In this document: piece by piece, positions 1 to 64,000 of the stretch
Layout: every line of letters starts with the position of its first letter
How positions within the stretch are numbered: the first letter of the stretch is position 1
NCBI RefSeq assembly: GCF_020523925.1
Contig: NZ_JAJAPW010000002.1
Coordinates: 310,001 to 374,000 of the forward strand
Source of the DNA: Neotamlana laminarinivorans
Lineage (GTDB): Bacteria > Bacteroidota > Bacteroidia > Flavobacteriales > Flavobacteriaceae
DNA length: 64,000 nt
Direction of reading: 5' to 3'
Program-made: the position numbers and the translations under genes
Notes under the pieces: model-generated
The model's input: the letters and a program-made list of their open reading frames with translations, nothing else
What the model was told of the DNA's origin: nothing
Databases searched by the model: none

Positions 1-368
1 GTAACCTTATAGACATTGCAGTTGGTTTTGTTATGGGTGCTGCTTTTAAAGAAGTAGTTACATCTTTTACTGGAGGAATTGTATCTCCACTAATTGGTTT
101 ATTATTCGATACAGACTTTAAAGATTTAAGATTGAAATTACAAGATGGAGAATTAAACGAAGCTGGAGAAATGGTAGGCGAAGTTTATTTAGAGCACGGA
201 CAATTTATTACTAATGTTTTAGATTTTATAATTGTTGCATTTGTAATGTTCTTGGTTGTAAAAGGTGTTAACAAATTAAAGAAGAAAGAAGAGCCAGCTC
301 CAGAAGCTCCTGCAGGACCTAGTCAAGAAGATTTACTTGCTGAAATTAGAGACTTGTTAAAAAAATAA
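1..368 (+). CDS. mscL: Large-conductance mechanosensitive channel MscL (5' end outside window)
   Basis: This is the pressure-relief channel of the inner membrane, which opens under hypo-osmotic shock. The reading frame is open from base 3 and starts with NLIDIAVGFVMGAAF, the classic first transmembrane helix of MscL, so the ATG at 33 is internal and the true start lies upstream of the window. A periplasmic loop follows, then a second membrane helix (FIIVAFVMFLVVKGV) and the charged cytoplasmic helix ending in LLAEIRDLLKK. Only about 15-20 N-terminal residues should be missing, judging from the family length of 130-145. A strong terminator follows immediately. Confidence 0.97.
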   Translation, partial: NLIDIAVGFVMGAAFKEVVTSFTGGIVSPLIGLLFDTDFKDLRLKLQDGELNEAGEMVGEVYLEHGQFITNVLDFIIVAFVMFLVVKGVNKLKKKEEPAPEAPAGPSQEDLLAEIRDLLKK

Positions 369-406
369 CATAAAGTTTAATAAATAACAACCTGTTATTT
401 GTTGTT

Positions 407-443
407 AAAAGACCTTATTTTTAATTAAATAAGGTCTTTTTTT
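407..443 (+). terminator. Intrinsic terminator after mscL
   Basis: A perfect 14-bp inverted repeat (407-420 AAAAGACCTTATTT with 427-440) has a 6-nt loop and runs into a T tract. It separates mscL from asd. The asd promoter box begins directly after it. Confidence 0.9.
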
Positions 444-446
444 ATG

Positions 447-454
447 TATTTTTG
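447..454 (+). promoter_or_regulatory. -7 promoter box of asd
   Basis: TATTTTTG matches the Bacteroidota -7 consensus TAnnTTTG. It sits 30 nt before the asd ATG, right behind the mscL terminator. The -33 element is not distinct. Confidence 0.6.
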
Positions 455-484
455 CCTCCACATTTTAAACTAAACATTAAAAAA

Positions 485-1474
485 ATGAAAGTAGCTGTTG
501 TTGGTGCCACTGGTATGGTAGGCGAAGTGATGCTAAAAGTTCTTGCTGAACGTAATTTTCCTGTTACAGAATTAATTCCTGTAGCTTCAGAACGTTCTGT
601 TGGTAAAAAACTAAATTATAAAGGTGAAGATTATACCGTTGTTGGTTTAGAAACCGCTGTTTCTATGAAACCAGATATTGCATTATTTTCTGCCGGTGGA
701 GATACTTCTTTAGAATGGGCTCCAAAATTTGCTGAAGCAGGTACAACTGTTGTAGATAACTCTTCGGCTTGGAGAATGGATCCTACTAAAAAATTAGTAG
801 TTCCAGAAATTAACGCTTCTGTATTAACAAAAGAAGACAAAATTATTGCCAACCCAAACTGTTCTACAATTCAGTTAGTTATGGCTTTAAATCCGTTACA
901 TAAAAAATATAAAATGAAACGTGTTGTAGTTTCAACTTACCAATCGGTTTCTGGTACAGGTGTAAAAGCCGTACGCCAATTAGAAAACGAAATTGCTGGT
1001 GTTGAAGGCGAAATGGCATACCCTTACCCTATTGGTAGAAATGCTTTACCACATTGCGATGTGTTTTTAGATAACGGATACACAAAAGAAGAAATGAAAT
1101 TGGCCAGAGAGCCACAAAAAATAATGGACGATAAAACATTTTCTGTTTCTGCAACAGCTGTTAGAATTCCTACTGCTGGTGGACATAGCGAATCTGTTAA
1201 TGTAGAATTTGAAAACGATTTCGATTTAGCCGAAGTTCGTCAATTATTAAGCGAAACTCCAGGAGTTGTTGTACAAGACAATACCGCTACAAACAGCTAC
1301 CCAATGCCAATTTTTGCACACGAAAAAGATGAGGTTTTTGTTGGACGTATTCGTAGAGACGAAACACAACCAAACTCTTTAAACATGTGGATTGTTGCTG
1401 ATAACCTTCGTAAAGGTGCCGCAACCAACACTGTTCAAATAGCAGAATACCTTGTTGAAAATAAATTAGTATAA
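485..1474 (+). CDS. asd: Aspartate-semialdehyde dehydrogenase
   Basis: The enzyme reduces aspartyl-4-phosphate to aspartate semialdehyde with NADPH, the branch point to lysine/diaminopimelate, threonine and methionine. The protein is 329 aa. It opens with MKVAVVGATGMVGEVML, a Rossmann GxxGxxG fold. The catalytic Cys126 lies in NPNCSTIQLV and the active-site His is in GGHSESV near residue 234. An in-frame start exists at 452, but it would add 11 residues ahead of the Rossmann strand and overlap the promoter box, so the ATG at 485 is preferred. Flanking terminators make it a single-gene unit. Confidence 0.97.
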   Translation: MKVAVVGATGMVGEVMLKVLAERNFPVTELIPVASERSVGKKLNYKGEDYTVVGLETAVSMKPDIALFSAGGDTSLEWAPKFAEAGTTVVDNSSAWRMDPTKKLVVPEINASVLTKEDKIIANPNCSTIQLVMALNPLHKKYKMKRVVVSTYQSVSGTGVKAVRQLENEIAGVEGEMAYPYPIGRNALPHCDVFLDNGYTKEEMKLAREPQKIMDDKTFSVSATAVRIPTAGGHSESVNVEFENDFDLAEVRQLLSETPGVVVQDNTATNSYPMPIFAHEKDEVFVGRIRRDETQPNSLNMWIVADNLRKGAATNTVQIAEYLVENKLV

Positions 1475-1497
1475 TACAATTTCAATAAAAGTTTGTT

Positions 1498-1530
1498 AAA
1501 GGCTCCTACAATATGTAGGAGCTTTTTTAT
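1498..1530 (+). terminator. Intrinsic terminator after asd
   Basis: GCTCCTACA (1502-1510) pairs perfectly with TGTAGGAGC (1514-1522) and is followed by six T residues. The -7 box of the next gene overlaps the end of the T tract. Confidence 0.9.
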
Positions 1531-1535
1531 TTTTG
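1528..1535 (+). promoter_or_regulatory. -7 promoter box of the prolyl oligopeptidase gene
   Basis: TATTTTTG matches TAnnTTTG. It ends only 16 nt before the GTG start, so the mRNA would have a very short leader. It overlaps the asd terminator tail. Confidence 0.55.
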
Positions 1536-1551
1536 GTAAAACTATCTGATC

Positions 1552-3678
1552 GTGAAAAGATTTTCAATTTCCATATTAAGTCTATTATTGTTAGTGGCTT
1601 GTAAGCAACAAAATAAAACTAAAAAAACAACAGCTGTGAATTACCCTGAAACCAAAACCGTTGATACTATAGATACCTATTTTGGTGAAACCGTAAAAGA
1701 TCCATATCGTTGGTTAGAAGATGATATGAGTACCGAAACAGCTGCTTGGGTTGAGGCGCAAAACACTGTAATGTTTAGCTATCTTAATAAAATTCCGTTT
1801 AGAAAAAACATAAAAAATCGCCTTGAAAAGCTCTGGAATTACGAAAAAATAAGCGCTCCTTTTAAAGAAGGTAATTACACTTATTTTTACAAAAACAACG
1901 GGTTACAAAACCAAAGCGTTATTTATAGAACAGATAGTAATGGTAACGAAGAATTATTTCTAGATCCAAACACATTTTCAAAAGATGGTACTGTTTCCCT
2001 TGGCGATTTAAGTTTTTCTAAAGACGGTAGTATTTTAGCTTATTCTATTTCAGAAGGTGGTAGTGATTGGCGAAAAATTGTCATTCTAAATACCGAAACT
2101 AAAACCGTTGTAGAAGACACTATTATTGATGTTAAATTTTCTCAAATATCTTGGTATAAAAACGAAGGCTTCTTTTACTCAAGCTACGATAAACCAAATG
2201 GTAGCGAGCTTTCTGCTAAAACAGATCAGCATAAAGTATATTACCATAAACTAGGTACACCCCAGCAACAAGATCAACTTATTTATGGTGGTTCACCTAA
2301 CCAAAAACACCGTTACATTTACGCCGGTGTAACCCAAGATGACAAGTACCTAATAATTGCACCAAAAATTTCCACCACGGGAAACAAATTGTTTATTAAA
2401 GATTTAACCAAACCTAACAGCGATTTTATTACTATTCTAAACCATACAGATAGTAACACGAATATTATAGACAACAAGGATAATACACTTTATTTAGTTA
2501 CAAACTTAAACGCACCCAATAAGCGATTAGTAAAAGTTAATACTTCCAACCCAACTCCTGAATTTTGGGAAGATGTTATTCCAGAAACCAAAAATGTTTT
2601 GTCGGTAGCAACCGCTGGTAAATATTTTATCGCAGAATATATGGTTGATGCCATTTCAAGCGTAAAACAATACAATTACAACGGCGAATTAATTAGAGAA
2701 ATTACGCTTCCTGGGGTTGGTAGTGCCGCTGGTTTTGGCTGCAAAAAAGATGAAATTATAGATTACTTTGTATTTACCAATTACAATACGCCTTCAAATA
2801 TTTACAAGCTTAATTTAGAAACTGGTGCAACAGAACTTTATTGGAAACCATCTATAGAATTTAACAGCAATGCTTACGAGAGCAAACAAGTATTTTACAC
2901 ATCAAAAGACGGTACTAAAGTACCCATGATAATTACTCACAAAAAAGGTATTGAACTAAACGGTAAAAACCCAACCATTTTATATGGTTATGGTGGTTTT
3001 AATGTTAGTTTAAACCCTGCATTTAGTATCGCAATGGCAGTATGGATGGAGCAAGGCGGCATTTATGCTGTACCTAATTTACGTGGAGGTGGCGAATATG
3101 GTAAAGCTTGGCACGATGCAGGCACAAAAATGCAAAAACAAAATGTGTTTGATGATTTTATCGCTGCCGCGGAATACTTAATAGCTAACCAATATACTTC
3201 CTCAGAATATTTAGCCTTACGCGGTGGTTCTAACGGCGGTTTGCTTGTTGGTGCAGTAATAACACAACGCCCAGATTTAGCAAAAGTAGCATTACCCGCT
3301 GTTGGAGTTTTAGATATGCTACGCTACCACACCTTTACTGCTGGTGCAGGTTGGGCTTACGATTATGGTACAGCAGAAGATAGCGAAAAAATGTATAAAT
3401 ATTTAAAAGCATATTCTCCTGTACACAACGTAAAACAAACTACATATCCTGCAACTTTAATAACAACTGCCGATCATGATGATAGAGTTGTACCTGCGCA
3501 CAGTTTTAAATTTGCAGCAGAATTACAAAATAAGCAACAAGGCGAAAACCCTATATTAATTCGTATTGAAACCAATGCGGGCCATGGTGCTGGTACACCT
3601 GTAAGTAAAACTATTGAACAATATGCCGATATTTTTGGCTTTACCCTCTATAACATGGGACTTTCTGTATCAGAATAA
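1552..3678 (+). CDS. Prolyl oligopeptidase family serine peptidase, lipoprotein
   Basis: This is an S9A peptidase that cleaves short peptides after proline, here anchored as a lipoprotein. The 708-aa protein starts with GTG and has a lipoprotein signal with Cys17 in LLVACK. Residues of about 30-430 form the N-terminal beta-propeller (YPETKTVDTIDTYFG, DPYRWLED). The alpha/beta hydrolase domain follows, with nucleophile Ser560 in RGGSNGG, the DHDDRVVP motif at about 641-648 and His678 in AGHGAG. All three catalytic positions are intact. It is monocistronic, set between a terminator and a gene with its own promoter. Confidence 0.95.
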   Translation: MKRFSISILSLLLLVACKQQNKTKKTTAVNYPETKTVDTIDTYFGETVKDPYRWLEDDMSTETAAWVEAQNTVMFSYLNKIPFRKNIKNRLEKLWNYEKISAPFKEGNYTYFYKNNGLQNQSVIYRTDSNGNEELFLDPNTFSKDGTVSLGDLSFSKDGSILAYSISEGGSDWRKIVILNTETKTVVEDTIIDVKFSQISWYKNEGFFYSSYDKPNGSELSAKTDQHKVYYHKLGTPQQQDQLIYGGSPNQKHRYIYAGVTQDDKYLIIAPKISTTGNKLFIKDLTKPNSDFITILNHTDSNTNIIDNKDNTLYLVTNLNAPNKRLVKVNTSNPTPEFWEDVIPETKNVLSVATAGKYFIAEYMVDAISSVKQYNYNGELIREITLPGVGSAAGFGCKKDEIIDYFVFTNYNTPSNIYKLNLETGATELYWKPSIEFNSNAYESKQVFYTSKDGTKVPMIITHKKGIELNGKNPTILYGYGGFNVSLNPAFSIAMAVWMEQGGIYAVPNLRGGGEYGKAWHDAGTKMQKQNVFDDFIAAAEYLIANQYTSSEYLALRGGSNGGLLVGAVITQRPDLAKVALPAVGVLDMLRYHTFTAGAGWAYDYGTAEDSEKMYKYLKAYSPVHNVKQTTYPATLITTADHDDRVVPAHSFKFAAELQNKQQGENPILIRIETNAGHGAGTPVSKTIEQYADIFGFTLYNMGLSVSE

Positions 3679-3742
3679 GTTTTTAATAAACTCGCAATGT
3701 TAATTTTTAGCTAATTTTTTTGTTGGTAAAATAGCATTACTA

Positions 3743-3750
3743 TAGCTTTG
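3743..3750 (+). promoter_or_regulatory. -7 promoter box of the small secreted protein gene
   Basis: TAGCTTTG matches TAnnTTTG and ends 9 nt before the ATG at 3760, implying a very short leader or leaderless mRNA. Confidence 0.45.
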
Positions 3751-3759
3751 TATTCAATT

Positions 3760-4155
3760 ATGAGTAAAAACATTTTTAAATATGTTTCGGTTTTAGCATT
3801 GCTATTCTTCACAGGAATTAGCAATTTACATGCTAATAACACATCTCATTCACAGGCCTATATTTATAACCAGTCCTCAAAAATATCGGCAAATAAGCAC
3901 GTTGAATTAAGTTCGCGACATCATAGAAATACTAGTAATTTAGTTTTTGAAACTGTAGAAGTTGATGAAATTGAAAACGAAGAATCTCCTTCAAAACATT
4001 ATCAAACGTCATTTCATAATTTCTTAAATGAAGTTTATAAATTTATTGCTTTTAACGAGGTAAAACAATCTCAAAAAGCATCTTATTATAATAAAAAGTA
4101 TCAAGACAAAGCTTCAACCAAACTTCATGTGAGGCTTCAGGTTTTCATAATTTGA
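3760..4155 (+). CDS. Small secreted protein of unknown function
   Basis: I do not recognise this 131-aa protein. It begins with a clear Sec signal peptide (MSKNIFKYVSVLALLFFTG, cleavage probably near LHANN), followed by a polar, Ser/His/Asn-rich chain with an acidic stretch (VEVDEIENEE) and a basic C-terminal half (QKASYYNKKYQDKASTK). An upstream in-frame TTG at 3748 lies inside the promoter box, so the ATG at 3760 is chosen. It stands alone between a peptidase and the efflux operon. Confidence 0.65.
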   Translation: MSKNIFKYVSVLALLFFTGISNLHANNTSHSQAYIYNQSSKISANKHVELSSRHHRNTSNLVFETVEVDEIENEESPSKHYQTSFHNFLNEVYKFIAFNEVKQSQKASYYNKKYQDKASTKLHVRLQVFII

Positions 4156-4305
4156 TTTTTTTCTTCTGTAAATCAATACAACTTCGATTTACACAACATT
4201 TATTACACGTAAAAACTTTATAATCAAACTATTTAGTTATCAGCACTTTTGCGTATCGTTAGCTGAAAAATCACATTAACCTCCATTTATTTCAAACAAA
4301 AAATT

Positions 4306-5388
4306 ATGAAAAAAGGATTCCTTTTCATGAGCCTTCTTGTGCTTATAATTTTCACAAGTTGCCATGATAAAAAAGAAAAAAAAGAAGAACATACTGCGTT
4401 CTTAGTAACAAACCCCATAAAAAAAGACACCTCTATAACCAAAGATTATGTAAGTCAAATTCACTCAATTCGAAACATTGAACTTCGAGCCTTAGAAAAA
4501 GGATATTTAAAAAACATTGAGGTAGACGAGGGACAACATGTAAAAAAGGGGCAGGTTATGTTCCAAATTATGCCAAATGTTTATCAAGCCGAATTAGAAA
4601 TGGCCAAAGCCGAAGCCAAAGCAGCCGAAATAGAACTACAAAACACACAACTTTTAGCTGATGGTAATGTTGTTTCAGAAAATGAATTATCGTTAGCTGA
4701 AGCAAATTTTTTAAAAGCTAAAGCTGAAGTTGTTCTTGCACAAACTCATCTTGGGTTTACTACAATTAAAGCTCCTTTTAATGGTATTATGGACCACCTA
4801 CATGTACGTGAAGGCAGCTTGCTTGATGAAGGCGAACTGCTAACAACATTATCTGATAACAGTAAAATGTGGGTGTATTTTAACGTGCCTGAAGCCGAAT
4901 ATTTGGATTATATAACTAGTGCTGATAAAGACTCGAAAAAAGAAGTAGAGCTTTTAATGGCCAACAACAAACGCTTTAACCAAAAAGGAATTGTTGAAAC
5001 TATTGAGGGTGAATTTAATAGCGAAACTGGAAATATTGCATTTAGAGCAACTTTTCCTAACCCAGACGGTATTTTAAGACATGGCGAAACAGGCAGTGTT
5101 TTAATGACTGTGCCTTTTAAAAATGTTGTCATTATTCCACAAAAAGCCACCTTCGAAATTTTAGATAAAACCTATGTTTTTGTAATAGATAAAGATCATG
5201 TTGTAAAGCAACGCGAAATTACAATTGGTGCCGAATTACCGCACCTTTTTGTAGTTAACGATGGCTTAACCGAAACCGATACCATTTTACTTGAAGGTAT
5301 TCGTATGGTTAAAAACAACGAAAAAATTCACACCAAATTCTTAGAGCCAAACCAAGTGCTTGCCGAATTGGATTTATATGCTGAATAA
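4306..5388 (+). CDS. RND efflux periplasmic adaptor (membrane fusion protein), lipoprotein
   Basis: This AcrA/MexA-type adaptor links the inner-membrane pump to the outer-membrane channel. The 360-aa protein has a lipobox with Cys19 in IIFTSCH. A biotinyl-lipoyl half-motif (GYLKNIEVDEGQHVKKGQ) is followed by a short coiled-coil hairpin (about residues 90-145, rich in Ala/Glu/Lys), the second lipoyl half (FTTIKAPFNGIMDHL) and beta-barrel and membrane-proximal domains. It is the first gene of a three-gene operon, with the pump 22 nt downstream. No regulator gene lies next to it. Confidence 0.95.
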   Translation: MKKGFLFMSLLVLIIFTSCHDKKEKKEEHTAFLVTNPIKKDTSITKDYVSQIHSIRNIELRALEKGYLKNIEVDEGQHVKKGQVMFQIMPNVYQAELEMAKAEAKAAEIELQNTQLLADGNVVSENELSLAEANFLKAKAEVVLAQTHLGFTTIKAPFNGIMDHLHVREGSLLDEGELLTTLSDNSKMWVYFNVPEAEYLDYITSADKDSKKEVELLMANNKRFNQKGIVETIEGEFNSETGNIAFRATFPNPDGILRHGETGSVLMTVPFKNVVIIPQKATFEILDKTYVFVIDKDHVVKQREITIGAELPHLFVVNDGLTETDTILLEGIRMVKNNEKIHTKFLEPNQVLAELDLYAE

Positions 5389-5410
5389 TTAGAATTTAAT
5401 CTACAAAAAC

Positions 5411-8400
5411 ATGTTTAAAAAATTTATAAAACGTCCCGTTTTGGCTATTGTCATTTCGGTAATTATATTATTTGTTGGTGGGCTTTCCATTAAACAATTA
5501 CCCATATCGCAATTCCCTCAAATTGCACCAACTACGGTAAACATTTTTATTGCTTACCCTGGTTCAAGTTCCGAGGTTTTAGTAAATTCTACACTAATTC
5601 CATTAGAAACGGCTATTAATGGCGTACAAGGTATGCGCTATATTGCATCTGATGCCACAAGTGCTGGCGAAGCTACCATTAGAGTTATTTTCGAACCCGG
5701 CACGGACCCCAATCAAGCTGTGGTTCGTGTAAAAACTCGTGTAGACCAAGTTATGCCATTATTGCCGGAACTTGTTCAACGCGAAGGTGTTATAATTACA
5801 CCTATACAACCTAGTATGTTAATGTACGTTAACCTGTCTAGCTCAGATAAAAACAACGATGAAAAGTTCTTATACAACTATGCATACACTAAAATTATTC
5901 CAGAAATACAACGAATTAATGGTATTGCAAGTGCCAAAATTTTAGGTAGTAGAAAATACGCTATGCGTGTTTGGTTAAAACCAGATAGAATGCGAGCCTA
6001 TAACATTTCGGCCGAAGAAGTGCTTGAAGCCATGGAAGAGCAAAGCATTTTGGCAAGACCTGGCCGTTTAGGTAGAAGCTCGGGAATTACCTCTCAATCT
6101 TTAGAATATGTTTTAACATACCAAAACCGCTACAACGAGCCCGAACAATACGAAGACATCATTATTCGTGCAAACAAAGAAGGCGAGATTGTAAACTTAA
6201 AAGATATAGCCGATGTAAAATTAGGCTCTGAGTTTTTCGATATTTATTCGAATTTAGATGGTAAACCTTCAGCATCTATAGTACTAAAACAAACTTTTGG
6301 AAGTAACGGTAGCGACGTTATTGATGCAGTAAAAGAAAAATTAGATGAATTAAAAGAAGAATTACCACCAAATGTAGATTTTAATATAAGCTACGACGTA
6401 TCAAACTTTTTAGATGCTTCCATAGAACAAGTAATACATACACTTCGTGATGCTTTTATTTTAGTAGCATTTGTGGTATTTATCTTTTTAGGAGATTGGC
6501 GATCAACTTTAATTCCAATTATTGCTGTTCCGGTGTCTTTAGTAGGCGCATTTTTTGTTATGCAAATTTTTGGGTTATCTATAAACCTAATTACACTATT
6601 TGCCTTGGTATTAGCTATTGGTATTGTGGTAGATGATGCCATTGTAGTTGTAGAAGCCGTACACGTAAAAATGCACGAAAAACATTTAAGTCCGTATCAA
6701 GCATCTAAAGAAGTACTAGGTGAAATAGGTGGCGCCATTATAGCCATAACATTAGTAATGGTTTCTGTTTTTATTCCAATTTCATTCATGACAGGGCCTG
6801 TAGGTGTATTTTACCGTCAATTCTCTATAACAATGGCAGGTGCTATTTTAATTTCCGCTCTTGTAGCACTAACACTAACACCTGTGTTATGTGCCATGTT
6901 ACTTAAAAATAATCATGGTAAAAAGAAAAAATCGTTAGCCGATAGATTTATAGACTGGTTTAACCGTGGTTTTGAAAAATTAACAGGTAAATACGTAAAA
7001 ATTCTTAACAAAATTGTTGCAAGACGTATAGTAACCTTCGCAATTTTAGCCGCATTTTGTGCTGGTATATTTTTTACAAATCAAGTATTACCTGCCGGAT
7101 TTATTCCAAACGAAGATCAAGGGATGATTTATGCTATAATCCAAACACCACCAGGAGCAACTTTAGAGCGTACGAATGAAGTTGCACGTAAACTTCAAAA
7201 AATTTGTGAAGAAACTGAAGGTGTTGAATCGGTATCATCTTTAGCAGGTTACGAAATTATGACGGAAGGTCGCGGATCGAACGCAGGTACATGTTTAATT
7301 AACCTAAAACCATGGTCCGAACGTCATCATTCTGTTCATGAGATTATGGAAGAATTAGAAGAAGAAACCAAAGATTTAGGTGCCGTAATTGAATATTTCG
7401 AGCCACCAGCAGTTCCAGGTTTTGGTTCGTCGGGTGGTTTTGCAATGCGTTTGCTCGATAAAACCAACTCTACCGATTATCATAAGTTCGAAGACATAAA
7501 CAGTAAGTTTATGGATGCTCTATCTAAACGTAAAGAAATAACTGGATTATTCACGTTTTATTCGGCAAATTATCCGCAATACGAATTAAAAATAAATAAT
7601 AAAATTGCTATGCAAAAAGGTGTTACTATAAGTAAAGCTATGGAAAACCTTAATATTTTAATTGGTAGTACTTACGAGCAAGGTTTTATTCGTTTTGGAC
7701 GTTTTTTTAAAGTATATACTCAAGCCGGACCAGAATACAGACGTTTACCCTCAGATTTAGAAAAGCTTTTTGTTAAAAATGAAGAAGGTGAAATGGTGCC
7801 CTATTCGGCATTCATGAGTGTTGAAAAAAAGCTTGGTCCAAACGAAATTACTCGCTACAACTTATACAATTCTGCTTCAATTAGAGGTTTACCAGCATCA
7901 GGTTTTACAAGTGGAGATGCTATAAATGCCATTAAAGAAGTGGCTGCTCAAGAACTACCTAGAGGTTACGATATTGCTTGGGAAGGCTTATCATTCGACG
8001 AAGCAAAAAGAGGTAACGAGTCTATTTACATTTTTATAGTTGTACTAGTATTCGTGTACTTTGTTTTGGCCGCACAATACGAAAGCTTTATGCTGCCTTT
8101 AGCTGTAATTTTCTCTTTACCGGTAGGTGTTTTTGGTTCTTTCTTTTTACTAAAAATAATGGGGTTAGCTAACGATGTTTATGCTCAAATTGGGGTAATA
8201 ATGCTAGTTGGTTTACTTAGTAAAAATGCGGTATTAATTGTAGAGTACGCAGTACAAAAACAAAGGCAAGGCGCAACGGTTTTAGAAGCCGCAATTGAAG
8301 GTGCCAAAGCTCGTTTCCGCCCTATTTTAATGACTTCTTTTGCCTTTATTGCAGGATTAATTCCGCTAATAATAGCAACAGGAGCAGGTGCTATTGGTAA

Positions 8401-8659
8401 CCGAACCATTGGAGGCTCATCTTTAGGAGGTATGCTTATAGGAACCTTTTTTGGGGTACTCGTTATTCCTGGTTTATACTACATTTTTGCTAAAATGGCC
8501 GAGGGTAAAAGTTTAATTAAAGACGAAGTAAACGAACCGCTTTCTGAGGAATTTATTAGAATTCGAGAAACCGAGAACCAAACGCAAGCAAACACAACAC
8601 AAATAAATAAGCTAAAACAATTAATTAAAAAACTTAGAAAAAACAAGACTAATGATTAA
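5411..8659 (+). CDS. RND family efflux pump, hydrophobe/amphiphile exporter type (AcrB-like)
   Basis: This proton-driven inner-membrane pump is expected to export drugs, detergents or lipids. The protein is 1082 aa with the standard 12-TM layout: TM1 at the N terminus, TM2-6 around residues 335-500, and TM7-12 from about 545 and 870 onward. The proton-relay pair Asp408-Asp409 is present in the TM4 motif GIVVDDAIVVVE, and the duplicated FLGDWR and LAAQYES motifs are intact. The charged C-terminal tail extends past TM12. The stop overlaps the next gene by 8 nt, indicating translational coupling. Substrate cannot be told from sequence. Confidence 0.97.
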   Translation: MFKKFIKRPVLAIVISVIILFVGGLSIKQLPISQFPQIAPTTVNIFIAYPGSSSEVLVNSTLIPLETAINGVQGMRYIASDATSAGEATIRVIFEPGTDPNQAVVRVKTRVDQVMPLLPELVQREGVIITPIQPSMLMYVNLSSSDKNNDEKFLYNYAYTKIIPEIQRINGIASAKILGSRKYAMRVWLKPDRMRAYNISAEEVLEAMEEQSILARPGRLGRSSGITSQSLEYVLTYQNRYNEPEQYEDIIIRANKEGEIVNLKDIADVKLGSEFFDIYSNLDGKPSASIVLKQTFGSNGSDVIDAVKEKLDELKEELPPNVDFNISYDVSNFLDASIEQVIHTLRDAFILVAFVVFIFLGDWRSTLIPIIAVPVSLVGAFFVMQIFGLSINLITLFALVLAIGIVVDDAIVVVEAVHVKMHEKHLSPYQASKEVLGEIGGAIIAITLVMVSVFIPISFMTGPVGVFYRQFSITMAGAILISALVALTLTPVLCAMLLKNNHGKKKKSLADRFIDWFNRGFEKLTGKYVKILNKIVARRIVTFAILAAFCAGIFFTNQVLPAGFIPNEDQGMIYAIIQTPPGATLERTNEVARKLQKICEETEGVESVSSLAGYEIMTEGRGSNAGTCLINLKPWSERHHSVHEIMEELEEETKDLGAVIEYFEPPAVPGFGSSGGFAMRLLDKTNSTDYHKFEDINSKFMDALSKRKEITGLFTFYSANYPQYELKINNKIAMQKGVTISKAMENLNILIGSTYEQGFIRFGRFFKVYTQAGPEYRRLPSDLEKLFVKNEEGEMVPYSAFMSVEKKLGPNEITRYNLYNSASIRGLPASGFTSGDAINAIKEVAAQELPRGYDIAWEGLSFDEAKRGNESIYIFIVVLVFVYFVLAAQYESFMLPLAVIFSLPVGVFGSFFLLKIMGLANDVYAQIGVIMLVGLLSKNAVLIVEYAVQKQRQGATVLEAAIEGAKARFRPILMTSFAFIAGLIPLIIATGAGAIGNRTIGGSSLGGMLIGTFFGVLVIPGLYYIFAKMAEGKSLIKDEVNEPLSEEFIRIRETENQTQANTTQINKLKQLIKKLRKNKTND

Positions 8660-10088
8660 TTTAAAAACATATAAAGGCTTTTGTCTAAGTTGCTTTATTG
8701 CAATTGGCATGTTTTCGTGTGTGCCAACTAAAAATATTAGAGAGGTAAATAAAAGCACTCCAAAACAGTATAAAAATGCCGCAAACGATACTACAAATAC
8801 AGCTAAAATACCTTGGAAACATTTTTTTAAAGATCCGTATTTAATTGCTTTAATAGATACTGCCTTAACCAATAACCAAGAGCTAAATATTATGCTTCAA
8901 AAAATTGGAATAGCACAAAACAACATTAAAGCTAAAAAAGGTGAATATTTACCTTTTGTAAACTTTTTTGCCGCTGCAGATTTAGACAAAGTTGGGGAAT
9001 ACACCAGAGATGGTGCTGTTGAGCAAAACTTAAACATTCGTGAAGATGAAGCATTTCCAGAACCTTTAACCAATTACACAATAGGCTTATCGGCCTCTTG
9101 GGAGTTAGACATTTGGAAAAAACTTAGAAACGAAAAAAAAGCTGCTGTTCTAGAATATTTAGCTTCAGTTGAAGGTAAAAATTTTATGGTTACCCAACTA
9201 ATTTCAGAAATTGCCAGTGCATATTATGAACTCATGGCGCTTGATAATCAACTTACCATTATCGAGCAAAATTTAAATATTCAGCAAAATGCTTTAAAAA
9301 TGGTTAAGCTACAAAAACAAGCTGCACGAACAACACAGCTTGCCGTAAGTCGTTTTGAAGCCGATGTTTATAAAAACCAAAGTAATAAGTATAATATTCA
9401 GCAGGAAATAATAGAAACCGAAAACTTAATTAATTACCTAGTCGGTCGTTATCCGCAACCCGTAACACGAGGTTCAGATACATTTTTAGAACAACAAATA
9501 AACCCTGTTTTAACTGGTATTCCTTCGCAACTGCTAACGCAACGTCCAGATATAAAACAAGCTGAGTTAGAGTTAGAAGCTTCTAAACTTAATGTAAAAA
9601 TTGCTCGAGCTAATTTTTATCCGTCGGTTGGTATAAGCGCTGGTGTGGGCTTTGAAGCATTCAAACCTAAGTTTTTAACACACACACCAGAATCTTTAGC
9701 CTATTCGTTGGTAGGCGATATGGTTGCTCCGTTAATAAACCGAAATGCTATAAAAGCAGCATATAGCACAGCTAATAATAAGCAATTAGAAACCATTTTT
9801 GATTATGAAAAAACCATTTTAAATGCGTTTATAGAAGTGTCTAATCACTTATCTAAAGTTGAAAATCTAAAGGAAAGTTATCGATTAAAAGAAAACCAGG
9901 TAAATAGTTTAACCGAAGCCATCGATCTTTCTATCCGCTTGTTTAAATCGGCAAGAGCAGAATATACAGAGGTATTGCTAACACAACGTGAAGCACTAGA
10001 TTCTAAAATGGAAATTATAGAAACAAAAAAAGACCAATTAATAGCAAATATCCAATTATATCAATCTTTGGGTGGAGGATGGAATTAA
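8652..10088 (+). CDS. RND efflux outer-membrane factor, TolC/NodT family lipoprotein
   Basis: This is the outer-membrane channel partner of the upstream adaptor and pump. The 478-aa protein has a lipobox at Cys23 (GMFSCVP). It has the internal duplication typical of the family, with two long alpha-helical OEP repeats at about 60-270 and 285-475 and conserved turns such as LLTQRPDIKQAE and FYPSVGISAGVG. Its ATG lies inside the end of the pump gene. A strong terminator follows, so the operon is exactly three genes. Confidence 0.95.
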   Translation: MINLKTYKGFCLSCFIAIGMFSCVPTKNIREVNKSTPKQYKNAANDTTNTAKIPWKHFFKDPYLIALIDTALTNNQELNIMLQKIGIAQNNIKAKKGEYLPFVNFFAAADLDKVGEYTRDGAVEQNLNIREDEAFPEPLTNYTIGLSASWELDIWKKLRNEKKAAVLEYLASVEGKNFMVTQLISEIASAYYELMALDNQLTIIEQNLNIQQNALKMVKLQKQAARTTQLAVSRFEADVYKNQSNKYNIQQEIIETENLINYLVGRYPQPVTRGSDTFLEQQINPVLTGIPSQLLTQRPDIKQAELELEASKLNVKIARANFYPSVGISAGVGFEAFKPKFLTHTPESLAYSLVGDMVAPLINRNAIKAAYSTANNKQLETIFDYEKTILNAFIEVSNHLSKVENLKESYRLKENQVNSLTEAIDLSIRLFKSARAEYTEVLLTQREALDSKMEIIETKKDQLIANIQLYQSLGGGWN

Positions 10089-10113
10089 TTTCTCTCAATT
10101 AATTCTATTTTTC

Positions 10114-10147
10114 AAACCGCTCGAAATATTTTGAGCGGTTTTTTTAT
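10114..10147 (+). terminator. Intrinsic terminator of the RND efflux operon
   Basis: AAACCGCTC (10114-10122) pairs with GAGCGGTTT (10133-10141), the stem can extend inward, and a T tract follows. Confidence 0.9.
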
Positions 10148-10149
10148 GT

Positions 10150-10157
10150 TATTTTTG
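10150..10157 (+). promoter_or_regulatory. -7 promoter box of the ABC ATPase gene
   Basis: TATTTTTG fits TAnnTTTG and ends 5 nt before the ATG at 10163, implying near-leaderless mRNA. Confidence 0.5.
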
Positions 10158-10162
10158 CAACT

Positions 10163-11074
10163 ATGCTAAACGTTAAAAATCTTACTTTTTCCTATAATAA
10201 ATCTCCTATTTTAAAAAACATTTCTTTTAATGTTAAAATGGGTGAAAACCTAGCTATTATTGGTGAAAGTGGTTCCGGAAAAAGTACTTTACTTAACCTA
10301 ATTTATGGTGAATTTGATTTAAATGAAGGAAAAATTTTCTGGAAAGACACCGAAATTTTAGGACCAAAATACAACTTAGTTATTGGATACGAATTTATGA
10401 AATACGTGCATCAAGAATTCGATTTAATGCCTTACATAACTGTTGCCGAAAATATTGGAAAACATTTATCGCGCTTTTTTCCAGAAGAAAAAGAACAACG
10501 CACCCAAGAACTTATAAAAGTTGTAGAGCTTGAAGATTTTGCCAACGTAAAAGTTAAAACACTTTCTGGTGGGCAAAAACAACGTGTAGCATTAGCTAGA
10601 GCCTTAGCAAAACAACCCGAAATTATTTTATTAGACGAGCCTTTTAGTCACATTGATAATTTTAAAAAACAAAGTTTACGTCGTAGCGTTTATAAATATT
10701 TAAAGGATAAAAACATCTCTTGTATTGTTGCTACACACGATAAAGACGACGTTTTAGGTTTTGCCGATACTATGATGGTTTTAAACAACAATGAAATTTT
10801 AGATACCGGAAAGCCTGAAACTTTATACAAACACCCAAAAACACCATTAATCGCTTCTTTTTTTGGCGAGTTTAATGTTATAAATAATGAAATTATTTAC
10901 GCCAATCAATTAAAAGTTGTTGAGCACTCTAATTTAAAAGCAAAAGTAATTACCAGCTATTTTAAGGGAAGTTATTATTTAATTGAAGCTGAATTAAATG
11001 GTGAAAAAGTGTTTTTCGAGCATAGAACTGCGTTAGAAAAAGACTCAGAAATTTACTTATCCATTTCAGAATAA
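10163..11074 (+). CDS. ABC transporter ATP-binding protein without an adjacent permease
   Basis: This is an ABC-type ATPase. The 303-aa protein has a Walker A at about residues 35-42 (GESGSGKST), a Q-loop, the signature LSGGQKQR, a Walker B (IILLDEPF) and the H-loop (VATHDKDD). About 70 residues after the nucleotide-binding domain resemble the small beta-rich C-terminal domains of importer ATPases (FFGEFNVINNE). No permease or binding protein is encoded nearby, so its partner and substrate are unknown. It converges on the WYL regulator gene and their 3' ends overlap by 22 bp. Confidence 0.85.
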   Translation: MLNVKNLTFSYNKSPILKNISFNVKMGENLAIIGESGSGKSTLLNLIYGEFDLNEGKIFWKDTEILGPKYNLVIGYEFMKYVHQEFDLMPYITVAENIGKHLSRFFPEEKEQRTQELIKVVELEDFANVKVKTLSGGQKQRVALARALAKQPEIILLDEPFSHIDNFKKQSLRRSVYKYLKDKNISCIVATHDKDDVLGFADTMMVLNNNEILDTGKPETLYKHPKTPLIASFFGEFNVINNEIIYANQLKVVEHSNLKAKVITSYFKGSYYLIEAELNGEKVFFEHRTALEKDSEIYLSISE

Positions 11075-12063
11075 TTTTTAACCGATTGTTTCAGTTTTTT
11101 TAAAATACGATCTCTTAATTTTTTTGGTTTTAACACTTCAATGCTTTCTCCAAACCCTAAAATAAGGCGTTCTAATTCAAAATTATGCTGCACTAAAATA
11201 TTAAAAACGGTGCCATCTTCTCTGGTTTCGATAGTACGTTGCGTAGGGTGAAACGGTTTTGTAATTACGTAAGGCGCGTTTTTTTTGTCGACCCAAAATT
11301 GCACGCGTTGCGCTCTAGAATTTAATACTGTAACACCAACAACTTCTTTATAAAACACATCGCCATCAATTTTTAAATCAATATATTCCAAATCATTTTC
11401 TACTTCAATATTTAATATTCTATCTAAAGCTAGTGTCATCATTTTTTGGTTATAAGATGCTAATAAAAACCACCGATTATTATACTCTTTTAATAACTGC
11501 GGATGTACTTTTAATTCGCTCGAACTTCTTGCTGAAAAGGATTTGTACAAAACACTAATCACTTTTTTGCTTTGTATGGCGTTATAAATAACATCAATAA
11601 ACTCTAAACCTTTTAATTGTTCATTTTTATCTAAATGAATAATGGCGCGATTATTTTTTTGAGAAGCATAAACCGAGTCTTCCAAACGTTGCAAAACCCC
11701 ATCCATTTCTTTAAACAACGAGAAATCTTTAAATTGCCTGAGAACTTGTATAGCTTCGTTCATTACCTTAATATCTTTGTCGGTTACAGGTATGTTTACA
11801 ATGCTGTATTCTGAATCGTCGTATTTATAAAATTTTCGATTGTAAACCACTATTGGCGCATTATATCCAAGCTTATCACTACGCATCATTTGTATATCTA
11901 ACTGCACAGTACGTTTACTTACATCTACATCTTTACCTTCATACTCGTAAAGCGCATCAGAACAAGCGGTAATTAAGTCGTCAAGCGTCCATTGTCGGTA
12001 GTTATTTTGCAGACATTTATCAATGGTTTTATAGCGAATTAATGCGTTTTTGTTTACAGCCAT
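11053..12063 (-). CDS. WYL-domain transcriptional regulator (HTH-WYL-WCX)
   Basis: This is a likely regulator of the RNA-repair genes to its right. The 336-aa protein has a winged HTH in its first 80 residues (DLITACSD, KRTVQLDIQMMRSD). The WYL domain lies at about 165-255, with ISVLYKSFSARSSSELKVHPQLLKEYNNRWFLLA split by its Tyr and Trp ligand positions. A WCX-type C-terminal domain follows. WYL domains are known ligand or nucleic-acid sensors. A perfect palindrome lies between its promoter box and the intergenic region, and copies of the same site precede the ncRNA and rtcB. The regulator assignment is established family knowledge, and the target list is inference. Confidence 0.9.
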   Translation of the reverse strand: MAVNKNALIRYKTIDKCLQNNYRQWTLDDLITACSDALYEYEGKDVDVSKRTVQLDIQMMRSDKLGYNAPIVVYNRKFYKYDDSEYSIVNIPVTDKDIKVMNEAIQVLRQFKDFSLFKEMDGVLQRLEDSVYASQKNNRAIIHLDKNEQLKGLEFIDVIYNAIQSKKVISVLYKSFSARSSSELKVHPQLLKEYNNRWFLLASYNQKMMTLALDRILNIEVENDLEYIDLKIDGDVFYKEVVGVTVLNSRAQRVQFWVDKKNAPYVITKPFHPTQRTIETREDGTVFNILVQHNFELERLILGFGESIEVLKPKKLRDRILKKLKQSVKNYSEMDK

Positions 12064-12086
12064 ATTACTCTAATTTTTAACTGAAA

Positions 12087-12094
12087 TAAAGGTA
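12087..12094 (-). promoter_or_regulatory. -7-like box of the WYL regulator gene
   Basis: On the minus strand this reads TACCTTTA, one mismatch from TAnnTTTG. It is exactly 8 nt downstream of the palindromic operator, the same geometry as at the ncRNA and rtcB promoters. Confidence 0.6.
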
Positions 12095-12102
12095 ATTAAT
12101 TT

Positions 12103-12123
12103 CTACGCAATCATTTTGCGTAG
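12103..12123. promoter_or_regulatory. Palindromic operator, site 1 (WYL gene)
   Basis: CTACGCAA (12103-12110) and TTGCGTAG (12116-12123) are perfect inverted repeats with a 5-nt spacer. This is the cleanest of three copies in the locus. It lies immediately upstream of the WYL gene, consistent with autoregulation. Binding by the WYL protein is inferred. Confidence 0.75.
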
Positions 12124-12258
12124 TTTATTTTATTCAATAAAAAAATGAGTTAAAAACAAAAATTTTTGCTTTTTTAAAAAAAAGTTAATACTACGTATTA
12201 AGGGTTGTAATTTCCTGAAATTGAAAAAATAAATTTTGAAAATTGAAAAATAAATCTA

Positions 12259-12266
12259 AATCTTTG
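12259..12266 (+). promoter_or_regulatory. Putative promoter of the small ORF / TPR transcript
   Basis: AATCTTTG is close to the -7 consensus and is preceded by a -33-like TTTG (12235-12238) with a 20-nt spacer. It lacks the palindromic operator. A 6-bp hairpin (TTGGCT / AGCCAA) lies in the predicted leader around 12275-12297. Confidence 0.4.
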
Positions 12267-12324
12267 CAGTGCAATTGGCTAAATGATAACAGCCAAAACA
12301 ATTAACATTAAAAAAACAAGAACA

Positions 12325-12402
12325 ATGCGTTTATTTATAACATATCAACCAAAGCCAAAAGGACTTTTACCTTTTGTGACGCTTCGTGATTATTGTAAAT
12401 AA
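12325..12402 (+). CDS. Possible 25-residue small ORF
   Basis: An ATG placed after an A-rich leader opens 25 codons starting MRLFITYQPKPKG and ending LRDYCK. A promoter-like box lies about 60 nt upstream and an intrinsic terminator 25 nt downstream, so the ORF fills a short independent transcript. I recognise no family. It could be a leader peptide, a small functional protein or chance. Conservation in relatives would decide. Confidence 0.35.
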   Translation: MRLFITYQPKPKGLLPFVTLRDYCK

Positions 12403-12426
12403 ACTTTTGTAAACTCATACAAAATG

Positions 12427-12467
12427 AAAAATCCGAAGCAAATTTTAAACTGTTTCGGATTTTTTGT
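12427..12467 (+). terminator. Intrinsic terminator after the small ORF
   Basis: AAAATCCGAA (12427-12436) pairs perfectly with TTCGGATTTT (12454-12463), and a T-rich tail follows. Confidence 0.75.
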
Positions 12468-12528
12468 TTTTCAGTCATTAGCGAGTCTGCTAAAACATTT
12501 CCCGAAACTAAGAATTTTAAAATCGTGA

Positions 12529-12553
12529 TGTCACACTGAGCGCAGTCGAAGTG
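12529..12553. repeat. Flavobacterial intergenic repeat unit (single copy)
   Basis: The segment contains GAGCGCAGTCGAAGTG, a member of the short GC-richer repeat family (core CGCTnnGTCGAA or its complement) often scattered between genes in Flavobacteriaceae. A palindromic pair of related units occurs at 54411-54459. It lies in the 213-nt gap before the TPR gene. Confidence 0.55.
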
Positions 12554-12615
12554 TTTCAAGAACGAAAATATTAAATCAAATTCTGGACAAAATTCAGAAT
12601 TAAAAACACAAAACA

Positions 12616-12957
12616 ATGGACACGAATTTGTTAAACAACTACGTGCTTAAAGCTATAGATGCCTATCCATATGATTTAGAAGAAACCGTAGAAAACCTAA
12701 ACTACGCTTTGTCTTACGAAAGTAACAACGCTTACGCTTTGTATTTAATGGGACGTTTGCAAGCAGAGCAATTGGGCGACTATGAAAAAGCCATTAAAGC
12801 ATTAAAAACAGCAAAAGCATTTGGTTACAACAATGGTTTTATCAGTCATATTGATAATGAAATATCCAGAATAAAAGACAAGATAAAACCTAAAAAGAAA
12901 ATAGCTTCTAAAAAGAAAAAGAGTAAAAAAGACAAGAAAAAGAAGAATAAAAAGTAA
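12616..12957 (+). CDS. TPR-like protein with a poly-lysine tail
   Basis: The 113-aa protein has one or two TPR-type helical hairpins at about 20-75 (NNAYALYLMGRLQAEQLGDYEKAIKALKTAKAFG) and a tail of roughly 25 residues that is almost entirely lysine with serine and asparagine. Such tails usually bind nucleic acid. It sits between the WYL gene and the ncRNA of the RtcB locus, so a role as RNA-binding scaffold is possible but inferred. No catalytic motif is visible. A minus-strand ORF ending at 12616 overlaps the terminator and repeat and is not considered real. Confidence 0.75.
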   Translation: MDTNLLNNYVLKAIDAYPYDLEETVENLNYALSYESNNAYALYLMGRLQAEQLGDYEKAIKALKTAKAFGYNNGFISHIDNEISRIKDKIKPKKKIASKKKKSKKDKKKKNKK

Positions 12958-12966
12958 TTTTTAAAA

Positions 12967-12987
12967 CTACGCAAAAACATTGCGCAA
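12967..12987. promoter_or_regulatory. Palindromic operator, site 2 (ncRNA promoter)
   Basis: CTACGCAA (12967-12974) and TTGCGCAA (12980-12987) share the left arm exactly with site 1, with 6 of 8 right-arm bases. The 5-nt spacer AAACA is identical to that of site 3. The site occupies the place where a -33 element would be expected. Confidence 0.75.
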
Positions 12988-12995
12988 TAGTGTAA

Positions 12996-13003
12996 AATAT
13001 TTG
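12996..13003 (+). promoter_or_regulatory. -7-like box of the tRNA-like ncRNA
   Basis: AATATTTG lies 8 nt after operator site 2. The same box at the same spacing precedes rtcB. Transcription would start near 13010. Confidence 0.6.
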
Positions 13004-13054
13004 CAGAGTCATTAACAATAAGCTTTGTGGAATCAAGCTTAATTTAACAGTAGC

Positions 13055-13083
13055 GCTTCACCAGTCGCAGGAACTGGTGAAGC
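13055..13083 (+). ncRNA. 10-bp hairpin domain of the ncRNA
   Basis: GCTTCACCAG (13055-13064) and CTGGTGAAGC (13074-13083) pair perfectly around the 9-nt loop TCGCAGGAA. No T tract follows, so it is not a terminator. It looks like a 5' structural domain just ahead of the tRNA-Pro-like unit. Confidence 0.65.
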
Positions 13084-13094
13084 TTAATAAAAAA

Positions 13095-13167
13095 CTGAAA
13101 GGATAACGATGGTTTGTTTACTCGCTTTGGAAGCGAGAGGTTGTAGGTTCGAATCCTATCTCTCAGA
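13095..13167 (+). tRNA. tRNA-Pro(UGG)-like unit, noncanonical
   Basis: The 73 nt fold into a full cloverleaf. The acceptor CTGAAAG (13095-13101) pairs with CTCTCAG (13160-13166) with one A-C mismatch. The D arm (13104-13119) is weak, with a GG in its loop. The anticodon stem CTCGC/GCGAG has loop TTTGGAA (anticodon UGG), the variable loop is AGGTT, and the T arm is GTAGGTTCGAATCCTAT. Position 8 is G rather than U and the D loop starts with G rather than A, so the usual U8-A14 contact is lost. CCA is not encoded. It may be a divergent tRNA or a tRNA mimic, and its place among other tRNA-like parts favours the mimic. Confidence 0.5.
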
Positions 13168-13313
13168 CAATTAAAACATCAAGCAAGTCTTGTTAAGTGT
13201 TTCTGTATAGCACTATTGTATAAATCCTTGCGGTTTCGCATTAGGTTTTTATGTTCAACTTGACTTGAAGGTTTTTAGATTATTTGACCAAATAAATAAT
13301 CCCATCTATGTAC

Positions 13314-13365
13314 ACAGGTTCGAATCCTGTCTTCTCTCACGGGAAGTAGCTAAGTCAGGTATAGC
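13314..13365 (+). ncRNA. Permuted tRNA-like unit 1 (T arm - acceptor - D arm order)
   Basis: The T arm ACAGGTTCGAATCCTGT (13314-13330) is perfect. It is followed at once by the acceptor 3' strand CTTCTC (13331-13336), a 4-nt loop TCAC and its pairing partner GGGAAG (13341-13346, one G-U). Then come TA (the canonical positions 8-9) and a D arm with GCTA/TAGC stem and a GG-containing loop (13349-13365). The order is that of a tRNA opened in its anticodon side and closed at its ends. The anticodon arm that should follow is reduced to a 3-bp remnant. Confidence 0.6.
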
Positions 13366-13379
13366 AATAGATTCAAATT

Positions 13380-13451
13380 GTAGGTTCGAATCCTACCAAG
13401 ATCTAACGGTCTTGTGGCGAAATTGGCAAACGCGCTGTATTTAGGTTACAG
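13380..13451 (+). ncRNA. Permuted tRNA-Leu(UAG)-like unit 2
   Basis: The T arm GTAGGTTCGAATCCTAC (13380-13396) is followed by the acceptor 3' strand CAAGATC (13397-13403), loop TAAC and the acceptor 5' strand GGTCTTG (13408-13414). These form 7 pairs with one G-U. Then come TG, a leucine-type D arm (13417-13433, loop with TTGG), and a perfect anticodon arm CTGTA/TACAG (13435-13451) with loop TTTAGGT, anticodon UAG. Downstream there is only the oligo-T terminator and no second T arm or acceptor strand, so the unit makes sense only in permuted order. Confidence 0.65.
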
Positions 13452-13459
13452 TTTTGAAA

Positions 13460-13483
13460 ATGGACTTTAATCCATCTTTTTTT
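13460..13483 (+). terminator. Probable terminator of the tRNA-like ncRNA
   Basis: ATGGA (13460-13464) pairs with TCCAT (13471-13475), extendable by flanking A/T pairs, and is followed by C and seven T residues. It could also be a degenerate T-arm remnant of the leucine-like unit, and both readings are compatible. Confidence 0.6.
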
Positions 13484-13485
13484 GA

Positions 13486-13898
13486 TTAAGAAGGTCACTT
13501 GTAAAAATCGACCACCAGTGTTGCCATCACGTAAAAAATGGCTCTAAAAATAAAGGCAAAGTATAAGTTGGCTAGCTTATGTAATTTTTACAAAAGCAGT
13601 CTAGACAACACCTTGAAATACTAATGTATTTAAAGTCACTTTGGGTAATCTTTTAAAGATTCATTTTTAAATTAAATCATTGAAATTATTTCGGTGTAAA
13701 CATTTAAAAATCATCTACTAAACATTATGTAAAGCGCTATAAACCATAGTATTTCCGTAGTTATAAAGATGGTTAATTTTTATTTTGCTTTAACTACGAA
13801 TAGATCATTTTCAGCATAAGCTCAAAAATTCTATTATAAATGTATAACCGTTCTGATATTTAAAAAATAATGCAATCAGAACATAATAATTAGAAATC
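13486..13898 (+). other. Non-coding region before the slipin gene, with inverted repeats
   Basis: These 413 nt contain no convincing ORF. They hold several stems. GTAAAAAT (13501-13508) pairs with ATTTTTAC (13584-13591), and GTGTTG (13518-13523) pairs with CAACAC (13606-13611). These two pairings cross, so they would form a pseudoknot or alternative folds. There is also ATAAG/CTTAT (13563-13580) and CGTAGTTA/TAACTACG (13756-13763, 13791-13798). GTTCTGAT/ATCAGAAC (13850-13857, 13875-13882) lies just before the start codon. No clear promoter box or operator copy for the slipin gene was found here, so it may use a noncanonical promoter or read-through from the ncRNA. Confidence 0.4.
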
Positions 13899-14999
13899 AT
13901 GAAGAGAGTAAGAATTCATGCAGGAAACGTAGGTTTAGTATTTAAAAGCGGTGATTACAAACGCGTAATTACCAGTGGTACACATTGGTTAGGCTTTAAC
14001 GAAACCGTTGCAAAATACAGCTTAACTACAGCTTTTAATGCGCCTAAAGCATTGGAAATCTTACTAGAAGAACAAGCTTTAGCCAACATGTTACACGTTA
14101 TAAATGTAGAAGACAACCAAATTGTTTTAGTTTACACATACAACAACTTTAAGCAAGTGCTAACCGCTGGTCAATACACCTTTTGGAACACGTTGGTAGA
14201 CTATAAATTTGTCACTGTAGATTTAAGCAAAATCGAAATCACAGAAAATATCAGCAAGTCTTTATATACCAATATGCAATTAAGACAATACATACGCGCT
14301 TTCGAAGTTGCAGCTTACGAAAAAGCCATTATGATTGTAGACGATAAGTTTGATAAAATTTTAGATCACGGTACATACCACTTCTGGAGAAACAATCAAA
14401 CTATAAAAATCGTAAAAGCAGATTTACGTCAGTTACAATTAGAAGTATCAGGTCAGGAGTTGTTAACCAAAGACAAAGCAGCTGTGCGTATTAACTTTTA
14501 CGCACAGTACAAAGTAGTCGATATCGAAACGGCATTAATGCAAAATAAAGATTACGAAAAACAATTGTACACAAGCTTGCAATTAGCCTTAAGAGCATAC
14601 GTTGGCGCTTACACCTTAGACGAATTGTTAGAGCAAAAAGACCAAATAGCAAAAGCAGTTCTAGAAGACGTAAAAGCGCAAGCCAGTAAGTTAGGCGTAA
14701 ACGTATTACATGCCGGTATGCGCGATGTAATTTTACCAGGCGACATGAAAGACATCATGAACCAAGTGTTAATTGCACAGAAAAAAGCGCAAGCCAACGT
14801 AATTACAAGACGCGAAGAAACCGCATCAACACGTAGCTTGTTAAATACCGCAAAATTAATGGAAGACAACAGCATGTTGTTCAAATTAAAAGAAATGGAA
14901 TACGTAGAAAAAATAGCCGATAAAATTGGCGAAATCACCGTAGCCGGAAACGGAAACGTGATCGAACAATTAAAAGATCTTTTTTCAGTAAACAAGTAA
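13899..14999 (+). CDS. SPFH/Band-7 (slipin-family) protein of the RtcB locus
   Basis: SPFH proteins oligomerise into scaffolds. The 366-aa protein has two N-terminal beta-rich repeats (GNVGLVFKSGDYKRVITSGTHWLGF and, from about 65, ILLEEQALANMLHVINVEDNQIVLVYTYNNF read in parts). The Band-7 domain at about 100-300 carries VSGQELLTKDKAAVRINFYAQYKV-like segments, LGVNVLHAGMRDVILPG and the KKAQANVITRREETASTRSLLNTAKLM helix in part. No transmembrane or signal segment is visible, unlike classical membrane slipins, suggesting a soluble form. It is followed by rtcB 190 nt later. The link to RNA repair is inferred from neighbourhood and from prior proposals for SPFH-RtcB pairs. Confidence 0.88.
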   Translation: MKRVRIHAGNVGLVFKSGDYKRVITSGTHWLGFNETVAKYSLTTAFNAPKALEILLEEQALANMLHVINVEDNQIVLVYTYNNFKQVLTAGQYTFWNTLVDYKFVTVDLSKIEITENISKSLYTNMQLRQYIRAFEVAAYEKAIMIVDDKFDKILDHGTYHFWRNNQTIKIVKADLRQLQLEVSGQELLTKDKAAVRINFYAQYKVVDIETALMQNKDYEKQLYTSLQLALRAYVGAYTLDELLEQKDQIAKAVLEDVKAQASKLGVNVLHAGMRDVILPGDMKDIMNQVLIAQKKAQANVITRREETASTRSLLNTAKLMEDNSMLFKLKEMEYVEKIADKIGEITVAGNGNVIEQLKDLFSVNK

Positions 15000-15131
15000 T
15001 TTTTTGGGAGTAACCACCCTTTTAGTGGCGTGGTAGCGCTTTACGTTATATCTTTTGCGAACAAAATGATGCCACTTCAATCGCTTACGCGGGCTAAACC
15101 AAAGGGTATTTTGTTAGATAAAAAAATACAA
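15000..15131. repeat. Possible intergenic repeat element between slipin and rtcB
   Basis: This stretch is visibly less AT-rich than its surroundings (GGCGTGGTAGCGC, CGCTTACGCGGGC) and resembles mobile-like intergenic elements I associate with Flavobacteriaceae. It has no ORF. The hairpin potential is modest. Only a genome-wide copy search could confirm that it is repeated. Confidence 0.3.
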
Positions 15132-15152
15132 AGACGCAAAAACATTGCGCAA
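15132..15152. promoter_or_regulatory. Palindromic operator, site 3 (rtcB promoter)
   Basis: AGACGCAA (15132-15139), spacer AAACA and TTGCGCAA (15145-15152) match site 2 in 19 of 21 bases. It lies 37 nt upstream of the rtcB ATG. Confidence 0.75.
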
Positions 15153-15160
15153 CACACTAT

Positions 15161-15168
15161 AATATTTG
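15161..15168 (+). promoter_or_regulatory. -7-like box of rtcB
   Basis: AATATTTG is identical to the ncRNA box and lies 8 nt after operator site 3. It ends 21 nt before the ATG. rtcB therefore probably has its own regulated promoter rather than depending on slipin transcription. Confidence 0.6.
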
Positions 15169-15180
15169 TAGTGTAATTAA

Positions 15181-16590
<1,410 letters not shown>

Positions 16591-16595
16591 AAACG

Positions 16596-16633
16596 AAAAA
16601 AGTGGACTGTGACGTATGTTGGTCTGCTTTTTT
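16596..16633 (+). terminator. Probable terminator after rtcB
   Basis: AAAAAAG (16596-16602) pairs with CTTTTTT, and an inner GAC/GTC stem is separated by a 2-nt internal loop. The hairpin ends in a T run just before the convergent Gre-like gene. Confidence 0.45.
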
Positions 16634-16635
16634 GT

Positions 16636-17094
16636 TTATAAGAGCGCTGTAATTTCAAAAGTTATATTTCTAAAAGCCACTTTATCTCCAACCGATTTTC
16701 CTAACAGTAATTGACCAATTGGTGTACTAGCAGAAATAGCATAAAATATTTCACTTTCAACTTTAAGCTCACCTGCACTAATACTAATAAAATAGTTAGA
16801 TTTTGTTGTAAATACCACACTACCTAAACCAACATTTTTAGAAAAAGATTCTGGATTAATTTTAGAAAGAACTTGTTTAGTCTTTTCAATTTCTGCTAAT
16901 TGATGCCCTGCTTTTTCACGCTCAAGTTGTAACATTGCTCGTCCCGTTTCATGCTTATCGCCGGCACTACTTTTGGTTTCACTTTGTAAACTTTGTTTTA
17001 AGTCGTTTATAACTGCTAAAACACTTTGTAATCGTATTTCTAAACTAGCTTTGCAAAGCTGTAGCAATTTTGCTTTAATTTTTAAGTTTTCCAT
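16636..17094 (-). CDS. GreA/GreB-like transcript-cleavage factor family protein
   Basis: The 152-aa protein looks like a divergent Gre factor. The N-terminal half is a coiled coil (about 5-80, KASLEIRLQSVLAVINDLKQSL in part). The C-terminal half is an FKBP-like Gre domain containing ASTPIGQLLLGKSVGDKVAF. Gre factors rescue backtracked RNA polymerase. The acidic tip residues of the coiled coil are not obvious, so it may be an RNA-polymerase secondary-channel protein without cleavage activity. Its start overlaps the end of mtgA by 20 bp, so the two are co-transcribed. Confidence 0.8.
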   Translation of the reverse strand: MENLKIKAKLLQLCKASLEIRLQSVLAVINDLKQSLQSETKSSAGDKHETGRAMLQLEREKAGHQLAEIEKTKQVLSKINPESFSKNVGLGSVVFTTKSNYFISISAGELKVESEIFYAISASTPIGQLLLGKSVGDKVAFRNITFEITALL

Positions 17095-17776
17095 GCTCTT
17101 TTTTTGGGAAATTTAACGGTCCGTAAAATCCCATTTGCTTAATAATCCACTTTTTTCTGGCCGATATATAATTTGTTGCTGGTTGCGCTTTGTACTGCCT
17201 TGGGTTTGGTAATATAGCTGCAATTGCGGCTGCCTGACTTATAGTTAAACGTTTTGCCGATGTACCAAACCAATATTTTGATGCTGCTTCTGCTCCGTAA
17301 ACCCCATTTCCCATTTCAATGCTATTTAAATATACTTCTAAAATGCGTTGTTTGCTCCAAAATCTTTCGATTAAAAAGGTAAAATACATTTCTAAACCTT
17401 TACGCAACCAACTTCTGTTTGGCCATAAAAACACATTTTTTGCTGTTTGTTGGCTAATGGTGCTTGCGCCTTTTATGCGTTTTGCTGTTTTATTGTTTTG
17501 GTACGCTTTTTCGATAGCATCTAAATCAAAGCCATTATGGCTTAAAAACTTTTGGTCTTCGCTACAAATTACAGCTTTTTGCAAGTGAATAGAAATATCA
17601 TTAATATTTACCCATTTATGCTGAAACTGTGAAGTTGATTGTGTTTTTCCAAAATAGCGAATTGCCATTAATGGCGTATAATACACAGGAATATAACGAC
17701 ACATTACAACCCATAAAATTGATATAATAACAAACCAAAAACAACTTTTTAGTATAAAACGAAATAGTTTTTTCAT
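17075..17776 (-). CDS. mtgA: Monofunctional biosynthetic peptidoglycan transglycosylase
   Basis: This GT51 enzyme polymerises lipid II into glycan strands at the inner membrane. The 233-aa protein has one N-terminal TM helix (about 8-26), the catalytic Glu73 in CSEDQKFLSHNGFD, the second motif ASTISQQTAKNVFL and the third block RILEVYLNSIEMGNGVYGAE. No transpeptidase domain follows, which fits MtgA rather than a class A PBP. The downstream Gre-like gene overlaps it. Confidence 0.95.
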   Translation of the reverse strand: MKKLFRFILKSCFWFVIISILWVVMCRYIPVYYTPLMAIRYFGKTQSTSQFQHKWVNINDISIHLQKAVICSEDQKFLSHNGFDLDAIEKAYQNNKTAKRIKGASTISQQTAKNVFLWPNRSWLRKGLEMYFTFLIERFWSKQRILEVYLNSIEMGNGVYGAEAASKYWFGTSAKRLTISQAAAIAAILPNPRQYKAQPATNYISARKKWIIKQMGFYGPLNFPKKEHGKLKN

Positions 17777-17944
17777 TTAAAAAATTAAGGACATTTGTAT
17801 ACTATTTAATAGGTTGTAAAGATACTTATTTTAACAGGACGTTGCTTTGTGTTAAGGATAGAAACGGCATCCTTTTTTTGAGGCACGAATAAAAAAGATA
17901 TAGTGGATAGCCTGACTTTTGCCCATAAAAGGCAAAAGAAACAC
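17777..17944. other. Gap upstream of mtgA with two short hairpins
   Basis: It contains no gene. GGAT/ATCC forms a small hairpin near 17857-17873, and CTTTTGCC (17916-17923) pairs with GGCAAAAG (17931-17938). The segment AGATATAGTGGATAGCC resembles an element I associate with flavobacterial intergenic regions, but this cannot be confirmed here. Confidence 0.3.
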
Positions 17945-17981
17945 CATAAAAAAAAAACTCCGAAAATTAATTCCGGAGTTT
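17945..17981 (-). terminator. Intrinsic terminator of the fabH-accB-accC operon
   Basis: AAACTCCG (17955-17962) pairs with CGGAGTTT (17974-17981). On the minus strand the stem is followed by a long T run (the A run at 17948-17957). Confidence 0.85.
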
Positions 17982-17989
17982 CTGTTTAT

Positions 17990-19342
17990 TTATTCTTCAA
18001 CTTTTTTTTCCATTACAAAGTCTTCCATGAATTTTGTGGTATAATTACCAGCAACATAATCTGGATGATCCATTAATTGCCTGTGGAATGGTATAGTTGT
18101 TTTTATGCCTTCTATTACAAACTCGTCTAAGGCGCGTTTCATTTTGTTTATTGCTTCTTCTCTTGTTTGCGCTGTAGTAATTAGCTTTGCAATCATAGAG
18201 TCGTAATTTGGTGGAATGGCGTAACCCGCATAAACGTGCGTATCTAAACGTACACCATGACCTCCTGGAGCGTGTAATGTTGTTATAACTCCTGGTGATG
18301 GTCTAAAATCATTATAAGGATCTTCTGCATTAATACGACATTCTATAGAGTGTAATTTTGGCGTATAGTTTTTTCCTGAAATTGGCACACCTGCAGCTAC
18401 AAGTATTTGTTCACGAATTAAATCGAAATCTATAACTTGTTCTGTAATTGGATGCTCTACTTGAATACGTGTATTCATTTCCATGAAATAAAAATTACGG
18501 TGTTTATCTACCAAGAACTCAACTGTTCCGGCTCCTTCGTAATTAATATATTCTGCGGCACGTACACCTGCTTCTCCCATTTTTTTGCGCAACTCATCGG
18601 TCATGAAAGGCGACGGTACTTCTTCTGTTAATTTTTGATGACGACGTTGTACCGAACAATCTCTTTCTGATAAATGGCATGCTTTACCACGAGAATCTCC
18701 AACAACTTGTATTTCGATATGGCGAGGCTCTTCAATAAGCTTTTCCATATACATATCGTCGTTACCAAAGGCAGCTTTACTTTCCTGTCGTGCAGAATCC
18801 CAAGCAGCTTTTAAATCTTCTGGTTTCCATACAGCTCGCATACCTTTACCTCCACCACCGGCAGAAGCTTTTAACATAACTGGGTAACCTGTTTCAACTG
18901 CTATTTTTTCACACTCTTCAAAAGATGTTATAACACCGTCGCTACCTGGTACACATGGTACTCCTGCAGCTTTCATGGTAGCTTTAGCGTTAGCTTTATC
19001 TCCCATTTTATCGATCATCTCTGGAGATGCACCAATAAATTTTATACCGTGTTCTTCACAAATTTTTGAAAATTTTGCGTTTTCTGATAAGAATCCATAT
19101 CCTGGATGAATGGCATCGGCGTTTGTAATTTCGGCTGCAGCAATAATGTTAGACATTTTTAAGTAAGACTCGCTACTTGGTGCTGGCCCTATACATACGG
19201 CTTCGTCGGCAAATTTTACATGTAAGCTTTCTTCATCTACTTTAGAATAAACCGCAACGGTTTTTATTCCCATTTCCTTACAAGTACGTATAACACGTAG
19301 TGCTATTTCACCTCTGTTTGCTATTAATATTTTTTTAAACAT
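17990..19342 (-). CDS. accC: Acetyl-CoA carboxylase, biotin carboxylase subunit
   Basis: AccC carboxylates biotin on AccB with ATP and bicarbonate, the first half of malonyl-CoA synthesis. The 450-aa protein has the full fold. The N-terminal block is [20 protein letters not shown], the ATP-grasp glycine loop is [14 protein letters not shown], and the [16 protein letters not shown] and [15 protein letters not shown] motifs carry metal and bicarbonate residues. It lies 74 nt downstream of accB in the rpmF-fabH-accB-accC run. Confidence 0.97.
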
Positions 19343-19416
19343 AACTTTATATTATTAAAATCTCAAATTCCAAATTCCAACAAATTGGGATTTGCTTTTT
19401 GGAATTTTAAAATGGG

Positions 19417-19902
19417 TTATGATGGGTCTACTAAAAATAATGGCTGATCGAACTCTACTGGCGAAGAATCATCCACTAAAATTTTAACTACTTTCCCTGA
19501 AACTTCAGACTCTATTTCGTTGAAAAGTTTCATAGCTTCAATAATACAAAGCACATCGCCTTCTGCAATAGTTTGACCTACCTCTACAAATAAAGGTTTG
19601 TCTGGAGATGGTTTTCTGTAGAATGTTCCAATAATTGGAGACTTTATAGTGATATATTTAGAGTCTTCTGATTTTGTTTCGGCTGGTGCTGCAGGTTGCG
19701 CTGCTGGTGCTTCTGCAACTGGTGCTGCTTGAACAATTGGTGCTTGTGCGATTTGAGGTGCTGGCACTTGATGCACAATTGTAGTATCTGAATCTGATCC
19801 TGTTTTAATGGTGATTTTTACATCATCCATTTCTAATTTAACCTCGCTTGCTCCTGATTTTGCAACAAACTTGATTAAGTTTTGAATCTCTTTTAAATCC
19901 AT
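19417..19902 (-). CDS. accB: Acetyl-CoA carboxylase biotin carboxyl carrier protein
   Basis: The 161-aa carrier has an N-terminal docking region (about 1-45), an Ala/Pro/Gln-rich flexible linker (about 46-78) and the C-terminal biotinyl domain with the biotin-accepting Lys125 in [12 protein letters not shown]. It shuttles carboxybiotin between AccC and the carboxyltransferase, which is not encoded in the window. It lies between fabH and accC on the same strand. Confidence 0.97.
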
Positions 19903-19932
19903 AGTTTTATTAATTAGTGTTTTGGTTATATT

Positions 19933-20928
19933 TTATGAATTGTAGGCCCATTTTAAATATATTGACCCCCAATTAAATCCGCCGCCAAAGGCAGCAAATA
20001 TAATATTATCTCCTTTTTTAAGTTGAGACTCGTAATCGTTTAACAATAATGGTAAGGTTGCTGATGTTGTATTACCGTATTTGTGAATATTCATCATTAC
20101 CTTTTCTGGCTCTAAGTTTATTCGTTCGGCAGTAGCATCAATAATACGTTTATTAGCTTGGTGTGCTGCTAACCAGTTTACATTATCTTTAGTAAGGTTA
20201 TTACGCTCTAGTATTTTAACAGTAGCATCTGCCATATTAAATACAGCGTTTTTAAATACAGTTCTGCCTTCTTGATAAGCAAATTGCTTGCCCTCATCTA
20301 TAGCTTCATGGGTAATTGCATTTAAAGAACCTCCAACTGGAGCTTGTAAAAACTCTCTTCCAGAACCATCGCTTCTTAAATATTCGTTTTGGTAGCCTAA
20401 GCCTTCTTCATTTGGTTCAAAAAGTACGGCTCCTGCACCATCTCCAAAAATAATACATGTAGCTCGGTCTTTATAATTAATTATTGACGACATTTTATCG
20501 GCACCAATAAGTAAGACTTTTTTATAGCGCCCTGATTCTATATAGCTTGAAGCAACTGACATACCGAACAAAAAGCTTGAGCAGGCTGCATCCATATCAA
20601 ATGAAAAAGCGTTGGTTGCTCCAATTTGAGTTGCGGTATAAGATGCTGTTGATGCTGCTTTTAAATCTGGTGTAGCAGTGGCTACTATAACTAGTTCGAT
20701 ATCTTTAGGATCGATACCTTTTTTATTTATTAAGTCTTGCGCGGCTTTTATGGCTAAAAATGAAGTTCCTTTATCTTCATCTTTTAAAATTCTTCTTTCT
20801 TTAATACCCGTTCTGGTGGTAATCCATTCGTCATTAGTATCAACCATAGTTTCCAAAATTTGGTTGGTTAATACGTAATCTGGCACATAAGCGCCTACAG
20901 CTGTAATTGCTGCAGAAATTTCACTCAT
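19933..20928 (-). CDS. fabH: 3-oxoacyl-ACP synthase III (KAS III)
   Basis: FabH condenses acetyl- or branched acyl-CoA with malonyl-ACP to start fatty acid synthesis. The 331-aa protein has Cys116 in DMDAACSSF, His in AHQANKRI and Asn in KYGNTTSATLP, the Cys-His-Asn triad. The ORF extends to a TTG at 20937, but the ATG three codons in (MSEISAAITAV) is preferred. The gene is followed at 30 nt by accB. A terminator separates it from rpmF, a common arrangement in Bacteroidota where fatty acid genes follow rpmF. Confidence 0.96.
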   Translation of the reverse strand: MSEISAAITAVGAYVPDYVLTNQILETMVDTNDEWITTRTGIKERRILKDEDKGTSFLAIKAAQDLINKKGIDPKDIELVIVATATPDLKAASTASYTATQIGATNAFSFDMDAACSSFLFGMSVASSYIESGRYKKVLLIGADKMSSIINYKDRATCIIFGDGAGAVLFEPNEEGLGYQNEYLRSDGSGREFLQAPVGGSLNAITHEAIDEGKQFAYQEGRTVFKNAVFNMADATVKILERNNLTKDNVNWLAAHQANKRIIDATAERINLEPEKVMMNIHKYGNTTSATLPLLLNDYESQLKKGDNIIFAAFGGGFNWGSIYLKWAYNS

Positions 20929-21060
20929 AACTATCAAGTTAATTAGTACTAAAAATTATTACAAATTGTACAAAAACATTCAAATTTGGCTAATAATTCC
21001 CAAATATGACGTAATATTATGCAAATTACTAGTTTTTGTGGTGTATAAAAAATGTTTCAC

Positions 21061-21089
21061 AAAAAAAAACGCCCAAAAAGAGCGTTTTT
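21061..21089 (-). terminator. Intrinsic terminator between rpmF and fabH
   Basis: AAAAACGC (21065-21072) pairs with GCGTTTTT (21082-21089), with a T run on the minus strand. It may attenuate transcription into fabH. Confidence 0.75.
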
Positions 21090-21110
21090 CTATATGCTTG
21101 CATAATAAAT

Positions 21111-21311
21111 TTATGCTACGTTTTCTACTTCAGAATTATCAATTAATACTTGACCTCTGTAATAAAGTTTACCTTCGTGCCAGTGCGCTCTGTGGTATAA
21201 ATGTGGCTCGCCTGTTGTAGGACAAGTTGCTATTTGTGGCGCAGTAGCTTTGTAATGTGTTCTTCTTTTATCTCTTCTTGTTTTCGAGATTTTACGTTTA
21301 GGATGTGCCAT
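21111..21311 (-). CDS. rpmF: Ribosomal protein bL32
   Basis: This is a 66-aa component of the 50S subunit. It opens [20 protein letters not shown], the conserved basic start of bL32. The usual zinc-binding cysteine pattern is mostly absent, with a single Cys in IATCPTTGE, so this is a zinc-independent form. It follows the DUF177 gene by 9 nt, the canonical DUF177-rpmF-fab order. Confidence 0.97.
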
Positions 21312-21320
21312 TTTTATATG

Positions 21321-21863
21321 TTATTTATCCGTTAATAGTTTCTTTAATGTATTCCATCGAGGATCGATGTCCTCGTTTTGGTCTTTATTTTCTTTTTGCT
21401 CGTTAGGGCTTAGCTCTTCTAATCTTTTAAGTATTTCCGAGTCTAGACTTCCATCTTCAACTCCTGGATGTATGCATTTTGCCGGAACTGATAATACAAT
21501 TAATTCGTAGATATATTGCTGAATGTTAATTTCGAAAGTACCATGTGGTACTATTAATATATCTATATAGTCGTCGTTATATTCTTCTCCAAACTTAACC
21601 ACTAAATTAAAACTATTTTCAATAGCTTGGTTGTAGGGTTCGTTAGTTAAATCACAATTTACATTTACCCATCCTGAGATTTTAAAATGCAATTCTAGTA
21701 AAGTGGTTTTCTTTTCTAGCTCAACATCAACCTTTACATTGGCATTTTTAAAATCTTCATACTCAAAGTATTCAAAGAACGCTTTCTCAACTTGATAATC
21801 AAAATGATGCTTCCCAATCTTTAATCCCACAAAAGGAATTGTAAACTCTTTTAATGGTTTCAT
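21321..21863 (-). CDS. DUF177/YceD family protein
   Basis: This 180-aa acidic protein belongs to the YceD family, nearly always encoded before rpmF and implicated in 23S rRNA or 50S assembly. Visible family features are the central VNCDLTNEPYNQAIENSF block and the PAKCIHPG stretch near residue 130. The C-terminal segment ends DPRWNTLKKLL, the common end motif of the family. It is the first gene of the minus-strand operon, with a promoter box at 21889-21896. Confidence 0.9.
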   Translation of the reverse strand: MKPLKEFTIPFVGLKIGKHHFDYQVEKAFFEYFEYEDFKNANVKVDVELEKKTTLLELHFKISGWVNVNCDLTNEPYNQAIENSFNLVVKFGEEYNDDYIDILIVPHGTFEINIQQYIYELIVLSVPAKCIHPGVEDGSLDSEILKRLEELSPNEQKENKDQNEDIDPRWNTLKKLLTDK

Positions 21864-21888
21864 TTTAATCGTATCTATTTTGAGCCTG

Positions 21889-21896
21889 CAAATATA
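21889..21896 (-). promoter_or_regulatory. -7 promoter box of the DUF177-rpmF operon
   Basis: On the minus strand this reads TATATTTG, a full match to TAnnTTTG, 25 nt before the DUF177 start. Confidence 0.65.
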
Positions 21897-21999
21897 TAAA
21901 TTTTTATTTACGTAGCTATATTTATAAACATTTTTTTGTTTATCCGTTTAATTATTAAACGTTTAACATTGTTAATTACTTTTATAAAGTTAAGAATAA

Positions 22000-23043
22000 T
22001 TACTTTTTTGTACTCTTTTTTAATGGGTTTATTGTTAATTGTTCGTAATCGCTTCGATTTTTATAAATTTTAATGGCTGCAAAAACCGCTTCTTTAAACG
22101 AATTTTCGTTAGCAATTCCTTTTCCTGCAATTTCATATGCCGTACCATGATCTGGTGAAGTTCGTACTTTGTTTAAACCTGCTGTGTAATTAACTCCTTG
22201 CCCAAATGACAATGTTTTGAAAGGGACTAAACCTTGGTCGTGGTATGATGCTATTACTGCATCGAAATTTTTGTAGGTATTAGATCCAAAAAAACTATCG
22301 GCAGCATATGGGCCATATATTAATTTACCTTGTTCTTTAAGTTTAGAAATTGTTGGCCGTAAAACCTCATCGTCTTCAGAACCAATTACACCATTATCAC
22401 CTGTGTGGGGGTTTATTCCCAAAACGGCTATTTTTGGTTTTTGTATTCTAAAATCTTGTTTTAAAGAATTATATAAGGTATTAACTTTATTTTCAATTAA
22501 TTTTGGGGTAATATGTTTTGATACATCTTTTACCGGAACATGATCTGTTAAAAGCCCTACACGTAAGCTATTAGTAATCATAAACATTAAACTATTACCT
22601 CCTAATTCTTTTGCTAGATAATCGGTATGGCCAGGAAATTTAAAGTCGTTAGATTGTATATTATGTTTATTAATTGGCGCCGTTACTAATACATCAATAT
22701 CATTGTTTTTCAATGCTAAGGTTGCTTTTTGTAATGATTTTAAAGCATAATCACCAATTTTAGAATCTTCTTTACCAAACTCTATTTTTACATGTTCGTT
22801 CCAGCAATTTAGTACATTAAATTTTCCAATTACAATTTGTTCTATTTGATTTATAGAATGAAATTTAATTTCTGAATTGAAATGCTTTTTTAAAAAGGTT
22901 AGGGTTTTTGCCGATGCAAATATAACTGGTGTACAAAACTCCATCATACGTACATCTTCAAAAGTTTTAAAAATTATTTCGCCTCCAATGCCATTTAAAT
23001 CGCCTATTGAAATTCCTACTATTATATTTTCAGCTTCCTTCAT
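22000..23043 (-). CDS. pdxA: 4-hydroxythreonine-4-phosphate dehydrogenase
   Basis: PdxA oxidises 4-phosphohydroxy-L-threonine in vitamin B6 synthesis. The 347-aa protein shows family blocks VGISIGDLNGIGGEII, APINKHNIQ, FPGHTDYLA, GINPHTGDNG and SYHDQGLVPFK, with metal-binding His residues in the GHT, HVPV and HDQG motifs. It diverges from ribE across 66 nt. No other B6 gene is visible, so it stands as a single transcriptional unit. Confidence 0.97.
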   Translation of the reverse strand: MKEAENIIVGISIGDLNGIGGEIIFKTFEDVRMMEFCTPVIFASAKTLTFLKKHFNSEIKFHSINQIEQIVIGKFNVLNCWNEHVKIEFGKEDSKIGDYALKSLQKATLALKNNDIDVLVTAPINKHNIQSNDFKFPGHTDYLAKELGGNSLMFMITNSLRVGLLTDHVPVKDVSKHITPKLIENKVNTLYNSLKQDFRIQKPKIAVLGINPHTGDNGVIGSEDDEVLRPTISKLKEQGKLIYGPYAADSFFGSNTYKNFDAVIASYHDQGLVPFKTLSFGQGVNYTAGLNKVRTSPDHGTAYEIAGKGIANENSFKEAVFAAIKIYKNRSDYEQLTINPLKKSTKK

Positions 23044-23066
23044 TTAAAAATGATAAGTTTTGTTCG

Positions 23067-23074
23067 TAATTTTG
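23067..23074 (+). promoter_or_regulatory. -7 promoter box of ribE
   Basis: TAATTTTG matches TAnnTTTG and lies 35 nt before the ribE ATG. The short intergenic region leaves no room for an FMN riboswitch. Confidence 0.45.
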
Positions 23075-23109
23075 ATTTTGCAAATTTAATTAAATAAACC
23101 CACAATAAA

Positions 23110-23700
23110 ATGTTTACAGGTATTATTGAAACAATTGGAACGGTAACACATCTTGAAAAAGAACAAGATAATCTGCATATATCAATAAAAAGTAATATTA
23201 CTTCAGAATTAAAAATAGACCAAAGTGTAGCCCATAATGGTGTTTGTCTTACAGTTGTTAAAATACAAGATGATAATTACACAGTTACAGCAATTAACGA
23301 AACTTTATTAAAAACAAACTTAGGAAGTTTAAAAATAAACGATAAAGTTAATTTAGAACGCGCTATGAAACTTGGCGATAGACTAGACGGACACATTGTA
23401 CAAGGACATGTAGACCAAACAGCTATTTGTGAAAATGTAAAAGAAGAAAACGGAAGCTGGATTTTTACTTTTAGTTATGATTCATCATTAAACAATATAA
23501 CAATTGAAAAAGGGTCAATAACTGTAAACGGTACTAGTTTAACTGTTGTAAACTCTAAAAAAGATAAATTTAGCGTTGCCATAATACCTTTTACCTATGA
23601 GCATACTAATTTTAATACTTTTAAAAAAGGAACTACAGTTAATTTAGAATTTGATGTTTTAGGAAAATATGTAGCAAGATTAGTGGAATTGAAACAATAA
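23110..23700 (+). CDS. ribE: Riboflavin synthase (alpha chain)
   Basis: It dismutates two 6,7-dimethyl-8-ribityllumazine molecules into riboflavin. The 196-aa protein has the expected two tandem lumazine-binding barrels: MFTGIIETIG with SVAHNGVCLTVV in the first (1-95) and GHIVQGHVDQ with ITVNGTSLTVV in the second. It is monocistronic and convergent with the PID-CTERM gene. Confidence 0.97.
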   Translation: MFTGIIETIGTVTHLEKEQDNLHISIKSNITSELKIDQSVAHNGVCLTVVKIQDDNYTVTAINETLLKTNLGSLKINDKVNLERAMKLGDRLDGHIVQGHVDQTAICENVKEENGSWIFTFSYDSSLNNITIEKGSITVNGTSLTVVNSKKDKFSVAIIPFTYEHTNFNTFKKGTTVNLEFDVLGKYVARLVELKQ

Positions 23701-23705
23701 AAAGA

Positions 23706-23909
23706 CTATTTTTTATTGAAAACCATTTTTTTAACGCCATAAATTATAGCAAAAAAAGCACCTAACAAAACACCTCCATCTATTGGCAAAATAAAACCTG
23801 GCCCTGGTGCTGGAGTACTAGGAGGTGGTGGTGTCTTTTGACCAAGACATACCAAACTTATTAACACAAATAAGATTGAGGCAAATATTCTTTTATTTTG
23901 CATTTTCAT
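23706..23909 (-). CDS. Small PID-CTERM-type sorted protein
   Basis: The 67-aa protein begins MKMQNKRIFASILFVLISLVCLG in frame, a signal peptide. A Pro-rich spacer (TPPPPSTPAPGPGF) is followed by LPIDGGVLLGAFFAIIYGVKK and a basic end. That C-terminal PIDGG-plus-hydrophobic-helix-plus-Lys tail matches the PID-CTERM protein-sorting signature known from Flavobacteriia, so nearly the whole protein is sorting signal. The ORF could extend to 23948, but the start at 23909 sits right after a TACATTTG promoter box. Confidence 0.75.
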   Translation of the reverse strand: MKMQNKRIFASILFVLISLVCLGQKTPPPPSTPAPGPGFILPIDGGVLLGAFFAIIYGVKKMVFNKK

Positions 23910-23916
23910 AGAGTTA

Positions 23917-23924
23917 CAAATGTA
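23917..23924 (-). promoter_or_regulatory. -7 promoter box of the PID-CTERM gene
   Basis: The minus strand reads TACATTTG, a full match to TAnnTTTG, 7 nt before the start at 23909. This implies a leaderless or near-leaderless mRNA. Confidence 0.5.
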
Positions 23925-24161
23925 TAAAAAAAAGCATGCGTAAAACATGGTTTATAACTTAAAATCTGGTTTAAACAACAAAAATATTCGATGAAATACA
24001 ATTTGTTTTAATTTTTAAACTAGCTACAGTAAAATTTTGTAAAAAATTGAATATTATTTGATTAACAAATATATAACTTGTAAGCTAATTGCAAATATAA
24101 ACGTTTTAGTGAAGTATAAATTATGCTCATGTTATCTTTATTTTTCGACACCTAATATTAT

Positions 24162-24199
24162 AAAAACAAAAAAACCGTTTCATTAATTTGAAACGGTTT
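24162..24199 (-). terminator. Terminator of the tRNA-CAU gene
   Basis: AAACCGTTTCA (24172-24182) and TGAAACGGTTT (24189-24199) form an 11-bp stem with a 6-nt loop. A T-rich run follows on the minus strand. Confidence 0.85.
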
Positions 24200-24206
24200 A
24201 GTTTTG

Positions 24207-24280
24207 TGGTCCCACCTGGGCTCGAACCAGGGACTTTCTGATTATGAGTCAGATACTCTAACCAACTGAGTTATAGGACC
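24207..24280 (-). tRNA. tRNA with CAU anticodon (Met, possibly Ile2)
   Basis: On the minus strand 74 nt fold into a canonical cloverleaf. The acceptor is GGTCCTA/TGGGACC, the D arm contains AACTCAGTTGGTTAGAGT, the anticodon stem is TCTGA/TCAGA with loop CTCATAA, and the T arm is CCTGGTTCGAGCCCAGG. The CAU anticodon fits elongator tRNA-Met, or tRNA-Ile2 that is lysidine-modified. The A-U-rich acceptor end does not show initiator features. CCA is not encoded. Confidence 0.93.
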
Positions 24281-24357
24281 CATTAGCATATAACTAATCA
24301 CTCTTTTTTAAAAGAGAGTGCAATATTACTACTTATTTTATAACTCTACAAGAAAAA

Positions 24358-24762
24358 TTATTTCTTTATATCTTCACAAAGCTCAATTAATACATTATTA
24401 GTGGTTTTAGGATGCAAAAAAACAACCTTTTTATTATCTGTTCCTATTTTTGGCACATTGCTTAATACAGTAAAACCTTCGTTTTTTAACCTATTAATTT
24501 CTGCTTCTATATTATTTACTGCGAACGCAATATGGTGTACGCCTTCACCATGTTTATCAATAAACTTTGCTATTACACTATTTGAGTTTGTAGCTTCTAG
24601 TAATTCAATTTTATTATTTCCAACTTTAAAAAACGAGGTATTAACACCTTCAGATATCACTTCTTCAATTTTATAACTTGGTGTTCCAAAAAGCTTTTCA
24701 AATAAAATATTAGACTCCTTTAAATTCTTTACTGCAATGCCTATATGTTCAATTTTATTCAT
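24358..24762 (-). CDS. mce: Methylmalonyl-CoA epimerase
   Basis: This VOC-fold enzyme interconverts (R)- and (S)-methylmalonyl-CoA in propionate metabolism. The 134-aa protein has two beta-alpha-beta-beta-beta modules: KIEHIGIAVKNLKESN, with the first metal His, and GVHHIAFAVNNIEAEI, with the second. The final Glu is in VLIELCE. It is monocistronic and divergent from rbfA. Confidence 0.93.
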   Translation of the reverse strand: MNKIEHIGIAVKNLKESNILFEKLFGTPSYKIEEVISEGVNTSFFKVGNNKIELLEATNSNSVIAKFIDKHGEGVHHIAFAVNNIEAEINRLKNEGFTVLSNVPKIGTDNKKVVFLHPKTTNNVLIELCEDIKK

Positions 24763-24813
24763 TTTAAAGCTTGTATTTGTATAAGATACAATATATGGTA
24801 ATAAAAATAATCT

Positions 24814-24821
24814 TATTTTTG
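24814..24821 (+). promoter_or_regulatory. -7 promoter box of rbfA
   Basis: TATTTTTG matches TAnnTTTG and lies 22 nt before the TTG start of rbfA. Confidence 0.55.
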
Positions 24822-24843
24822 CATTTTAATAGCAATTTATATT

Positions 24844-25239
24844 TTGGAAGAAAGTCAAAGACAAAAAAAAATAGCATCGGTTTTACAACACGATTTAGTT
24901 GATGTTTTACAACGTGCAGCTACAGATGGCGGTATGCGTGGTGTTATAATTTCTGTAAGTAAAGTTCGTGTTACTGTAGATTTAAGTATTGCAAAAGTGT
25001 ATTTAAGCATTTTTCCAAACGATAAAAGCAAAGAACTTTTAGAAGGTATTCGCTCGAACACTCCTTTAATTCGACACGAATTAGCACAACGGACTAAAAA
25101 CCAATTACGCCGTATGCCTAATTTAGAGTTTTTTATTGATGATTCTTTGGAATATATAGATAATATTAATAAATCGCTTAAAGGCGAAGATAACCCAATT
25201 AAAGATCCTTCAATTTTAGAAAAAAGAAAAAAGAAATAA
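24844..25239 (+). CDS. rbfA: Ribosome-binding factor A
   Basis: RbfA assists 16S rRNA 5'-end processing and 30S maturation. The 131-aa protein is KH-like, with family blocks RQKKIASVLQHDLVDVLQ, VSKVRVTVDLSIAKVYLSIF and LRRMPNLEFFIDDSLEY. A TTG start is used because the protein aligns with the family from residue 1 and no ATG is in frame before it. A permease gene follows 46 nt later. Confidence 0.95.
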   Translation: MEESQRQKKIASVLQHDLVDVLQRAATDGGMRGVIISVSKVRVTVDLSIAKVYLSIFPNDKSKELLEGIRSNTPLIRHELAQRTKNQLRRMPNLEFFIDDSLEYIDNINKSLKGEDNPIKDPSILEKRKKK

Positions 25240-25285
25240 TACTACGCTTTTTATATTATCTCTGTTGCTTTCTTATCTTTAAAGC

Positions 25286-26491
25286 ATGAATTTTTCGCTG
25301 TACATTGCAAAACGCTATTTATACTCTAAAAGTAGCAATAATGCTATAAATATTATTACATATATAGCACTTATAGGCGTTATTTTAGGTGCTGCTTCAT
25401 TATTTGTTGTGCTTTCTGGGTTTGCTGGTTTAAAAGATTTTACACTTAAGTTTACAAGTATAATAGACCCTGATTTAAAGGCTGAAAGTACCACTGGGAA
25501 ATCTTTTATGCTAACAGAACAAGACCTTACCAAACTTAAAAACATAAAAGAAATTAAACACTTTGCCAGAGTTATAGAAGACCGCGTTGCAATTAGTGTT
25601 GAAGATAAAAATACACTCGCTACACTTAAAGGGGTTGATGCCAATTACGAACAAGTTGCCAAAATAGATTCTATTTTAGATTATGGTAATTGGCTCGATC
25701 AAAAATCGAATCAAGTTGTTATGGGCTGGGGTATATCTAACACGTTATCTTTAGGTGTTTTAGATTTTACTAAACCTATATCCATTTATGTGCCTAAAGC
25801 TGGTACAGGACAAATTACCTCTACTAAAAACGCATTTAATTCTGTAAAAGCAATAAATGTTGGTGTATTTTACATAAACGAAACATTAAACGATGAATTT
25901 GTTTTTGCTCCAATAGATTTGGTTAAAAACCTTTTAAATTACAAGGAAAATCAAATTTCATCTATAGAGTTTATATTGAATGAAAACACCGATGAAGCTT
26001 TAGTAAAATCAAAAATTAAAACCATTTTAGGAAATAGAGTGATTTTAAAAAATAGAGCACAATTAAACGATGCCCTCTACAAAATGCTAAACACCGAAAA
26101 TTTAGCCGTGTATTTAATTTTTACTTTAGTGTTAATAATTGCTTTTTTTAATATTATAGGCTCTTTAATAATGATGATTTTAGATAAAAAGAAAAGCTTA
26201 AATACTTTATTTAATATAGGAGCAACATTAAAAGATATTAGAAAAATATTTTTTTTACAAGGAAGTTTAATGAGCGTTATTGGAGGTATTATAGGGCTAT
26301 TTTTGGCTTTTATTCTAACATTATTACAGCAACAATTTAATTTGGTAATGATTACTCCTACGTTACCTTACCCTGTTAGCATTAAGTTAGAAAACTTTAT
26401 TATTGTTTTTATTACAATTTCTATTTTAGGAATTATTGCCTCGAAAATAGCATCAACTAGAATTACAGAACCTTTAGTTCATAACATTTAG
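25286..26491 (+). CDS. FtsX-like ABC permease (LolC/LolE-type)
   Basis: The 401-aa protein is a MacB/LolE-type permease, probably involved in lipoprotein release from the inner membrane. It has TM1 at about 20-45 after FSLYIAKRYLYSKSSNNAIN, a periplasmic domain (about 50-265), then three TM helices (about 275-395) with FNIGATLKDIRKIFFLQG, the coupling-helix motif. Its ATPase is not encoded here. The 3' end overlaps the convergent SelW-like gene by 4 nt. Confidence 0.9.
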   Translation: MNFSLYIAKRYLYSKSSNNAINIITYIALIGVILGAASLFVVLSGFAGLKDFTLKFTSIIDPDLKAESTTGKSFMLTEQDLTKLKNIKEIKHFARVIEDRVAISVEDKNTLATLKGVDANYEQVAKIDSILDYGNWLDQKSNQVVMGWGISNTLSLGVLDFTKPISIYVPKAGTGQITSTKNAFNSVKAINVGVFYINETLNDEFVFAPIDLVKNLLNYKENQISSIEFILNENTDEALVKSKIKTILGNRVILKNRAQLNDALYKMLNTENLAVYLIFTLVLIIAFFNIIGSLIMMILDKKKSLNTLFNIGATLKDIRKIFFLQGSLMSVIGGIIGLFLAFILTLLQQQFNLVMITPTLPYPVSIKLENFIIVFITISILGIIASKIASTRITEPLVHNI

Positions 26492-26769
26492 TTTGCTTTC
26501 CTATCAATATGTCCTAAGTTTTTGTTTGGTGCAATAACGTCTCTAACTTTTATTTTTAACGTAGTAATTTCAGGAAAACCATTCATTTCTTTTCTTGACC
26601 AAATTTTTTCATCGTTAGCGTAAATTTCAAAAATACCGCCTGTTCCCGGTACTAAAATCAATTCGTTTACTTCTTCATTAAAAGTAGATAGTATTTCTTG
26701 AGACATCCAAGTCGCTCGTAGTAACCATTTACATTGTGTACAATAAATAATTTTAACGCTATTTTTCAT
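26488..26769 (-). CDS. SelT/SelW/SelH (Rdx) family thioredoxin-like protein
   Basis: The 93-aa protein has a CxxC at Cys10-Cys13 (IYCTQCKW), the place where selenoprotein W homologues carry selenocysteine. The family block VPGTGGIFEI and the conserved NGFPE segment follow. A redox role is expected from the fold, but the substrate is unknown. It is encoded just upstream of dusB on the minus strand (29-nt gap from the dusB stop). Confidence 0.85.
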   Translation of the reverse strand: MKNSVKIIYCTQCKWLLRATWMSQEILSTFNEEVNELILVPGTGGIFEIYANDEKIWSRKEMNGFPEITTLKIKVRDVIAPNKNLGHIDRKAN

Positions 26770-26797
26770 AAATTTAAATGTTTATAAAAACGTATTG

Positions 26798-27793
26798 TTA
26801 TAAAGTAAACTGGTAATCGCTAAATTTTTCTTCAACCTCATCAAAAGCAGCAAAAACATCTTTAGCATCGTCGCTTGTTACCATTTTTGTTCTGTATTCT
26901 TTAAAATGCGGAATACCTTTAAAGTAGTTTGTATAATGTCTTCTAGTTTCTAACACACCAAGAATTTCACCTTTCCAATCGATACTCATTTGCAAATGTT
27001 GGCGTGCAGCTTCAACACGTTCTTTCATACTAATTGGAGCTAAATGTTCTCCTGTATTAAAAAAGTGTTTTACTTGCTTAAAAAACCAAGGATTACCAAT
27101 ACTTGCACGTCCTATCATACAGCCATCTAACCCGTATTCGTCTCGCATTTCCATAGCACGTTCTGGTGTATTTACATCACCGTTACCAAACACCGGAATA
27201 TGCATTCTTGGGTTGTTTTTTACTTGGGCAATAGGTTTCCAATCGGCATTTCCTTTATACATTTGTGCGCGCGTGCGTCCATGAATAGCAATAGCCTTAC
27301 AACCAACATCTTGTAGGCGTTCGGCAACTTCAACAATTTTTATAGAATCGTGATCCCAACCTAAACGGGTTTTTACAGTAATAGGAATAGAGCTTCGTTT
27401 TACCATTTCGGCAGTAAGTTTTTCCATAAGGCACACATCTTTTAAAATACCTGCGCCAGCGCCTTTACTTACTACTTTTTTTACCGGACAACCAAAATTT
27501 ATATCGATTATATCTGGTTTAGATTCTGATACAATATCAATAGTTTGAAGCATACTGTCTAGGTTTGCTCCAAATATTTGGATTCCCACGGGACGCTCTT
27601 TTTCGTAAATATCAAGCTTCATTACGCTTTTTGCGGCATTACGAATTAAGCCTTCACTAGACACAAACTCGGTATACACCACATCGGCGCCTTGCTCTTT
27701 ACACAGCTTTCGAAACGGCGGATCGCTAACATCTTCCATTGGTGCTAAAAGCAATGGAAAATCTGGAAGTTCTATATTACCTATTTTTACCAC
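26798..27793 (-). CDS. dusB: tRNA-dihydrouridine synthase DusB
   Basis: This FMN enzyme reduces uridines in the D loop of tRNA. The 331-aa protein has a TIM barrel with LPDFPLLLAPMEDVSDPPFR, the INFGCPVKKVVSKGAGA block with the catalytic Cys, KTRLGWDHDS, IHGRTRAQMYKG and GCMIGRASIGNPWFF (FMN phosphate site). The C-terminal four-helix RNA-binding domain includes RRHYTNYFKGIP. A TATTTTTG box lies 17 nt upstream. Confidence 0.96.
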   Translation of the reverse strand: MVKIGNIELPDFPLLLAPMEDVSDPPFRKLCKEQGADVVYTEFVSSEGLIRNAAKSVMKLDIYEKERPVGIQIFGANLDSMLQTIDIVSESKPDIIDINFGCPVKKVVSKGAGAGILKDVCLMEKLTAEMVKRSSIPITVKTRLGWDHDSIKIVEVAERLQDVGCKAIAIHGRTRAQMYKGNADWKPIAQVKNNPRMHIPVFGNGDVNTPERAMEMRDEYGLDGCMIGRASIGNPWFFKQVKHFFNTGEHLAPISMKERVEAARQHLQMSIDWKGEILGVLETRRHYTNYFKGIPHFKEYRTKMVTSDDAKDVFAAFDEVEEKFSDYQFTL

Positions 27794-27809
27794 AACACAG
27801 TTTTTGAGG

Positions 27810-27817
27810 CAAAAATA
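27810..27817 (-). promoter_or_regulatory. -7 promoter box of dusB
   Basis: On the minus strand this reads TATTTTTG, matching TAnnTTTG, 16 nt before the ATG. Confidence 0.55.
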
Positions 27818-27847
27818 CAGTATTTTATTTTTTAGTTTATAATAAAG

Positions 27848-30262
27848 CTATTTTTCGATGCTGTAATAACAGTTTCTAACCACAGGAATACCGGTTTTTG
27901 TAATACCTTCTAAAGTTATCTGCACTTCTGTTTCTACTGCGCTATTAAAATAATTTAATTTTACCTCGCCATTATTTTCAGGATGAACATAAGGGTTCCA
28001 ATACAAAGTGTTCCTAACAGCTTCTGTGCTATTTTGTTGATTATTTTCCAAAGGATTAGACGTGTAAAATTCTCTGGCTTTATAAAAACCATTTACTTCA
28101 TCCTTTACTGTATGATAAATCGTTTTTTCTCGATTTAAAGCACCTTCTTTTGTATAAATTAAAAGCACACCATTACCTCCATTTGCTCCTAAAATTGATG
28201 CACTTGCGCCGTTTAAAATTTCTATTTTTTCTACATCATTTGGTTGTATAAAGGCAACCTCTTCCTGTTGCCAAGGTATACCATCTACTATTATTTGTGC
28301 TGGCCCATTATATCTGGTAAATTTTATAGTTGAACCCGAAACTTGCACGCCAGGAATAGTAACTTGAATAAGTTGGTGTATGGTTGAAAACGAGCGTTTT
28401 TCATCTTCAAAAGTAAAAGTTCTATCTGGGGTTCCGTAAATACTTTGTGAAAGTTCTGCTTTTTTCTTTGCTATAATTTCAACCTCATCTAAAACATTTT
28501 CTGGCATTACACCAAACGCCATGTGTTTTTTTAAAATATTATTTTTTAGTGTTGTATTCTTAATGGTATCGACTGTAAAAACTTGTGGATTTAAGTTAAC
28601 CTCAAGTGGAACTCTATTAAATTTATCTAATAGTAATTGGCCTTTCCCTTTGCCCTTTTCGTTTTTAGAACTTAATACAAACTTTGTTTTACCATAAAAC
28701 ATGAGGTCTTTAAACCTAAACATTCCTAAAGCATCTGTTTCTGTGCTTAACATCTCAAGTTTACCATTGTTAAATAAAGCTAAGGTTACTATATTATTTG
28801 CTTTTACTTTTGTACCAAGTATTTGCTTAACACGACCGCTAAATGTAATGCCTTTTTCGGTTAAAAAAGGGGCTTTTATAGGCTTAGGTTCTGGTAAGTT
28901 TTTCCATAAATAGTTTCTCCAACCTTGTGTTAATAGTAATAAATCTAAATCTTGAAATCGTCGCAGATTTTTTTCATCGAAATAATACCCAGGATTATGC
29001 ACTTTTCCTTTAATATCGAACTCTATTAAAAAAAACGAAGCAATATTGGATTGATAGTTTTTAGCATCTTCGCCGTTTTTATCAATACAACTTACAGAAT
29101 AACTTGCTAAAGCTACTTCTCCTGCCTTGTTTTTTGACGATACTTTTAAAGTTACCTTTTCGTTAGGTTGATAACTACTTTTATTAGTTGAAATAACAAC
29201 ATTTAAATCTTTACTTTTTTCTAAATAAATTAATCGTTCGCTTTGTGGGCGGTTGTTGGCATCAATTAAAGTTACTTGGTTTATGCCTTCAGGAAGCGTG
29301 TTATTAGGTATTTCTAAATAAGTTGTAGGATTTACAATAACTTGTGAAATATTAAAGTAAGTAACCCCTTTAAATTTAAATATAATTTGAAATGGTGCTT
29401 TATTTTGACTGGCTAAAGTATTTGCATTGGTTTTAATAATGAGCATGTTTTTACCACGTACTTTTCTAAAACTTAAAGCATAACCTTGTTTTAAACTACC
29501 AGTAAGTTGTTGTTTAATATCTGTATTTAAAATTTTAGCATAATATGTTTCACCTGGCTGTGGGTTTAACATAAACTTTCCCATACCATCATGAAGTGTA
29601 CCAAAAAAAGTAACAAGCGAATCGTTTGAAGCTTTATAAATTTCACCTTTTAATTGTATTGGAAAACCTTTGCTATTTGTAGCTTTAAAGGCAACTACAT
29701 TATTTACATTTGTAATTAACGAACCACCTTCTGGAAAAAACTGAATATTTACTTTTTTTAAAGTATTGTATTTTAAATTTTCTTCGTTTGAAGCTTTAGA
29801 AACGTTTAATACTTCAGAATTTGCCTGTTGGAAAACATTTAAAATCTCAATGTCTTTTTTAAAAACAAAATGATCATCGAAATTTCTATTCCAATTCGTG
29901 TAAGCTCTTAATTGATAAATCCCTGGTTTTTTAAACCCTAAAGAATCGTTTAAAATAAAATCTCCATGACCTAATCCATTTTCTAAAATGGTTTTATTTT
30001 GAGCCACAACTTCGGCATCAGGAGAAACTAACTCAACGTACAATAGTTGGCTTTTACTAAAAAGAAGATTACTATAAGGATAAACAGAATAAGCCTTATA
30101 CCAAAGTGACTCGCCAAACATATACTTTGTACGATCGGTGTGCAAGTATACACCTTCAATTTCTGGAACTTTTTTATTGTTTTGAGCATTTAAAATAAAC
30201 AGATTTAAAACAATAAAATATAATAGAAATAACCCTTTCGAGATTTTAATTAACGGTATCAT
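27848..30262 (-). CDS. Secreted protein with MG2-like N terminus and C-terminal TonB plug domain
   Basis: The 804-aa protein has a signal peptide (about 1-26), then a macroglobulin MG2-like module (VYLHTDRTKYMFGESLWYKA), several Ig-like beta modules, a carboxypeptidase-regulatory-like segment near 465-540 and, at about 620-720, a TonB receptor plug (IPGVQVSGST, IIVDGIPW, IEILNGASASILGANGGNGV). No beta-barrel follows; the chain ends about 85 residues after the plug. It is thus not a transporter itself and may be a periplasmic or surface binding protein of a TonB-type complex. It is monocistronic. Function is unknown. Confidence 0.8.
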   Translation of the reverse strand: MIPLIKISKGLFLLYFIVLNLFILNAQNNKKVPEIEGVYLHTDRTKYMFGESLWYKAYSVYPYSNLLFSKSQLLYVELVSPDAEVVAQNKTILENGLGHGDFILNDSLGFKKPGIYQLRAYTNWNRNFDDHFVFKKDIEILNVFQQANSEVLNVSKASNEENLKYNTLKKVNIQFFPEGGSLITNVNNVVAFKATNSKGFPIQLKGEIYKASNDSLVTFFGTLHDGMGKFMLNPQPGETYYAKILNTDIKQQLTGSLKQGYALSFRKVRGKNMLIIKTNANTLASQNKAPFQIIFKFKGVTYFNISQVIVNPTTYLEIPNNTLPEGINQVTLIDANNRPQSERLIYLEKSKDLNVVISTNKSSYQPNEKVTLKVSSKNKAGEVALASYSVSCIDKNGEDAKNYQSNIASFFLIEFDIKGKVHNPGYYFDEKNLRRFQDLDLLLLTQGWRNYLWKNLPEPKPIKAPFLTEKGITFSGRVKQILGTKVKANNIVTLALFNNGKLEMLSTETDALGMFRFKDLMFYGKTKFVLSSKNEKGKGKGQLLLDKFNRVPLEVNLNPQVFTVDTIKNTTLKNNILKKHMAFGVMPENVLDEVEIIAKKKAELSQSIYGTPDRTFTFEDEKRSFSTIHQLIQVTIPGVQVSGSTIKFTRYNGPAQIIVDGIPWQQEEVAFIQPNDVEKIEILNGASASILGANGGNGVLLIYTKEGALNREKTIYHTVKDEVNGFYKAREFYTSNPLENNQQNSTEAVRNTLYWNPYVHPENNGEVKLNYFNSAVETEVQITLEGITKTGIPVVRNCYYSIEK

Positions 30263-30409
30263 AAGTTTAGTATATTAAAATATAAACCTACAACTATAAA
30301 TACCTGTAATTGTTTAATTTATATTTAATTTCCATAAACTATTACCCATAATTATACTTAAACTCATAATTTACCAACAAGCAATGTTTTACGCTCGTTT
30401 AAAAACACA

Positions 30410-30417
30410 TATATTTG
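30410..30417 (+). promoter_or_regulatory. -7 promoter box of lepA
   Basis: TATATTTG matches TAnnTTTG and lies 30 nt before the lepA ATG. Confidence 0.6.
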
Positions 30418-30447
30418 CAAACTAAATCTATTGTTTAGGTTAACCAT

Positions 30448-32244
30448 ATGAAGAATATTAGAAACTTTTGCATTATTGCACATATTGATCACGGAAAAAG
30501 TACCCTTGCCGATCGTTTACTAGACTATACTGGTTCTGTAACAGAACGCGAAAAGCAAGACCAACTTTTAGATAATATGGATTTGGAACGCGAACGAGGA
30601 ATTACCATAAAAAGTCATGCCATTCAAATGGATTATATTTTTGAAGGCGAAACCTATGTGCTTAACCTAATAGACACACCTGGACACGTAGATTTTAGTT
30701 ACGAAGTTTCTCGATCTATTGCTGCTTGTGAAGGTGCATTACTAATTGTTGATGCAGCCCAAAGTATTCAAGCACAAACCATTTCAAATTTATATTTAGC
30801 TTTAGAAAACGATTTAGAAATTATTCCGGTACTTAATAAAGTAGATTTACCAAGTGCAAATCCAGAAGAAGTTACTGACGATATTGTAGACCTTTTAGGT
30901 TGCGATCCAGAAGATGTTATTCACGCCAGTGGAAAAACTGGTTTTGGTGTCGATAATATTTTAAAAGCTATTATTGAACGCATTCCTGCTCCTGTTGGAG
31001 AGCCAAACGAACCTTTACAAGCCTTAATTTTCGACTCGGTTTACAACCCATTTCGTGGTGTAGAAACTTATTTTAGAGTTATAAATGGTTCTATTAAAAA
31101 AAACCAGCAAATTAAATTTATTGCAACCGGTAAAACCTATGGTGCCGACGAAGTTGGTACACTTAAATTAAAGCAACAGCCAAAACAAGAAATTAAAGCT
31201 GGGGATGTAGGTTACGTTATTACCGGTATAAAAGAAGCCAAAGAAGTAAAAGTTGGTGATACTATTACAGATTCGGCCAACCCAACTAAAAATGCAATTG
31301 GTGGTTTCGAAGATGTAAAACCTATGGTTTTTGCAGGTATTTATCCTGTTGATACCGAAGATTACGAAGAACTTCGCGCCTCTATGGAAAAGCTTCAACT
31401 TAACGACGCCTCGTTAGTATTTGCTCCAGAAAGTTCTGCAGCTCTTGGTTTTGGGTTCCGTTGTGGGTTTTTAGGTATGCTTCACATGGAAATTATTCAG
31501 GAACGGTTAGAGCGTGAATTTAACATGACGGTAATTACAACCGTACCAAACGTAAGTTACCACGCCTTTACAAATAAAAATCCAGACGAAGTTATTGTTG
31601 TTAATAACCCAAGCGATTTACCAGAACCTTCAACCTTAAATCGTGTTGAAGAGCCTTTTATAAAAGCAACTATTATTACAAAAGCCGATTTTGTTGGTAA
31701 CGTAATGAGTTTGTGTATTGAAAAACGCGGACAAATAACCAACCAAACTTATTTAACTACAGAGCGTGTTGAACTTAATTTCGATATGCCTTTGGCAGAA
31801 ATAGTTTTCGATTTTTACGATCGCCTTAAAACCGTATCAAAAGGTTACGCTTCTTTCGATTATCATCCAATTGGCATGAAACAATCTAAATTAGTACGTT
31901 TAGATGTGTTATTAAACGCTCAATCGGTTGATGCACTTTCTGCATTAATTCACGCCGATAACGCACATAACATTGGTAAAAAAATGTGCGAGAAATTAAA
32001 AGAATTAATCCCACGTCAGCAATTCGATATTCCTATTCAAGCAGCTATCGGAGCCAAAATTGTAGCCAGAGAAACTGTTAAGGCTTTACGTAAAGACGTT
32101 ACTGCAAAATGTTATGGTGGAGACATCTCGCGTAAGCGTAAATTACTAGAAAAGCAAAAGAAAGGGAAGAAACGTATGCGCCAAGTAGGAAACGTTGAAA
32201 TACCTCAACAAGCGTTTATGGCTGTTTTAAAGCTTAACGATTAA
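30448..32244 (+). CDS. lepA: Elongation factor 4 (LepA)
   Basis: This ribosomal back-translocase GTPase acts in 30S biogenesis or stalled translation. The 598-aa protein has the usual length. It has a G1 at [13 protein letters not shown] (residues about 10-22), a G3 DTPGHVDF, a G4 NKVD, then EF-G-like domains and the LepA-specific C-terminal domain ([20 protein letters not shown]). It is monocistronic. Confidence 0.98.
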
Positions 32245-32357
32245 AAAAATTCTATTTATTAAACCTTTTTTTAGTCATTTATTATTTTTAGCTTTCTTTA
32301 TTGTTAATAAAGAATTATTTTCTTAAAAAATCTACAAACCTGTAATTTTTCATAGTT

Positions 32358-32365
32358 TATTTTTG
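32358..32365 (+). promoter_or_regulatory. -7 promoter box of the glycogen operon
   Basis: TATTTTTG matches TAnnTTTG, 29 nt before the glgA ATG. It is the only good box ahead of glgA-glgC-glgB. Confidence 0.6.
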
Positions 32366-32394
32366 TAAGTTTATACAGTAAGCAAAACTAAACT

Positions 32395-33801
32395 ATGAAA
32401 ATTATCCACATAAGCGCCGAGTGTTATCCTGTCGCTAAAGTTGGCGGGCTTGCCGATGTTGTTGGTGCATTACCAAAATACTTAAATAACTCTGGTGAAC
32501 AGGCTCAAGTTTTAATGCCTTTTTACAACAATAAATTCACTCAAAATAATAAGTTTAAAACACTATTTACTTCAGAGGTTTTTTTAGGTAAAACATCTTA
32601 TAATGTTAATATTTTAGTTCTTGAAAATACAATTTTAGATTTTGATGTATTTTTTATAGATATACCAGATTTACTGTTTAAAGATTACGTATATTCTTTT
32701 GATGATACTGAACGCTTTTTGGCCTTTCAAATCGCTTCGCTAGATTGGTTATTAACCTGGGACACCTATCCAGACATTATACATTGTCATGATCATCACA
32801 CAGGGTTAATCCCATTTATGCTTCAAGAAAGTTTTAAATACGAAGCATTTAGAAAAACACCTAATATTTTAACCATACATAATGCGCAATACCAAGGTTG
32901 GTTTTCGCACGATAAAGTTGATTTAATTCCGCCTTTTAATTTTAATAATGTTGGTCTTTTGGATTGGGGCGGACAAATAAACCCTTTAGCTGCTGGAATA
33001 AAATGCGCGTGGCGGGTTACTACAGTTTCGCCAACTTACATGGAAGAGCTTAAACAAAATGCCAACGGATTAGAGCCCTTATTAAGCGCAGAAAGTAATA
33101 AATGTATTGGTATTTTAAACGGTATTGATACCGAAGTATGGAACCCAGAAACAGACAATTACCTTGTTGAAAATTATACTATAAAAACTGTAAATAAAGG
33201 AGCCAAAGCCAATAAAAAATATCTCTGCGAAACTTTTAATTTAGACATAAGCAAACCTTTAATAGCTTTTATTGGTCGTTTAGTGCACCAAAAAGGAACA
33301 GACCTTTTTCCAGAGATCTTTAAAAAAGCACTAACTAATAACAATTTAAATATTTTACTTTTAGGCTCCGGTGATACTCTTGTAGAACAAAATCTTTATG
33401 AATTAAAAACGGAGTTTAATGGTAATTACAATGCATACATAGGCTACGACGAAAAACTTTCTCATATAATCTACGCAGGTGCAGATTTTTTACTTATGCC
33501 ATCGCGAGTAGAACCTTGTGGCTTAAACCAAATGTATTCTTTACGCTACGGTACAATACCTATTGTTACTAAAATTGGAGGTTTAAAAGATACCGTTACA
33601 GATATTAAAGAACCTAATGGTTTTGGCATTTGTCACAATTCCACAACTATACCCGAAATTAATGAAGCTATAAACCGCGCAATAGAACTTTACACTAACC
33701 AAACTAAGTACAAAAAACTAAGAACACAAATAATGAAAATTGACCATTCGTGGCATGCTTCAGCCAAACAATACATAAAACTATACAATACTATAAACTA
33801 A
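32395..33801 (+). CDS. glgA: Glycogen synthase (ADP-glucose, GT5)
   Basis: GlgA extends alpha-1,4-glucan from ADP-glucose. The 468-aa protein has the N-terminal KVGGLADVVGALPKYL nucleotide-binding motif, HCHDHHTGLIPFM, ILNGIDTEVWNPETD, FIGRLVHQKGTD and the C-terminal PSRVEPCGLNQMYSLRYGT with the conserved Glu. Length and motifs are standard. It opens the glgA-glgC-glgB operon, and glgC follows 6 nt after its stop. Confidence 0.97.
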   Translation: MKIIHISAECYPVAKVGGLADVVGALPKYLNNSGEQAQVLMPFYNNKFTQNNKFKTLFTSEVFLGKTSYNVNILVLENTILDFDVFFIDIPDLLFKDYVYSFDDTERFLAFQIASLDWLLTWDTYPDIIHCHDHHTGLIPFMLQESFKYEAFRKTPNILTIHNAQYQGWFSHDKVDLIPPFNFNNVGLLDWGGQINPLAAGIKCAWRVTTVSPTYMEELKQNANGLEPLLSAESNKCIGILNGIDTEVWNPETDNYLVENYTIKTVNKGAKANKKYLCETFNLDISKPLIAFIGRLVHQKGTDLFPEIFKKALTNNNLNILLLGSGDTLVEQNLYELKTEFNGNYNAYIGYDEKLSHIIYAGADFLLMPSRVEPCGLNQMYSLRYGTIPIVTKIGGLKDTVTDIKEPNGFGICHNSTTIPEINEAINRAIELYTNQTKYKKLRTQIMKIDHSWHASAKQYIKLYNTIN

Positions 33802-33807
33802 AAAGTC

Positions 33808-35073
33808 ATGATAAACAATAAAGTTCTATCAATTATTCTTGGTGGTGGCCAAGGCTCAAGATTATACCCTCTCACACAAGAGCGCTCCAAGCCAGCAGTT
33901 CCTATTGCCGGTAAATATCGCTTGGTAGATATCCCAATTTCAAACTGTATAAACTCCGATATTAAACGCATATTTGTTTTAACTCAATTCAATTCAGCCT
34001 CGTTAAATCGCCACATAAAAAACACCTACCATTTTAGTTTTTTTAGTAGTGCTTTTGTAGATGTTTTAGCCGCTGAGCAAACACCACATAATAAAGGCTG
34101 GTTTCAAGGAACTGCAGATGCTGTTCGCCAAAGTATGCACCACTTTGTTCGTCATGATTTTGAGTATGCTTTAATTCTATCAGGCGATCAATTATATCAA
34201 ATGGATTACGATAAAATGATAGCCGCTCACGAAGCTAGCAACGCCAAAATTTCTATAGCAACAATTCCTGTTAATGCTAAAGACGCTACCTCTTTTGGTA
34301 TTATGAAAGCTAATGAGGAAAATGTTGTAACATCTTTTATAGAAAAACCAGATGCAAGCTTATTACCTGAATGGACATCAGAAGTAAGTGATGATATGAA
34401 AGCTGAAGGAAGAAACTACCTAGCATCAATGGGTATTTATATTTTTAATAGAGATTTATTAATCGATTTAATGAAAGATGAATCTACTATAGACTTTGGT
34501 AAAGAAATTATTCCGCAATCCATAAATAAACATAAAACTTTAAGCTTTCAATACGAAGGTTACTGGACAGATATTGGGAATATTGACTCCTTTTTTGAAG
34601 CCAACATTGGCTTAACAGATGATATTCCAAAATTTGATTTATACGATAAGAAAAAACGCATTTACACAAGAGCCAGAATGCTACCAACTACAAAAATGGC
34701 TGGTACTATTTTAGAAAAAGCCGTAGTAGCCGAAGGTTGTATTATTGGCGCCCAACGTATTGAAAAATCTGTAATAGGTATTCGCTCTAGAATTGGTAAA
34801 GATTCTGTGGTAATTAGTACTTACATGATGGGTAGCGACTCTTATGAAACTCTTTTAGAAATCGAAGAGAAAAAAATTGAAATTTTAAAAGGTATTGGAG
34901 AACGCTGTTTTATAAAAAATGCCATTCTCGATAAAAATTGCCGCATTGGCGACGATGTAACTATTGAAGGCGGGCCACATTTAGAAAATTCAGAAACCGA
35001 AACTTATGCCATAAAAGACGGCATTGTAGTAATTAAAAAAGGAGCCGTTATACCAAGCGGTTTCAAATTGTAA
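33808..35073 (+). CDS. glgC: Glucose-1-phosphate adenylyltransferase
   Basis: GlgC makes ADP-glucose from glucose-1-phosphate and ATP and is usually the allosteric control point of glycogen synthesis. The 421-aa protein has the pyrophosphorylase motif LGGGQGSRLYPLTQERSKPA (residues about 10-29), WFQGTADAVRQ, the ADP-glucose site FIEKPD, GNIDSFFEAN and a C-terminal left-handed beta-helix. The stop is 3 nt before glgB. Confidence 0.97.
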   Translation: MINNKVLSIILGGGQGSRLYPLTQERSKPAVPIAGKYRLVDIPISNCINSDIKRIFVLTQFNSASLNRHIKNTYHFSFFSSAFVDVLAAEQTPHNKGWFQGTADAVRQSMHHFVRHDFEYALILSGDQLYQMDYDKMIAAHEASNAKISIATIPVNAKDATSFGIMKANEENVVTSFIEKPDASLLPEWTSEVSDDMKAEGRNYLASMGIYIFNRDLLIDLMKDESTIDFGKEIIPQSINKHKTLSFQYEGYWTDIGNIDSFFEANIGLTDDIPKFDLYDKKKRIYTRARMLPTTKMAGTILEKAVVAEGCIIGAQRIEKSVIGIRSRIGKDSVVISTYMMGSDSYETLLEIEEKKIEILKGIGERCFIKNAILDKNCRIGDDVTIEGGPHLENSETETYAIKDGIVVIKKGAVIPSGFKL

Positions 35074-35076
35074 TTT

Positions 35077-36984
35077 ATGGCACAAGTAAAAGCACACAGT
35101 TTATTTACAGAATTTGATATAAATTTATTTAAAGCCGGAAAACATTTCAGACTTTTTGAAAAATTCGGATCGCATATTATTACTTTAAATGGAATTGATG
35201 GTACTTACTTTGCTGTTTGGGCACCAAGCGCAAAAGAGGTATCTGTAATTGGCGATTTTAATTACTGGACAGCTGGCGAACACCAACTAAATGTACGTTG
35301 GGACTCAAGCGGTATTTGGGAAGGTTTTATACCTTACGTTGGCAAAGGTAGTCTTTACAAATACAAAATTGTAAGCCATCATAATAATGTAATAACAGAA
35401 AAGGCCGACCCTTATGCACGACGATGCGAACATCCACCAAGTACAGCTTCTATAGTTTGGGAAGACAACTACAGCTGGAAAGATACCTACTGGATGAAAA
35501 AACGTAAAAAACATAATGCTTTAAACGCACCTTATTCCGTTTACGAAGTACATTTAGGCTCTTGGAAAAAAAAGGTTGAAGAGAACCGTTTTATGTCGTA
35601 TTTCGAACTCGCTGACGAGCTTGTAGACTATGTAAAAGACATGAATTTTACGCATGTTGAACTCATGCCTATTATGGAATATCCTTTCGATCCGTCATGG
35701 GGTTACCAAATTACGGGCTATTTCGCTCCAACCTCGCGTTACGGTTATCCTGAAGAATTTAAATATTTAGTAGATAAATTACATCAAAACGATATTGGTA
35801 TAATACTCGATTGGGTACCATCTCATTTTCCAGAAGATGCTCATGGTTTAGGCTTTTTTGATGGCTCACATTTATACGAGCATCCAGACAAACGCAAAGG
35901 TTATCATCAAGACTGGAAAAGCTTAATTTTTAATTACGAACGCAACGAGGTACGTTCCTTTTTAATAAGTAACGCTATTTTTTGGCTAGACCAATACCAC
36001 GCCGATGGTTTACGTGTAGATGCTGTAGCATCTATGCTTTTTTTAGATTATTCTAGAGAAGACGGAGAATGGGAACCAAATATTTATGGAGGCCGCGAAA
36101 ACTTAGCCGTGGTTAGTTTTTTAAAAGAACTCAATACAGAAATTTACGCATCATTTCCTGATGTACAAACCATTGCAGAAGAATCTACAGCTTTCCCTAT
36201 GGTTTCTAAACCAGTTGATATTGGTGGTTTAGGCTTTGGAATGAAATGGATGATGGGCTGGATGCATGATACCTTAGAATACTTTAAAAAAGACCCTGTA
36301 TATCGTAAATTTCATCACAACGAAATCACTTTTAGTTTAGCCTATGCATTTACCGAAAACTTTATGCTGCCTTTATCGCATGATGAAGTTGTTTATGGTA
36401 AAAATTCTATTTTAGGGCGTATGCCAGGAGACGAGTGGCAACGTTTTGCTAACCTACGTTTGTTATATGGCTACATGTTTACACACCCAGGAACTAAATT
36501 ACTGTTTATGGGAGGTGAATTTGGGCAATACAACGAATGGGATTTTCAAGGAAGTTTAGACTGGAATTTGCTCGAATTTATTCCGCATCAAAATCTAAAA
36601 AAATATTACAAAGCTCTAAACACATTTTATAAAAATACGCCAGCATTATACCAAAAACCATTTGATGGTGAAGGCTTTGAATGGATAAGTTACGACGACC
36701 ATGAAAATAGTGTTATATCCTATATTCGAAAAGGCGATAACCCCAAAGAAAACATAATTGTAGTGTGTAATTTAACCCCAAGTTTACGAGAAAACTATTG
36801 TATTGGTTTGCCTATTAATGGAAAAATAAATGAAATTTTTAATAGTGATTTATATGCATTTGGAGGCAGTGGCGTTTCAAACACTAAACCTATAAAAATT
36901 GATAACAAACCATGGAATGGTAAATCTTTTTCGGCTAAAGTTACCTTGCCTCCACTAGCCACAATTATTTTCGAATTCAATTAA
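35077..36984 (+). CDS. glgB: 1,4-alpha-glucan branching enzyme (GH13)
   Basis: GlgB creates alpha-1,6 branches. The 635-aa protein has a CBM48 at about 35-125 (YFAVWAPSAKEVSVIGDFNYW), the GH13_9 barrel with nucleophile Asp315 (GLRVDAVASML), acid Glu368 (TIAEESTAFP) and the LSHDEVVYGK motif, plus a C-terminal all-beta domain. The N-terminal extra CBM of E. coli GlgB is absent. It is the third gene of the glg operon. Confidence 0.97.
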   Translation: MAQVKAHSLFTEFDINLFKAGKHFRLFEKFGSHIITLNGIDGTYFAVWAPSAKEVSVIGDFNYWTAGEHQLNVRWDSSGIWEGFIPYVGKGSLYKYKIVSHHNNVITEKADPYARRCEHPPSTASIVWEDNYSWKDTYWMKKRKKHNALNAPYSVYEVHLGSWKKKVEENRFMSYFELADELVDYVKDMNFTHVELMPIMEYPFDPSWGYQITGYFAPTSRYGYPEEFKYLVDKLHQNDIGIILDWVPSHFPEDAHGLGFFDGSHLYEHPDKRKGYHQDWKSLIFNYERNEVRSFLISNAIFWLDQYHADGLRVDAVASMLFLDYSREDGEWEPNIYGGRENLAVVSFLKELNTEIYASFPDVQTIAEESTAFPMVSKPVDIGGLGFGMKWMMGWMHDTLEYFKKDPVYRKFHHNEITFSLAYAFTENFMLPLSHDEVVYGKNSILGRMPGDEWQRFANLRLLYGYMFTHPGTKLLFMGGEFGQYNEWDFQGSLDWNLLEFIPHQNLKKYYKALNTFYKNTPALYQKPFDGEGFEWISYDDHENSVISYIRKGDNPKENIIVVCNLTPSLRENYCIGLPINGKINEIFNSDLYAFGGSGVSNTKPIKIDNKPWNGKSFSAKVTLPPLATIIFEFN

Positions 36985-37164
36985 AACAATTAAAAGGTAT
37001 GATATTAAAATGCTGTCTATGTTTAACATCTTACATTTTTAATAAACTAATTACCATAAAATTAAATCTTTAATAATTAATTGTAAGATTTTTTACAGAA
37101 AAGAAACACGAGAGGATTTTTTATTTTATTAAATTAGAAACTTAATCATATGAACCTATAAGCT

Positions 37165-39567
37165 ATGATATTAAATACAGAATTAGAATATAAAGGAAAC
37201 CTATTTCCTTCTAAAATAACAAACTACGAAAAAAACCTAAATGTTCTTTCATTCACTGCCGATAATGGTGTTGTATTAGAAATAACAGTACGTCGCGACA
37301 GTATACTTAGGTTTAGATATACAACAACAGGTATTTTTGAAAACGATTTTTCGTATGCTATAACAAAATATGCAAGCAGAGGTTACAACCATTTAGAAGT
37401 AAAAGAAGAAGCAGATACTTACGTTATAACAACTTCAAAATTAATTTGTAAAGTCGCGAAAGCAGATATGCGTATTTCACTTTACGATGCTGTAGATAAT
37501 ACACTAATTTGTGAAGATGAGCTTGGTTTCCATTGGGAAGAAAGCTATCAATTTGGTGGTAATGTTGTTAAAATGTCTAAAACAGCACAACCAGGCGAAA
37601 GTTACTATGGTTTAGGCGATAAACCTGTAGATAATAATTTAAAAGGTAAACGTTTTGAAAACTGGGTTACAGACTCTTATGCCTATGGCAGAGAAACCGA
37701 TCCTATTTACAAAGCTATTCCATTTTATACTGCACTTCATAATAAAAAATCGTATGGTATATTTTTCGATAACTCGTTTCGTTCCTATTTCGATTTTTGT
37801 CATGAACGCAGAAATATTACAAGTTTTTGGGCTCATGGTGGCGAAATGAACTACTATTTTATTTACGGGCCACAAATGTCTGAAGTTGTTGCAAATTACA
37901 CCGATTTAACAGGAAAACCACACGAAATGCCAGCACTTTGGGCATTAGGTTACCACCAGTGTAAATGGAGTTATTATCCAGAATCTAAAGTAAAAGAAAT
38001 CACCTCTAAATTTAGAGAATTACAAATACCTTGTGATGCTATTTATTTAGATATTGATTATATGGAAGGTTTCCGTTGTTTTACCTGGAGTAAAAAGCAC
38101 TTTCCAGACCCTAAACGTATGGTTAAAGAATTGGCCGACGATGGTTTTAAAACCATTGTAATTATAGATCCAGGCATTAAAATAGACATGGATTATTCTG
38201 TATTTAAAGAAGGTTTAGAAAAAGATTATTTCTGTAAACGTGCCGATGGCCCTTATATGAAAGGTAAAGTTTGGCCTGGAGAATGTTATTTCCCAGATTT
38301 TACAAACCCAGAAGTACGCGATTGGTGGTCTGATTTATTTAAAGAACTTATTGAAGATATAGGTGTAAAAGGCGTTTGGAACGATATGAACGAACCAGCC
38401 GTAATGGATGTTCCAGGAAAATCTTTTCCAGACGATGTAAGGCACAATTACGATGGTAACCACTGTAGCCATCGTAAAGCACATAATGTATATGGTATGC
38501 AAATGGCACGCGCAACATATCAGGGTTTAAAAAAATTCTCGTATCCTAAACGCCCGTTTGTAATCACTAGAGCTGCCTATTCTGGTACACAACGTTACAC
38601 GTCTAGTTGGACAGGTGATAATGTAGCAACCTGGGATCATTTAAACATAGCAAACCTACAAGCACAACGCATGAGCATGTCTGGATTTTCGTTTATAGGG
38701 TCAGATATTGGTGGTTTTGCAGAACAGCCTAATGGCGAACTTTATGCACGCTGGATTCAACTAGGTATTTTCCATCCATTTTGTCGTACACACTCTTCTG
38801 GAGATCATGGCGACCAAGAACCTTGGGCTTTTGGGGATACTATTACCAATGTTGTTAGAAAATTTATTGAATTGCGCTATCAATTATTACCATACCTATA
38901 TACTGCATTTTGGCGTAATGTAAGCGATGGTATTCCTATTTTAAAGTCTTTAGTGCTTTATGATCAAGAAGACCCACAAACACATTACAGAAACGACGAA
39001 TTTATTTTTGGTGAAAAAATATTAGTTTGCCCAGTAAACGGACCAAATCAAAAAGGCAGACGAATGTATTTCCCTATTGGTAGATGGTATAACTTCTGGA
39101 CCGATGAAATTGTTGAAGGTGGCCAAGAAACCTGGGTTGATGCAGACCTAGATAGTATGCCTATTTTTGTAAGTGAAGGAGCTATAATTCCTAAATACCC
39201 TGTACAACAATATGTTGGTGAAAAAACTATAGAAGAACTTACCCTAGATGTATATTACAAGCTTGGTAAAGAAACCTCTCAAGTTTACGAAGATGCAAAC
39301 GATGGTTACGATTATATAAAAGGTCGTTACAGTTTAAGAGATTTTAAACTTACCGGAAAAGAAGACGAACTTATAATACAACAGTTTAAAACAGGTAAAT
39401 ACATAACCACCTACAAAACATTTAAAATTAGTTTACATGGCTTACCTTTTGATATAAAGAAAATTGAAGTAGATAATGTAGAAATACCTCTACAAAAACT
39501 TATTTCAAACGGTAATAATATTTTAATTCTCGATAAAGAATTTACAGAATTGCATATTATGGCCTAA
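37165..39567 (+). CDS. Glycoside hydrolase family 31 (alpha-glucosidase-like)
   Basis: The 800-aa protein has a GH31 N-terminal beta domain (about 20-245). In the catalytic barrel the nucleophile Asp407 lies in WNDMNEPAVM and the acid/base Asp485 in SWTGDNVATWDHL. YLDIDYMEGFRCFTW and HSSGDHGDQEPWAFG are present, followed by two C-terminal beta domains. No signal peptide is seen, so it is probably cytoplasmic and acts on glycogen- or maltodextrin-derived oligosaccharides. It lies 180 nt after glgB, and a strong terminator ends the cluster. Confidence 0.94.
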   Translation: MILNTELEYKGNLFPSKITNYEKNLNVLSFTADNGVVLEITVRRDSILRFRYTTTGIFENDFSYAITKYASRGYNHLEVKEEADTYVITTSKLICKVAKADMRISLYDAVDNTLICEDELGFHWEESYQFGGNVVKMSKTAQPGESYYGLGDKPVDNNLKGKRFENWVTDSYAYGRETDPIYKAIPFYTALHNKKSYGIFFDNSFRSYFDFCHERRNITSFWAHGGEMNYYFIYGPQMSEVVANYTDLTGKPHEMPALWALGYHQCKWSYYPESKVKEITSKFRELQIPCDAIYLDIDYMEGFRCFTWSKKHFPDPKRMVKELADDGFKTIVIIDPGIKIDMDYSVFKEGLEKDYFCKRADGPYMKGKVWPGECYFPDFTNPEVRDWWSDLFKELIEDIGVKGVWNDMNEPAVMDVPGKSFPDDVRHNYDGNHCSHRKAHNVYGMQMARATYQGLKKFSYPKRPFVITRAAYSGTQRYTSSWTGDNVATWDHLNIANLQAQRMSMSGFSFIGSDIGGFAEQPNGELYARWIQLGIFHPFCRTHSSGDHGDQEPWAFGDTITNVVRKFIELRYQLLPYLYTAFWRNVSDGIPILKSLVLYDQEDPQTHYRNDEFIFGEKILVCPVNGPNQKGRRMYFPIGRWYNFWTDEIVEGGQETWVDADLDSMPIFVSEGAIIPKYPVQQYVGEKTIEELTLDVYYKLGKETSQVYEDANDGYDYIKGRYSLRDFKLTGKEDELIIQQFKTGKYITTYKTFKISLHGLPFDIKKIEVDNVEIPLQKLISNGNNILILDKEFTELHIMA

Positions 39568-39593
39568 TTAAACTACCTCATAACAAGAATAAT

Positions 39594-39632
39594 AAAAAAA
39601 TCAGAAATGAATCTTCATTTCTGATTTTTTTA
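39594..39632 (+). terminator. Intrinsic terminator of the glycogen/GH31 cluster
   Basis: AAATCAGAAATGAA (39598-39611) and TTCATTTCTGATTT (39614-39627) are perfectly complementary, and a T tract follows. Confidence 0.9.
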
Positions 39633-39802
39633 TTATTTAACTTTTAATATTGAATACCTTTTCAACAATTTGAAAACACTTTTTTTAATTGAAAAAAACC
39701 TTATTTTTCTTACATTTTTTTTTCACTGAAAACAGGGTAGTATAATTTATTTAGTCTTTATAGTTTAGCGACGTTTTACTCAAAATAAATTCTTAAAAAT
39801 TT

Positions 39803-40438
39803 ATGAATATCGCTAATAAAGAACAACTTAAAAAAGCAATGATTTTTTTTAATAACGAAGATTTTGAAAATTACTATGACCTAAAAATTTCAATTTTAAA
39901 ATTAATTCAATGCAATTTTGAAGGTGACGCTAAAGATTATTACATAAACTTAATAAATAAAGTAGATGCTTCTTTTAATGATCGCAATAAAGAACTCATA
40001 TCTGGTATTAATAACATGCTTGAAAATCTTCCTCACAAGAATTCTAACAATGACTTTCAATTAATTAGTTTTTGTTTTATTGCTTCAGGTGATTATTCTA
40101 TTCGTATACGTGCTTATAAAAATGTTAATGAAAACAATCACGAACAAGGTTTAAACGCTATAGGATATGGAGATTTAGGCAATTATTACCTAGATGATTT
40201 AACTAAAATATACAATGAATGCTATTATAATAGTTTTTCTGAAAATTATGAAGATGATTTAGAAGATATTTTCATTTTAATTAAACATAAAAAAATGACT
40301 CAAGTTAAATACTTGATAAAAGAATGTGTTTCTAAATTTAATTTATCTCAATTAAATATAACATACCCCTTATACACGTATCTAGATTATGGAAATTTTC
40401 CAGCTGGTTCTGGTTTTTTAATTAGTAAAATAAATTAA
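39803..40438 (+). CDS. Uncharacterised cytoplasmic protein, 211 aa
   Basis: I do not recognise a family. The protein has no signal peptide or membrane segment. It is acidic, rich in Asn, Asp, Tyr and Ile, and probably mostly alpha-helical. One central stretch (DFQLISFCFIASGDYSIRIRAYKN) looks like beta strands. It follows the GH31 terminator by 170 nt and precedes two exported proteins, with no sign of coupling. Codon use looks a little more AT-rich than its neighbours. Confidence 0.6.
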   Translation: MNIANKEQLKKAMIFFNNEDFENYYDLKISILKLIQCNFEGDAKDYYINLINKVDASFNDRNKELISGINNMLENLPHKNSNNDFQLISFCFIASGDYSIRIRAYKNVNENNHEQGLNAIGYGDLGNYYLDDLTKIYNECYYNSFSENYEDDLEDIFILIKHKKMTQVKYLIKECVSKFNLSQLNITYPLYTYLDYGNFPAGSGFLISKIN

Positions 40439-40501
40439 ATAATCTCTCAACCAAATCCATTCAGAAATTAACCTTTTTAATAATATAAACCCCTTAAAGT
40501 T

Positions 40502-41557
40502 ATGTACAAAATTATTACTACCTCACTAGTACTATTATTTACAACTATTTTTTATGCACAAGAAAAACCAACAGCCGAAAACACAGGTTACACTGGTACT
40601 CTAACAAATTATACTGGTTCAACAACAATTCAAACAGATAATACTGTTATTGAAAACAAATTAATATCCGGAACTATTCGCATTTATGCAAATAATGTTA
40701 CTATTAGAAATTGTAAAATTACTACAGGTGGCTTTTATGGTATAGACATTAAAGAAGGTGAAAACATTCTTATAGAAGATTGTGAAATTGAAGGTATGCA
40801 AAGTGCCGCAATACTTGGTAGAAACTTTACTGCCAGACGATGCAATATTTGGAATAGCGGTGCAGACGGTATTAAACCATATAGTAACTTTCTTATTGAA
40901 TCCTGTTATTTTCACCATTTAGGATATGTAGAAGATGCTCATGCCGATGGTATACAATTAGTTAGAGAAGGTGGTGGTATTATCACTGGAAATAACTTTG
41001 ACATGGGACCTGCTAGCGGTTATAAAAACAGCCAATGCATTATTATTCAATCTAACGATGCAGCTGTTGATGATATTGTAATTGATGGAAACTGGATTAA
41101 TGGTGGTGGCTATAGCGTTCAAATAAGAGAACGTAATTACGGCCCACCAACCAATATTTCTATTACAAACAATTTGTTTGGTAGAGATGCTCAATTTGGT
41201 ACTCATATTATAGATGGAGATAACTCAGTTACCAATAACGTTTTTAACTGTAATAGATATGAAGATACTAACGAATTAGTAGAAGGTACAACTTGCGATG
41301 AAACATTAAGTACCAACAACATAGAACTCTCTAATAATATTATAAGTTACCCTAACCCGATTACAAACGAACTTTACGTTTTAGAAAATCAAGGCGCTAA
41401 TTATGAATTGTATAGCAATACAGGAAAATTAATAATGAAAAACACTATTACAAGTAATAACTTTAACGTAAAAACCAATAATCTTACTTCTGGAATTTAT
41501 GTTTTGAAAATTTTTACAAAAGAAGGTGTAACTACAAAAAAAATAATTAAAAATTAA
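40502..41557 (+). CDS. T9SS-secreted right-handed beta-helix protein
   Basis: The 351-aa protein has a signal peptide (about 1-19, YKIITTSLVLLFTTIFYAQ). A parallel beta-helix of about 230 residues follows with recurring turns (NVTIRNCKI, ENILIEDCEI, FTARRCNIW, FLIESCYFHHLG). At the C terminus is a type A T9SS sorting domain (SYPNPITNELYV to GVTTKKIIKN). Beta-helix proteins of this type are often polysaccharide lyases or epimerases acting outside the cell; the substrate is not evident. The next gene starts 31 nt later, and both may act on the same extracellular glycan. Confidence 0.85.
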   Translation: MYKIITTSLVLLFTTIFYAQEKPTAENTGYTGTLTNYTGSTTIQTDNTVIENKLISGTIRIYANNVTIRNCKITTGGFYGIDIKEGENILIEDCEIEGMQSAAILGRNFTARRCNIWNSGADGIKPYSNFLIESCYFHHLGYVEDAHADGIQLVREGGGIITGNNFDMGPASGYKNSQCIIIQSNDAAVDDIVIDGNWINGGGYSVQIRERNYGPPTNISITNNLFGRDAQFGTHIIDGDNSVTNNVFNCNRYEDTNELVEGTTCDETLSTNNIELSNNIISYPNPITNELYVLENQGANYELYSNTGKLIMKNTITSNNFNVKTNNLTSGIYVLKIFTKEGVTTKKIIKN

Positions 41558-41588
41558 AATCCATTTAAAAGTATTTAATCCCTAAATC

Positions 41589-42986
41589 ATGATTAACAAA
41601 TTTAACCTATTTAAAAATTATTCTCTCATAATTTTTGCTTTTTTAACTATAACTATTTACAACTGTACCCCTGAAAATAACACAGATCCTGAGGAGACAG
41701 AAGAAGAAATTTCTGAAGAAGAAGAAAATACAGAGGAAGATCCTGAATCATCTGAGGGCACTAGCCAAAGTAGTATTTCTTATTATGATGATCTAATAAC
41801 TTTTTATTTTTTAGATTCTTATACTGTAGGACAATATGCAAACGGAGATTATTGGGTTTACAATGAAGGATATGATGTTACAATTACACAAATAACGCCT
41901 GTATCTCAAAATGTAAGCGGGCGCATAATTAATGGTACAATGATTAACCCTGAAAACAGTGAAAATCAAGGTTATGATAGTAACGCTAGAGATATGGGTT
42001 ATGAAGACTTTCTAAATGTTGACCCTGGTAACACAAACTCAAACTTAACAGTACCTGCAGGAACATCTATCATCAAATCAATCTCTACAGAATCTGCAGA
42101 TGGAAGACCTATTATTAGTGATGCTGCTATACTTACTGTAGTTGCCGAAATTCCTTTAGAAAACTCTTTTAGACCTCCATATACAGGTTCAAACAAAACA
42201 GCGATAGCAACAACTACAGATTTAAATTTTGATGTTTTAGGAACTCATCCAAGATTAACAGATACATACGATATTGGAGAAGTTACTCATTACTATGATA
42301 GAGTTTGGTTAGAGCACAATACAGCATGGACATCCAGAGATATTCATCCTGCCAACCATATGCCTCCATATGGAAGAGATTTAGCTAATAAATCTGCCAT
42401 CGGTTTAATTCTTTTACAATTAGATTATACTAATGAAGAAAAAACACAACTTTTAATAAACTTAGTCCAATATGGAATTGATATTTATGGTTTAGCTAAA
42501 AACGGAGCACAATGGAACAATAGTGGTGGACATAATTTAGGTAGAAAAATGCCTCTTTTATTAGCCGGAAAAGTGTTAGAAAATGATGATATTTTAGCTT
42601 ATGGAGACAAAGAACAACACTTTATTTTTCAAGACGATCAACAACATTTTTATGTTAGCCAAACGGAAGTAGATATTACTAATAGTGATGCTTGGAGACC
42701 CGATGACAGAGCAACACTTACTCCTTACACTACAGACGATATAGGTTTAGCAGAATGGGGAATACATCATGCTGATGAGCCTGAAGAAGATAACGCTAAT
42801 TGGGGAGCAACTTACCGCAAAATTTGTGGTTATGCTCAAACTTCTCATATTTTAGCCGCAAGACTTATGGATATAGAAGACGACTGGAATTGGTCTCCTG
42901 TTTTTGACTATACAGATCGTTTTTATGAATTACAAGTTGATGAATTTGATCCTTTTATATCAACTCTTTATGAAGCTTATAGATAA
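41589..42986 (+). CDS. Uncharacterised surface lipoprotein with an acidic linker
   Basis: The 465-aa protein has a lipobox at Cys26 (ITIYNCTP), then a strongly acidic Glu/Asp linker (about residues 28-60) that would space it from the membrane. An all-beta stretch (about 70-200) is followed by a helical part with conserved-looking HPANHMPPYGRDLANKSAIG, NSGGHNLGRKMPLLLAG and DDIGLAEWGIHH. The His- and Trp-rich helical part recalls toroidal carbohydrate-active domains, but I cannot assign a family. It is paired with the beta-helix protein upstream. Confidence 0.7.
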   Translation: MINKFNLFKNYSLIIFAFLTITIYNCTPENNTDPEETEEEISEEEENTEEDPESSEGTSQSSISYYDDLITFYFLDSYTVGQYANGDYWVYNEGYDVTITQITPVSQNVSGRIINGTMINPENSENQGYDSNARDMGYEDFLNVDPGNTNSNLTVPAGTSIIKSISTESADGRPIISDAAILTVVAEIPLENSFRPPYTGSNKTAIATTTDLNFDVLGTHPRLTDTYDIGEVTHYYDRVWLEHNTAWTSRDIHPANHMPPYGRDLANKSAIGLILLQLDYTNEEKTQLLINLVQYGIDIYGLAKNGAQWNNSGGHNLGRKMPLLLAGKVLENDDILAYGDKEQHFIFQDDQQHFYVSQTEVDITNSDAWRPDDRATLTPYTTDDIGLAEWGIHHADEPEEDNANWGATYRKICGYAQTSHILAARLMDIEDDWNWSPVFDYTDRFYELQVDEFDPFISTLYEAYR

Positions 42987-43007
42987 AAAATAAAATTAAA
43001 GAAACAA

Positions 43008-43042
43008 AAAAACCCTTTTTTAAGATTAAAAAAGGGGTTTTT
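43008..43042. terminator. Bidirectional terminator
   Basis: AAACCCTTTTTTAA pairs with TTAAAAAAGGGGTTT across a 2-nt centre, with one bulged G. It serves the lipoprotein gene on the plus strand and the antiporter gene on the minus strand. Confidence 0.8.
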
Positions 43043-43074
43043 ATTTATACATACCTTAAATTTATTTCTAATTT

Positions 43075-44958
43075 TTATTCTTGCTCTTTAATTCCAGAAT
43101 TACTTTCAACGGTTGGAACCTCATCTACATCAAAAGGCTTTCCTAAATACACTAATTGACAACCTCCTTTTATTTCGTCTTCAATTTCTAAACCAAATGA
43201 TGAAATAATATGCAATTCGCCCTTTAAATCTTTTATAAATAAAGGTATTATATCATCATCTTCGTTTGTTATTTTAATTAAACTTTGGTAATGTTCTTTA
43301 TCGGTTAAATCTATTTCCTGAATACTTGGGTGTCTTCTCGATAAGGCTAATAATGAGTTAAAATCATCTCTATGAGAAAATAACCCTTCCTTTGGATGGT
43401 TATTAACATCAACATCAAGCATTTCTTGTGTGGTAATTAACCTAAACGATCCGTTTTCACCAAATTGGCTTCCAAACTTCTCAATAGCATACTTATTAAT
43501 ATCAGAATTTCCGGTTAAAGCCATTAAATATCCCACATCATTAAGTTCAATATTATCCATGAGCGTATCAGAATAAATATTAGTTGTAATAGCTTCAAGA
43601 CCCAATTCGCGAGCTTTTTCAATATTACGTTCGTTACTGTCTATAAGCACTACATGGCGACCGTTATTTTCTAAATAATGTCCTAATAATCTAGACACTT
43701 TTGAGGCTCCTATAATTAAAATACCTCCAGATTTCTTTAAAAAAACACCAACTAGTTTAGCAAACAATCTCGCTGTTGTTGCATTTAAAAGTACGGTACC
43801 TAAAACTATCATAAAAACTAAAGGTGTAATGTATTTAGCATCTTCAACACCCTTATCTGCTAGTGTTAAACCAAATAACGAGGCAATACCAGCAGCTACA
43901 ATTCCACGAGGGCCTACCCAACTTATAAATAATTTTTCTTTTAATTTTAATTTAGATCCTTGGGTGCTTAAAAACACTCCTATTGGACGAATTATAAATA
44001 CAACCAAGGCAAATAATATGGCTGCATTCCAATTATAAATAAGCAGTAAGTCTTCAAAATTTATATTGGCAGCTAATAAAATAAACAGAATAGAAATTAA
44101 TAAAACACTTAGCGATTCTTTAAAATACAATAGCTCTTTTAAGTAAGGCGATTTAGAATTGCCTAAAACCATTCCCATAACCACAACAGCTAATAGTCCC
44201 GATTCGTGAGCAAAAACATCAGATAAAATAAAAACACCTAAAACTGCTGCTAAAGCAAAAACATTTAATAAATAATGAGGTACAAGTTTTTTATTAATTA
44301 TAAAATTTAACGCGTGAGCAAAGGTAAAACCAAAGGTAAAACCAAATAATACAATTTTACCAAACTCAATTAAAGCTGTTTTTGTAAACTCGCCACCTGC
44401 ACCAACACTAATAAACTCGAATACTAAAACTGCTACCAGCGCTCCAATAGGATCTATTAAAATGCCTTCCCATTTTAATATGGCAGATACATCCTTTTTT
44501 AAAGGTATATTTCTTAAAATTGGTGTAATTACAGTTGGTCCTGTAACTATAATTAAGGCAGAAAATAAAAATGAAATTTCCCATGTTAAATAAAACACAT
44601 GATGTGCAGCAAAAGCTCCACCAAAAAAAGTTACAATAGAACCTAACGTTATAAGTTTTGTAATAACTGGGCCTACATTTTTTATTTCATTAATTTTTAG
44701 GGTTAAACCGCCTTCAAAAAGAATTATACTAATGGCTAAAGACACAAAATAAAATAAACTTTCTCCTGGAAATAAGCCTTCTTCACCATTCCAAATAGGC
44801 TCTATCCATTTTGTTCCGTCTGATGATAAATATTCTGCAGCAATTGGTCCAACAAGAAGGCCTATTAAAATTAACGGTAAAATAGCAGGAATTTTTAATT
44901 TCCAAGCTACCCACTGCGCCAATATTCCTAAAATAATTATTCCTCCTAATGCTACCAT
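43075..44958 (-). CDS. Cation:proton antiporter with C-terminal TrkA-N domain
   Basis: This CPA1/CPA2-type Na+/H+ or K+/H+ exchanger has 627 aa. It has about 12 membrane helices in residues 1-400, including the ILFEGGLTLK and ALIIVTGPTVITPIL blocks and the exchange-related GILIDPIGALVAVLVFEF. A RCK/TrkA-N Rossmann domain follows (GGILIIGASKVSRLLGHYL, VVLIDSNERNI) that may sense nucleotide, then a small C-terminal domain. It is monocistronic and divergent from the MBL gene. Confidence 0.92.
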   Translation of the reverse strand: MVALGGIIILGILAQWVAWKLKIPAILPLILIGLLVGPIAAEYLSSDGTKWIEPIWNGEEGLFPGESLFYFVSLAISIILFEGGLTLKINEIKNVGPVITKLITLGSIVTFFGGAFAAHHVFYLTWEISFLFSALIIVTGPTVITPILRNIPLKKDVSAILKWEGILIDPIGALVAVLVFEFISVGAGGEFTKTALIEFGKIVLFGFTFGFTFAHALNFIINKKLVPHYLLNVFALAAVLGVFILSDVFAHESGLLAVVVMGMVLGNSKSPYLKELLYFKESLSVLLISILFILLAANINFEDLLLIYNWNAAILFALVVFIIRPIGVFLSTQGSKLKLKEKLFISWVGPRGIVAAGIASLFGLTLADKGVEDAKYITPLVFMIVLGTVLLNATTARLFAKLVGVFLKKSGGILIIGASKVSRLLGHYLENNGRHVVLIDSNERNIEKARELGLEAITTNIYSDTLMDNIELNDVGYLMALTGNSDINKYAIEKFGSQFGENGSFRLITTQEMLDVDVNNHPKEGLFSHRDDFNSLLALSRRHPSIQEIDLTDKEHYQSLIKITNEDDDIIPLFIKDLKGELHIISSFGLEIEDEIKGGCQLVYLGKPFDVDEVPTVESNSGIKEQE

Positions 44959-45125
44959 ATAATGTTGTTATAAAATCACTAAATTAAAAAAATCTTACAA
45001 GATTAGGTTTTATAATCTGTTTTGTTCGTGTTTTTTAATTTTTTATTCCCAAATAAATTCTTATTTCATAATAAAATCTTAACATTTTTAAACAATCGTT
45101 ATAGATTTCTTAATTTTACGTTCTT

Positions 45126-45983
45126 ATGAAATTATACCCAATAAACGCTGGTAATTTTAAGTTAGATGGTGGCGCTATGTTTGGCGTTGTGCCAAAATCT
45201 TTATGGCAGCGTACCAATCCTGCAGATGCTAACAATATGATTGATTTAACAGCTCGCTGTTTATTAATTGAAGATGAAAATCGATTAATTTTAATTGATA
45301 ATGGTATGGGTGATAAGCAATCCGAAAAATTTTTTAGTTACTACTACCAATGGGGCGACTTTAATTTAGATAGTTCTTTAAAAAAATATGGTTTTCATCG
45401 TGATGACATTACTGATGTTTTTTTAACACATTTACATTTCGACCATTGTGGAGGTAGCATAAAATGGAACAAAAATAAAACCGGATACGAAACGGCTTTT
45501 AAAAATGCCCATTTTTGGAGCAACCAAAACCATTGGCAATGGGCAACACAACCAAATGCACGCGAAAAAGCATCATTTTTAAAAGAAAATATTTTACCTA
45601 TAGAAGAAAGTGGTCAATTAAAATTTACAAACATTCCAGAAAGCGACTTACTTAAAAAATCGCAGCTAGGTTTCAATATTTTTTTTGCCAATGGCCATAC
45701 CGATAAACAAATGATTCCGCTAATAAATTATAAAGGCAAAACCATAGCTTTTATGGCCGATTTATTGCCAACTGTTGGGCATTTACCATTACCCTACGTT
45801 ATGGGTTACGATACCAGACCACTTTTAACGCTCACAGAAAAAGAAAAATTTTTAAATATAGCCGCAGATAATAATTATTATCTATTTTTAGAACACGACG
45901 CGCATAACGAAATAATTACAGTAAAACACACCGAAAAAGGAGTTAGGCTTAACGAAACGTTTGTAACTACAGATATATTTTAA
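45126..45983 (+). CDS. MBL-fold metallo-hydrolase
   Basis: The 285-aa protein has the metal motif HxHxDH at 102-107 (THLHFDHCGG), further ligands in the NGHTDKQ segment near 205 and the FLEHDAHNE end. It resembles the lactonase/glyoxalase-like branch with an N-terminal GGAMFGVVPK motif, often N-acyl homoserine lactonase-like, though substrate is unassigned. No signal peptide is present. It lies 31 nt before the S8 peptidase gene. Confidence 0.88.
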   Translation: MKLYPINAGNFKLDGGAMFGVVPKSLWQRTNPADANNMIDLTARCLLIEDENRLILIDNGMGDKQSEKFFSYYYQWGDFNLDSSLKKYGFHRDDITDVFLTHLHFDHCGGSIKWNKNKTGYETAFKNAHFWSNQNHWQWATQPNAREKASFLKENILPIEESGQLKFTNIPESDLLKKSQLGFNIFFANGHTDKQMIPLINYKGKTIAFMADLLPTVGHLPLPYVMGYDTRPLLTLTEKEKFLNIAADNNYYLFLEHDAHNEIITVKHTEKGVRLNETFVTTDIF

Positions 45984-46014
45984 TTAAATTTCAAAATAAA
46001 CTCAAAATAAACAA

Positions 46015-47631
46015 ATGAAAATTATTAAACCCTTATTCACTTCTGCCATATTTTCGGCAGTATTATTTGGCTGCGGTACCGGAGCTAACATAATTTCTAC
46101 ACCACCAGAAAATATTGATACTTCACCTTTAAAAGTTTCAGAACTAACAGAAGCCGAAAAGCATAATTGGGGCCATTTAGACATGATTGCCGATACTATT
46201 CCTGGTATGAGTGTTGATAAAGCTTACGCTGAAATTATCAAAAACAAAAAAGGAAAAAAAATTATTGTAGCTGTTATTGATTCTGGAATCGATATTGACC
46301 ATGAAGATTTAAATGATGTTATATGGACCAATGAAGATGAAATACCAAACAACGGAAAAGATGACGATAATAACGGTTATGTTGATGATATTCATGGCTG
46401 GAATTTTTTAGGTGAAGGCTATAACGAACAACTAGAATTTGTTCGAATTTTAGCAAAAGGAGATACCAGTAACCCAGATTATGCTGCTGCCCAAGCCGAA
46501 TACGATTCGCAATACCAAACTTGGTTGGGTAGAAAAACACAATACGACCAAATTTACCAACAAATATTGGCTGCAGACCAAATTTTAGCAAAAGCTACAG
46601 GTAAAGAAAAATACACTAAAGAAGATGTTAATGCTATTGAAAGTGAAGACGAAAGCGTACTTCAAGCAAAACAAATGGCGCAATACATGTTTAGTAATGG
46701 TATGGAATCTATGGATGAAGCCAAAGAAGAAATTAATTCTGGTTTAGAACAAATTAACGAGCGTTTAAACTATAACCTTAATAAAACGTTTGAAGGTCGT
46801 GTAACTGGAGATAACCCAGACGATTTATCTACCAAATTCTACGGTGATGGAAATGTAAAACCAACTGTAAAAACAGAAAGTCATGGTACACACGTAGCCG
46901 GAATTATTGCTGCAGAACGCAATAATGGCTTAGGTGCAAATGGTGTAGCTAACAATGTAGAAATTATGAGTATTAGAACCGTGCCTAACGGAGACGAATA
47001 CGACAAAGATGTAGCACTTGCAATTCGTTATGCTGTAGATAATGGTGCTTCTGTAATTAATGGAAGTTTTGGTAAAAGTTTTTCAACGCATAGCGATTGG
47101 GTTCGCGATGCCATTGCTTACGCAAGTGAAAAAGATGTAGTTTTTGTTCATGCAGCAGGTAACGATAGTAAAGATGTAGACACAGAACCTAATTTTCCAG
47201 ACGATAATATAGATGGAAAAGAAATATCAAATACCTACATACGTGTTGGTGCATTAGCCCCAAAATATGGTTCTGGCATGGTGGCTGGTTTTTCTAACTA
47301 TGGGAAACAAAATGTTGATGTTTTTGCTCCAGGAGCAAGCGTTTATTCTACAACGCCAGAAAACGAATACGATACTAAAGGCGGTACATCTATGGCTGCT
47401 CCTGCTGTTGCTGGTGTTGCTGCTTTAATTCGCTCGTATTATCCCGCTCTAAAAGCTTCACAAGTAAAACAAATTATAATGGATTCTGGCTTAGCATTAA
47501 AAACTAAAGTTATTGTTGGTGGCGATACTAGCGATATCCGTTCGTTTTCAGAATTATCAAAATCAGGAAAAATTGTAAATGCTTACAATGCCTTAATTAT
47601 GGCTTCAAAAATAGCCACTCAATCAAATTAA
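46015..47631 (+). CDS. Subtilisin-like serine peptidase (S8), lipoprotein
   Basis: The 538-aa protein has a lipobox at Cys20 (VLFGCGTG). The catalytic triad is Asp89 (VIDSGIDIDHED), His290 (SHGTHVAGI) and Ser459 (GGTSMAAPAVAG). The Asp-to-His distance of about 200 residues is far longer than usual. It contains an insertion of roughly 150 residues rich in Gln, Ala, Glu and Tyr that is probably helical. No T9SS tail is seen. It may be co-transcribed with the MBL gene and the M1 peptidase 10 nt later. Confidence 0.94.
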   Translation: MKIIKPLFTSAIFSAVLFGCGTGANIISTPPENIDTSPLKVSELTEAEKHNWGHLDMIADTIPGMSVDKAYAEIIKNKKGKKIIVAVIDSGIDIDHEDLNDVIWTNEDEIPNNGKDDDNNGYVDDIHGWNFLGEGYNEQLEFVRILAKGDTSNPDYAAAQAEYDSQYQTWLGRKTQYDQIYQQILAADQILAKATGKEKYTKEDVNAIESEDESVLQAKQMAQYMFSNGMESMDEAKEEINSGLEQINERLNYNLNKTFEGRVTGDNPDDLSTKFYGDGNVKPTVKTESHGTHVAGIIAAERNNGLGANGVANNVEIMSIRTVPNGDEYDKDVALAIRYAVDNGASVINGSFGKSFSTHSDWVRDAIAYASEKDVVFVHAAGNDSKDVDTEPNFPDDNIDGKEISNTYIRVGALAPKYGSGMVAGFSNYGKQNVDVFAPGASVYSTTPENEYDTKGGTSMAAPAVAGVAALIRSYYPALKASQVKQIIMDSGLALKTKVIVGGDTSDIRSFSELSKSGKIVNAYNALIMASKIATQSN

Positions 47632-47641
47632 TCAATTATAT

Positions 47642-49462
47642 ATGAAACGATCTTTTGTTTTTTTATTAAGTCTTTCTTTTTTATTATCGTGCAGTACAAC
47701 AAAAGGTGCGGCTCCAACGGTTTCATCACCTCCAAATACAGCTTTGGCTACCAATACTTCAAGTGAAACTACTGGATATTGGCAACAGCATGTAGATTAT
47801 AAAATGGAGATTGATATGGATGTAAACTCCTATCAATACCAAGGAAAACAACAATTAGTTTACACCAATAATTCACCCGATGTTTTAAATAAAGTATTCT
47901 ATCATTTATACTTTAATGCTTTTCAACCTGGTAGCGAAATGGATGTACGCTCGCGTACAATTGCAGATCCAGATCGTCGTGTTGAAGATAGAATTAGCAA
48001 ACTTAAACCTAACGAAATTGGTTATATAAACGTTAATTCTTTAAAACAAAACGGAACCATTTTAAAATACGAAACTGTGGGTACTGTTTTAGAAGTTGAA
48101 TTAGCAAAACCTATTCAACCAGGTGAAAAAGTAACCTTCGATATGGTTTTTGATGCGCAAGTGCCCGTACAAATTCGTCGTTCTGGTAGAAATAACAAAG
48201 AAGGTGTTGCACTTTCAATGACGCAGTGGTACCCAAAATTAGCAGAATACGATTTTGAAGGTTGGCATGCAGACCCATATATTGGTCGTGAGTTTCATGG
48301 TGTTTGGGGTAATTTTGATGTAAAACTAACAATAAATAAAAATTATGTTGTTGGTGGTACAGGTTATTTACAAGGAGAGCCAACTGTAAAAGGCAATAAA
48401 AAAACCATGCATTTTAAAGCTCCAAACGTACACGATTTTACTTGGGCTGCCGATCCGGAATATATTCACGATACACTACAAATAGAAAATGGCCCATTAC
48501 TTAATTTTTACTATAAAAAAACACTACCAAAAGAAAATATAAAATTCTGGAAAGAATTTCAACCTAAAGCAGCGGCGTTAATTCAGTATTATTCAGAGCA
48601 TGTTGGTAAATATCCTTACGAACAATACTCTGTAATTCAAGGTGGCGATGGCGGTATGGAATATGCTATGTGTACTTTAATTACTGGTAAACGAAGTTTT
48701 GGCAGTTTAGTTGGTGTTACAGCTCACGAAATGGCACATACTTGGTTTCAATTTTTACTAGCAAGCAACGAGGCAAAACATGAGTGGATGGACGAAGGAT
48801 TTACAAGTTACATTAGCGATTTAGCAATGAACGAAGTTATGGAAACTAATAAAGAAAACCCTACTGCTGGAGCTTACAGAAACTACCTGTATTTAGCTAA
48901 ATCTGGTAAAGAGCAACCGTTAACTACACATGCCGATAGATATGCTTACAATCAAGCTTATAGCATTTCGGCTTACAGTAAAGGTGAAGTGTTTTTAGCT
49001 CAATTAGGTTATGTAATTGGAGAAGAAAACTTAAAGAAAACCATAAAAAAATATTTTACCGATTTTTCTTTTAAACACCCAAAACCATTAGATATTGTTA
49101 GAACTGCCGAAAGAGTTTCTGGTTTAGAACTCGATTGGTATTTAATAGATTTTGGCCAAACAACAAACACTATAGATTATGGTATTACATCTGTTGAAGA
49201 TAAAACCATAACTTTAGAGCGCATTGGTTTAATGCCAATGCCTATAGATTTAACAGTAACGTACACCGATGGTACAACACAAAATTATTATATACCATTA
49301 CAAATGATGCGTGGTGAAAAACCAACCACTGCAACCCTTATAAAAGATTGGGCATGGGCATATCCTACCTATACATTTAACGCAGAAAAATCTGTAAAAA
49401 GTGTACAAATAGACCCAAGTGGTTTAATGGCAGATATTAACCCAGATAATAATAAAAAATAG
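47642..49462 (+). CDS. M1 family metallopeptidase, lipoprotein
   Basis: This zinc aminopeptidase has 606 aa. It has a lipobox at Cys17 (FLLSCSTT), an N-terminal beta domain (about 45-280) with the GGMEYAM substrate motif, and HEMAH at 362-366 with the third ligand Glu385 (MDEGFTSY), giving HExxH-x18-E. A short C-terminal beta domain ends the protein. It follows the S8 peptidase gene by 10 nt, so the two proteases are probably co-expressed. Confidence 0.94.
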   Translation: MKRSFVFLLSLSFLLSCSTTKGAAPTVSSPPNTALATNTSSETTGYWQQHVDYKMEIDMDVNSYQYQGKQQLVYTNNSPDVLNKVFYHLYFNAFQPGSEMDVRSRTIADPDRRVEDRISKLKPNEIGYINVNSLKQNGTILKYETVGTVLEVELAKPIQPGEKVTFDMVFDAQVPVQIRRSGRNNKEGVALSMTQWYPKLAEYDFEGWHADPYIGREFHGVWGNFDVKLTINKNYVVGGTGYLQGEPTVKGNKKTMHFKAPNVHDFTWAADPEYIHDTLQIENGPLLNFYYKKTLPKENIKFWKEFQPKAAALIQYYSEHVGKYPYEQYSVIQGGDGGMEYAMCTLITGKRSFGSLVGVTAHEMAHTWFQFLLASNEAKHEWMDEGFTSYISDLAMNEVMETNKENPTAGAYRNYLYLAKSGKEQPLTTHADRYAYNQAYSISAYSKGEVFLAQLGYVIGEENLKKTIKKYFTDFSFKHPKPLDIVRTAERVSGLELDWYLIDFGQTTNTIDYGITSVEDKTITLERIGLMPMPIDLTVTYTDGTTQNYYIPLQMMRGEKPTTATLIKDWAWAYPTYTFNAEKSVKSVQIDPSGLMADINPDNNKK

Positions 49463-49484
49463 ATTTAATTTTTATATTAATTTT

Positions 49485-49520
49485 AAAAACCTTCTGTTAA
49501 AACAGAAGGTTTTTAATTTT
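49485..49520 (+). terminator. Intrinsic terminator after the M1 peptidase
   Basis: AAAAACCTTCTGTT (49485-49498) pairs with AACAGAAGGTTTTT (49501-49514), leading into a T-rich tail. Confidence 0.88.
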
Positions 49521-49531
49521 TATATTTTACA

Positions 49532-49539
49532 TACCTTTG
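49532..49539 (+). promoter_or_regulatory. -7 promoter box of rnpA
   Basis: TACCTTTG matches TAnnTTTG and lies 19 nt before the TTG start of rnpA. Confidence 0.55.
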
Positions 49540-49558
49540 GCAAATAAAAGCACAATAA

Positions 49559-49933
49559 TTGCGTCTTACCTACCCTAAAAACGAAAAATTAAAAAGCAAA
49601 ACGCTTATAGACGAACTATTTAACAGTGGTAAATCGGTTTCGTCCTACCCCTTGCGTTTAGTATATTTACCAACAACATTTAAAGAAAATATACAAGCTA
49701 AAACAGGTGTTTCGGTAAGTAAGCGTAATTTTAAAACTGCGGTAGCTAGAAATCGTATAAAACGTTTAATGCGTGAAGCTTATAGGTTAAATAAACCCGA
49801 TATATTTAACAATTTATCAACGCCACATGCGTTTATGATTTTGTACATTGGTAAAGAAATACCAAACTTTAACCTTGTAAATACTAAAATGAAGCAACTT
49901 TTCGAGAAATTTTCGAATAAAAGCCAAGCCTAA
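49559..49933 (+). CDS. rnpA: Ribonuclease P protein component
   Basis: RnpA is the protein cofactor of RNase P, which matures tRNA 5' ends. The 124-aa protein has the RNR motif as VARNRIKRLMREAYR. It carries the conserved N-terminal LIDELFNSGKSVSSYPLRLVY and SKRNFKTAV. A TTG start is used. rpmH is not adjacent; in many bacteria it precedes rnpA. The S41 peptidase gene follows at 13 nt, an arrangement common in Bacteroidota. Confidence 0.95.
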   Translation: MRLTYPKNEKLKSKTLIDELFNSGKSVSSYPLRLVYLPTTFKENIQAKTGVSVSKRNFKTAVARNRIKRLMREAYRLNKPDIFNNLSTPHAFMILYIGKEIPNFNLVNTKMKQLFEKFSNKSQA

Positions 49934-49946
49934 TAAAAATTCGTTC

Positions 49947-51581
49947 ATGAAAAAATTATTAAAAAGAAAAGTAATTATCCCCGTTTTACTTTGTGCTGTG
50001 TTTTTAACAACATCGGCATTTAAAAACGATTTTTTTGAAATTGCAAAGCAAATTGAAATATTTACCACCTTGTTTAAAGAAATTAACATGAATTATGTTG
50101 ATGATACTAATCCTGGTGAACTCATGGATACTGCTATAAAAAGCATGCTTGCCGATTTAGACCCATACACCAATTTCATGAACGAACAAGATGTTGAAGC
50201 CGCAAGAATAAACAATACCGGCGATTATACAGGTATTGGTGCCAAAGTTAAAACCTTAAAAGACAAACTTGTTATAATTGAGCCTTACAAAGATTATCCT
50301 GCCGATAAAGCTGGACTTAAAGCAGGTGACGAAATTATTAAAGTTGGCAACACTTCTATTTTAGATTATAAAGACGATGCGGGTAACTTATTAAAAGGTA
50401 CTGCCGGATCGCAAGTTGAAGTAACTTTTAATAGACAAGGCAAAACACAAACTACAACCATTAAACGCGCGGAGGTAGAAATTAAAGCTGTCCCGCATTT
50501 TTCCATGGTTAACGACAAAACCGGTTACATAGTTTTAAGTGCATTTAGTCGTAAAGCACATGCAGAAACTAATTATGCATTACGCGATTTAAAAGCGCAA
50601 GGCGCAAAGCGTATTATTTTGGATTTACGCGGTAATCCTGGTGGATTGGTTAACGAAGCTATTAACATTGTAAATCTTTTTGTACCCAAAGGTCAATTAG
50701 TAGTAACTACAAAATCTAAAGTAGAAAAATACAATAAAACATACTACACACAAAACGATCCTATAGATACCGAAATTCCATTAGTAATTTTAATTGATGG
50801 TAAAAGTGCCTCAGCTAGCGAAATTGTTTCTGGTGCACTTCAAGATTTAGATCGTGCAGTAATAGTAGGCTCAAGAAGCTTTGGTAAAGGCTTAGTGCAG
50901 CGCCCAAAAGAACTCACTTATGGTACACAAGTAAAAATTACCATTTCGCGTTATTACACACCATCTGGTCGATGTATTCAAGCTTTAGATTATTGGCACC
51001 GTAATGAAAACGGAGAGGCTGTTCGTGTAAAACAAGAAAATTACAACGAATTTAAAACTAAAAACGGACGTAAAGTTTTTGATGGTGGTGGTGTTTTCCC
51101 AGATGTTTTAATAGGAAGTTATAAAACCTCACCCATAACATCTGCAATTGTTAATAACGATTTAGTTTTTAATTACGCTACAAATTACCATTACAAACAT
51201 AAAATTAAAGACATTAACAATTTAAAATTAAACGATAACGATTTTAAAGACTTTAAAAATTATTTAAAAACTAACAATTTTACTTTTGAAACCGATACCG
51301 AAAAAGCGCTTAAAAAAGCATTTGAAGTCGCAAAAAAAGAAGAATTAAACGATAATATACAAACCGATTATAATACCTTAATCTCAAATTTAAACAAATC
51401 TAAATCTACGGTAATCGATGAAAACAAAAACTATTTATTAAATAAAATTACCGAAGAAATTGTAAAACAATATGCTTATCGCGAAGGCTTATACGAATAT
51501 TATAAAATTCACGATAACGAAATTAAAAAAGCAACAGAAATACTTGGCAACCTAAGTACCTATTCTGGATATTTAAATTAA
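49947..51581 (+). CDS. S41 family C-terminal processing peptidase
   Basis: The 544-aa periplasmic protease has a signal or anchor helix (about 8-25), a PDZ domain at about 90-170 (ADKAGLKAGDEIIKVG) and the S41 core with Ser in DGKSASASEIVSGAL and Lys in SFGKGLVQ, the Ser-Lys dyad. A C-terminal helical extension of about 140 residues follows. CtpA-type enzymes process or degrade envelope proteins. It follows rnpA closely. Confidence 0.94.
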   Translation: MKKLLKRKVIIPVLLCAVFLTTSAFKNDFFEIAKQIEIFTTLFKEINMNYVDDTNPGELMDTAIKSMLADLDPYTNFMNEQDVEAARINNTGDYTGIGAKVKTLKDKLVIIEPYKDYPADKAGLKAGDEIIKVGNTSILDYKDDAGNLLKGTAGSQVEVTFNRQGKTQTTTIKRAEVEIKAVPHFSMVNDKTGYIVLSAFSRKAHAETNYALRDLKAQGAKRIILDLRGNPGGLVNEAINIVNLFVPKGQLVVTTKSKVEKYNKTYYTQNDPIDTEIPLVILIDGKSASASEIVSGALQDLDRAVIVGSRSFGKGLVQRPKELTYGTQVKITISRYYTPSGRCIQALDYWHRNENGEAVRVKQENYNEFKTKNGRKVFDGGGVFPDVLIGSYKTSPITSAIVNNDLVFNYATNYHYKHKIKDINNLKLNDNDFKDFKNYLKTNNFTFETDTEKALKKAFEVAKKEELNDNIQTDYNTLISNLNKSKSTVIDENKNYLLNKITEEIVKQYAYREGLYEYYKIHDNEIKKATEILGNLSTYSGYLN

Positions 51582-51660
51582 AATACCGTTGAAATATGCT
51601 GTATAACAGGATATAGCTTCGATTTCAATTAAAAATATTATATTTATCACATAGGTTGCT

Positions 51661-52527
51661 ATGAACAAAGTTTTAATAATTATACTTCTCAATTTTATTT
51701 CAATTTTAAGTTTTTCGCAAGAAAATTTAAAACACGAAGTCTATTTTGAAACTGATGAATATAACGTACCAAATACCGAAAAAAACAGGTTGCTTTTATT
51801 TATATCAAACTTAACAGATGTAAATATAGAATCGGTTTCAATTTTTGGTTTCTGTGATGATAGAGGTGCAGACACTTACAACTTAAAATTATCTCAACAG
51901 CGCGCAAACGCTATAAAAACCATTTTTTCTGAAAACGAAATAAGCGAATCTTTAATAACAAATGTTGATGGTAAAGGTGAAATTTTATTAAAAGTAGTTA
52001 AAGAAGAAAACTTACTAAAAATTCGTGGTTTAAACCGTAAAGTTGAAATTATAGTAAAGCCAAAACCAAAAGAACCCGTTGTTGAAATTGCCGATAATAC
52101 TAAAAAATCAATTGAAGCAAAAAAAGAAAAATCGATAATTGATAAAATCAACGAAAGTGAAAAAGGCAATAAAATTGTTTTAGATAACATATTATTTAAA
52201 ACAGGTTATGCTACTGTTACACCAGATTCAAAAAAAATACTTACCGAAATAGCCGAAGCTTTAGTAGCCAGACCAGATATTTACTTTACAATACAAGGTC
52301 ACGTTTGTTGCACACAATATACACGTGATGCTATTGACAGAAAAACCAAAAAACGCAATCTATCTGAAGCACGGGCAAAATATGTTTACGATTATTTTGC
52401 GAAAAAAGGAGTTGAAAAAAAACGAATGAGACATTTAGGAATGCGGCGTAAATTCCCTTTAGGTGGCGATCCTAAATACGATCGTCGTGTAGAAATTGTA
52501 ATCAACTACGTTGATAATGCCAACTAA
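51661..52527 (+). CDS. OmpA-family protein with two tandem OmpA-like domains
   Basis: The 288-aa protein has a signal peptide (about 1-20). A first OmpA-like domain, at about 25-140, has VYFETDEYNVP and the SIFGFCDDRGADTYNLKLSQQRA block. A basic linker (about 140-175) is followed by a second OmpA domain with ILFKTGYATVTPDSKKIL and NLSEARAKYVYDYF. OmpA domains bind peptidoglycan. Two such domains without a beta-barrel suggest a periplasmic cross-linking protein. It ends 5 nt before the next gene. Confidence 0.85.
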   Translation: MNKVLIIILLNFISILSFSQENLKHEVYFETDEYNVPNTEKNRLLLFISNLTDVNIESVSIFGFCDDRGADTYNLKLSQQRANAIKTIFSENEISESLITNVDGKGEILLKVVKEENLLKIRGLNRKVEIIVKPKPKEPVVEIADNTKKSIEAKKEKSIIDKINESEKGNKIVLDNILFKTGYATVTPDSKKILTEIAEALVARPDIYFTIQGHVCCTQYTRDAIDRKTKKRNLSEARAKYVYDYFAKKGVEKKRMRHLGMRRKFPLGGDPKYDRRVEIVINYVDNAN

Positions 52528-52532
52528 ATGTT

Positions 52533-53936
52533 ATGCGCTTCAAAACCTTATATGTATGCATTATTTTAATTGTTTTTCAGTTAAAATTAATAGCGCAAAC
52601 TTATGTTCCAGATAATAATTTTGAACAAGCATTAATTAATTTAGGTTACGATACAGCTCCACTCGATAATTTTGTTCCCACAGCTAATATAAACACCATT
52701 ACAAACTTAGATGTTTCTGAACAAAATATAAGCGATTTAACAGGAATAGAAGATTTTACAAGCCTAATAAGTTTAGACTGCTCACAAAATATATTAACTA
52801 CCTTAAATGTATCTCAAAATAGCTTATTAACAGAGTTATTTATTCACGATAACTTGCTAACAAATATTGATGTTTCAAACCTTACAGCTCTAAAAATTTT
52901 ATGGTGTTACTCAAACAATTTAAACACTTTAAATGTTATTAACAATACAAGTTTAATTTCATTAGTTTGCTGGAACAATAATCTATCCATTTTAAACGTA
53001 ACTAATAATACAGCATTAACCGTATTAGTTTGCGAAGAAAATAATATATCAAACCTAGATATAACTCAAAATACAGCTTTAAATAGATTACAGTGTGGTA
53101 ACAACACATTAAATAATTTAAACCTAAAAGAAAATACAAATTTAACCTATTTGGCTTGTGAAAATAACCAACTAACAACACTCGATATTAGTGAAAATAA
53201 AGCGCTAAAAACAGTAATTTGTAGTAATAATAATTTTAAAACGCTTGATTTTTCTAAGAATTTAAACCTATCTTATTTAGATTGTAATACAAACGAATTA
53301 TGTACCTTAAACGTTAAAAACGGTAATAATTCTGCTATAAATTTTATAGATTTTAGCAATAACAATTTTTTAAATTGTGTAGTTGTAGATAATGAAAATG
53401 CCGATTTTAGTACTTGGCAACCGACTAATTTTAACAATTATACAAATACTGTTGAAACTTGTAATGTTTTTGTTCCGGTAGATGAACTTGATGATTTTAT
53501 AGGAACAACATACACCTTACCAACTTTAACAAACGGTAACTATTTCACCGAATCTGAAGCCAACGGAACACCTTTAAGCGCTGGAAATGTTATTAACCAA
53601 TCGCAATTAATTTACATTTATAATGCAACCGTATGCGATAGTAATGAGTCTAGTTTTTATGTTTTTATAACAGATTCAGATTATTATATTCCAAAATATT
53701 TTACACCTAATAACGATGGTAGCCACGACTTATGGCAGATTATAGATAATACTAATTCTATTAACACAATTAGTATTTACAATAAATACGGAAAACTTAT
53801 AAAATTTTTAGCACAAGGTATTTTAGAATGGGATGGCACTTTTAAAGGTAACCATTTACCAACCGATGATTATTGGTATGTTATAAATTTTAATACTGGT
53901 GAAGTTTTACGTGGCCATTTTACATTAAAACGCTAA
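52533..53936 (+). CDS. T9SS-secreted leucine-rich repeat protein (type B sorting)
   Basis: The 467-aa protein has a signal peptide (about 1-21). About ten short repeats follow in which LxxLxVxxNxxL motifs are built around Asn (LTTLNVSQNSLLTELFI, LNTLNVINNTSLISLVC). At the C terminus is a type B (gliding-motility-associated) sorting domain (YIPKYFTPNNDGSHDLW to GEVLRGHFTLKR). It is expected on the cell surface or in the medium for adhesion or binding. It is convergent with the GNAT gene. Confidence 0.88.
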   Translation: MRFKTLYVCIILIVFQLKLIAQTYVPDNNFEQALINLGYDTAPLDNFVPTANINTITNLDVSEQNISDLTGIEDFTSLISLDCSQNILTTLNVSQNSLLTELFIHDNLLTNIDVSNLTALKILWCYSNNLNTLNVINNTSLISLVCWNNNLSILNVTNNTALTVLVCEENNISNLDITQNTALNRLQCGNNTLNNLNLKENTNLTYLACENNQLTTLDISENKALKTVICSNNNFKTLDFSKNLNLSYLDCNTNELCTLNVKNGNNSAINFIDFSNNNFLNCVVVDNENADFSTWQPTNFNNYTNTVETCNVFVPVDELDDFIGTTYTLPTLTNGNYFTESEANGTPLSAGNVINQSQLIYIYNATVCDSNESSFYVFITDSDYYIPKYFTPNNDGSHDLWQIIDNTNSINTISIYNKYGKLIKFLAQGILEWDGTFKGNHLPTDDYWYVINFNTGEVLRGHFTLKR

Positions 53937-54376
53937 TTTTTAAGCATTGCTATATGCGGTATACCGTCTTCAAGATACTCCTCTCCTATTTCGTTAAATC
54001 CTAAGCTGTTATAAAACTTTTTTAAATAACATTGTGCAGAAATTTTTATTTCTGTTTCGTTAAAATAATTACTAACCGCGGTTATTGAAGCTTTCATTAT
54101 ATCGTAACCGTATTTATGTTTTCGTTCGTTTTTCGCTACTACTACTCTACCAATGCTTGATTTTTCAAAATAATAACCAGGTTTAAAAATACGTGTATAA
54201 GCCACTATTTTTTCATTTTTAAAACCTAAAACATGAATCGCTTTTTGGTCTTTATAATCTATATCTTGATAAACACAATCTTGTTCTACTACAAATACCT
54301 CGCTTCTTAATTGTAATATATTATACAGCTCGTTGGTAGTAAGTTCGTTAAATGTTTTAGTTTGTATGGTTAGCAT
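53933..54376 (-). CDS. GNAT acetyltransferase, ElaA-like
   Basis: The 147-aa protein has the ElaA layout: FNELTTNELYNILQLRSEVFVVEQDCVYQDIDYKD in parts, then the acetyl-CoA site SSIGRVVVAKNERKHKYGYDIM and the final YKK-like FYNSLGF. ElaA-type proteins are GCN5 acetyltransferases of unknown substrate. It overlaps the LRR gene by 4 bp at their 3' ends. Confidence 0.9.
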   Translation of the reverse strand: MLTIQTKTFNELTTNELYNILQLRSEVFVVEQDCVYQDIDYKDQKAIHVLGFKNEKIVAYTRIFKPGYYFEKSSIGRVVVAKNERKHKYGYDIMKASITAVSNYFNETEIKISAQCYLKKFYNSLGFNEIGEEYLEDGIPHIAMLKN

Positions 54377-54410
54377 ATATAAGTTTTACTAATTAATGGT
54401 TGTCACCTTA

Positions 54411-54459
54411 AGCGTAGTCGAAAGTTTTTAAAAAATAAGAATAAGGTTTCGACTACGCT
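54411..54459. repeat. Palindromic intergenic repeat (TTTCGACTACGCT arms)
   Basis: AGCGTAGTCGAAA (54411-54423) and TTTCGACTACGCT (54447-54459) are 13-bp perfect inverted arms around a 23-nt AT-rich loop, lying in the 123-bp gap between two minus-strand genes. The core is shared with the single unit at 12529-12553 in slightly altered form. It looks like a REP-like element pair, and no transposase is nearby. Confidence 0.7.
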
Positions 54460-54499
54460 CAACCAGACATTAAAAGTAATATTCTATCATATTAAAAAA

Positions 54500-55417
54500 T
54501 TAATCCTGAACAATAATATCTTTTATATCATCTTTATTAAACTCAGGTTGAATAGTAACGTGGTTAATATTAAACTTTTCTTGTAATACAGTTTCAATTG
54601 TTAATAAAATAGCATCAAATTCTGTGATGGTAACATCTTCAATTAAATCTAAATGTGCTTCTAAATGCAATTCATCATCACTTAAATTCCAGATGTGTAC
54701 ATGATGTAATTTTTTTACTTTTGGTAACTTGTTAACTTCGTTTACAACTTCTTTAATATCAATATTTTCGGGTGTAAATAACATTAACATTTTGGTAGAA
54801 GATTTTAATAAAAAATAACCTACCCAAATTAAATACAAAGCAATTAAAAAAGTGAGTAAACTATCTACCCAAAACATATTAAAGTACTTCATTAACAAGC
54901 CACCAACTAAAACAGCAATACTTGCTAACATATCTGTTAATAAGTGTATATAAGCAGATTTTATATTAATATTATTACTAGATTCTTTTTTTAGCAAATA
55001 CACACTAAATCCGTTTCCTAAAATAGCCACAAGCGCAAGTATTATAACTAAATTAGATTCAATGATTTGCGGATTTTTAAAACGCTGCACAGCTTCTTTA
55101 ATTAAAACAATAGCAACAATTATTAAAGTAGAAGCATTTATGAAAGCTGCTAAAATTTCGGCACGTTTATAACCAAAAGTTCGTTGTTCTGAAGCGCGTT
55201 TATTAGTTAATTTCCTAGCTATATAGCTTACTATTAAAGATATAACATCGCTAAAATTATGCAATGCATCGCTTAATAAAGATAAACTACCAGAAATTAA
55301 ACCTCCAATAACTTGAGATGCTGTAATAAGTACATTTAAAAATATAGAAATTAACAGGTTTCTCCCTTTTAAATCTGGATGATGATGAACATGGTTATGC
55401 GAATAGTTGTGTTCCAT
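54500..55417 (-). CDS. Cation diffusion facilitator family transporter
   Basis: This exports divalent metals such as zinc or cobalt by proton antiport. The 305-aa protein has a His-rich N terminus (HNYSHNHVHHHPD) and six TM helices in residues 20-205, with LLSDALHNFSDVISLIVSY in TM2 and HLLTDMLASIAVLVGG in TM5 as metal-site helices. A cytoplasmic C-terminal domain has HHVHIWNLSDDELHLEAHL. It precedes elaA on the same strand and starts 5 nt after rpiB. Confidence 0.93.
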   Translation of the reverse strand: MEHNYSHNHVHHHPDLKGRNLLISIFLNVLITASQVIGGLISGSLSLLSDALHNFSDVISLIVSYIARKLTNKRASEQRTFGYKRAEILAAFINASTLIIVAIVLIKEAVQRFKNPQIIESNLVIILALVAILGNGFSVYLLKKESSNNINIKSAYIHLLTDMLASIAVLVGGLLMKYFNMFWVDSLLTFLIALYLIWVGYFLLKSSTKMLMLFTPENIDIKEVVNEVNKLPKVKKLHHVHIWNLSDDELHLEAHLDLIEDVTITEFDAILLTIETVLQEKFNINHVTIQPEFNKDDIKDIIVQD

Positions 55418-55422
55418 TCATA

Positions 55423-55857
55423 TTAACAAGATAACGGAATTTTATCTACACGTCGTTGATGACGACCGCCTTCAAATTCTGTATTTAAAAAAGTTTCAAC
55501 CATTTCAACAGCTTGTTCTATAGCTGTAAATCGTGAAGGAATGCATAATATATTAGCATTATTATGCCCACGAATAAGTTCAACTATTTCTTTAGTCCAA
55601 CATAAACCAGCACGAATACCTTGATGTTTATTAGCTGTTATAGCAACACCATTGGCACTACCACAAATTAAAATACCAAAAGTAGCTTTTTTGTTGGTAA
55701 CATCTGTGGCAACTGGATGAACAAAATCTGGATAATCTACACTATCTTTACTATCTGTACCGTGATTTAAAACGGTATATCCTCTTTCTTCAAGATATTT
55801 TACAATTGCGAATTTATAATCGGTACCAGCGTGGTCGTTTCCTATAGAAATTGTCAT
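55423..55857 (-). CDS. rpiB: Ribose 5-phosphate isomerase B
   Basis: RpiB interconverts ribose 5-phosphate and ribulose 5-phosphate. The 144-aa protein has SIGNDHAGTDYK, DYPDFVHPVATDV, GILICGSANGVAITANKHQGIRAGLCW in parts with the catalytic Cys, and NNANILCIPSRF. Length is standard. It begins the rpiB-CDF minus-strand pair and is divergent from the candidate origin region. Confidence 0.96.
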   Translation of the reverse strand: MTISIGNDHAGTDYKFAIVKYLEERGYTVLNHGTDSKDSVDYPDFVHPVATDVTNKKATFGILICGSANGVAITANKHQGIRAGLCWTKEIVELIRGHNNANILCIPSRFTAIEQAVEMVETFLNTEFEGGRHQRRVDKIPLSC

Positions 55858-56459
55858 TTTTTTATACTTTAATATATGTATACAAAGGTAACGAATTAGT
55901 ATTTAGATAGCTATCTGATAAAAAAACTTATCATTTATTTTAACATGTTAATAACCTCATATTTTTTACAAAAGCTGTGCATTAGTTTTTCATTACATGT
56001 TAATAACTGTTAATATGTTTTTAAAACATTTATTAGGTTTTTATCTAAAAAATTACAATCCGTAACGTTATCGTAACATACAAATTAGTTAATGTAAATT
56101 TTTGGTTAACTTATTAGCACTAAAATGTGCAGTTATAAGCACTATTAACAAACCATATTTATTAAAAATTAACAGTTAATTATGTTATTAACAATTGTTA
56201 ATAGTAATATAGAAAACATCTAAAAACAAAGATTTTACGTATACTAAATACTGTTAATTAGATATTAATTATTTTTAATAACCCATAAATCAAAATAAAT
56301 ATTAAAAAAGTTATACCGCTATTAACAAGCTATAATAACCATCATTTATTTTTTAAAATTTTTAAAAGAAAAAGATATTATAATATATAATGTGGATAAC
56401 TTAAAAATTAAATAATTTTACTTTAAATATTTACCAAACAATCTAAAACTTAACCTACA
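55858..56459. other. Candidate replication origin (oriC): AT-rich, DnaA-box-like cluster
   Basis: These 602 bp hold no gene and lie between divergent genes. A perfect consensus DnaA box (complement of TTATCCACA) lies at 56391-56399. TGTTAATAA or its complement TTATTAACA, 7 of 9 matches to the DnaA consensus, occurs at 55946-55954, 55998-56006 and 56185-56193. One-base variants lie at 56008-56016, 56142-56150, 56196-56204 and 56319-56327. A stretch almost free of G and C (56341-56390) beside the perfect box could be the unwinding element. No dnaA is in the window, which is often so in Bacteroidota. The assignment is inference. Confidence 0.5.
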
Positions 56460-57683
56460 ATGTTTAGAAAATTACTTTTATTACTTCTTGTTTTAATAAT
56501 ACAAAGAGTAAACTCGCAAACCTTTAACGACGGTGTTTTATTTTACACAGTTATAAATACAGAAAACAAATATGTTTCTGTTGAAAAACTAAGCGATTGT
56601 CCTGTTGGCAATTTAACTATTCCTGAAACGGCAACTTATTTAGATGTAAACTATACTGTTACTAGTATATCTGAAGATGCTTTTTCTAGTTGCGACCGCT
56701 TACTTAATGTAACTTTGCCTGAAACTATTACAGTTATTAACAATAATGCTTTTTATAATTGCCCCAGATTAGAAAGTATTAATATTCCTGAAAGCGTAAA
56801 TGAAATTGGGGACGAAGTATTTTATTATTGTCAAGCTTTAACAAATATTACTATACCCGAAGGTGTTACAACTATTGGTAAATATACTTTTTTTTATTGT
56901 ACCAATTTGGACACTATAAATTTACCTAGTACAATAAATACAATAAAAACAAATGCTTTTTCGTACTGCGAAGGTTTGGTAAATATTAATTTACCAGATG
57001 CACTCACAACCATTGAAAATTATGCTTTTTTTAAATGTGAAAGTTTAAGAAGTTTAACTATACCAGAAAATATAAACAGAATAGAATATTATACCTTTTC
57101 ATTTTGTAGTTCATTAGTTTCAATAGAATTACCTAATAATTTAACTTTTATTGGTACTGCTGCGTTTAATTTCTGTTCAAGTCTAGAAAATTTAACTATT
57201 CCTGTTTCTGTTAACACTATACAAGATTATGCTTTTGGTTCTTGTACAGGTTTAAAAAACGTAACAGTAAATTGGTCTACACCTCTAGTTATAAATGATG
57301 TTTATGGTAATAGTAACATGTTTAATGGTGTAAACTTACCGGATGTAAATTTATACGTAATTCCAGATTATATTACCGATTATGAAATGGCTGATGTTTG
57401 GCAAGATTTTAATATTCAAGGTCAAACTTTATCAAATACTGAGATAATCAAACTAGACCAAAATGTTACTTTATATCCAAATCCGGTTTCTAATAATGTT
57501 TTATACATTAAATTATCTAATAACTTACAGCTTAATCAATTAAAACTATTTAATTTACAAGGACAAATAATAAAAAGTACCGAAAAAGCAATACTTAATA
57601 CAAATAATTTAAAAAGTGGAATGTATTTGGTTGAAGTTAGCACTAATTCGGGTAAATTATTAAAAAAAATTATGGTATTGTAA
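56460..57683 (+). CDS. BspA-like leucine-rich repeat protein with T9SS type A sorting tail
   Basis: The 407-aa protein has a signal peptide (about 1-19, ending RVNSQ). About nine LRR_5/BspA repeats of roughly 23 residues follow (repeating xIPExVxxIGxxxFxxCxxL, seen as SINIPESVNEIGDEVFYYC and NITIPEGVTTIGKYTFFYC). A C-terminal type A sorting domain (LYPNPVSNNVLYIKL to SGKLLKKIMVL) ends it. BspA-type LRR proteins are surface adhesins. The regular repeat makes it a good target for recombination. Confidence 0.92.
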   Translation: MFRKLLLLLLVLIIQRVNSQTFNDGVLFYTVINTENKYVSVEKLSDCPVGNLTIPETATYLDVNYTVTSISEDAFSSCDRLLNVTLPETITVINNNAFYNCPRLESINIPESVNEIGDEVFYYCQALTNITIPEGVTTIGKYTFFYCTNLDTINLPSTINTIKTNAFSYCEGLVNINLPDALTTIENYAFFKCESLRSLTIPENINRIEYYTFSFCSSLVSIELPNNLTFIGTAAFNFCSSLENLTIPVSVNTIQDYAFGSCTGLKNVTVNWSTPLVINDVYGNSNMFNGVNLPDVNLYVIPDYITDYEMADVWQDFNIQGQTLSNTEIIKLDQNVTLYPNPVSNNVLYIKLSNNLQLNQLKLFNLQGQIIKSTEKAILNTNNLKSGMYLVEVSTNSGKLLKKIMVL

Positions 57684-57706
57684 ATTTTAATAATTTATAA
57701 ATCATT

Positions 57707-57738
57707 AAAGCTCAAGTATTAATTCTTGGGCTTTTTTT
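57707..57738 (+). terminator. Intrinsic terminator after the BspA-like gene
   Basis: AAAGCTCAAG (57707-57716) pairs with CTTGGGCTTT (57725-57734), with one G-U pair and a T run. Confidence 0.85.
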
Positions 57739-57778
57739 GTTTTAATTACTATTAAAACTATGTTTAATTTAATTGTTG

Positions 57779-57786
57779 TAGCTTTG
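57779..57786 (+). promoter_or_regulatory. -7 promoter box of rnr
   Basis: TAGCTTTG matches TAnnTTTG. It leaves a leader of about 85 nt before the rnr ATG, longer than for most genes here. Confidence 0.45.
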
Positions 57787-57878
57787 TAATCTAGAAATAG
57801 CAATTACTTCACAATAAAAAGCTATTTAATAACTCAATTTCCTTTATCTTAGGAAATAAATAAGATTACAAATATTAC

Positions 57879-60110
57879 ATGAGCAGAAAAAGAAAAGGAA
57901 AATCCAAAAAAAAGGGGATTTCCAACCTTACAAATACAATTTTAAGCATATTAAAAAAAGATCGAAATCAAGCGTTTAATTATAAACAAATAGCTGCAAA
58001 ACTAGGTGTTAACGATGCTAGTAGCCGTAACCAAATTATAAAAACTTTAGCCAAACTTGCTGGAAAACAAGAAATTGAAGAAGTAGATCGTGGTAAATTT
58101 AAAGCCGTTGTTAATACCGAATATTACACCGGTATTTTAGATTTATCTGCAAGAGGTTCTGGATATATTATTTGCGACGAGTTTGAAGAAGATATATACA
58201 TAGCTTCAAACAATATTAATCGTGCGTTAAACGGAGACGAAGTAGAATTTTACTTATACAAACGCCGTAAACGTGGCAAAATGGAAGGTGAAATTACGCA
58301 AGTTTTAAAACGAGATAAAAGTGAGTATGTAGGTGTAATTCAATTACATAGTAATTATGCATTTGTAGTGCCAGATAGTACAAAAATGTATAAAGATATT
58401 TTTGTACCCATAAATAAAACTTTTAAAGCCGAAGATGGAGATAAAGTATTAGTAAAACTTGAAGATTGGCCAGAAAAAGCCGATTCTCCTTACGGAAAAG
58501 TAATAAAAGTTCTAGGTAAACCAGGAGAACACAATACAGAAATTCATGCTATTTTAGCCGATTATGGTTTACCAAGCGAATTTCCAGAAGCCGTTGAAGC
58601 TTATGCAAATGAGTTAGATACATCTATAACCGAAAACGAAATAGCTAAACGACGTGATATGCGTAAAGATTTAACCTTTACCATCGATCCTAAAGACGCA
58701 AAAGATTTTGATGATGCATTATCATTTAAAAAATTAGAAAATGGTTTATTCGAAGTTGGTATTCATATAGCAGATGTATCACATTATTTACAAGAAGGCA
58801 CCGTTCTAGATGATGAAGCTTACGAGCGAGCCACATCGGTTTATTTAGTAGATAGAGTAGTGCCAATGCTACCCGAAGTACTATCTAACAATGCCTGTTC
58901 ATTGCGTCCGCATGAAGAAAAATATACATTTTCGGCAGTATTTACTTTAAACGATAAAGCTGAAATAAAAGACCAATGGTTTGGTAGAACAGTAACTTAT
59001 AGTGATGCTCGTTTTGCTTACGAAGAAGCTCAGGCAATAATTGAAAATAATTCCGGTGTCACGCTGGGTGCGATCGAAACGTCAAAAATCAATACCGAAA
59101 TTCCAGAAGAAGTATCATTAACAGGAAAAGCATATAAAACAAAACCCGAAATTGCCGAAGCTGTTTTAGTATTAGATAAACTCGCTAAAAAAATGCGCGG
59201 TGAGCGTATGCGTTCTGGAGCTATTTCTTTCGATAAAGTTGAAGTAAAATTCAATTTAGATGAAAATAATGATCCGGTTGGTGTTTTCTTTAAAACCAGT
59301 AAAGATGCTAATAAATTAATTGAAGAATTTATGCTTCTTGCTAACCGAAAAGTATCGGAATTTATTGGTAAACAATCGCCTAAAAAAACCTTTGTTTACA
59401 GAGTTCATGACGAGCCAGACGAAAGTAAATTAGCTAGTTTACAAGGTGTTGTAAAACGTTTTGGTTATAAACTCGATTTTAAAGATAGAAAATCTACTTC
59501 AACTTCATTAAATAATTTACTTAAAGAAGTTAATGGTAAAAAAGAGCAAAATTTAGTCGATACTTTAGCCATACGAAGTATGAGTAAAGCCGAATATTCT
59601 ACACACAATATTGGGCATTATGGTTTAGCATTCGATTATTACAGCCACTTTACATCGCCTATACGCCGTTATCCGGACGTTATGGCACACCGATTAATAC
59701 AACACTATTTAGAGGGCGGAAAAAGCGCTAATGAAGATGTTTACGAAGAAAAATGTAAACACTCCAGCGATATGGAAAATTTAGCCACAAAAGCCGAACG
59801 CGATTCTATTAAATACATGCAAATTCGATTTATGGAAGATCATAAAGATGAAGAATTTATAGGTGTTATTTCTGGAGTAACAGATTGGGGTATTTATGTT
59901 GAAATTATTTCGAATAAATGTGAAGGTATGGTAAGTGTTCGTGATATGACAGATGATCATTATGCTTTCGATCAAGAACTTTACGCTATGGTTGGCAAAA
60001 GTAATAAAATTGTTTATCAACTTGGTGATGAAGTTGTTGTAAAAGTAAAAAATACCGATTTAGTTAAAAAACACTTAGATTTTACTTTAATAGGTAAAGC
60101 TGAGGAATAA
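57879..60110 (+). CDS. rnr: Ribonuclease R
   Basis: RNase R is a 3'-to-5' exoribonuclease that degrades structured RNA. The 743-aa protein has a basic N-terminal tail (MSRKRKGKSKKKG), a winged HTH (about 25-75), two cold-shock domains, the RNB catalytic core with the DPKDAKDFDDALSF metal-binding aspartates, HFTSPIRRYPDVMAHR and a C-terminal S1 domain (FIGVISGVTDWGIYVEI). It is monocistronic and has a rather long leader. Confidence 0.96.
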   Translation: MSRKRKGKSKKKGISNLTNTILSILKKDRNQAFNYKQIAAKLGVNDASSRNQIIKTLAKLAGKQEIEEVDRGKFKAVVNTEYYTGILDLSARGSGYIICDEFEEDIYIASNNINRALNGDEVEFYLYKRRKRGKMEGEITQVLKRDKSEYVGVIQLHSNYAFVVPDSTKMYKDIFVPINKTFKAEDGDKVLVKLEDWPEKADSPYGKVIKVLGKPGEHNTEIHAILADYGLPSEFPEAVEAYANELDTSITENEIAKRRDMRKDLTFTIDPKDAKDFDDALSFKKLENGLFEVGIHIADVSHYLQEGTVLDDEAYERATSVYLVDRVVPMLPEVLSNNACSLRPHEEKYTFSAVFTLNDKAEIKDQWFGRTVTYSDARFAYEEAQAIIENNSGVTLGAIETSKINTEIPEEVSLTGKAYKTKPEIAEAVLVLDKLAKKMRGERMRSGAISFDKVEVKFNLDENNDPVGVFFKTSKDANKLIEEFMLLANRKVSEFIGKQSPKKTFVYRVHDEPDESKLASLQGVVKRFGYKLDFKDRKSTSTSLNNLLKEVNGKKEQNLVDTLAIRSMSKAEYSTHNIGHYGLAFDYYSHFTSPIRRYPDVMAHRLIQHYLEGGKSANEDVYEEKCKHSSDMENLATKAERDSIKYMQIRFMEDHKDEEFIGVISGVTDWGIYVEIISNKCEGMVSVRDMTDDHYAFDQELYAMVGKSNKIVYQLGDEVVVKVKNTDLVKKHLDFTLIGKAEE

Positions 60111-60193
60111 GCTTAAAATATAGAGTATAATAAAGAAATAGCTTGTTTAAAATATTTTAAACAAGCTATTATTATTTTAATATTATGAATTTT

Positions 60194-60742
60194 TTAATAG
60201 TCTGTAACCGAGCTCCAGTTTTCACCAGATTTTATACGGTATAATTGCATTTCAGAAATTCCAAATTGTTTAGCAATCATTTTTAAACGTGTTCTGCGGT
60301 TAGGATCGTTTATTTTTCGTTTTATTAACCTAACTTTACTTTCGGTAAGCTTCGCATAAGTACGTTTTCTAGGTTTATTTTTATATTCTGGATTACTAAA
60401 TTGATGAATTTCTTTTTCGCGTTTAGTAGCCCATTTTAAGTTTTCAACCCGGTTATCATTTTTATCGTAATTCAAATGAATTACATAAACGCCATCATTT
60501 TGTTCTAAAAAGTGTTGTGCAACAAGTTTGTGAATGTATCGGCTAGTAGATTTTCCATTTACCTTTTGTTTTACTGGTAAATTTCGGTAACCGTTTATAT
60601 ACGATTCTTTTACTAAAAATTCTTTTTCACCTTTACAATTAATAACTCTTCCGTAGTTCGAAATTTTAAATTTTTCGTTCTCGGCAATACCTTCATCAAA
60701 TTTAATTTCTTTCCATTCTTCTTTCCAATAATCCCTTATCAT
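60194..60742 (-). CDS. NUMOD4/HNH endonuclease-like protein
   Basis: The 182-aa protein has a NUMOD4 DNA-binding segment (about 1-55, EEWKEIKFDEGIAENEKFKISNYGRV in part), then an HNH_3-type region with IHKLVAQHFL and YVIHLNYDKNDNRVENLKWAT, and a basic C-terminal region with a helix-turn-helix (LKMIAKQFGISEMQLYRIKSG). NUMOD4-HNH proteins are usually homing endonucleases in introns or phage, but no intron or phage is visible around it. It may be a free-standing or domesticated endonuclease. Its 3' end is 84 nt from rnr, convergent. Confidence 0.85.
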   Translation of the reverse strand: MIRDYWKEEWKEIKFDEGIAENEKFKISNYGRVINCKGEKEFLVKESYINGYRNLPVKQKVNGKSTSRYIHKLVAQHFLEQNDGVYVIHLNYDKNDNRVENLKWATKREKEIHQFSNPEYKNKPRKRTYAKLTESKVRLIKRKINDPNRRTRLKMIAKQFGISEMQLYRIKSGENWSSVTDY

Positions 60743-60875
60743 AATTTTTTATTTTTATAGCAATAGCAAAAGTTACTCAAAAATATGATAAGGATAAAGG
60801 CTTTTTGTTAAAAACTAATGTTTTAAATTGTTTTGAAAGAAATAAAGTACTGGTTTTATTTGATTTTTCTTAAAA

Positions 60876-61757
60876 TTAAGGGTTTACATTGCATTTTCGT
60901 TGTTTTGATCGGTAAAATACATCTATAGCAACAATTAAAATAATCATAATTATAGAAGCAAAATATGATCCCTCAAACCCAAAATTTCCACCGTTAAATG
61001 TATTGCTTTTTATAATTTTAAAGTTAATTATGGAGTAAAAATCTTGTCCGCTAACATTAAATCCAATTAATGATTGACATAAATTCCAACTTAAATGTAA
61101 TGCAATAGCAAACCATAAGTTTTTGGTGTGTATGTAAACAATGCCTAATAATAATCCTGCTAAGAATATGTTTATAAATGAAATCAAATTTATGTTTGGA
61201 TTGGCTGCATGCATTAATGAAAATAGAATTGATGATAATAATAAAGCTAAATATTTATTAACTGAGTACATAAAATTTTTTAAAACATAGCCTCTAACTA
61301 ATATTTCTTCAGAAAAAGCTACAGCTGTAAATAAAATTACAGAGTAAATAATTTTTTTTGTATTTACATTTATAAAGGTTAATTCAATTTCATTTAAACC
61401 AATAAGTGTATAATAGGCAAGTATCATAATTACTGTGCCTAAAATTAGGCCTGAAACTATGTGTAATATTTTTTTATTTAAGCTTAAGCCTATATCAATA
61501 TATTTTTCTTTATCTAAGTATTTAACAAATAACCATGTAATTACAATGGTTGCTATTAGGCTAAATATTTGAATAACTGTTTCTTGATATTCAGATCTGT
61601 TATTCACGTTATTCAGTAAATCTGATAAACTCACTCCAGATACTATAATGCCAATAAATTGAAATATTGTAGAGACAACTAGGAACGGAATTATAATTAA
61701 TAACGCACGAACCCAACCCATTTTTTTGTCATTCATAATTTGTAAGATTTTATCCAA
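60876..61757 (-). CDS. CPBP family intramembrane glutamic metalloprotease
   Basis: This CAAX-protease/Abi (CPBP) family member has 293 aa and about eight TM helices. The EExxxR motif is at Glu150-Glu151-Arg155 (SEEILVRGYV). The second motif has His183 (LMHAANPN) and the third His221 (ALHLSWN), giving a complete active site. Substrates are unknown; some relatives act in bacteriocin self-immunity. It is monocistronic, with an AGAGCCTTTT-type inverted repeat (61763-61803) acting as terminator of the lipoprotein gene side. Confidence 0.88.
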   Translation of the reverse strand: MDKILQIMNDKKMGWVRALLIIIPFLVVSTIFQFIGIIVSGVSLSDLLNNVNNRSEYQETVIQIFSLIATIVITWLFVKYLDKEKYIDIGLSLNKKILHIVSGLILGTVIMILAYYTLIGLNEIELTFINVNTKKIIYSVILFTAVAFSEEILVRGYVLKNFMYSVNKYLALLLSSILFSLMHAANPNINLISFINIFLAGLLLGIVYIHTKNLWFAIALHLSWNLCQSLIGFNVSGQDFYSIINFKIIKSNTFNGGNFGFEGSYFASIIMIILIVAIDVFYRSKQRKCNVNP

Positions 61758-61768
61758 ATAAACAAAAA

Positions 61769-61803
61769 AAGAGCCTTTTAAATTGTTTAAAAGGCTCTTT
61801 TTT
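61769..61803. terminator. Terminator-like hairpin between the CPBP and lipoprotein genes
   Basis: AAAGAGCCTTTTAAA and TTTAAAAGGCTCTTT are near-perfectly complementary and are flanked by A and T runs on both sides, so it can act in either direction. Both flanking genes are on the minus strand, so it most likely ends the lipoprotein transcript. Confidence 0.8.
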
Positions 61804-61819
61804 TAATATTAATTTAGGT

Positions 61820-62659
61820 TTATATTTTAAAATCTTCAGGCGTTAAACCGTTATTAAATTTAATGTTGCTCCAGGTTACGTTAATCCAAGGATCTTGAGT
61901 TACTGTAGCGTTCCAGTCAGATTTTTTATAATGCCTTTTAGTTGGTATTAACAAGTCTTCAATTTTTTCATATTCCATGGTCATTAAAAATGGAGTTTCC
62001 ATAACTCCAAAATCTGCTACTGTAAATAAAAATTGATCCGCTAGTTTAGTTTCTTTATTAATGTATAATTGATAAATATCTGTAGGTTTATCGTTTATAG
62101 ATTCAAATGAAACTTTTACAATGTCATAGTTTTTACCATTAACATCCTTTTCACCTATGTATTCATAAATTAATCCCGGATCTAATAATTTTTGATACAT
62201 AGCAAACCAGTAAAAGTTAGTTGGTCTGTTAAAAGCAACACGTTTAATTGCTGTTTCATTTTCTATGTACTTACCATCATGTTTAAGTAAATATTGTTCT
62301 CCGTTATAACTTTGCTCAAAAGGTCCGTTTAAGTCTGGTAAGGTGCGTTCATGTTTCGTATATTTTCCATAAGATAATTCACCATCAAATAAATACTTTT
62401 CGGTAGAAATATCAGATTTTCCGTCAGGAGTTTGGTAAGTGTAAGTATAAATTACATCATGTTTTTTACGTAATTGGTTGTAGTTACCCACCACTTGTAC
62501 CATGTTATAAACTAATTCATGACCTTTATTTTTAAAAGTAGGAGTAGCAGTTTTTTCAGTAGGTTGTTCTTTATTAATTTGAACGTCTTTTTTTGGTGTA
62601 TTGTTGCACGATACAATCAATACAGAAGATAGAATAAGTGTGTAAAAGTAATTTTTCAT
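61820..62659 (-). CDS. Uncharacterised outer-membrane-type lipoprotein
   Basis: The 279-aa protein has a lipobox at Cys18 (LIVSCNNT) and a Lys/Thr-rich linker. An all-beta domain follows (KHDVIYTYTYQTPDGKSDIS, TNFYWFAMYQKLLDPGLIYEYIGEKDV in parts, DIYQLYINKETKLADQFLF). The pattern of strands and the YxLYINKxTxLxD stretch recall Lol-type outer-membrane lipoprotein-sorting/LolA-like folds or DUF6503-type proteins of Bacteroidota, but the family is uncertain. No operon partners are seen. Confidence 0.7.
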   Translation of the reverse strand: MKNYFYTLILSSVLIVSCNNTPKKDVQINKEQPTEKTATPTFKNKGHELVYNMVQVVGNYNQLRKKHDVIYTYTYQTPDGKSDISTEKYLFDGELSYGKYTKHERTLPDLNGPFEQSYNGEQYLLKHDGKYIENETAIKRVAFNRPTNFYWFAMYQKLLDPGLIYEYIGEKDVNGKNYDIVKVSFESINDKPTDIYQLYINKETKLADQFLFTVADFGVMETPFLMTMEYEKIEDLLIPTKRHYKKSDWNATVTQDPWINVTWSNIKFNNGLTPEDFKI

Positions 62660-62773
62660 TATCTTATATAATTATATTTTCGATAAATTTATAACTAAAT
62701 AAACGGTTAGATACAATTAAGGTGTAACTTTAACAATCTTTTAAATACTAACACGTTAAAAATTTTAATAAAT

Positions 62774-63067
62774 ATGATTTTAACTACTACAAATACTATT
62801 GAAGGCTATAAAATTTCAGATTATTTAGGTATTGTAACAGGTGTTTCTACACTTTTAAAAACAAATTTTTCGTTTAGTACGCAAAAAAATCTAAATTCAT
62901 TTTCAGAGCTTATAGATAAGGCTAAAGAAGAAGCTTTTCAAAAACTTAAAACAAATGCTAGCCAATTAAAAGCTAATGCTGTAGTAGGCATTAGTATTGA
63001 TTTTGAAAATGAAAGTGGCGCATATTTTTTTGTGTCTGTAACAGGTACAGCCGTAAAAGTTGCTTAA
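62774..63067 (+). CDS. YbjQ/UPF0145 family heavy-metal-binding-domain-like protein
   Basis: The 97-aa protein matches the YbjQ (DUF74) family: MILTTTNTIEGYKISDYLGIVTG at the start, then a helix (about 45-70, ELIDKAKEEAFQKLKTNA), the conserved ANAVVGISIDFE strand and the final VTGTAVKV. YbjQ proteins form oligomers; their function is unknown. It is divergent from the lipoprotein gene and stands alone. Confidence 0.9.
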   Translation: MILTTTNTIEGYKISDYLGIVTGVSTLLKTNFSFSTQKNLNSFSELIDKAKEEAFQKLKTNASQLKANAVVGISIDFENESGAYFFVSVTGTAVKVA

Positions 63068-63165
63068 ATTATTAATGTTTTGCTAAAGTTTTAATAGCAT
63101 GGAACAATTCTTGATAGTTTTACGTAAATTATTAAAAGTAGAATTTAAAATTTTTAAAATTTAAA

Positions 63166-63840
63166 ATGAAAACCTTAGTAAAAACCTTAGTATTATTTAT
63201 AACAGCTAGTTTATTTTCTCAAAACAGTATTGAAAAAACTGTTGGTGAATTTAAAGAATTAAAAGTATACGATTTAATAAATGTCGAGTTAATTCCTGCT
63301 AAAGAAGATAAAGTTGAAATTTCTGGAGATAATAAAGATGATGTTATAATTGTGAATAAAAATGGCACTTTAAAAATAAAAATGAGTCTAGGAGAATCTT
63401 TTGATGGTAACAAGACAAAAGTGAAACTATTTTACACTAAAATTGATATTATTGATGTTAACGAAGGTGCTAAAGTAACAGCTAAAGACCCTATTAAACA
63501 ATTTGAAATAGATTTAAAAGCTCAAGAAGGTGGTATTATAAATGTTCCTGTAGATGTATCTTTTACCAATGTAAAAGCTGTAACGGGAGGAATTGTTCAA
63601 GCTTCTGGTACATCTAAAACTCAAAATATATCTTTATATACAGGTGGCGAATATCAAGGAAAGGATTTAGAAACTGAAAGAACAGATGTATCAATAAAAG
63701 CGGCTGGAGATGCTTATGTAAAAGCATCGAATTTAGTTGATGCTAAAGTAAGAGCAGGAGGTACCGTTCATGTTTATGGTAACCCAAAAGAAGTTGTAGA
63801 GAGTACAACTTTTGGTGGAAGTATTAAACGAATAAATTAA
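63166..63840 (+). CDS. DUF2807 (head GIN domain) secreted protein
   Basis: The 224-aa protein has a signal peptide (about 1-18, ending FSQ), then a right-handed beta-helix-like DUF2807 domain: FKELKVYDLINVELIPAKED, VNEGAKVTAKDPIK, DLKAQEGGIINVPVDV and a final GGTVHVYGNP. These proteins are common in Bacteroidota, are exported and are of unknown function. It is preceded at 98 nt by ybjQ on the same strand. Confidence 0.88.
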   Translation: MKTLVKTLVLFITASLFSQNSIEKTVGEFKELKVYDLINVELIPAKEDKVEISGDNKDDVIIVNKNGTLKIKMSLGESFDGNKTKVKLFYTKIDIIDVNEGAKVTAKDPIKQFEIDLKAQEGGIINVPVDVSFTNVKAVTGGIVQASGTSKTQNISLYTGGEYQGKDLETERTDVSIKAAGDAYVKASNLVDAKVRAGGTVHVYGNPKEVVESTTFGGSIKRIN

Positions 63841-63927
63841 ATTTTTTTACTTAGCAAGCACTATACAAAGTAATTGTTAGTTGTTATTTTTACTATATTT
63901 AGCTATACAACAAACTAAACATACATT

Positions 63928-64000
63928 GTGAAGCTAATAAAAAGCATAACAGTATTTACTCTTATAGTAATTACTTTAAAATTTCATGCTCAAGAACGAC
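63928..64000 (+). CDS. Start of an exported protein (3' end outside window)
   Basis: A GTG at 63928 opens a frame that runs to the window edge and encodes a typical signal peptide (KLIKSITVFTLIVITLKF then HAQER). A TATATTTA -7-like box lies about 30 nt upstream. Only 24 codons are visible, so the product cannot be named. The neighbouring DUF2807 protein hints at a paralogue, but this is a guess. Confidence 0.55.
   Translation, partial: MKLIKSITVFTLIVITLKFHAQER

Follow-up and report, generated by a model that had tools for sequence, protein, structure and literature searches.

A flavobacterial three-gene cassette encodes a lipoprotein of an uncharacterised family common to phages and cells, probably a polysaccharide depolymerase

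The window analysed here, a stretch of 64,000 nucleotides from Neotamlana laminarinivorans (contig NZ_JAJAPW010000002.1), contains three consecutive open reading frames of 211, 351 and 465 aa at 39803-42986, separated by intergenic gaps of 63 and 31 nt (Table 1). The initial annotation of this DNA, made from the letters alone, had given the same three genes and the same 31-nt spacing. Upstream lies a run of glycogen/starch genes with a GH31 gene as the last one, and downstream a Na/H exchanger gene on the opposite strand. SusC and SusD were absent among the 10 neighbouring proteins scanned (27848-49462, E ≤1e-10, one of the 10 without any family), which agrees with the earlier statement that no SusCD pair is present. 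A protein of about 800 aa adjoining lepA (27848-30262, minus strand) matched no Pfam family at E ≤1e-10.

The trio is bordered by two hairpins, with folding energies of -16.5 kcal/mol (z -6.05) at 39595-39640 and -13.7 kcal/mol (z -3.44) at 43002-43048. None of the seven terminator-like matches fell into either gap inside the trio, one was located within the lipoprotein gene on the minus strand, and both gaps showed no folding. A hairpin on each side and none between the genes fits a single three-gene transcript, and the three genes are probably co-transcribed. A Bacteroidota promoter consensus gave 16 matches versus 27 by chance, none of them in the trio, and sigma-70-like sites were at chance level (21 versus 22 expected).

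Table 1. Features of the three-gene cassette (window coordinates; a dot marks features assigned to neither strand).
Feature	Position	Strand	Basis
Terminator-like hairpin, usable in both directions, between upstream GH31 gene and trio	39590..39635	.	20 pairs
Entire cassette, with DNA similarity to L013 (strain Hp32, other site)	39719..42995	+	blastn, three pieces
Sequence CACTGAAAACAGGGTA, operator- or promoter-like	39724..39739	+	63 nt before first ATG
211-aa protein, without signal peptide (by eye) and without family	39803..40438	+	Pfam, NCBIfam and PHROGs scans
351-aa exported beta-helix protein	40502..41557	+	Beta_helix, residues 43-167
T9SS type A sorting domain of beta-helix protein, residues 283-351	41348..41554	+	TIGR04183, E 2.6e-13
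465-aa lipoprotein, phrog_34846-like domain family	41589..42986	+	ORF call, PHROGs
Lipoprotein signal ending at Cys26	41589..41666	+	By eye; Cys kept in L013-L015
Acidic linker, mostly low model confidence	41667..41759	+	Composition and model
Beta domain, residues 58-190	41760..42158	+	pLDDT 83-98 in ten-residue blocks
Helical C-domain, residues 192-465, with invariant Arg195, Asp298 and Tyr409	42162..42983	+	Model, conservation
Terminator-like hairpin, usable in both directions, 3' end of trio	43013..43036	.	Terminator scan

The product of the second gene is a member of the beta-helix family PF13229 (E 7e-14, 52.2 bits versus a cut-off of 25.9), and its C-terminus identifies it as T9SS type A cargo by TIGR04183 (49.7 bits versus a cut-off of 23), with a further match to Pfam Por_Secre_tail (E 8.3e-11). 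Its earlier description as a T9SS beta-helix protein is therefore borne out by two families above their cut-offs. It also weakly matches the tail spike profile phrog_2234 (PHROGs, E 2.2e-5). Relatives were found neither in phages nor in the viral contigs searched, and none in 148 related genomes besides its own (E ≤1e-8). Among seven lipoprotein-bearing genomes searched, two contained a relative, strain Hp32 and the fragmentary Polyangia MAG of locus L016 (45% over 131 residues, on a contig other than that of the lipoprotein), and five contained none.

The third gene encodes a lipoprotein with 16 Asp/Glu and not a single Lys/Arg at residues 27-60. Together with the signal ending at Cys26, assigned by eye, this composition supports its naming as an acidic-linker lipoprotein, and with a T9SS tail on one protein and a lipoprotein signal on the other, the pair carries sorting signals that fit the export suggested earlier. 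According to PMC5080379, the LES motif of surface lipoproteins is SDDFE-like at +2 to +6 after the cysteine; here these positions read TPENN, and by eye the acidic run starts mainly from +8. The lipoprotein matched no Pfam family at E ≤1, one NCBIfam model with a score well short of the cut-off (E 0.056, 13.2 bits versus 30) and no PDB sequence at E ≤10, and a profile search against the PDB returned four weak unrelated matches only. Residues 45-444 matched positions 224-638 of phrog_34846 in PHROGs v4 (E 6.3e-32), which places the protein in this family, annotated there as "unknown function". The initial annotation knew no family for the lipoprotein, which still holds for Pfam and NCBIfam, but its term "orphan" has to be given up, because the domain belongs to a wide family. 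The phrog_34846 profile has the length of a 706-aa protein of phage Redno2 with a minor-tail N-terminus, whereas the protein encoded in the window is bacterial and a free lipoprotein. When 21 family members were scanned with Pfam at E ≤1, five single weak matches emerged, one of them to H_lectin at 0.08, and no CAZyme or known lyase family was matched. Our literature search, with most subscription papers outside its reach, found no paper on the family.

By tblastn, the lipoprotein matched 22 phage records, 20 from Mycobacterium and two from Microcystis phages. In IMG/VR, 95 candidate stretches yielded 14 relatives, with near-duplicates among them, and a scan with the domain of the viral contig L037 added one further distant viral contig (L060). 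Among 99 related genomes, three had matches at E ≤0.001: the own genome, G060 with strong matches, and G047, which we discounted as its match (E 4.2e-4, residues 6-84) spans little beyond signal and acidic linker. A phylum-wide sample gave one of 296 genomes and the own family one of 397, the own genome both times. The phyla of the L017 and L018 genomes gave 11 of 377 and 15 of 387, each including the centre genome, in searches with a wider alignment, which makes these rates not strictly comparable with the former two; up to four matches per genome occurred in the L018-phylum search. By these counts the family is thinly spread in bacterial genomes. In the Polyangia MAG, a second, divergent copy of the domain follows shortly after the first (L016 3406-4065, profile E 1.7e-4); it ends at the contig end and by eye resembles the viral L038/L039 type.

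In mycobacteriophage Redno2, gp43 combines a minor-tail N-terminus (phrog_8174) and a Laminin_G_3 domain with the domain of the lipoprotein family. Two of the 20 mycobacteriophage records are Redno2, and the other 18 carry the domain at ≥99% identity. The Redno2 record labels gp43, located between tail and lysis genes, as "lysin A", and this could point to an enzyme for cell-wall glycan (peptidoglycan or arabinogalactan) that phages would use and that bacteria would turn against their neighbours; a peptidoglycan amidase gene adjoining member L110 and a D-arabinanase placed first, tied, in the weak fold list of the whole lipoprotein model (Z 4.8) point the same way. We regard such a cell-wall enzyme as improbable, given that Redno2 already has the GH25 protein gp45 and the cutinase-like gp47 (E 6.8e-5, just under the cut-off), that gp43 starts with a minor-tail domain, and that a member standing among glycosyltransferase genes (L107) fits this role poorly. 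The label "lysin A" itself was rejected, with GH25 sitting on gp45, which the record notes as "Lysin B", and a minor-tail N-terminus on gp43; the record labels of both genes look wrong (L023 9266-13195). The label "carbohydrate esterase" of the Microcystis phage protein was likewise not adopted, with no Pfam family at E ≤0.01 and no paper found that names this phage together with Microcystis. Virion proteins of phage Omega have been listed by mass spectrometry in a paper on cluster J (PMC3706429); the portion of it available to us does not name Redno2, and none of the matching phage records is named Omega.

An AlphaFold model of the whole lipoprotein, based on 21 sequences, reached a pLDDT of 84.7 and a pTM of 0.84, with low confidence in signal and acidic linker. 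It shows beta structure over residues 58-185 and is mainly helical over residues 229-464, and the C-domain modelled alone gave a pLDDT of 87.2. BFVD gave two viral proteins without names (706 and 1366 residues), both at E <1e-24. Foldseek against the PDB found nothing at E ≤0.001 for the whole model or the C-domain (E ≥0.29 overall). For the C-domain (E ≥0.41, Z ≤5.8), we observed weak similarity to (alpha/alpha)-toroid folds: all of the top five Foldseek rows were AlgL or Smlt1473 lyases with weak scores, and the best VIA match was GH116, whose Z of 5.8 over 185-188 residues at 4.6-4.8 A lies under the tool's own Z 8 caution and may stem from nothing more than a common arrangement. Glycan hydrolases, lyases or phosphorylases made up 38 of the 50 VIA rows by our own count; with the whole model, glycan enzymes took 24 of 50 rows and complement proteins 13. 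The fold search proposed in the initial annotation leans to glycan enzymes in its C-domain lists, with all PDB matches weak.

A profile of 21 members was extended to 64 distinct sequences, after dropping those under 330 residues, duplicates and contained ones. Gly81, Arg195, Pro196, Asp298 and Tyr409 are invariant in 64/64 and Tyr261 is present in 63/64, and we read the invariant Arg, Asp and Tyr as a putative active site. A polysaccharide lyase requires a Tyr or His as base/acid plus a charge neutraliser, and the kept Tyr, Arg and Asp residues could supply this chemistry. PL5-like catalysis at the GGH motif was not adopted, as its His315 falls short of 75% conservation across the 64 sequences. 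Several viral members have altered or lost His315, Arg319 and Lys320, and the Redno2 member has no Tyr at positions 380 and 441, so the active-site assignment is provisional. The loss of charged residues in some viral members would also suit a non-catalytic module that binds glycan as an adhesin or receptor-binding element, serving phage attachment in one setting and bacterial hold on algal or neighbour-cell polysaccharide in the other, and so would the weak enzyme fold matches and the combination of a tail-protein N-terminus with a lectin-like partner in Redno2. We consider such a module unlikely: an Arg, an Asp and a Tyr invariant in 64/64 across very distant members suit a catalytic site better, and helical toroid-like domains are unusual as lectins.

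Some fusions and gene neighbours of family members involve carbohydrate functions. Among 10 family proteins scanned, the domain is fused to CBM9_1 (L019), CHB_HEX_C_1 (L028, L032), Laminin_G_3 (L023), T9SS tails (L010, L012), Calx-beta (L033) and a beta-helix (L037), and no fused family was found in L031 and L022. The beta-helix of the viral L037 protein scores just under the Pfam cut-off (E 9.1e-6, 25.8 bits versus 25.9), and its lipoprotein-family domain retains Arg195, Tyr261, Asp298 and Tyr409; this single protein appears to pair the two domains that the window carries on two. In the four viral loci scanned for neighbours, we found a major head protein (L028), a head-morphogenesis protein (L036), a replication protein (L033) and nothing (L037). 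The genome G060 has two tandem members between GH3 genes and one member downstream of a GH9 gene, and other carbohydrate-related neighbours are GH2, GH94, apiosidase, rhamnosidase and Hepar_II_III. One member lies within a cluster of glycosyltransferase and polysaccharide deacetylase genes (L107, G1337:C1:332000-344000), and the L018 member has pyruvyl transferases and a Polysacc_synt protein 4-8 kb away. Eight loci were taken from the 40 matches of the L017- and L018-phylum searches before their neighbours were seen, and a carbohydrate gene was present among the scanned neighbours in four (L104-L107), a count based on proteins then picked by eye and without a background rate; L108-L111 gave no carbohydrate gene, but with one or two proteins scanned per locus. 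By eye, the Tenacibaculum and Aquimarina genes (L014, L015) seem to stand alone among housekeeping genes.

Strain Hp32 (Flavobacteriaceae), one of nine relatives recovered from 99 candidate stretches in a single pattern scan, carries the same three genes in the same order as a sharply bounded 3.3-kb block. By blastn, the cassette matched it with 80% identity at 39719-41557, 78% at 41584-41661 and 88% at 41771-42995, and comparison of the whole window with the 17-kb Hp32 locus gave no DNA match beyond the cassette (E ≤1e-5). The Hp32 block is followed by nadC, one more gene and rlmH (names by eye). In the window's genome, DNA similar to nadC and rlmH lies 130 bases apart on contig C37 and the trio occurs once, on C48; the genes that flank the Hp32 block opposite nadC show nothing more than short, weak DNA matches there. 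Being intact at differing sites in both genomes, the trio behaves as one unit. The dN/dS values against the Hp32 copies were 0.18 (211 aa), 0.11 (beta-helix) and 0.16 (lipoprotein), indicating that all three genes are under purifying selection and that the ORFs behave as genes. No paper on strain Hp32 was found.

The Hp32 block, the L037 fusion and the 31-nt spacing are the best evidence that beta-helix protein and lipoprotein may work together, and the first two, along with the beta-helix relative in the L016 genome, back the earlier impression that their genes form a unit. The initial annotation had also proposed that this unit degrades glycans. Fusions, neighbours and folds lean the same way, and we retain this as the best, if indirect, reading. 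No homologue with an assigned non-carbohydrate function turned up, the kind of relative that had been named as speaking against it.

We slightly favour the view that the lipoprotein is a cell-surface polysaccharide depolymerase, paired with the beta-helix protein on the same glycan. According to the model, an acidic tether would carry a beta domain and a helical domain, probably an (alpha/alpha)-toroid, that houses the active site. The most likely substrate would be an acidic exopolysaccharide or an algal polysaccharide. Cleavage by beta-elimination at the Tyr/Arg/Asp site is possible, at somewhat less than an even chance, and more likely than hydrolysis, which we judge unlikely. The beta-helix protein exported by the T9SS, whose gene is probably transcribed together with that of the lipoprotein, would bind or work on the same polymer, and the phage relatives would use the domain on their tail proteins to cut host surface glycan.

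Three known systems invite comparison. With PL5 and other (alpha/alpha)-toroid lyases (AlgL, Smlt1473, PL8, PL17, PL38) the helical domain has weak similarity in common, whereas the window family has no Pfam match or confident fold match and its lyase activity is only proposed. AlgL has a part in alginate-producing bacteria (PMC4444821), and in this respect the glycosyltransferase neighbours of the L107 member recall it. Like Bacteroidota polysaccharide utilisation loci, the cassette has a T9SS-sorted protein and a lipoprotein, but it lacks SusC/SusD in 10 neighbours and is a two- or three-gene unit. Phage beta-helix tailspikes resemble it in the weak phrog_2234 match of the window beta-helix and in the joining of both domains in L037; unlike them, the window encodes the beta-helix and the lipoprotein as separate proteins of a bacterium, one with a T9SS sorting domain and the other with a lipoprotein signal.

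The lipoprotein family is thus uncharacterised, common to phages and cells, and probably one of depolymerases. The wider proposal, which we advance tentatively and with not quite even confidence, is that these proteins form a new family of carbohydrate-active enzymes, as yet nameless in Pfam and NCBIfam, which moves between phage tails and the glycan systems of cells. Some Bacteroidota would carry it with a T9SS beta-helix protein as a three-gene depolymerase cassette, and in at least one virus it would be fused to a beta-helix. An unnamed phage domain would thereby gain a likely role in cutting or gripping surface glycan, and its bacterial version lends itself to expression and assay. If it proved active, the enzymes of a new family would act on polysaccharides such as exopolysaccharides, algal glycans or mycobacterial surface glycans, and phages and cells would clearly share a depolymerase.

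The 211-aa gene had been grouped with the pair as a trio, and its tie appears looser. Matches were found in two of 149 genomes, its own and G022, where the relative is 43% identical and neither the beta-helix nor the lipoprotein partner was detected near it or in genome searches. A relative without partners, preceded by a similar upstream element, implies that the first gene is only loosely tied to the pair. It also weighs against reading the pair as a weapon, toxin-like or acting by contact, to which the cytosolic 211-aa protein would confer immunity, an idea that might be prompted by a small, family-less first gene, by eye lacking a signal peptide, within a three-gene block able to move; no toxin-type domain appeared in the Pfam, NCBIfam and PHROGs scans, and we hold this reading to be very improbable.

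The upstream element, CACTGAAAACAGGGTA, is identical ahead of the Hp32 copy (L013 6016-6031) and differs in two of 16 bases ahead of the lone 211-aa relative (L041, about 9204-9219, minus strand), where it extends into an imperfect dyad. In all three genomes it precedes the 211-aa gene by about 48-63 nt (for L041, counted from a start set by eye). It is near-identical although the proteins are as little as 43% alike, and it looks like an operator. Further exact copies of its 14-base core are absent from the 864 kb searched in the own genome. We rejected CACTGAAAACAGGGTA as the mark of a regulon: at ≤2 mismatches there were 12 matches in 864 kb, one of them exact, versus five in the reversed sequence. 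Elsewhere on the same contig, a near-palindrome, CCCTGAAAACAGGG, lies at L112 7343 (G000:C48:about 7343), with two differences from the CACTGAAAACAGGGTA core.

What the first reader, a model, noticed from the sequence alone, without database searches (positions are those of the whole stretch)
55858..56459. Candidate chromosomal replication origin
A 602-bp, very AT-rich, gene-free, divergent region has one perfect DnaA box and at least seven TGTTAATAA-type boxes in both orientations, plus an adjacent stretch nearly free of G and C. Clusters like this mark bacterial origins. In Bacteroidota oriC often is not beside dnaA.
Basis: partly seen in the sequence, partly recalled or inferred. Interest (0 to 1): 0.65.

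Follow-up and report, generated by a model that had tools for sequence, protein, structure and literature searches.

The report
Flavobacterial chromosome origin beside rpiB
This short AT-rich stretch is almost certainly where a flavobacterium starts copying its chromosome, and the same precisely spaced set of initiator-binding sites is found next to the same gene, far from dnaA, across much of the family Flavobacteriaceae.

Summary
The 602-bp gap is 18.6 % GC and holds one perfect DnaA box plus seven TGTTAATA sites. It is the only such cluster on its 672-kb contig and contains some of that contig's least stable DNA. The contig's cumulative GC skew has its minimum about 1 kb away; three closed relatives also flip skew here. 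dnaA lies 23-47 % of a chromosome away in 29 closed genomes. Upstream of rpiB in 103 family loci, five boxes recur at fixed spacings (about 198, 123 and 71 bp), although most DNA between them has diverged to near-shuffled identity. Between the last two boxes lies a conserved AT-rich segment with a three-base-periodic NAT array resembling DnaA-trios. A strict box-plus-array pattern occurs exactly once per genome in 102 of 249 genomes, just upstream of rpiB in 69 of 70 checkable cases, and persists in four genomes without a detectable rpiB. A reduced genome without dnaA shows no array. New points: the box has shifted to TTATTAACA, and the architecture is rigid and lineage-specific. Origin activity and DnaA binding were not measured.

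The parts
55858..56459 (.). intergenic oriC region (outer limits)
   Evidence: no ORF of 80 aa or more; 18.6 % GC, box enrichment; skew minimum nearby
55998..56399 (.). conserved oriC core, box 1 to box B5, about 390-393 bp across the family
   Evidence: spacing statistics
55946..55954 (+). outer TGTTAATAA box, not part of the conserved five-box template
55998..56015 (+). box 1 (TGTTAATAA) and its tandem partner TGTTAATA 10 bp on
   Evidence: aligned column block invariant in 14 sequences
56142..56150 (-). additional TGTTAATAG box
56185..56203 (.). inverted box pair TTATTAACA / TGTTAATA
   Evidence: pair spacing of 10 in 36 of 43 loci
56309..56319 (+). AGTTATACCGC, a GC-bearing motif left of B4, shared by about a third of loci
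56319..56327 (-). box B4 (TGTTAATAG; top strand CTATTAACA), pointing into the unwinding segment
56328..56345 (+). AGC then TAT-AAT-AAC-CAT-CAT: three-base-periodic array with conserved adenines at 56332, 56335, 56338, 56341, 56344 (DnaA-trio-like)
   Evidence: single copy per genome
56346..56390 (.). AT-rich segment, the probable DNA unwinding element together with the array
   Evidence: duplex instability; identity 0.86 to relatives against 0.65 shuffled for B4-B5
56363..56374 (+). TAA-AAG-AAA-AAG, candidate consensus-type DnaA-trios 16 nt from B5
   Evidence: runs of 4 or more in 34 % of loci against 5 % of shuffles with spacers up to 26; rule from PMC8287927; weakly specific in AT-rich DNA
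56391..56399 (-). box B5, the perfect DnaA box TTATCCACA
55423..55857 (-). rpiB, the conserved left neighbour
   Evidence: PF02502
57879..60110 (+). rnr (ribonuclease R), usual right neighbour in the family
   Evidence: PF00773

Best explanation
The region is the chromosomal replication origin (oriC) of this flavobacterium. DnaA, encoded far away, binds a fixed set of asymmetric 9-bp boxes: mostly the lineage variant TTATTAACA, plus one canonical site. These build a nucleoprotein complex over about 400 bp, from a tandem box on the left through an inverted pair to box B4. B4 and the perfect box B5 face each other across a roughly 62-bp AT-rich unwinding element. DnaA loaded from these boxes captures one strand through three-base-periodic, adenine-centred motifs and melts the segment, so two forks leave in opposite directions. 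Shown: position, skew switch, box enrichment, fixed spacing, uniqueness per genome, conserved periodic array, absence of the array in the dnaA-less genome examined. Inferred: DnaA binding, which box or array nucleates melting, and fork departure.
For: Skew minimum of the whole contig within about 1 kb and best split at 366-368 kb; skew flip in three closed relatives. Box enrichment and the only dense cluster on the contig. Least stable DNA of the contig. Fixed box spacings, 23 loci against a null maximum of 6; template fits 93 of 103 loci against 1 of 114 shuffles; spacing kept where sequence is not. Period-3 adenines at 89-100 % in 74 loci. Box-plus-array pattern once per genome in 102 of 249 genomes, reversed control 0, 389-2118 bp upstream of rpiB in 69 of 70 checkable genomes (compared by hand). 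The array survives where no rpiB is found and is not found in the dnaA-less genome examined. Invariant box letters are TAT--ACA, those of the DnaA box. The own DnaA aligns end to end with the E. coli DNA-binding domain.
Against: No marker-frequency or binding data. The skew curve is nearly flat for about 130 kb left of the minimum, so skew alone locates the origin loosely. Gene strand bias is weak. Only one box matches the canonical consensus. The strict pattern is missed in 147 of 249 genomes, and ten family loci fit the five-box template poorly, some because of insertions next to rpiB.
Confidence: 0.95

Rival explanations
1. A conserved regulatory region for the divergently transcribed rpiB and rnr genes (an operator array for a transcription factor), not an origin.
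For: It sits between divergent genes, and rpiB is the most constant neighbour.
Against: Four genomes without an rpiB match keep the module, and in one genome it lies on another contig than rpiB. In family f4 rnr lies on the other side of rpiB. In the window a separate promoter-like motif of rnr sits 1.3 kb away. A promoter does not explain the chromosome-scale skew switch.
Confidence: 0.03
2. The true origin is at dnaA or another locus and this is a secondary DnaA-binding locus (datA- or DARS-like titration site).
For: DnaA-box clusters also occur at non-origin regulatory loci in E. coli (established knowledge). One paper on a related genus places oriC at mnmG by Ori-Finder (PMC12843772).
Against: dnaA has no boxes in 500 bp upstream and no skew switch. 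The skew minimum and the least stable DNA coincide with this cluster.
Confidence: 0.03
3. It is the origin, but the TTATTAACA sites are bound by another protein (a nucleoid protein or lineage-specific initiator) and only the canonical box is a DnaA site.
For: C6 of the canonical box is replaced by A in most sites; the E. coli consensus TTWTNCACA has C there (PMC7561715).
Against: At the same aligned position the box is TATTAACA in some genera and TATCAACA or TATCCACA in others, so the forms appear to substitute for one another. The conserved letters are those of the DnaA box. The own DnaA has Ala where E. coli and B. subtilis have Thr in RDHTTV, a possible cause of altered preference.
Confidence: 0.12

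Closest known systems
E. coli oriC (AT-rich DUE followed by box R1, with a DnaA-box array)
   Same: A perfect TGTGGATAA box directly follows the AT-rich segment in the same orientation as R1 (R1 layout from established knowledge); several weaker boxes in both orientations at fixed positions.
   Different: Most boxes are TTATTAACA rather than TTATNCACA; a second box (B4) faces the DUE from the other side; neighbours are rpiB and rnr rather than gidA and mioC.
Bacillus subtilis basal unwinding system (DnaA-boxes 6/7 plus DnaA-trios; PMC6669920, PMC8287927, PMC10721633)
   Same: DnaA box next to a three-base-periodic, adenine-centred element at the melting segment; a candidate run of consensus-type trios lies 16 nt from B5.
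   Different: The strongly conserved array beside B4 reads NAT on the box strand, so its polarity differs from 3'-GAT-5'. The origin is not at dnaA.
Lineage-shifted DnaA boxes (cyanobacterial TTTTCCACA, Thermotoga AAACCTACCACC)
   Same: Known precedent that the box drifts by lineage (PMC10225481).
   Different: Here the change is at position 6 (C to A), and a canonical box coexists in the same origin.
Predicted oriC of Elizabethkingia meningoseptica (PMC8994065)
   Same: Order Flavobacteriales; a 649-bp predicted origin far from dnaA.
   Different: Predicted with the E. coli box only; gene neighbours and conserved spacing were not reported in the passages read.

Membership tests
Bacterial DnaA-dependent oriC | Coincides with the replication-strand switch (GC-skew minimum) | tested here: met
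   own contig; three closed relatives
Bacterial DnaA-dependent oriC | Cluster of DnaA boxes above chance | tested here: met
   most sites are the TTATTAACA variant
Bacterial DnaA-dependent oriC | AT-rich, easily melted DNA unwinding element next to boxes | tested here: met
   computed duplex stability only
Bacterial DnaA-dependent oriC | Unique per chromosome and conserved in relatives | tested here: met
Bacterial DnaA-dependent oriC | Genome encodes DnaA with a box-binding domain IV | tested here: met
   array not found in the dnaA-less genome examined
Bacterial DnaA-dependent oriC | DnaA binds the boxes and the site fires in vivo | not testable with these tools
   needs binding assay and marker-frequency data
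DnaA-adjacent oriC (common bacterial arrangement) | Located beside dnaA or dnaN | tested here: not met
   0.23-0.47 chromosome from dnaA in 29 closed relatives
Basal unwinding system (DnaA-box, spacer up to 16, at least three adenine-centred trios) | At least three NAN trios within 16 bp of a DnaA box on the correct strand | tested here: inconclusive
   window has TAA-AAG-AAA-AAG at a 16-nt spacer from B5; enriched against shuffles when spacers up to 26 are allowed, but the motif is weakly specific in AT-rich DNA
Basal unwinding system (DnaA-box, spacer up to 16, at least three adenine-centred trios) | 3'-GAT-5' type consensus at the array beside the box | tested here: not met
   the strongly conserved array beside B4 is NAT on the box strand

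The most novel reading that the evidence does not exclude
Flavobacteriaceae share a rigid five-box oriC in which two convergent DnaA sites flank the unwinding element, a new adenine-centred NAT array of different polarity from known DnaA-trios loads DnaA, and the DnaA recognition site has shifted from TTATCCACA to TTATTAACA together with a Thr-to-Ala change in the recognition helix.
Probability: 0.3. Interest if true: 0.75.

Novelty: new variant of a known kind. Interest (0 to 1): 0.55.

Why it matters
To my knowledge few Bacteroidota origins have been mapped experimentally, and prediction tools lean on dnaA proximity and the E. coli box, both of which can mislead here. A sequence-defined, single-copy landmark tied to rpiB lets anyone place oriC in flavobacterial genomes and drafts, supports growth-rate estimates from coverage, and makes it testable with short DNA how a strictly spaced DnaA array and a variant trinucleotide element open a chromosome.

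Tried and rejected
Origin at dnaA: rejected (no boxes in 500 bp upstream, no skew switch). rpiB/rnr regulatory array: rejected as sole function (module present in four genomes with no rpiB match, rnr displaced in f4). Structured RNA: the only Rfam match in 54500-58500 has E = 0.82 and lies far below its gathering score. Gene strand bias as support: weak, 51 % of ORF length on the leading strand on the left arm and 62 % on the right. TA skew gave no clear extreme at the locus. Local 9-kb skew around rpiB in 32 closed family genomes is higher on the rnr side in 28 (counted), but the divergent genes themselves contribute, so little weight is put on it. The whole genome was not available as a file, so skew of relatives rests on 20-kb samples. 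Literature searches in the held library returned no paper that links a Flavobacteriaceae origin to rpiB and none that reports TTATTAACA as a DnaA box; subscription papers and the DoriC tables themselves could not be searched.

Full report
Observation. The 602-bp gap at 55858-56459 lies between rpiB (minus) and a leucine-rich-repeat gene (plus) and holds no ORF of at least 80 aa. It is 18.6 % GC against 32 % for the window. It carries one perfect DnaA box (56391-56399, minus strand) and seven exact TGTTAATA sites in both orientations. Exact TGTTAATAA occurs three times where 0.16 is expected, and TGTTAA ten times where 2.1 is expected. On the 672,523-bp contig this is the only dense TGTTAATA cluster, and its 56353-56432 segment ranks at the 99.9996th percentile of duplex instability.

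Replication-strand evidence. The contig was read as 20-kb stretches plus the window. The cumulative GC skew falls from 0 to -6619 at position 367,221 and returns to about 0 at the end of the contig. The best two-segment split lies at 366-368 kb; the region is at 365,858-366,459. The left flank is nearly flat for about 130 kb, so skew alone is less sharp than the minimum suggests. In the closed relatives G243, G096 and G187, 20-kb samples flip from negative to positive at the same locus. dnaA lies on another contig and shows the same skew sign on both sides. None of the box types occurs in the 500 bp upstream of it. In 29 closed relatives dnaA is 0.23-0.47 of the chromosome away from rpiB.

Comparative anatomy. 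A search with the rnr protein brought 80 loci, mostly named Flavobacteriaceae. Nearly all that include rpiB show a divergent, AT-rich gap upstream of it. In 70 such regions TGTTAATA is the most over-represented 8-mer (181 against 23, in 66 regions); TGTTGATA and TGTGGATA are also strongly enriched. Read in the DnaA-box direction these are TTATTAACA, TTATCAACA and TTATCCACA. The columns of the two best placed boxes are nearly invariant at TAT--ACA, and the variable letters are box positions 5 and 6. The same aligned position holds different forms in different genera, so they appear interchangeable.

Fixed spacing. Across 103 family loci the commonest oriented box spacing recurs in 23 loci, against at most 6 in 500 randomisations. 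The layout is a tandem box (55998/56008), an inverted pair (56185/56196), box B4 (56320) and box B5 (56391), at about 198, 123 and 71 bp. A template of five boxes fits 93 of 103 family loci at 7 or fewer mismatches in 40 letters, against 1 of 114 shuffled sequences. In the 43 best loci the three internal distances have interquartile ranges of 1 bp and box1-B5 of 2 bp, while the distances to rpiB (71-273) and to rnr (142-1943) vary. The DNA between box 1, the pair and B4 is hardly more similar to the window than shuffled DNA (0.68-0.69 against 0.63-0.64), whereas the B4-B5 segment is 0.86. In L009 and L019 the inverted pair is opened by about 10 bp, one helical turn. The template was taken from the window, and part of the agreement reflects shared ancestry; the point is that spacing outlasted sequence.

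The unwinding segment. B4 and B5 point toward each other across about 62 bp. Directly right of B4 lies AGC-TAT-AAT-AAC-CAT-CAT (56328-56345). In 74 loci chosen only by the B4-B5 spacing, A stands at +5, +8, +11, +14 and +17 in 100, 100, 89, 96 and 95 % of loci, while several letters between them vary. L025 has CAT five times and L036 has CAT-CAT-CAC-CAT-CAT. A conserved middle adenine every three bases is what a DnaA-trio-like element would show, but its polarity differs from the 3'-GAT-5' trios of B. subtilis (PMC6669920, PMC10721633). Left of B5, TAA-AAG-AAA-AAG with a 16-nt spacer would satisfy the published trio rule (PMC8287927). Runs of four or more occur in 34 % of loci against 5 % of shuffles, with spacers up to 26 allowed. 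Which element loads DnaA is not decided.

Uniqueness and linkage. A strict B4-plus-array pattern was found in 102 of 249 Flavobacteriaceae genomes, exactly once in each, with no hit of the reversed control. Compared by hand with the rpiB positions, it lies 389-2118 bp upstream of rpiB in matching orientation in 69 of 70 checkable genomes. G104 has it on another contig. G066, G216, G115 and G241 have no rpiB match yet keep it, so it does not exist to serve rpiB. In order family f4 rnr lies on the other side of rpiB, but boxes including an inverted pair remain upstream of rpiB in several members. In the window, the rnr promoter-like motif GTAGCTTTG sits at 57778, beyond the LRR gene; the LRR gene is absent from the corresponding gap in G001 and G002. 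Four 0.6-Mb genomes of family f13 lack dnaA, and the one examined has no template match. They resemble Blattabacterium, for which absence of dnaA and of DnaA boxes is published (PMC2768785); that identification is inferred from size and order only.

DnaA. Domain IV of the own DnaA aligns end to end with E. coli 1J1V and keeps RQ-AM and RDH-TV. It has Ala where E. coli and B. subtilis have the first Thr of RDHTTV; a relative, G243, has the same. A link to the C-to-A change at box position 6 is a hypothesis.

Verdict. The region is oriC (0.95). The kind is well known. The position upstream of rpiB, the TTATTAACA box, the rigid five-box layout and the NAT array make it a lineage variant that I did not find described in the held literature, although database predictions such as DoriC may already hold the locations.

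Noticed in passing
window 56460-57683: A BspA-type leucine-rich-repeat gene with a Por secretion tail sits between the origin and the rnr promoter; it is absent from the gap in sibling genomes G001 and G002, so it looks like a recent insertion right beside oriC.
   Followed up: partly
G000 contig C48, 240-365 kb: About 130 kb left of the origin has near-zero GC skew; a similar weak stretch lies left of the origin in G243 (1.1-1.35 Mb). Possibly a gene-orientation or recent-rearrangement effect near the origin.
   Followed up: no
G000 contig C48, about 534034 and 535172: Two small clusters of three TGTTAATA sites each, 1138 bp apart and with the same internal spacing (76 bp), probably a duplicated sequence.
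   Followed up: no
order family f13 genomes G269, G274, G278, G283: Reduced 0.6-Mb genomes lack a DnaA domain; in the one examined (L228) the box template upstream of rpiB is also missing.
   Followed up: partly
order family f4 loci L213-L216, L229: rnr lies on the other side of rpiB with a different orientation, while boxes remain upstream of rpiB with a shorter first spacing (about 169 bp), suggesting a related but re-spaced origin.
   Followed up: partly
PMC12843772 (Algorimicrobium, formerly Bizionia): The paper places oriC at mnmG using Ori-Finder; related Bizionia (L040) carries the rpiB-linked array, so that published placement deserves a check.
   Followed up: no
G000 DnaA, contig C37 about 274.6-276 kb: Recognition-helix motif reads RDHATV instead of RDHTTV, the same in G243; may relate to the altered DnaA box.
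   Followed up: partly
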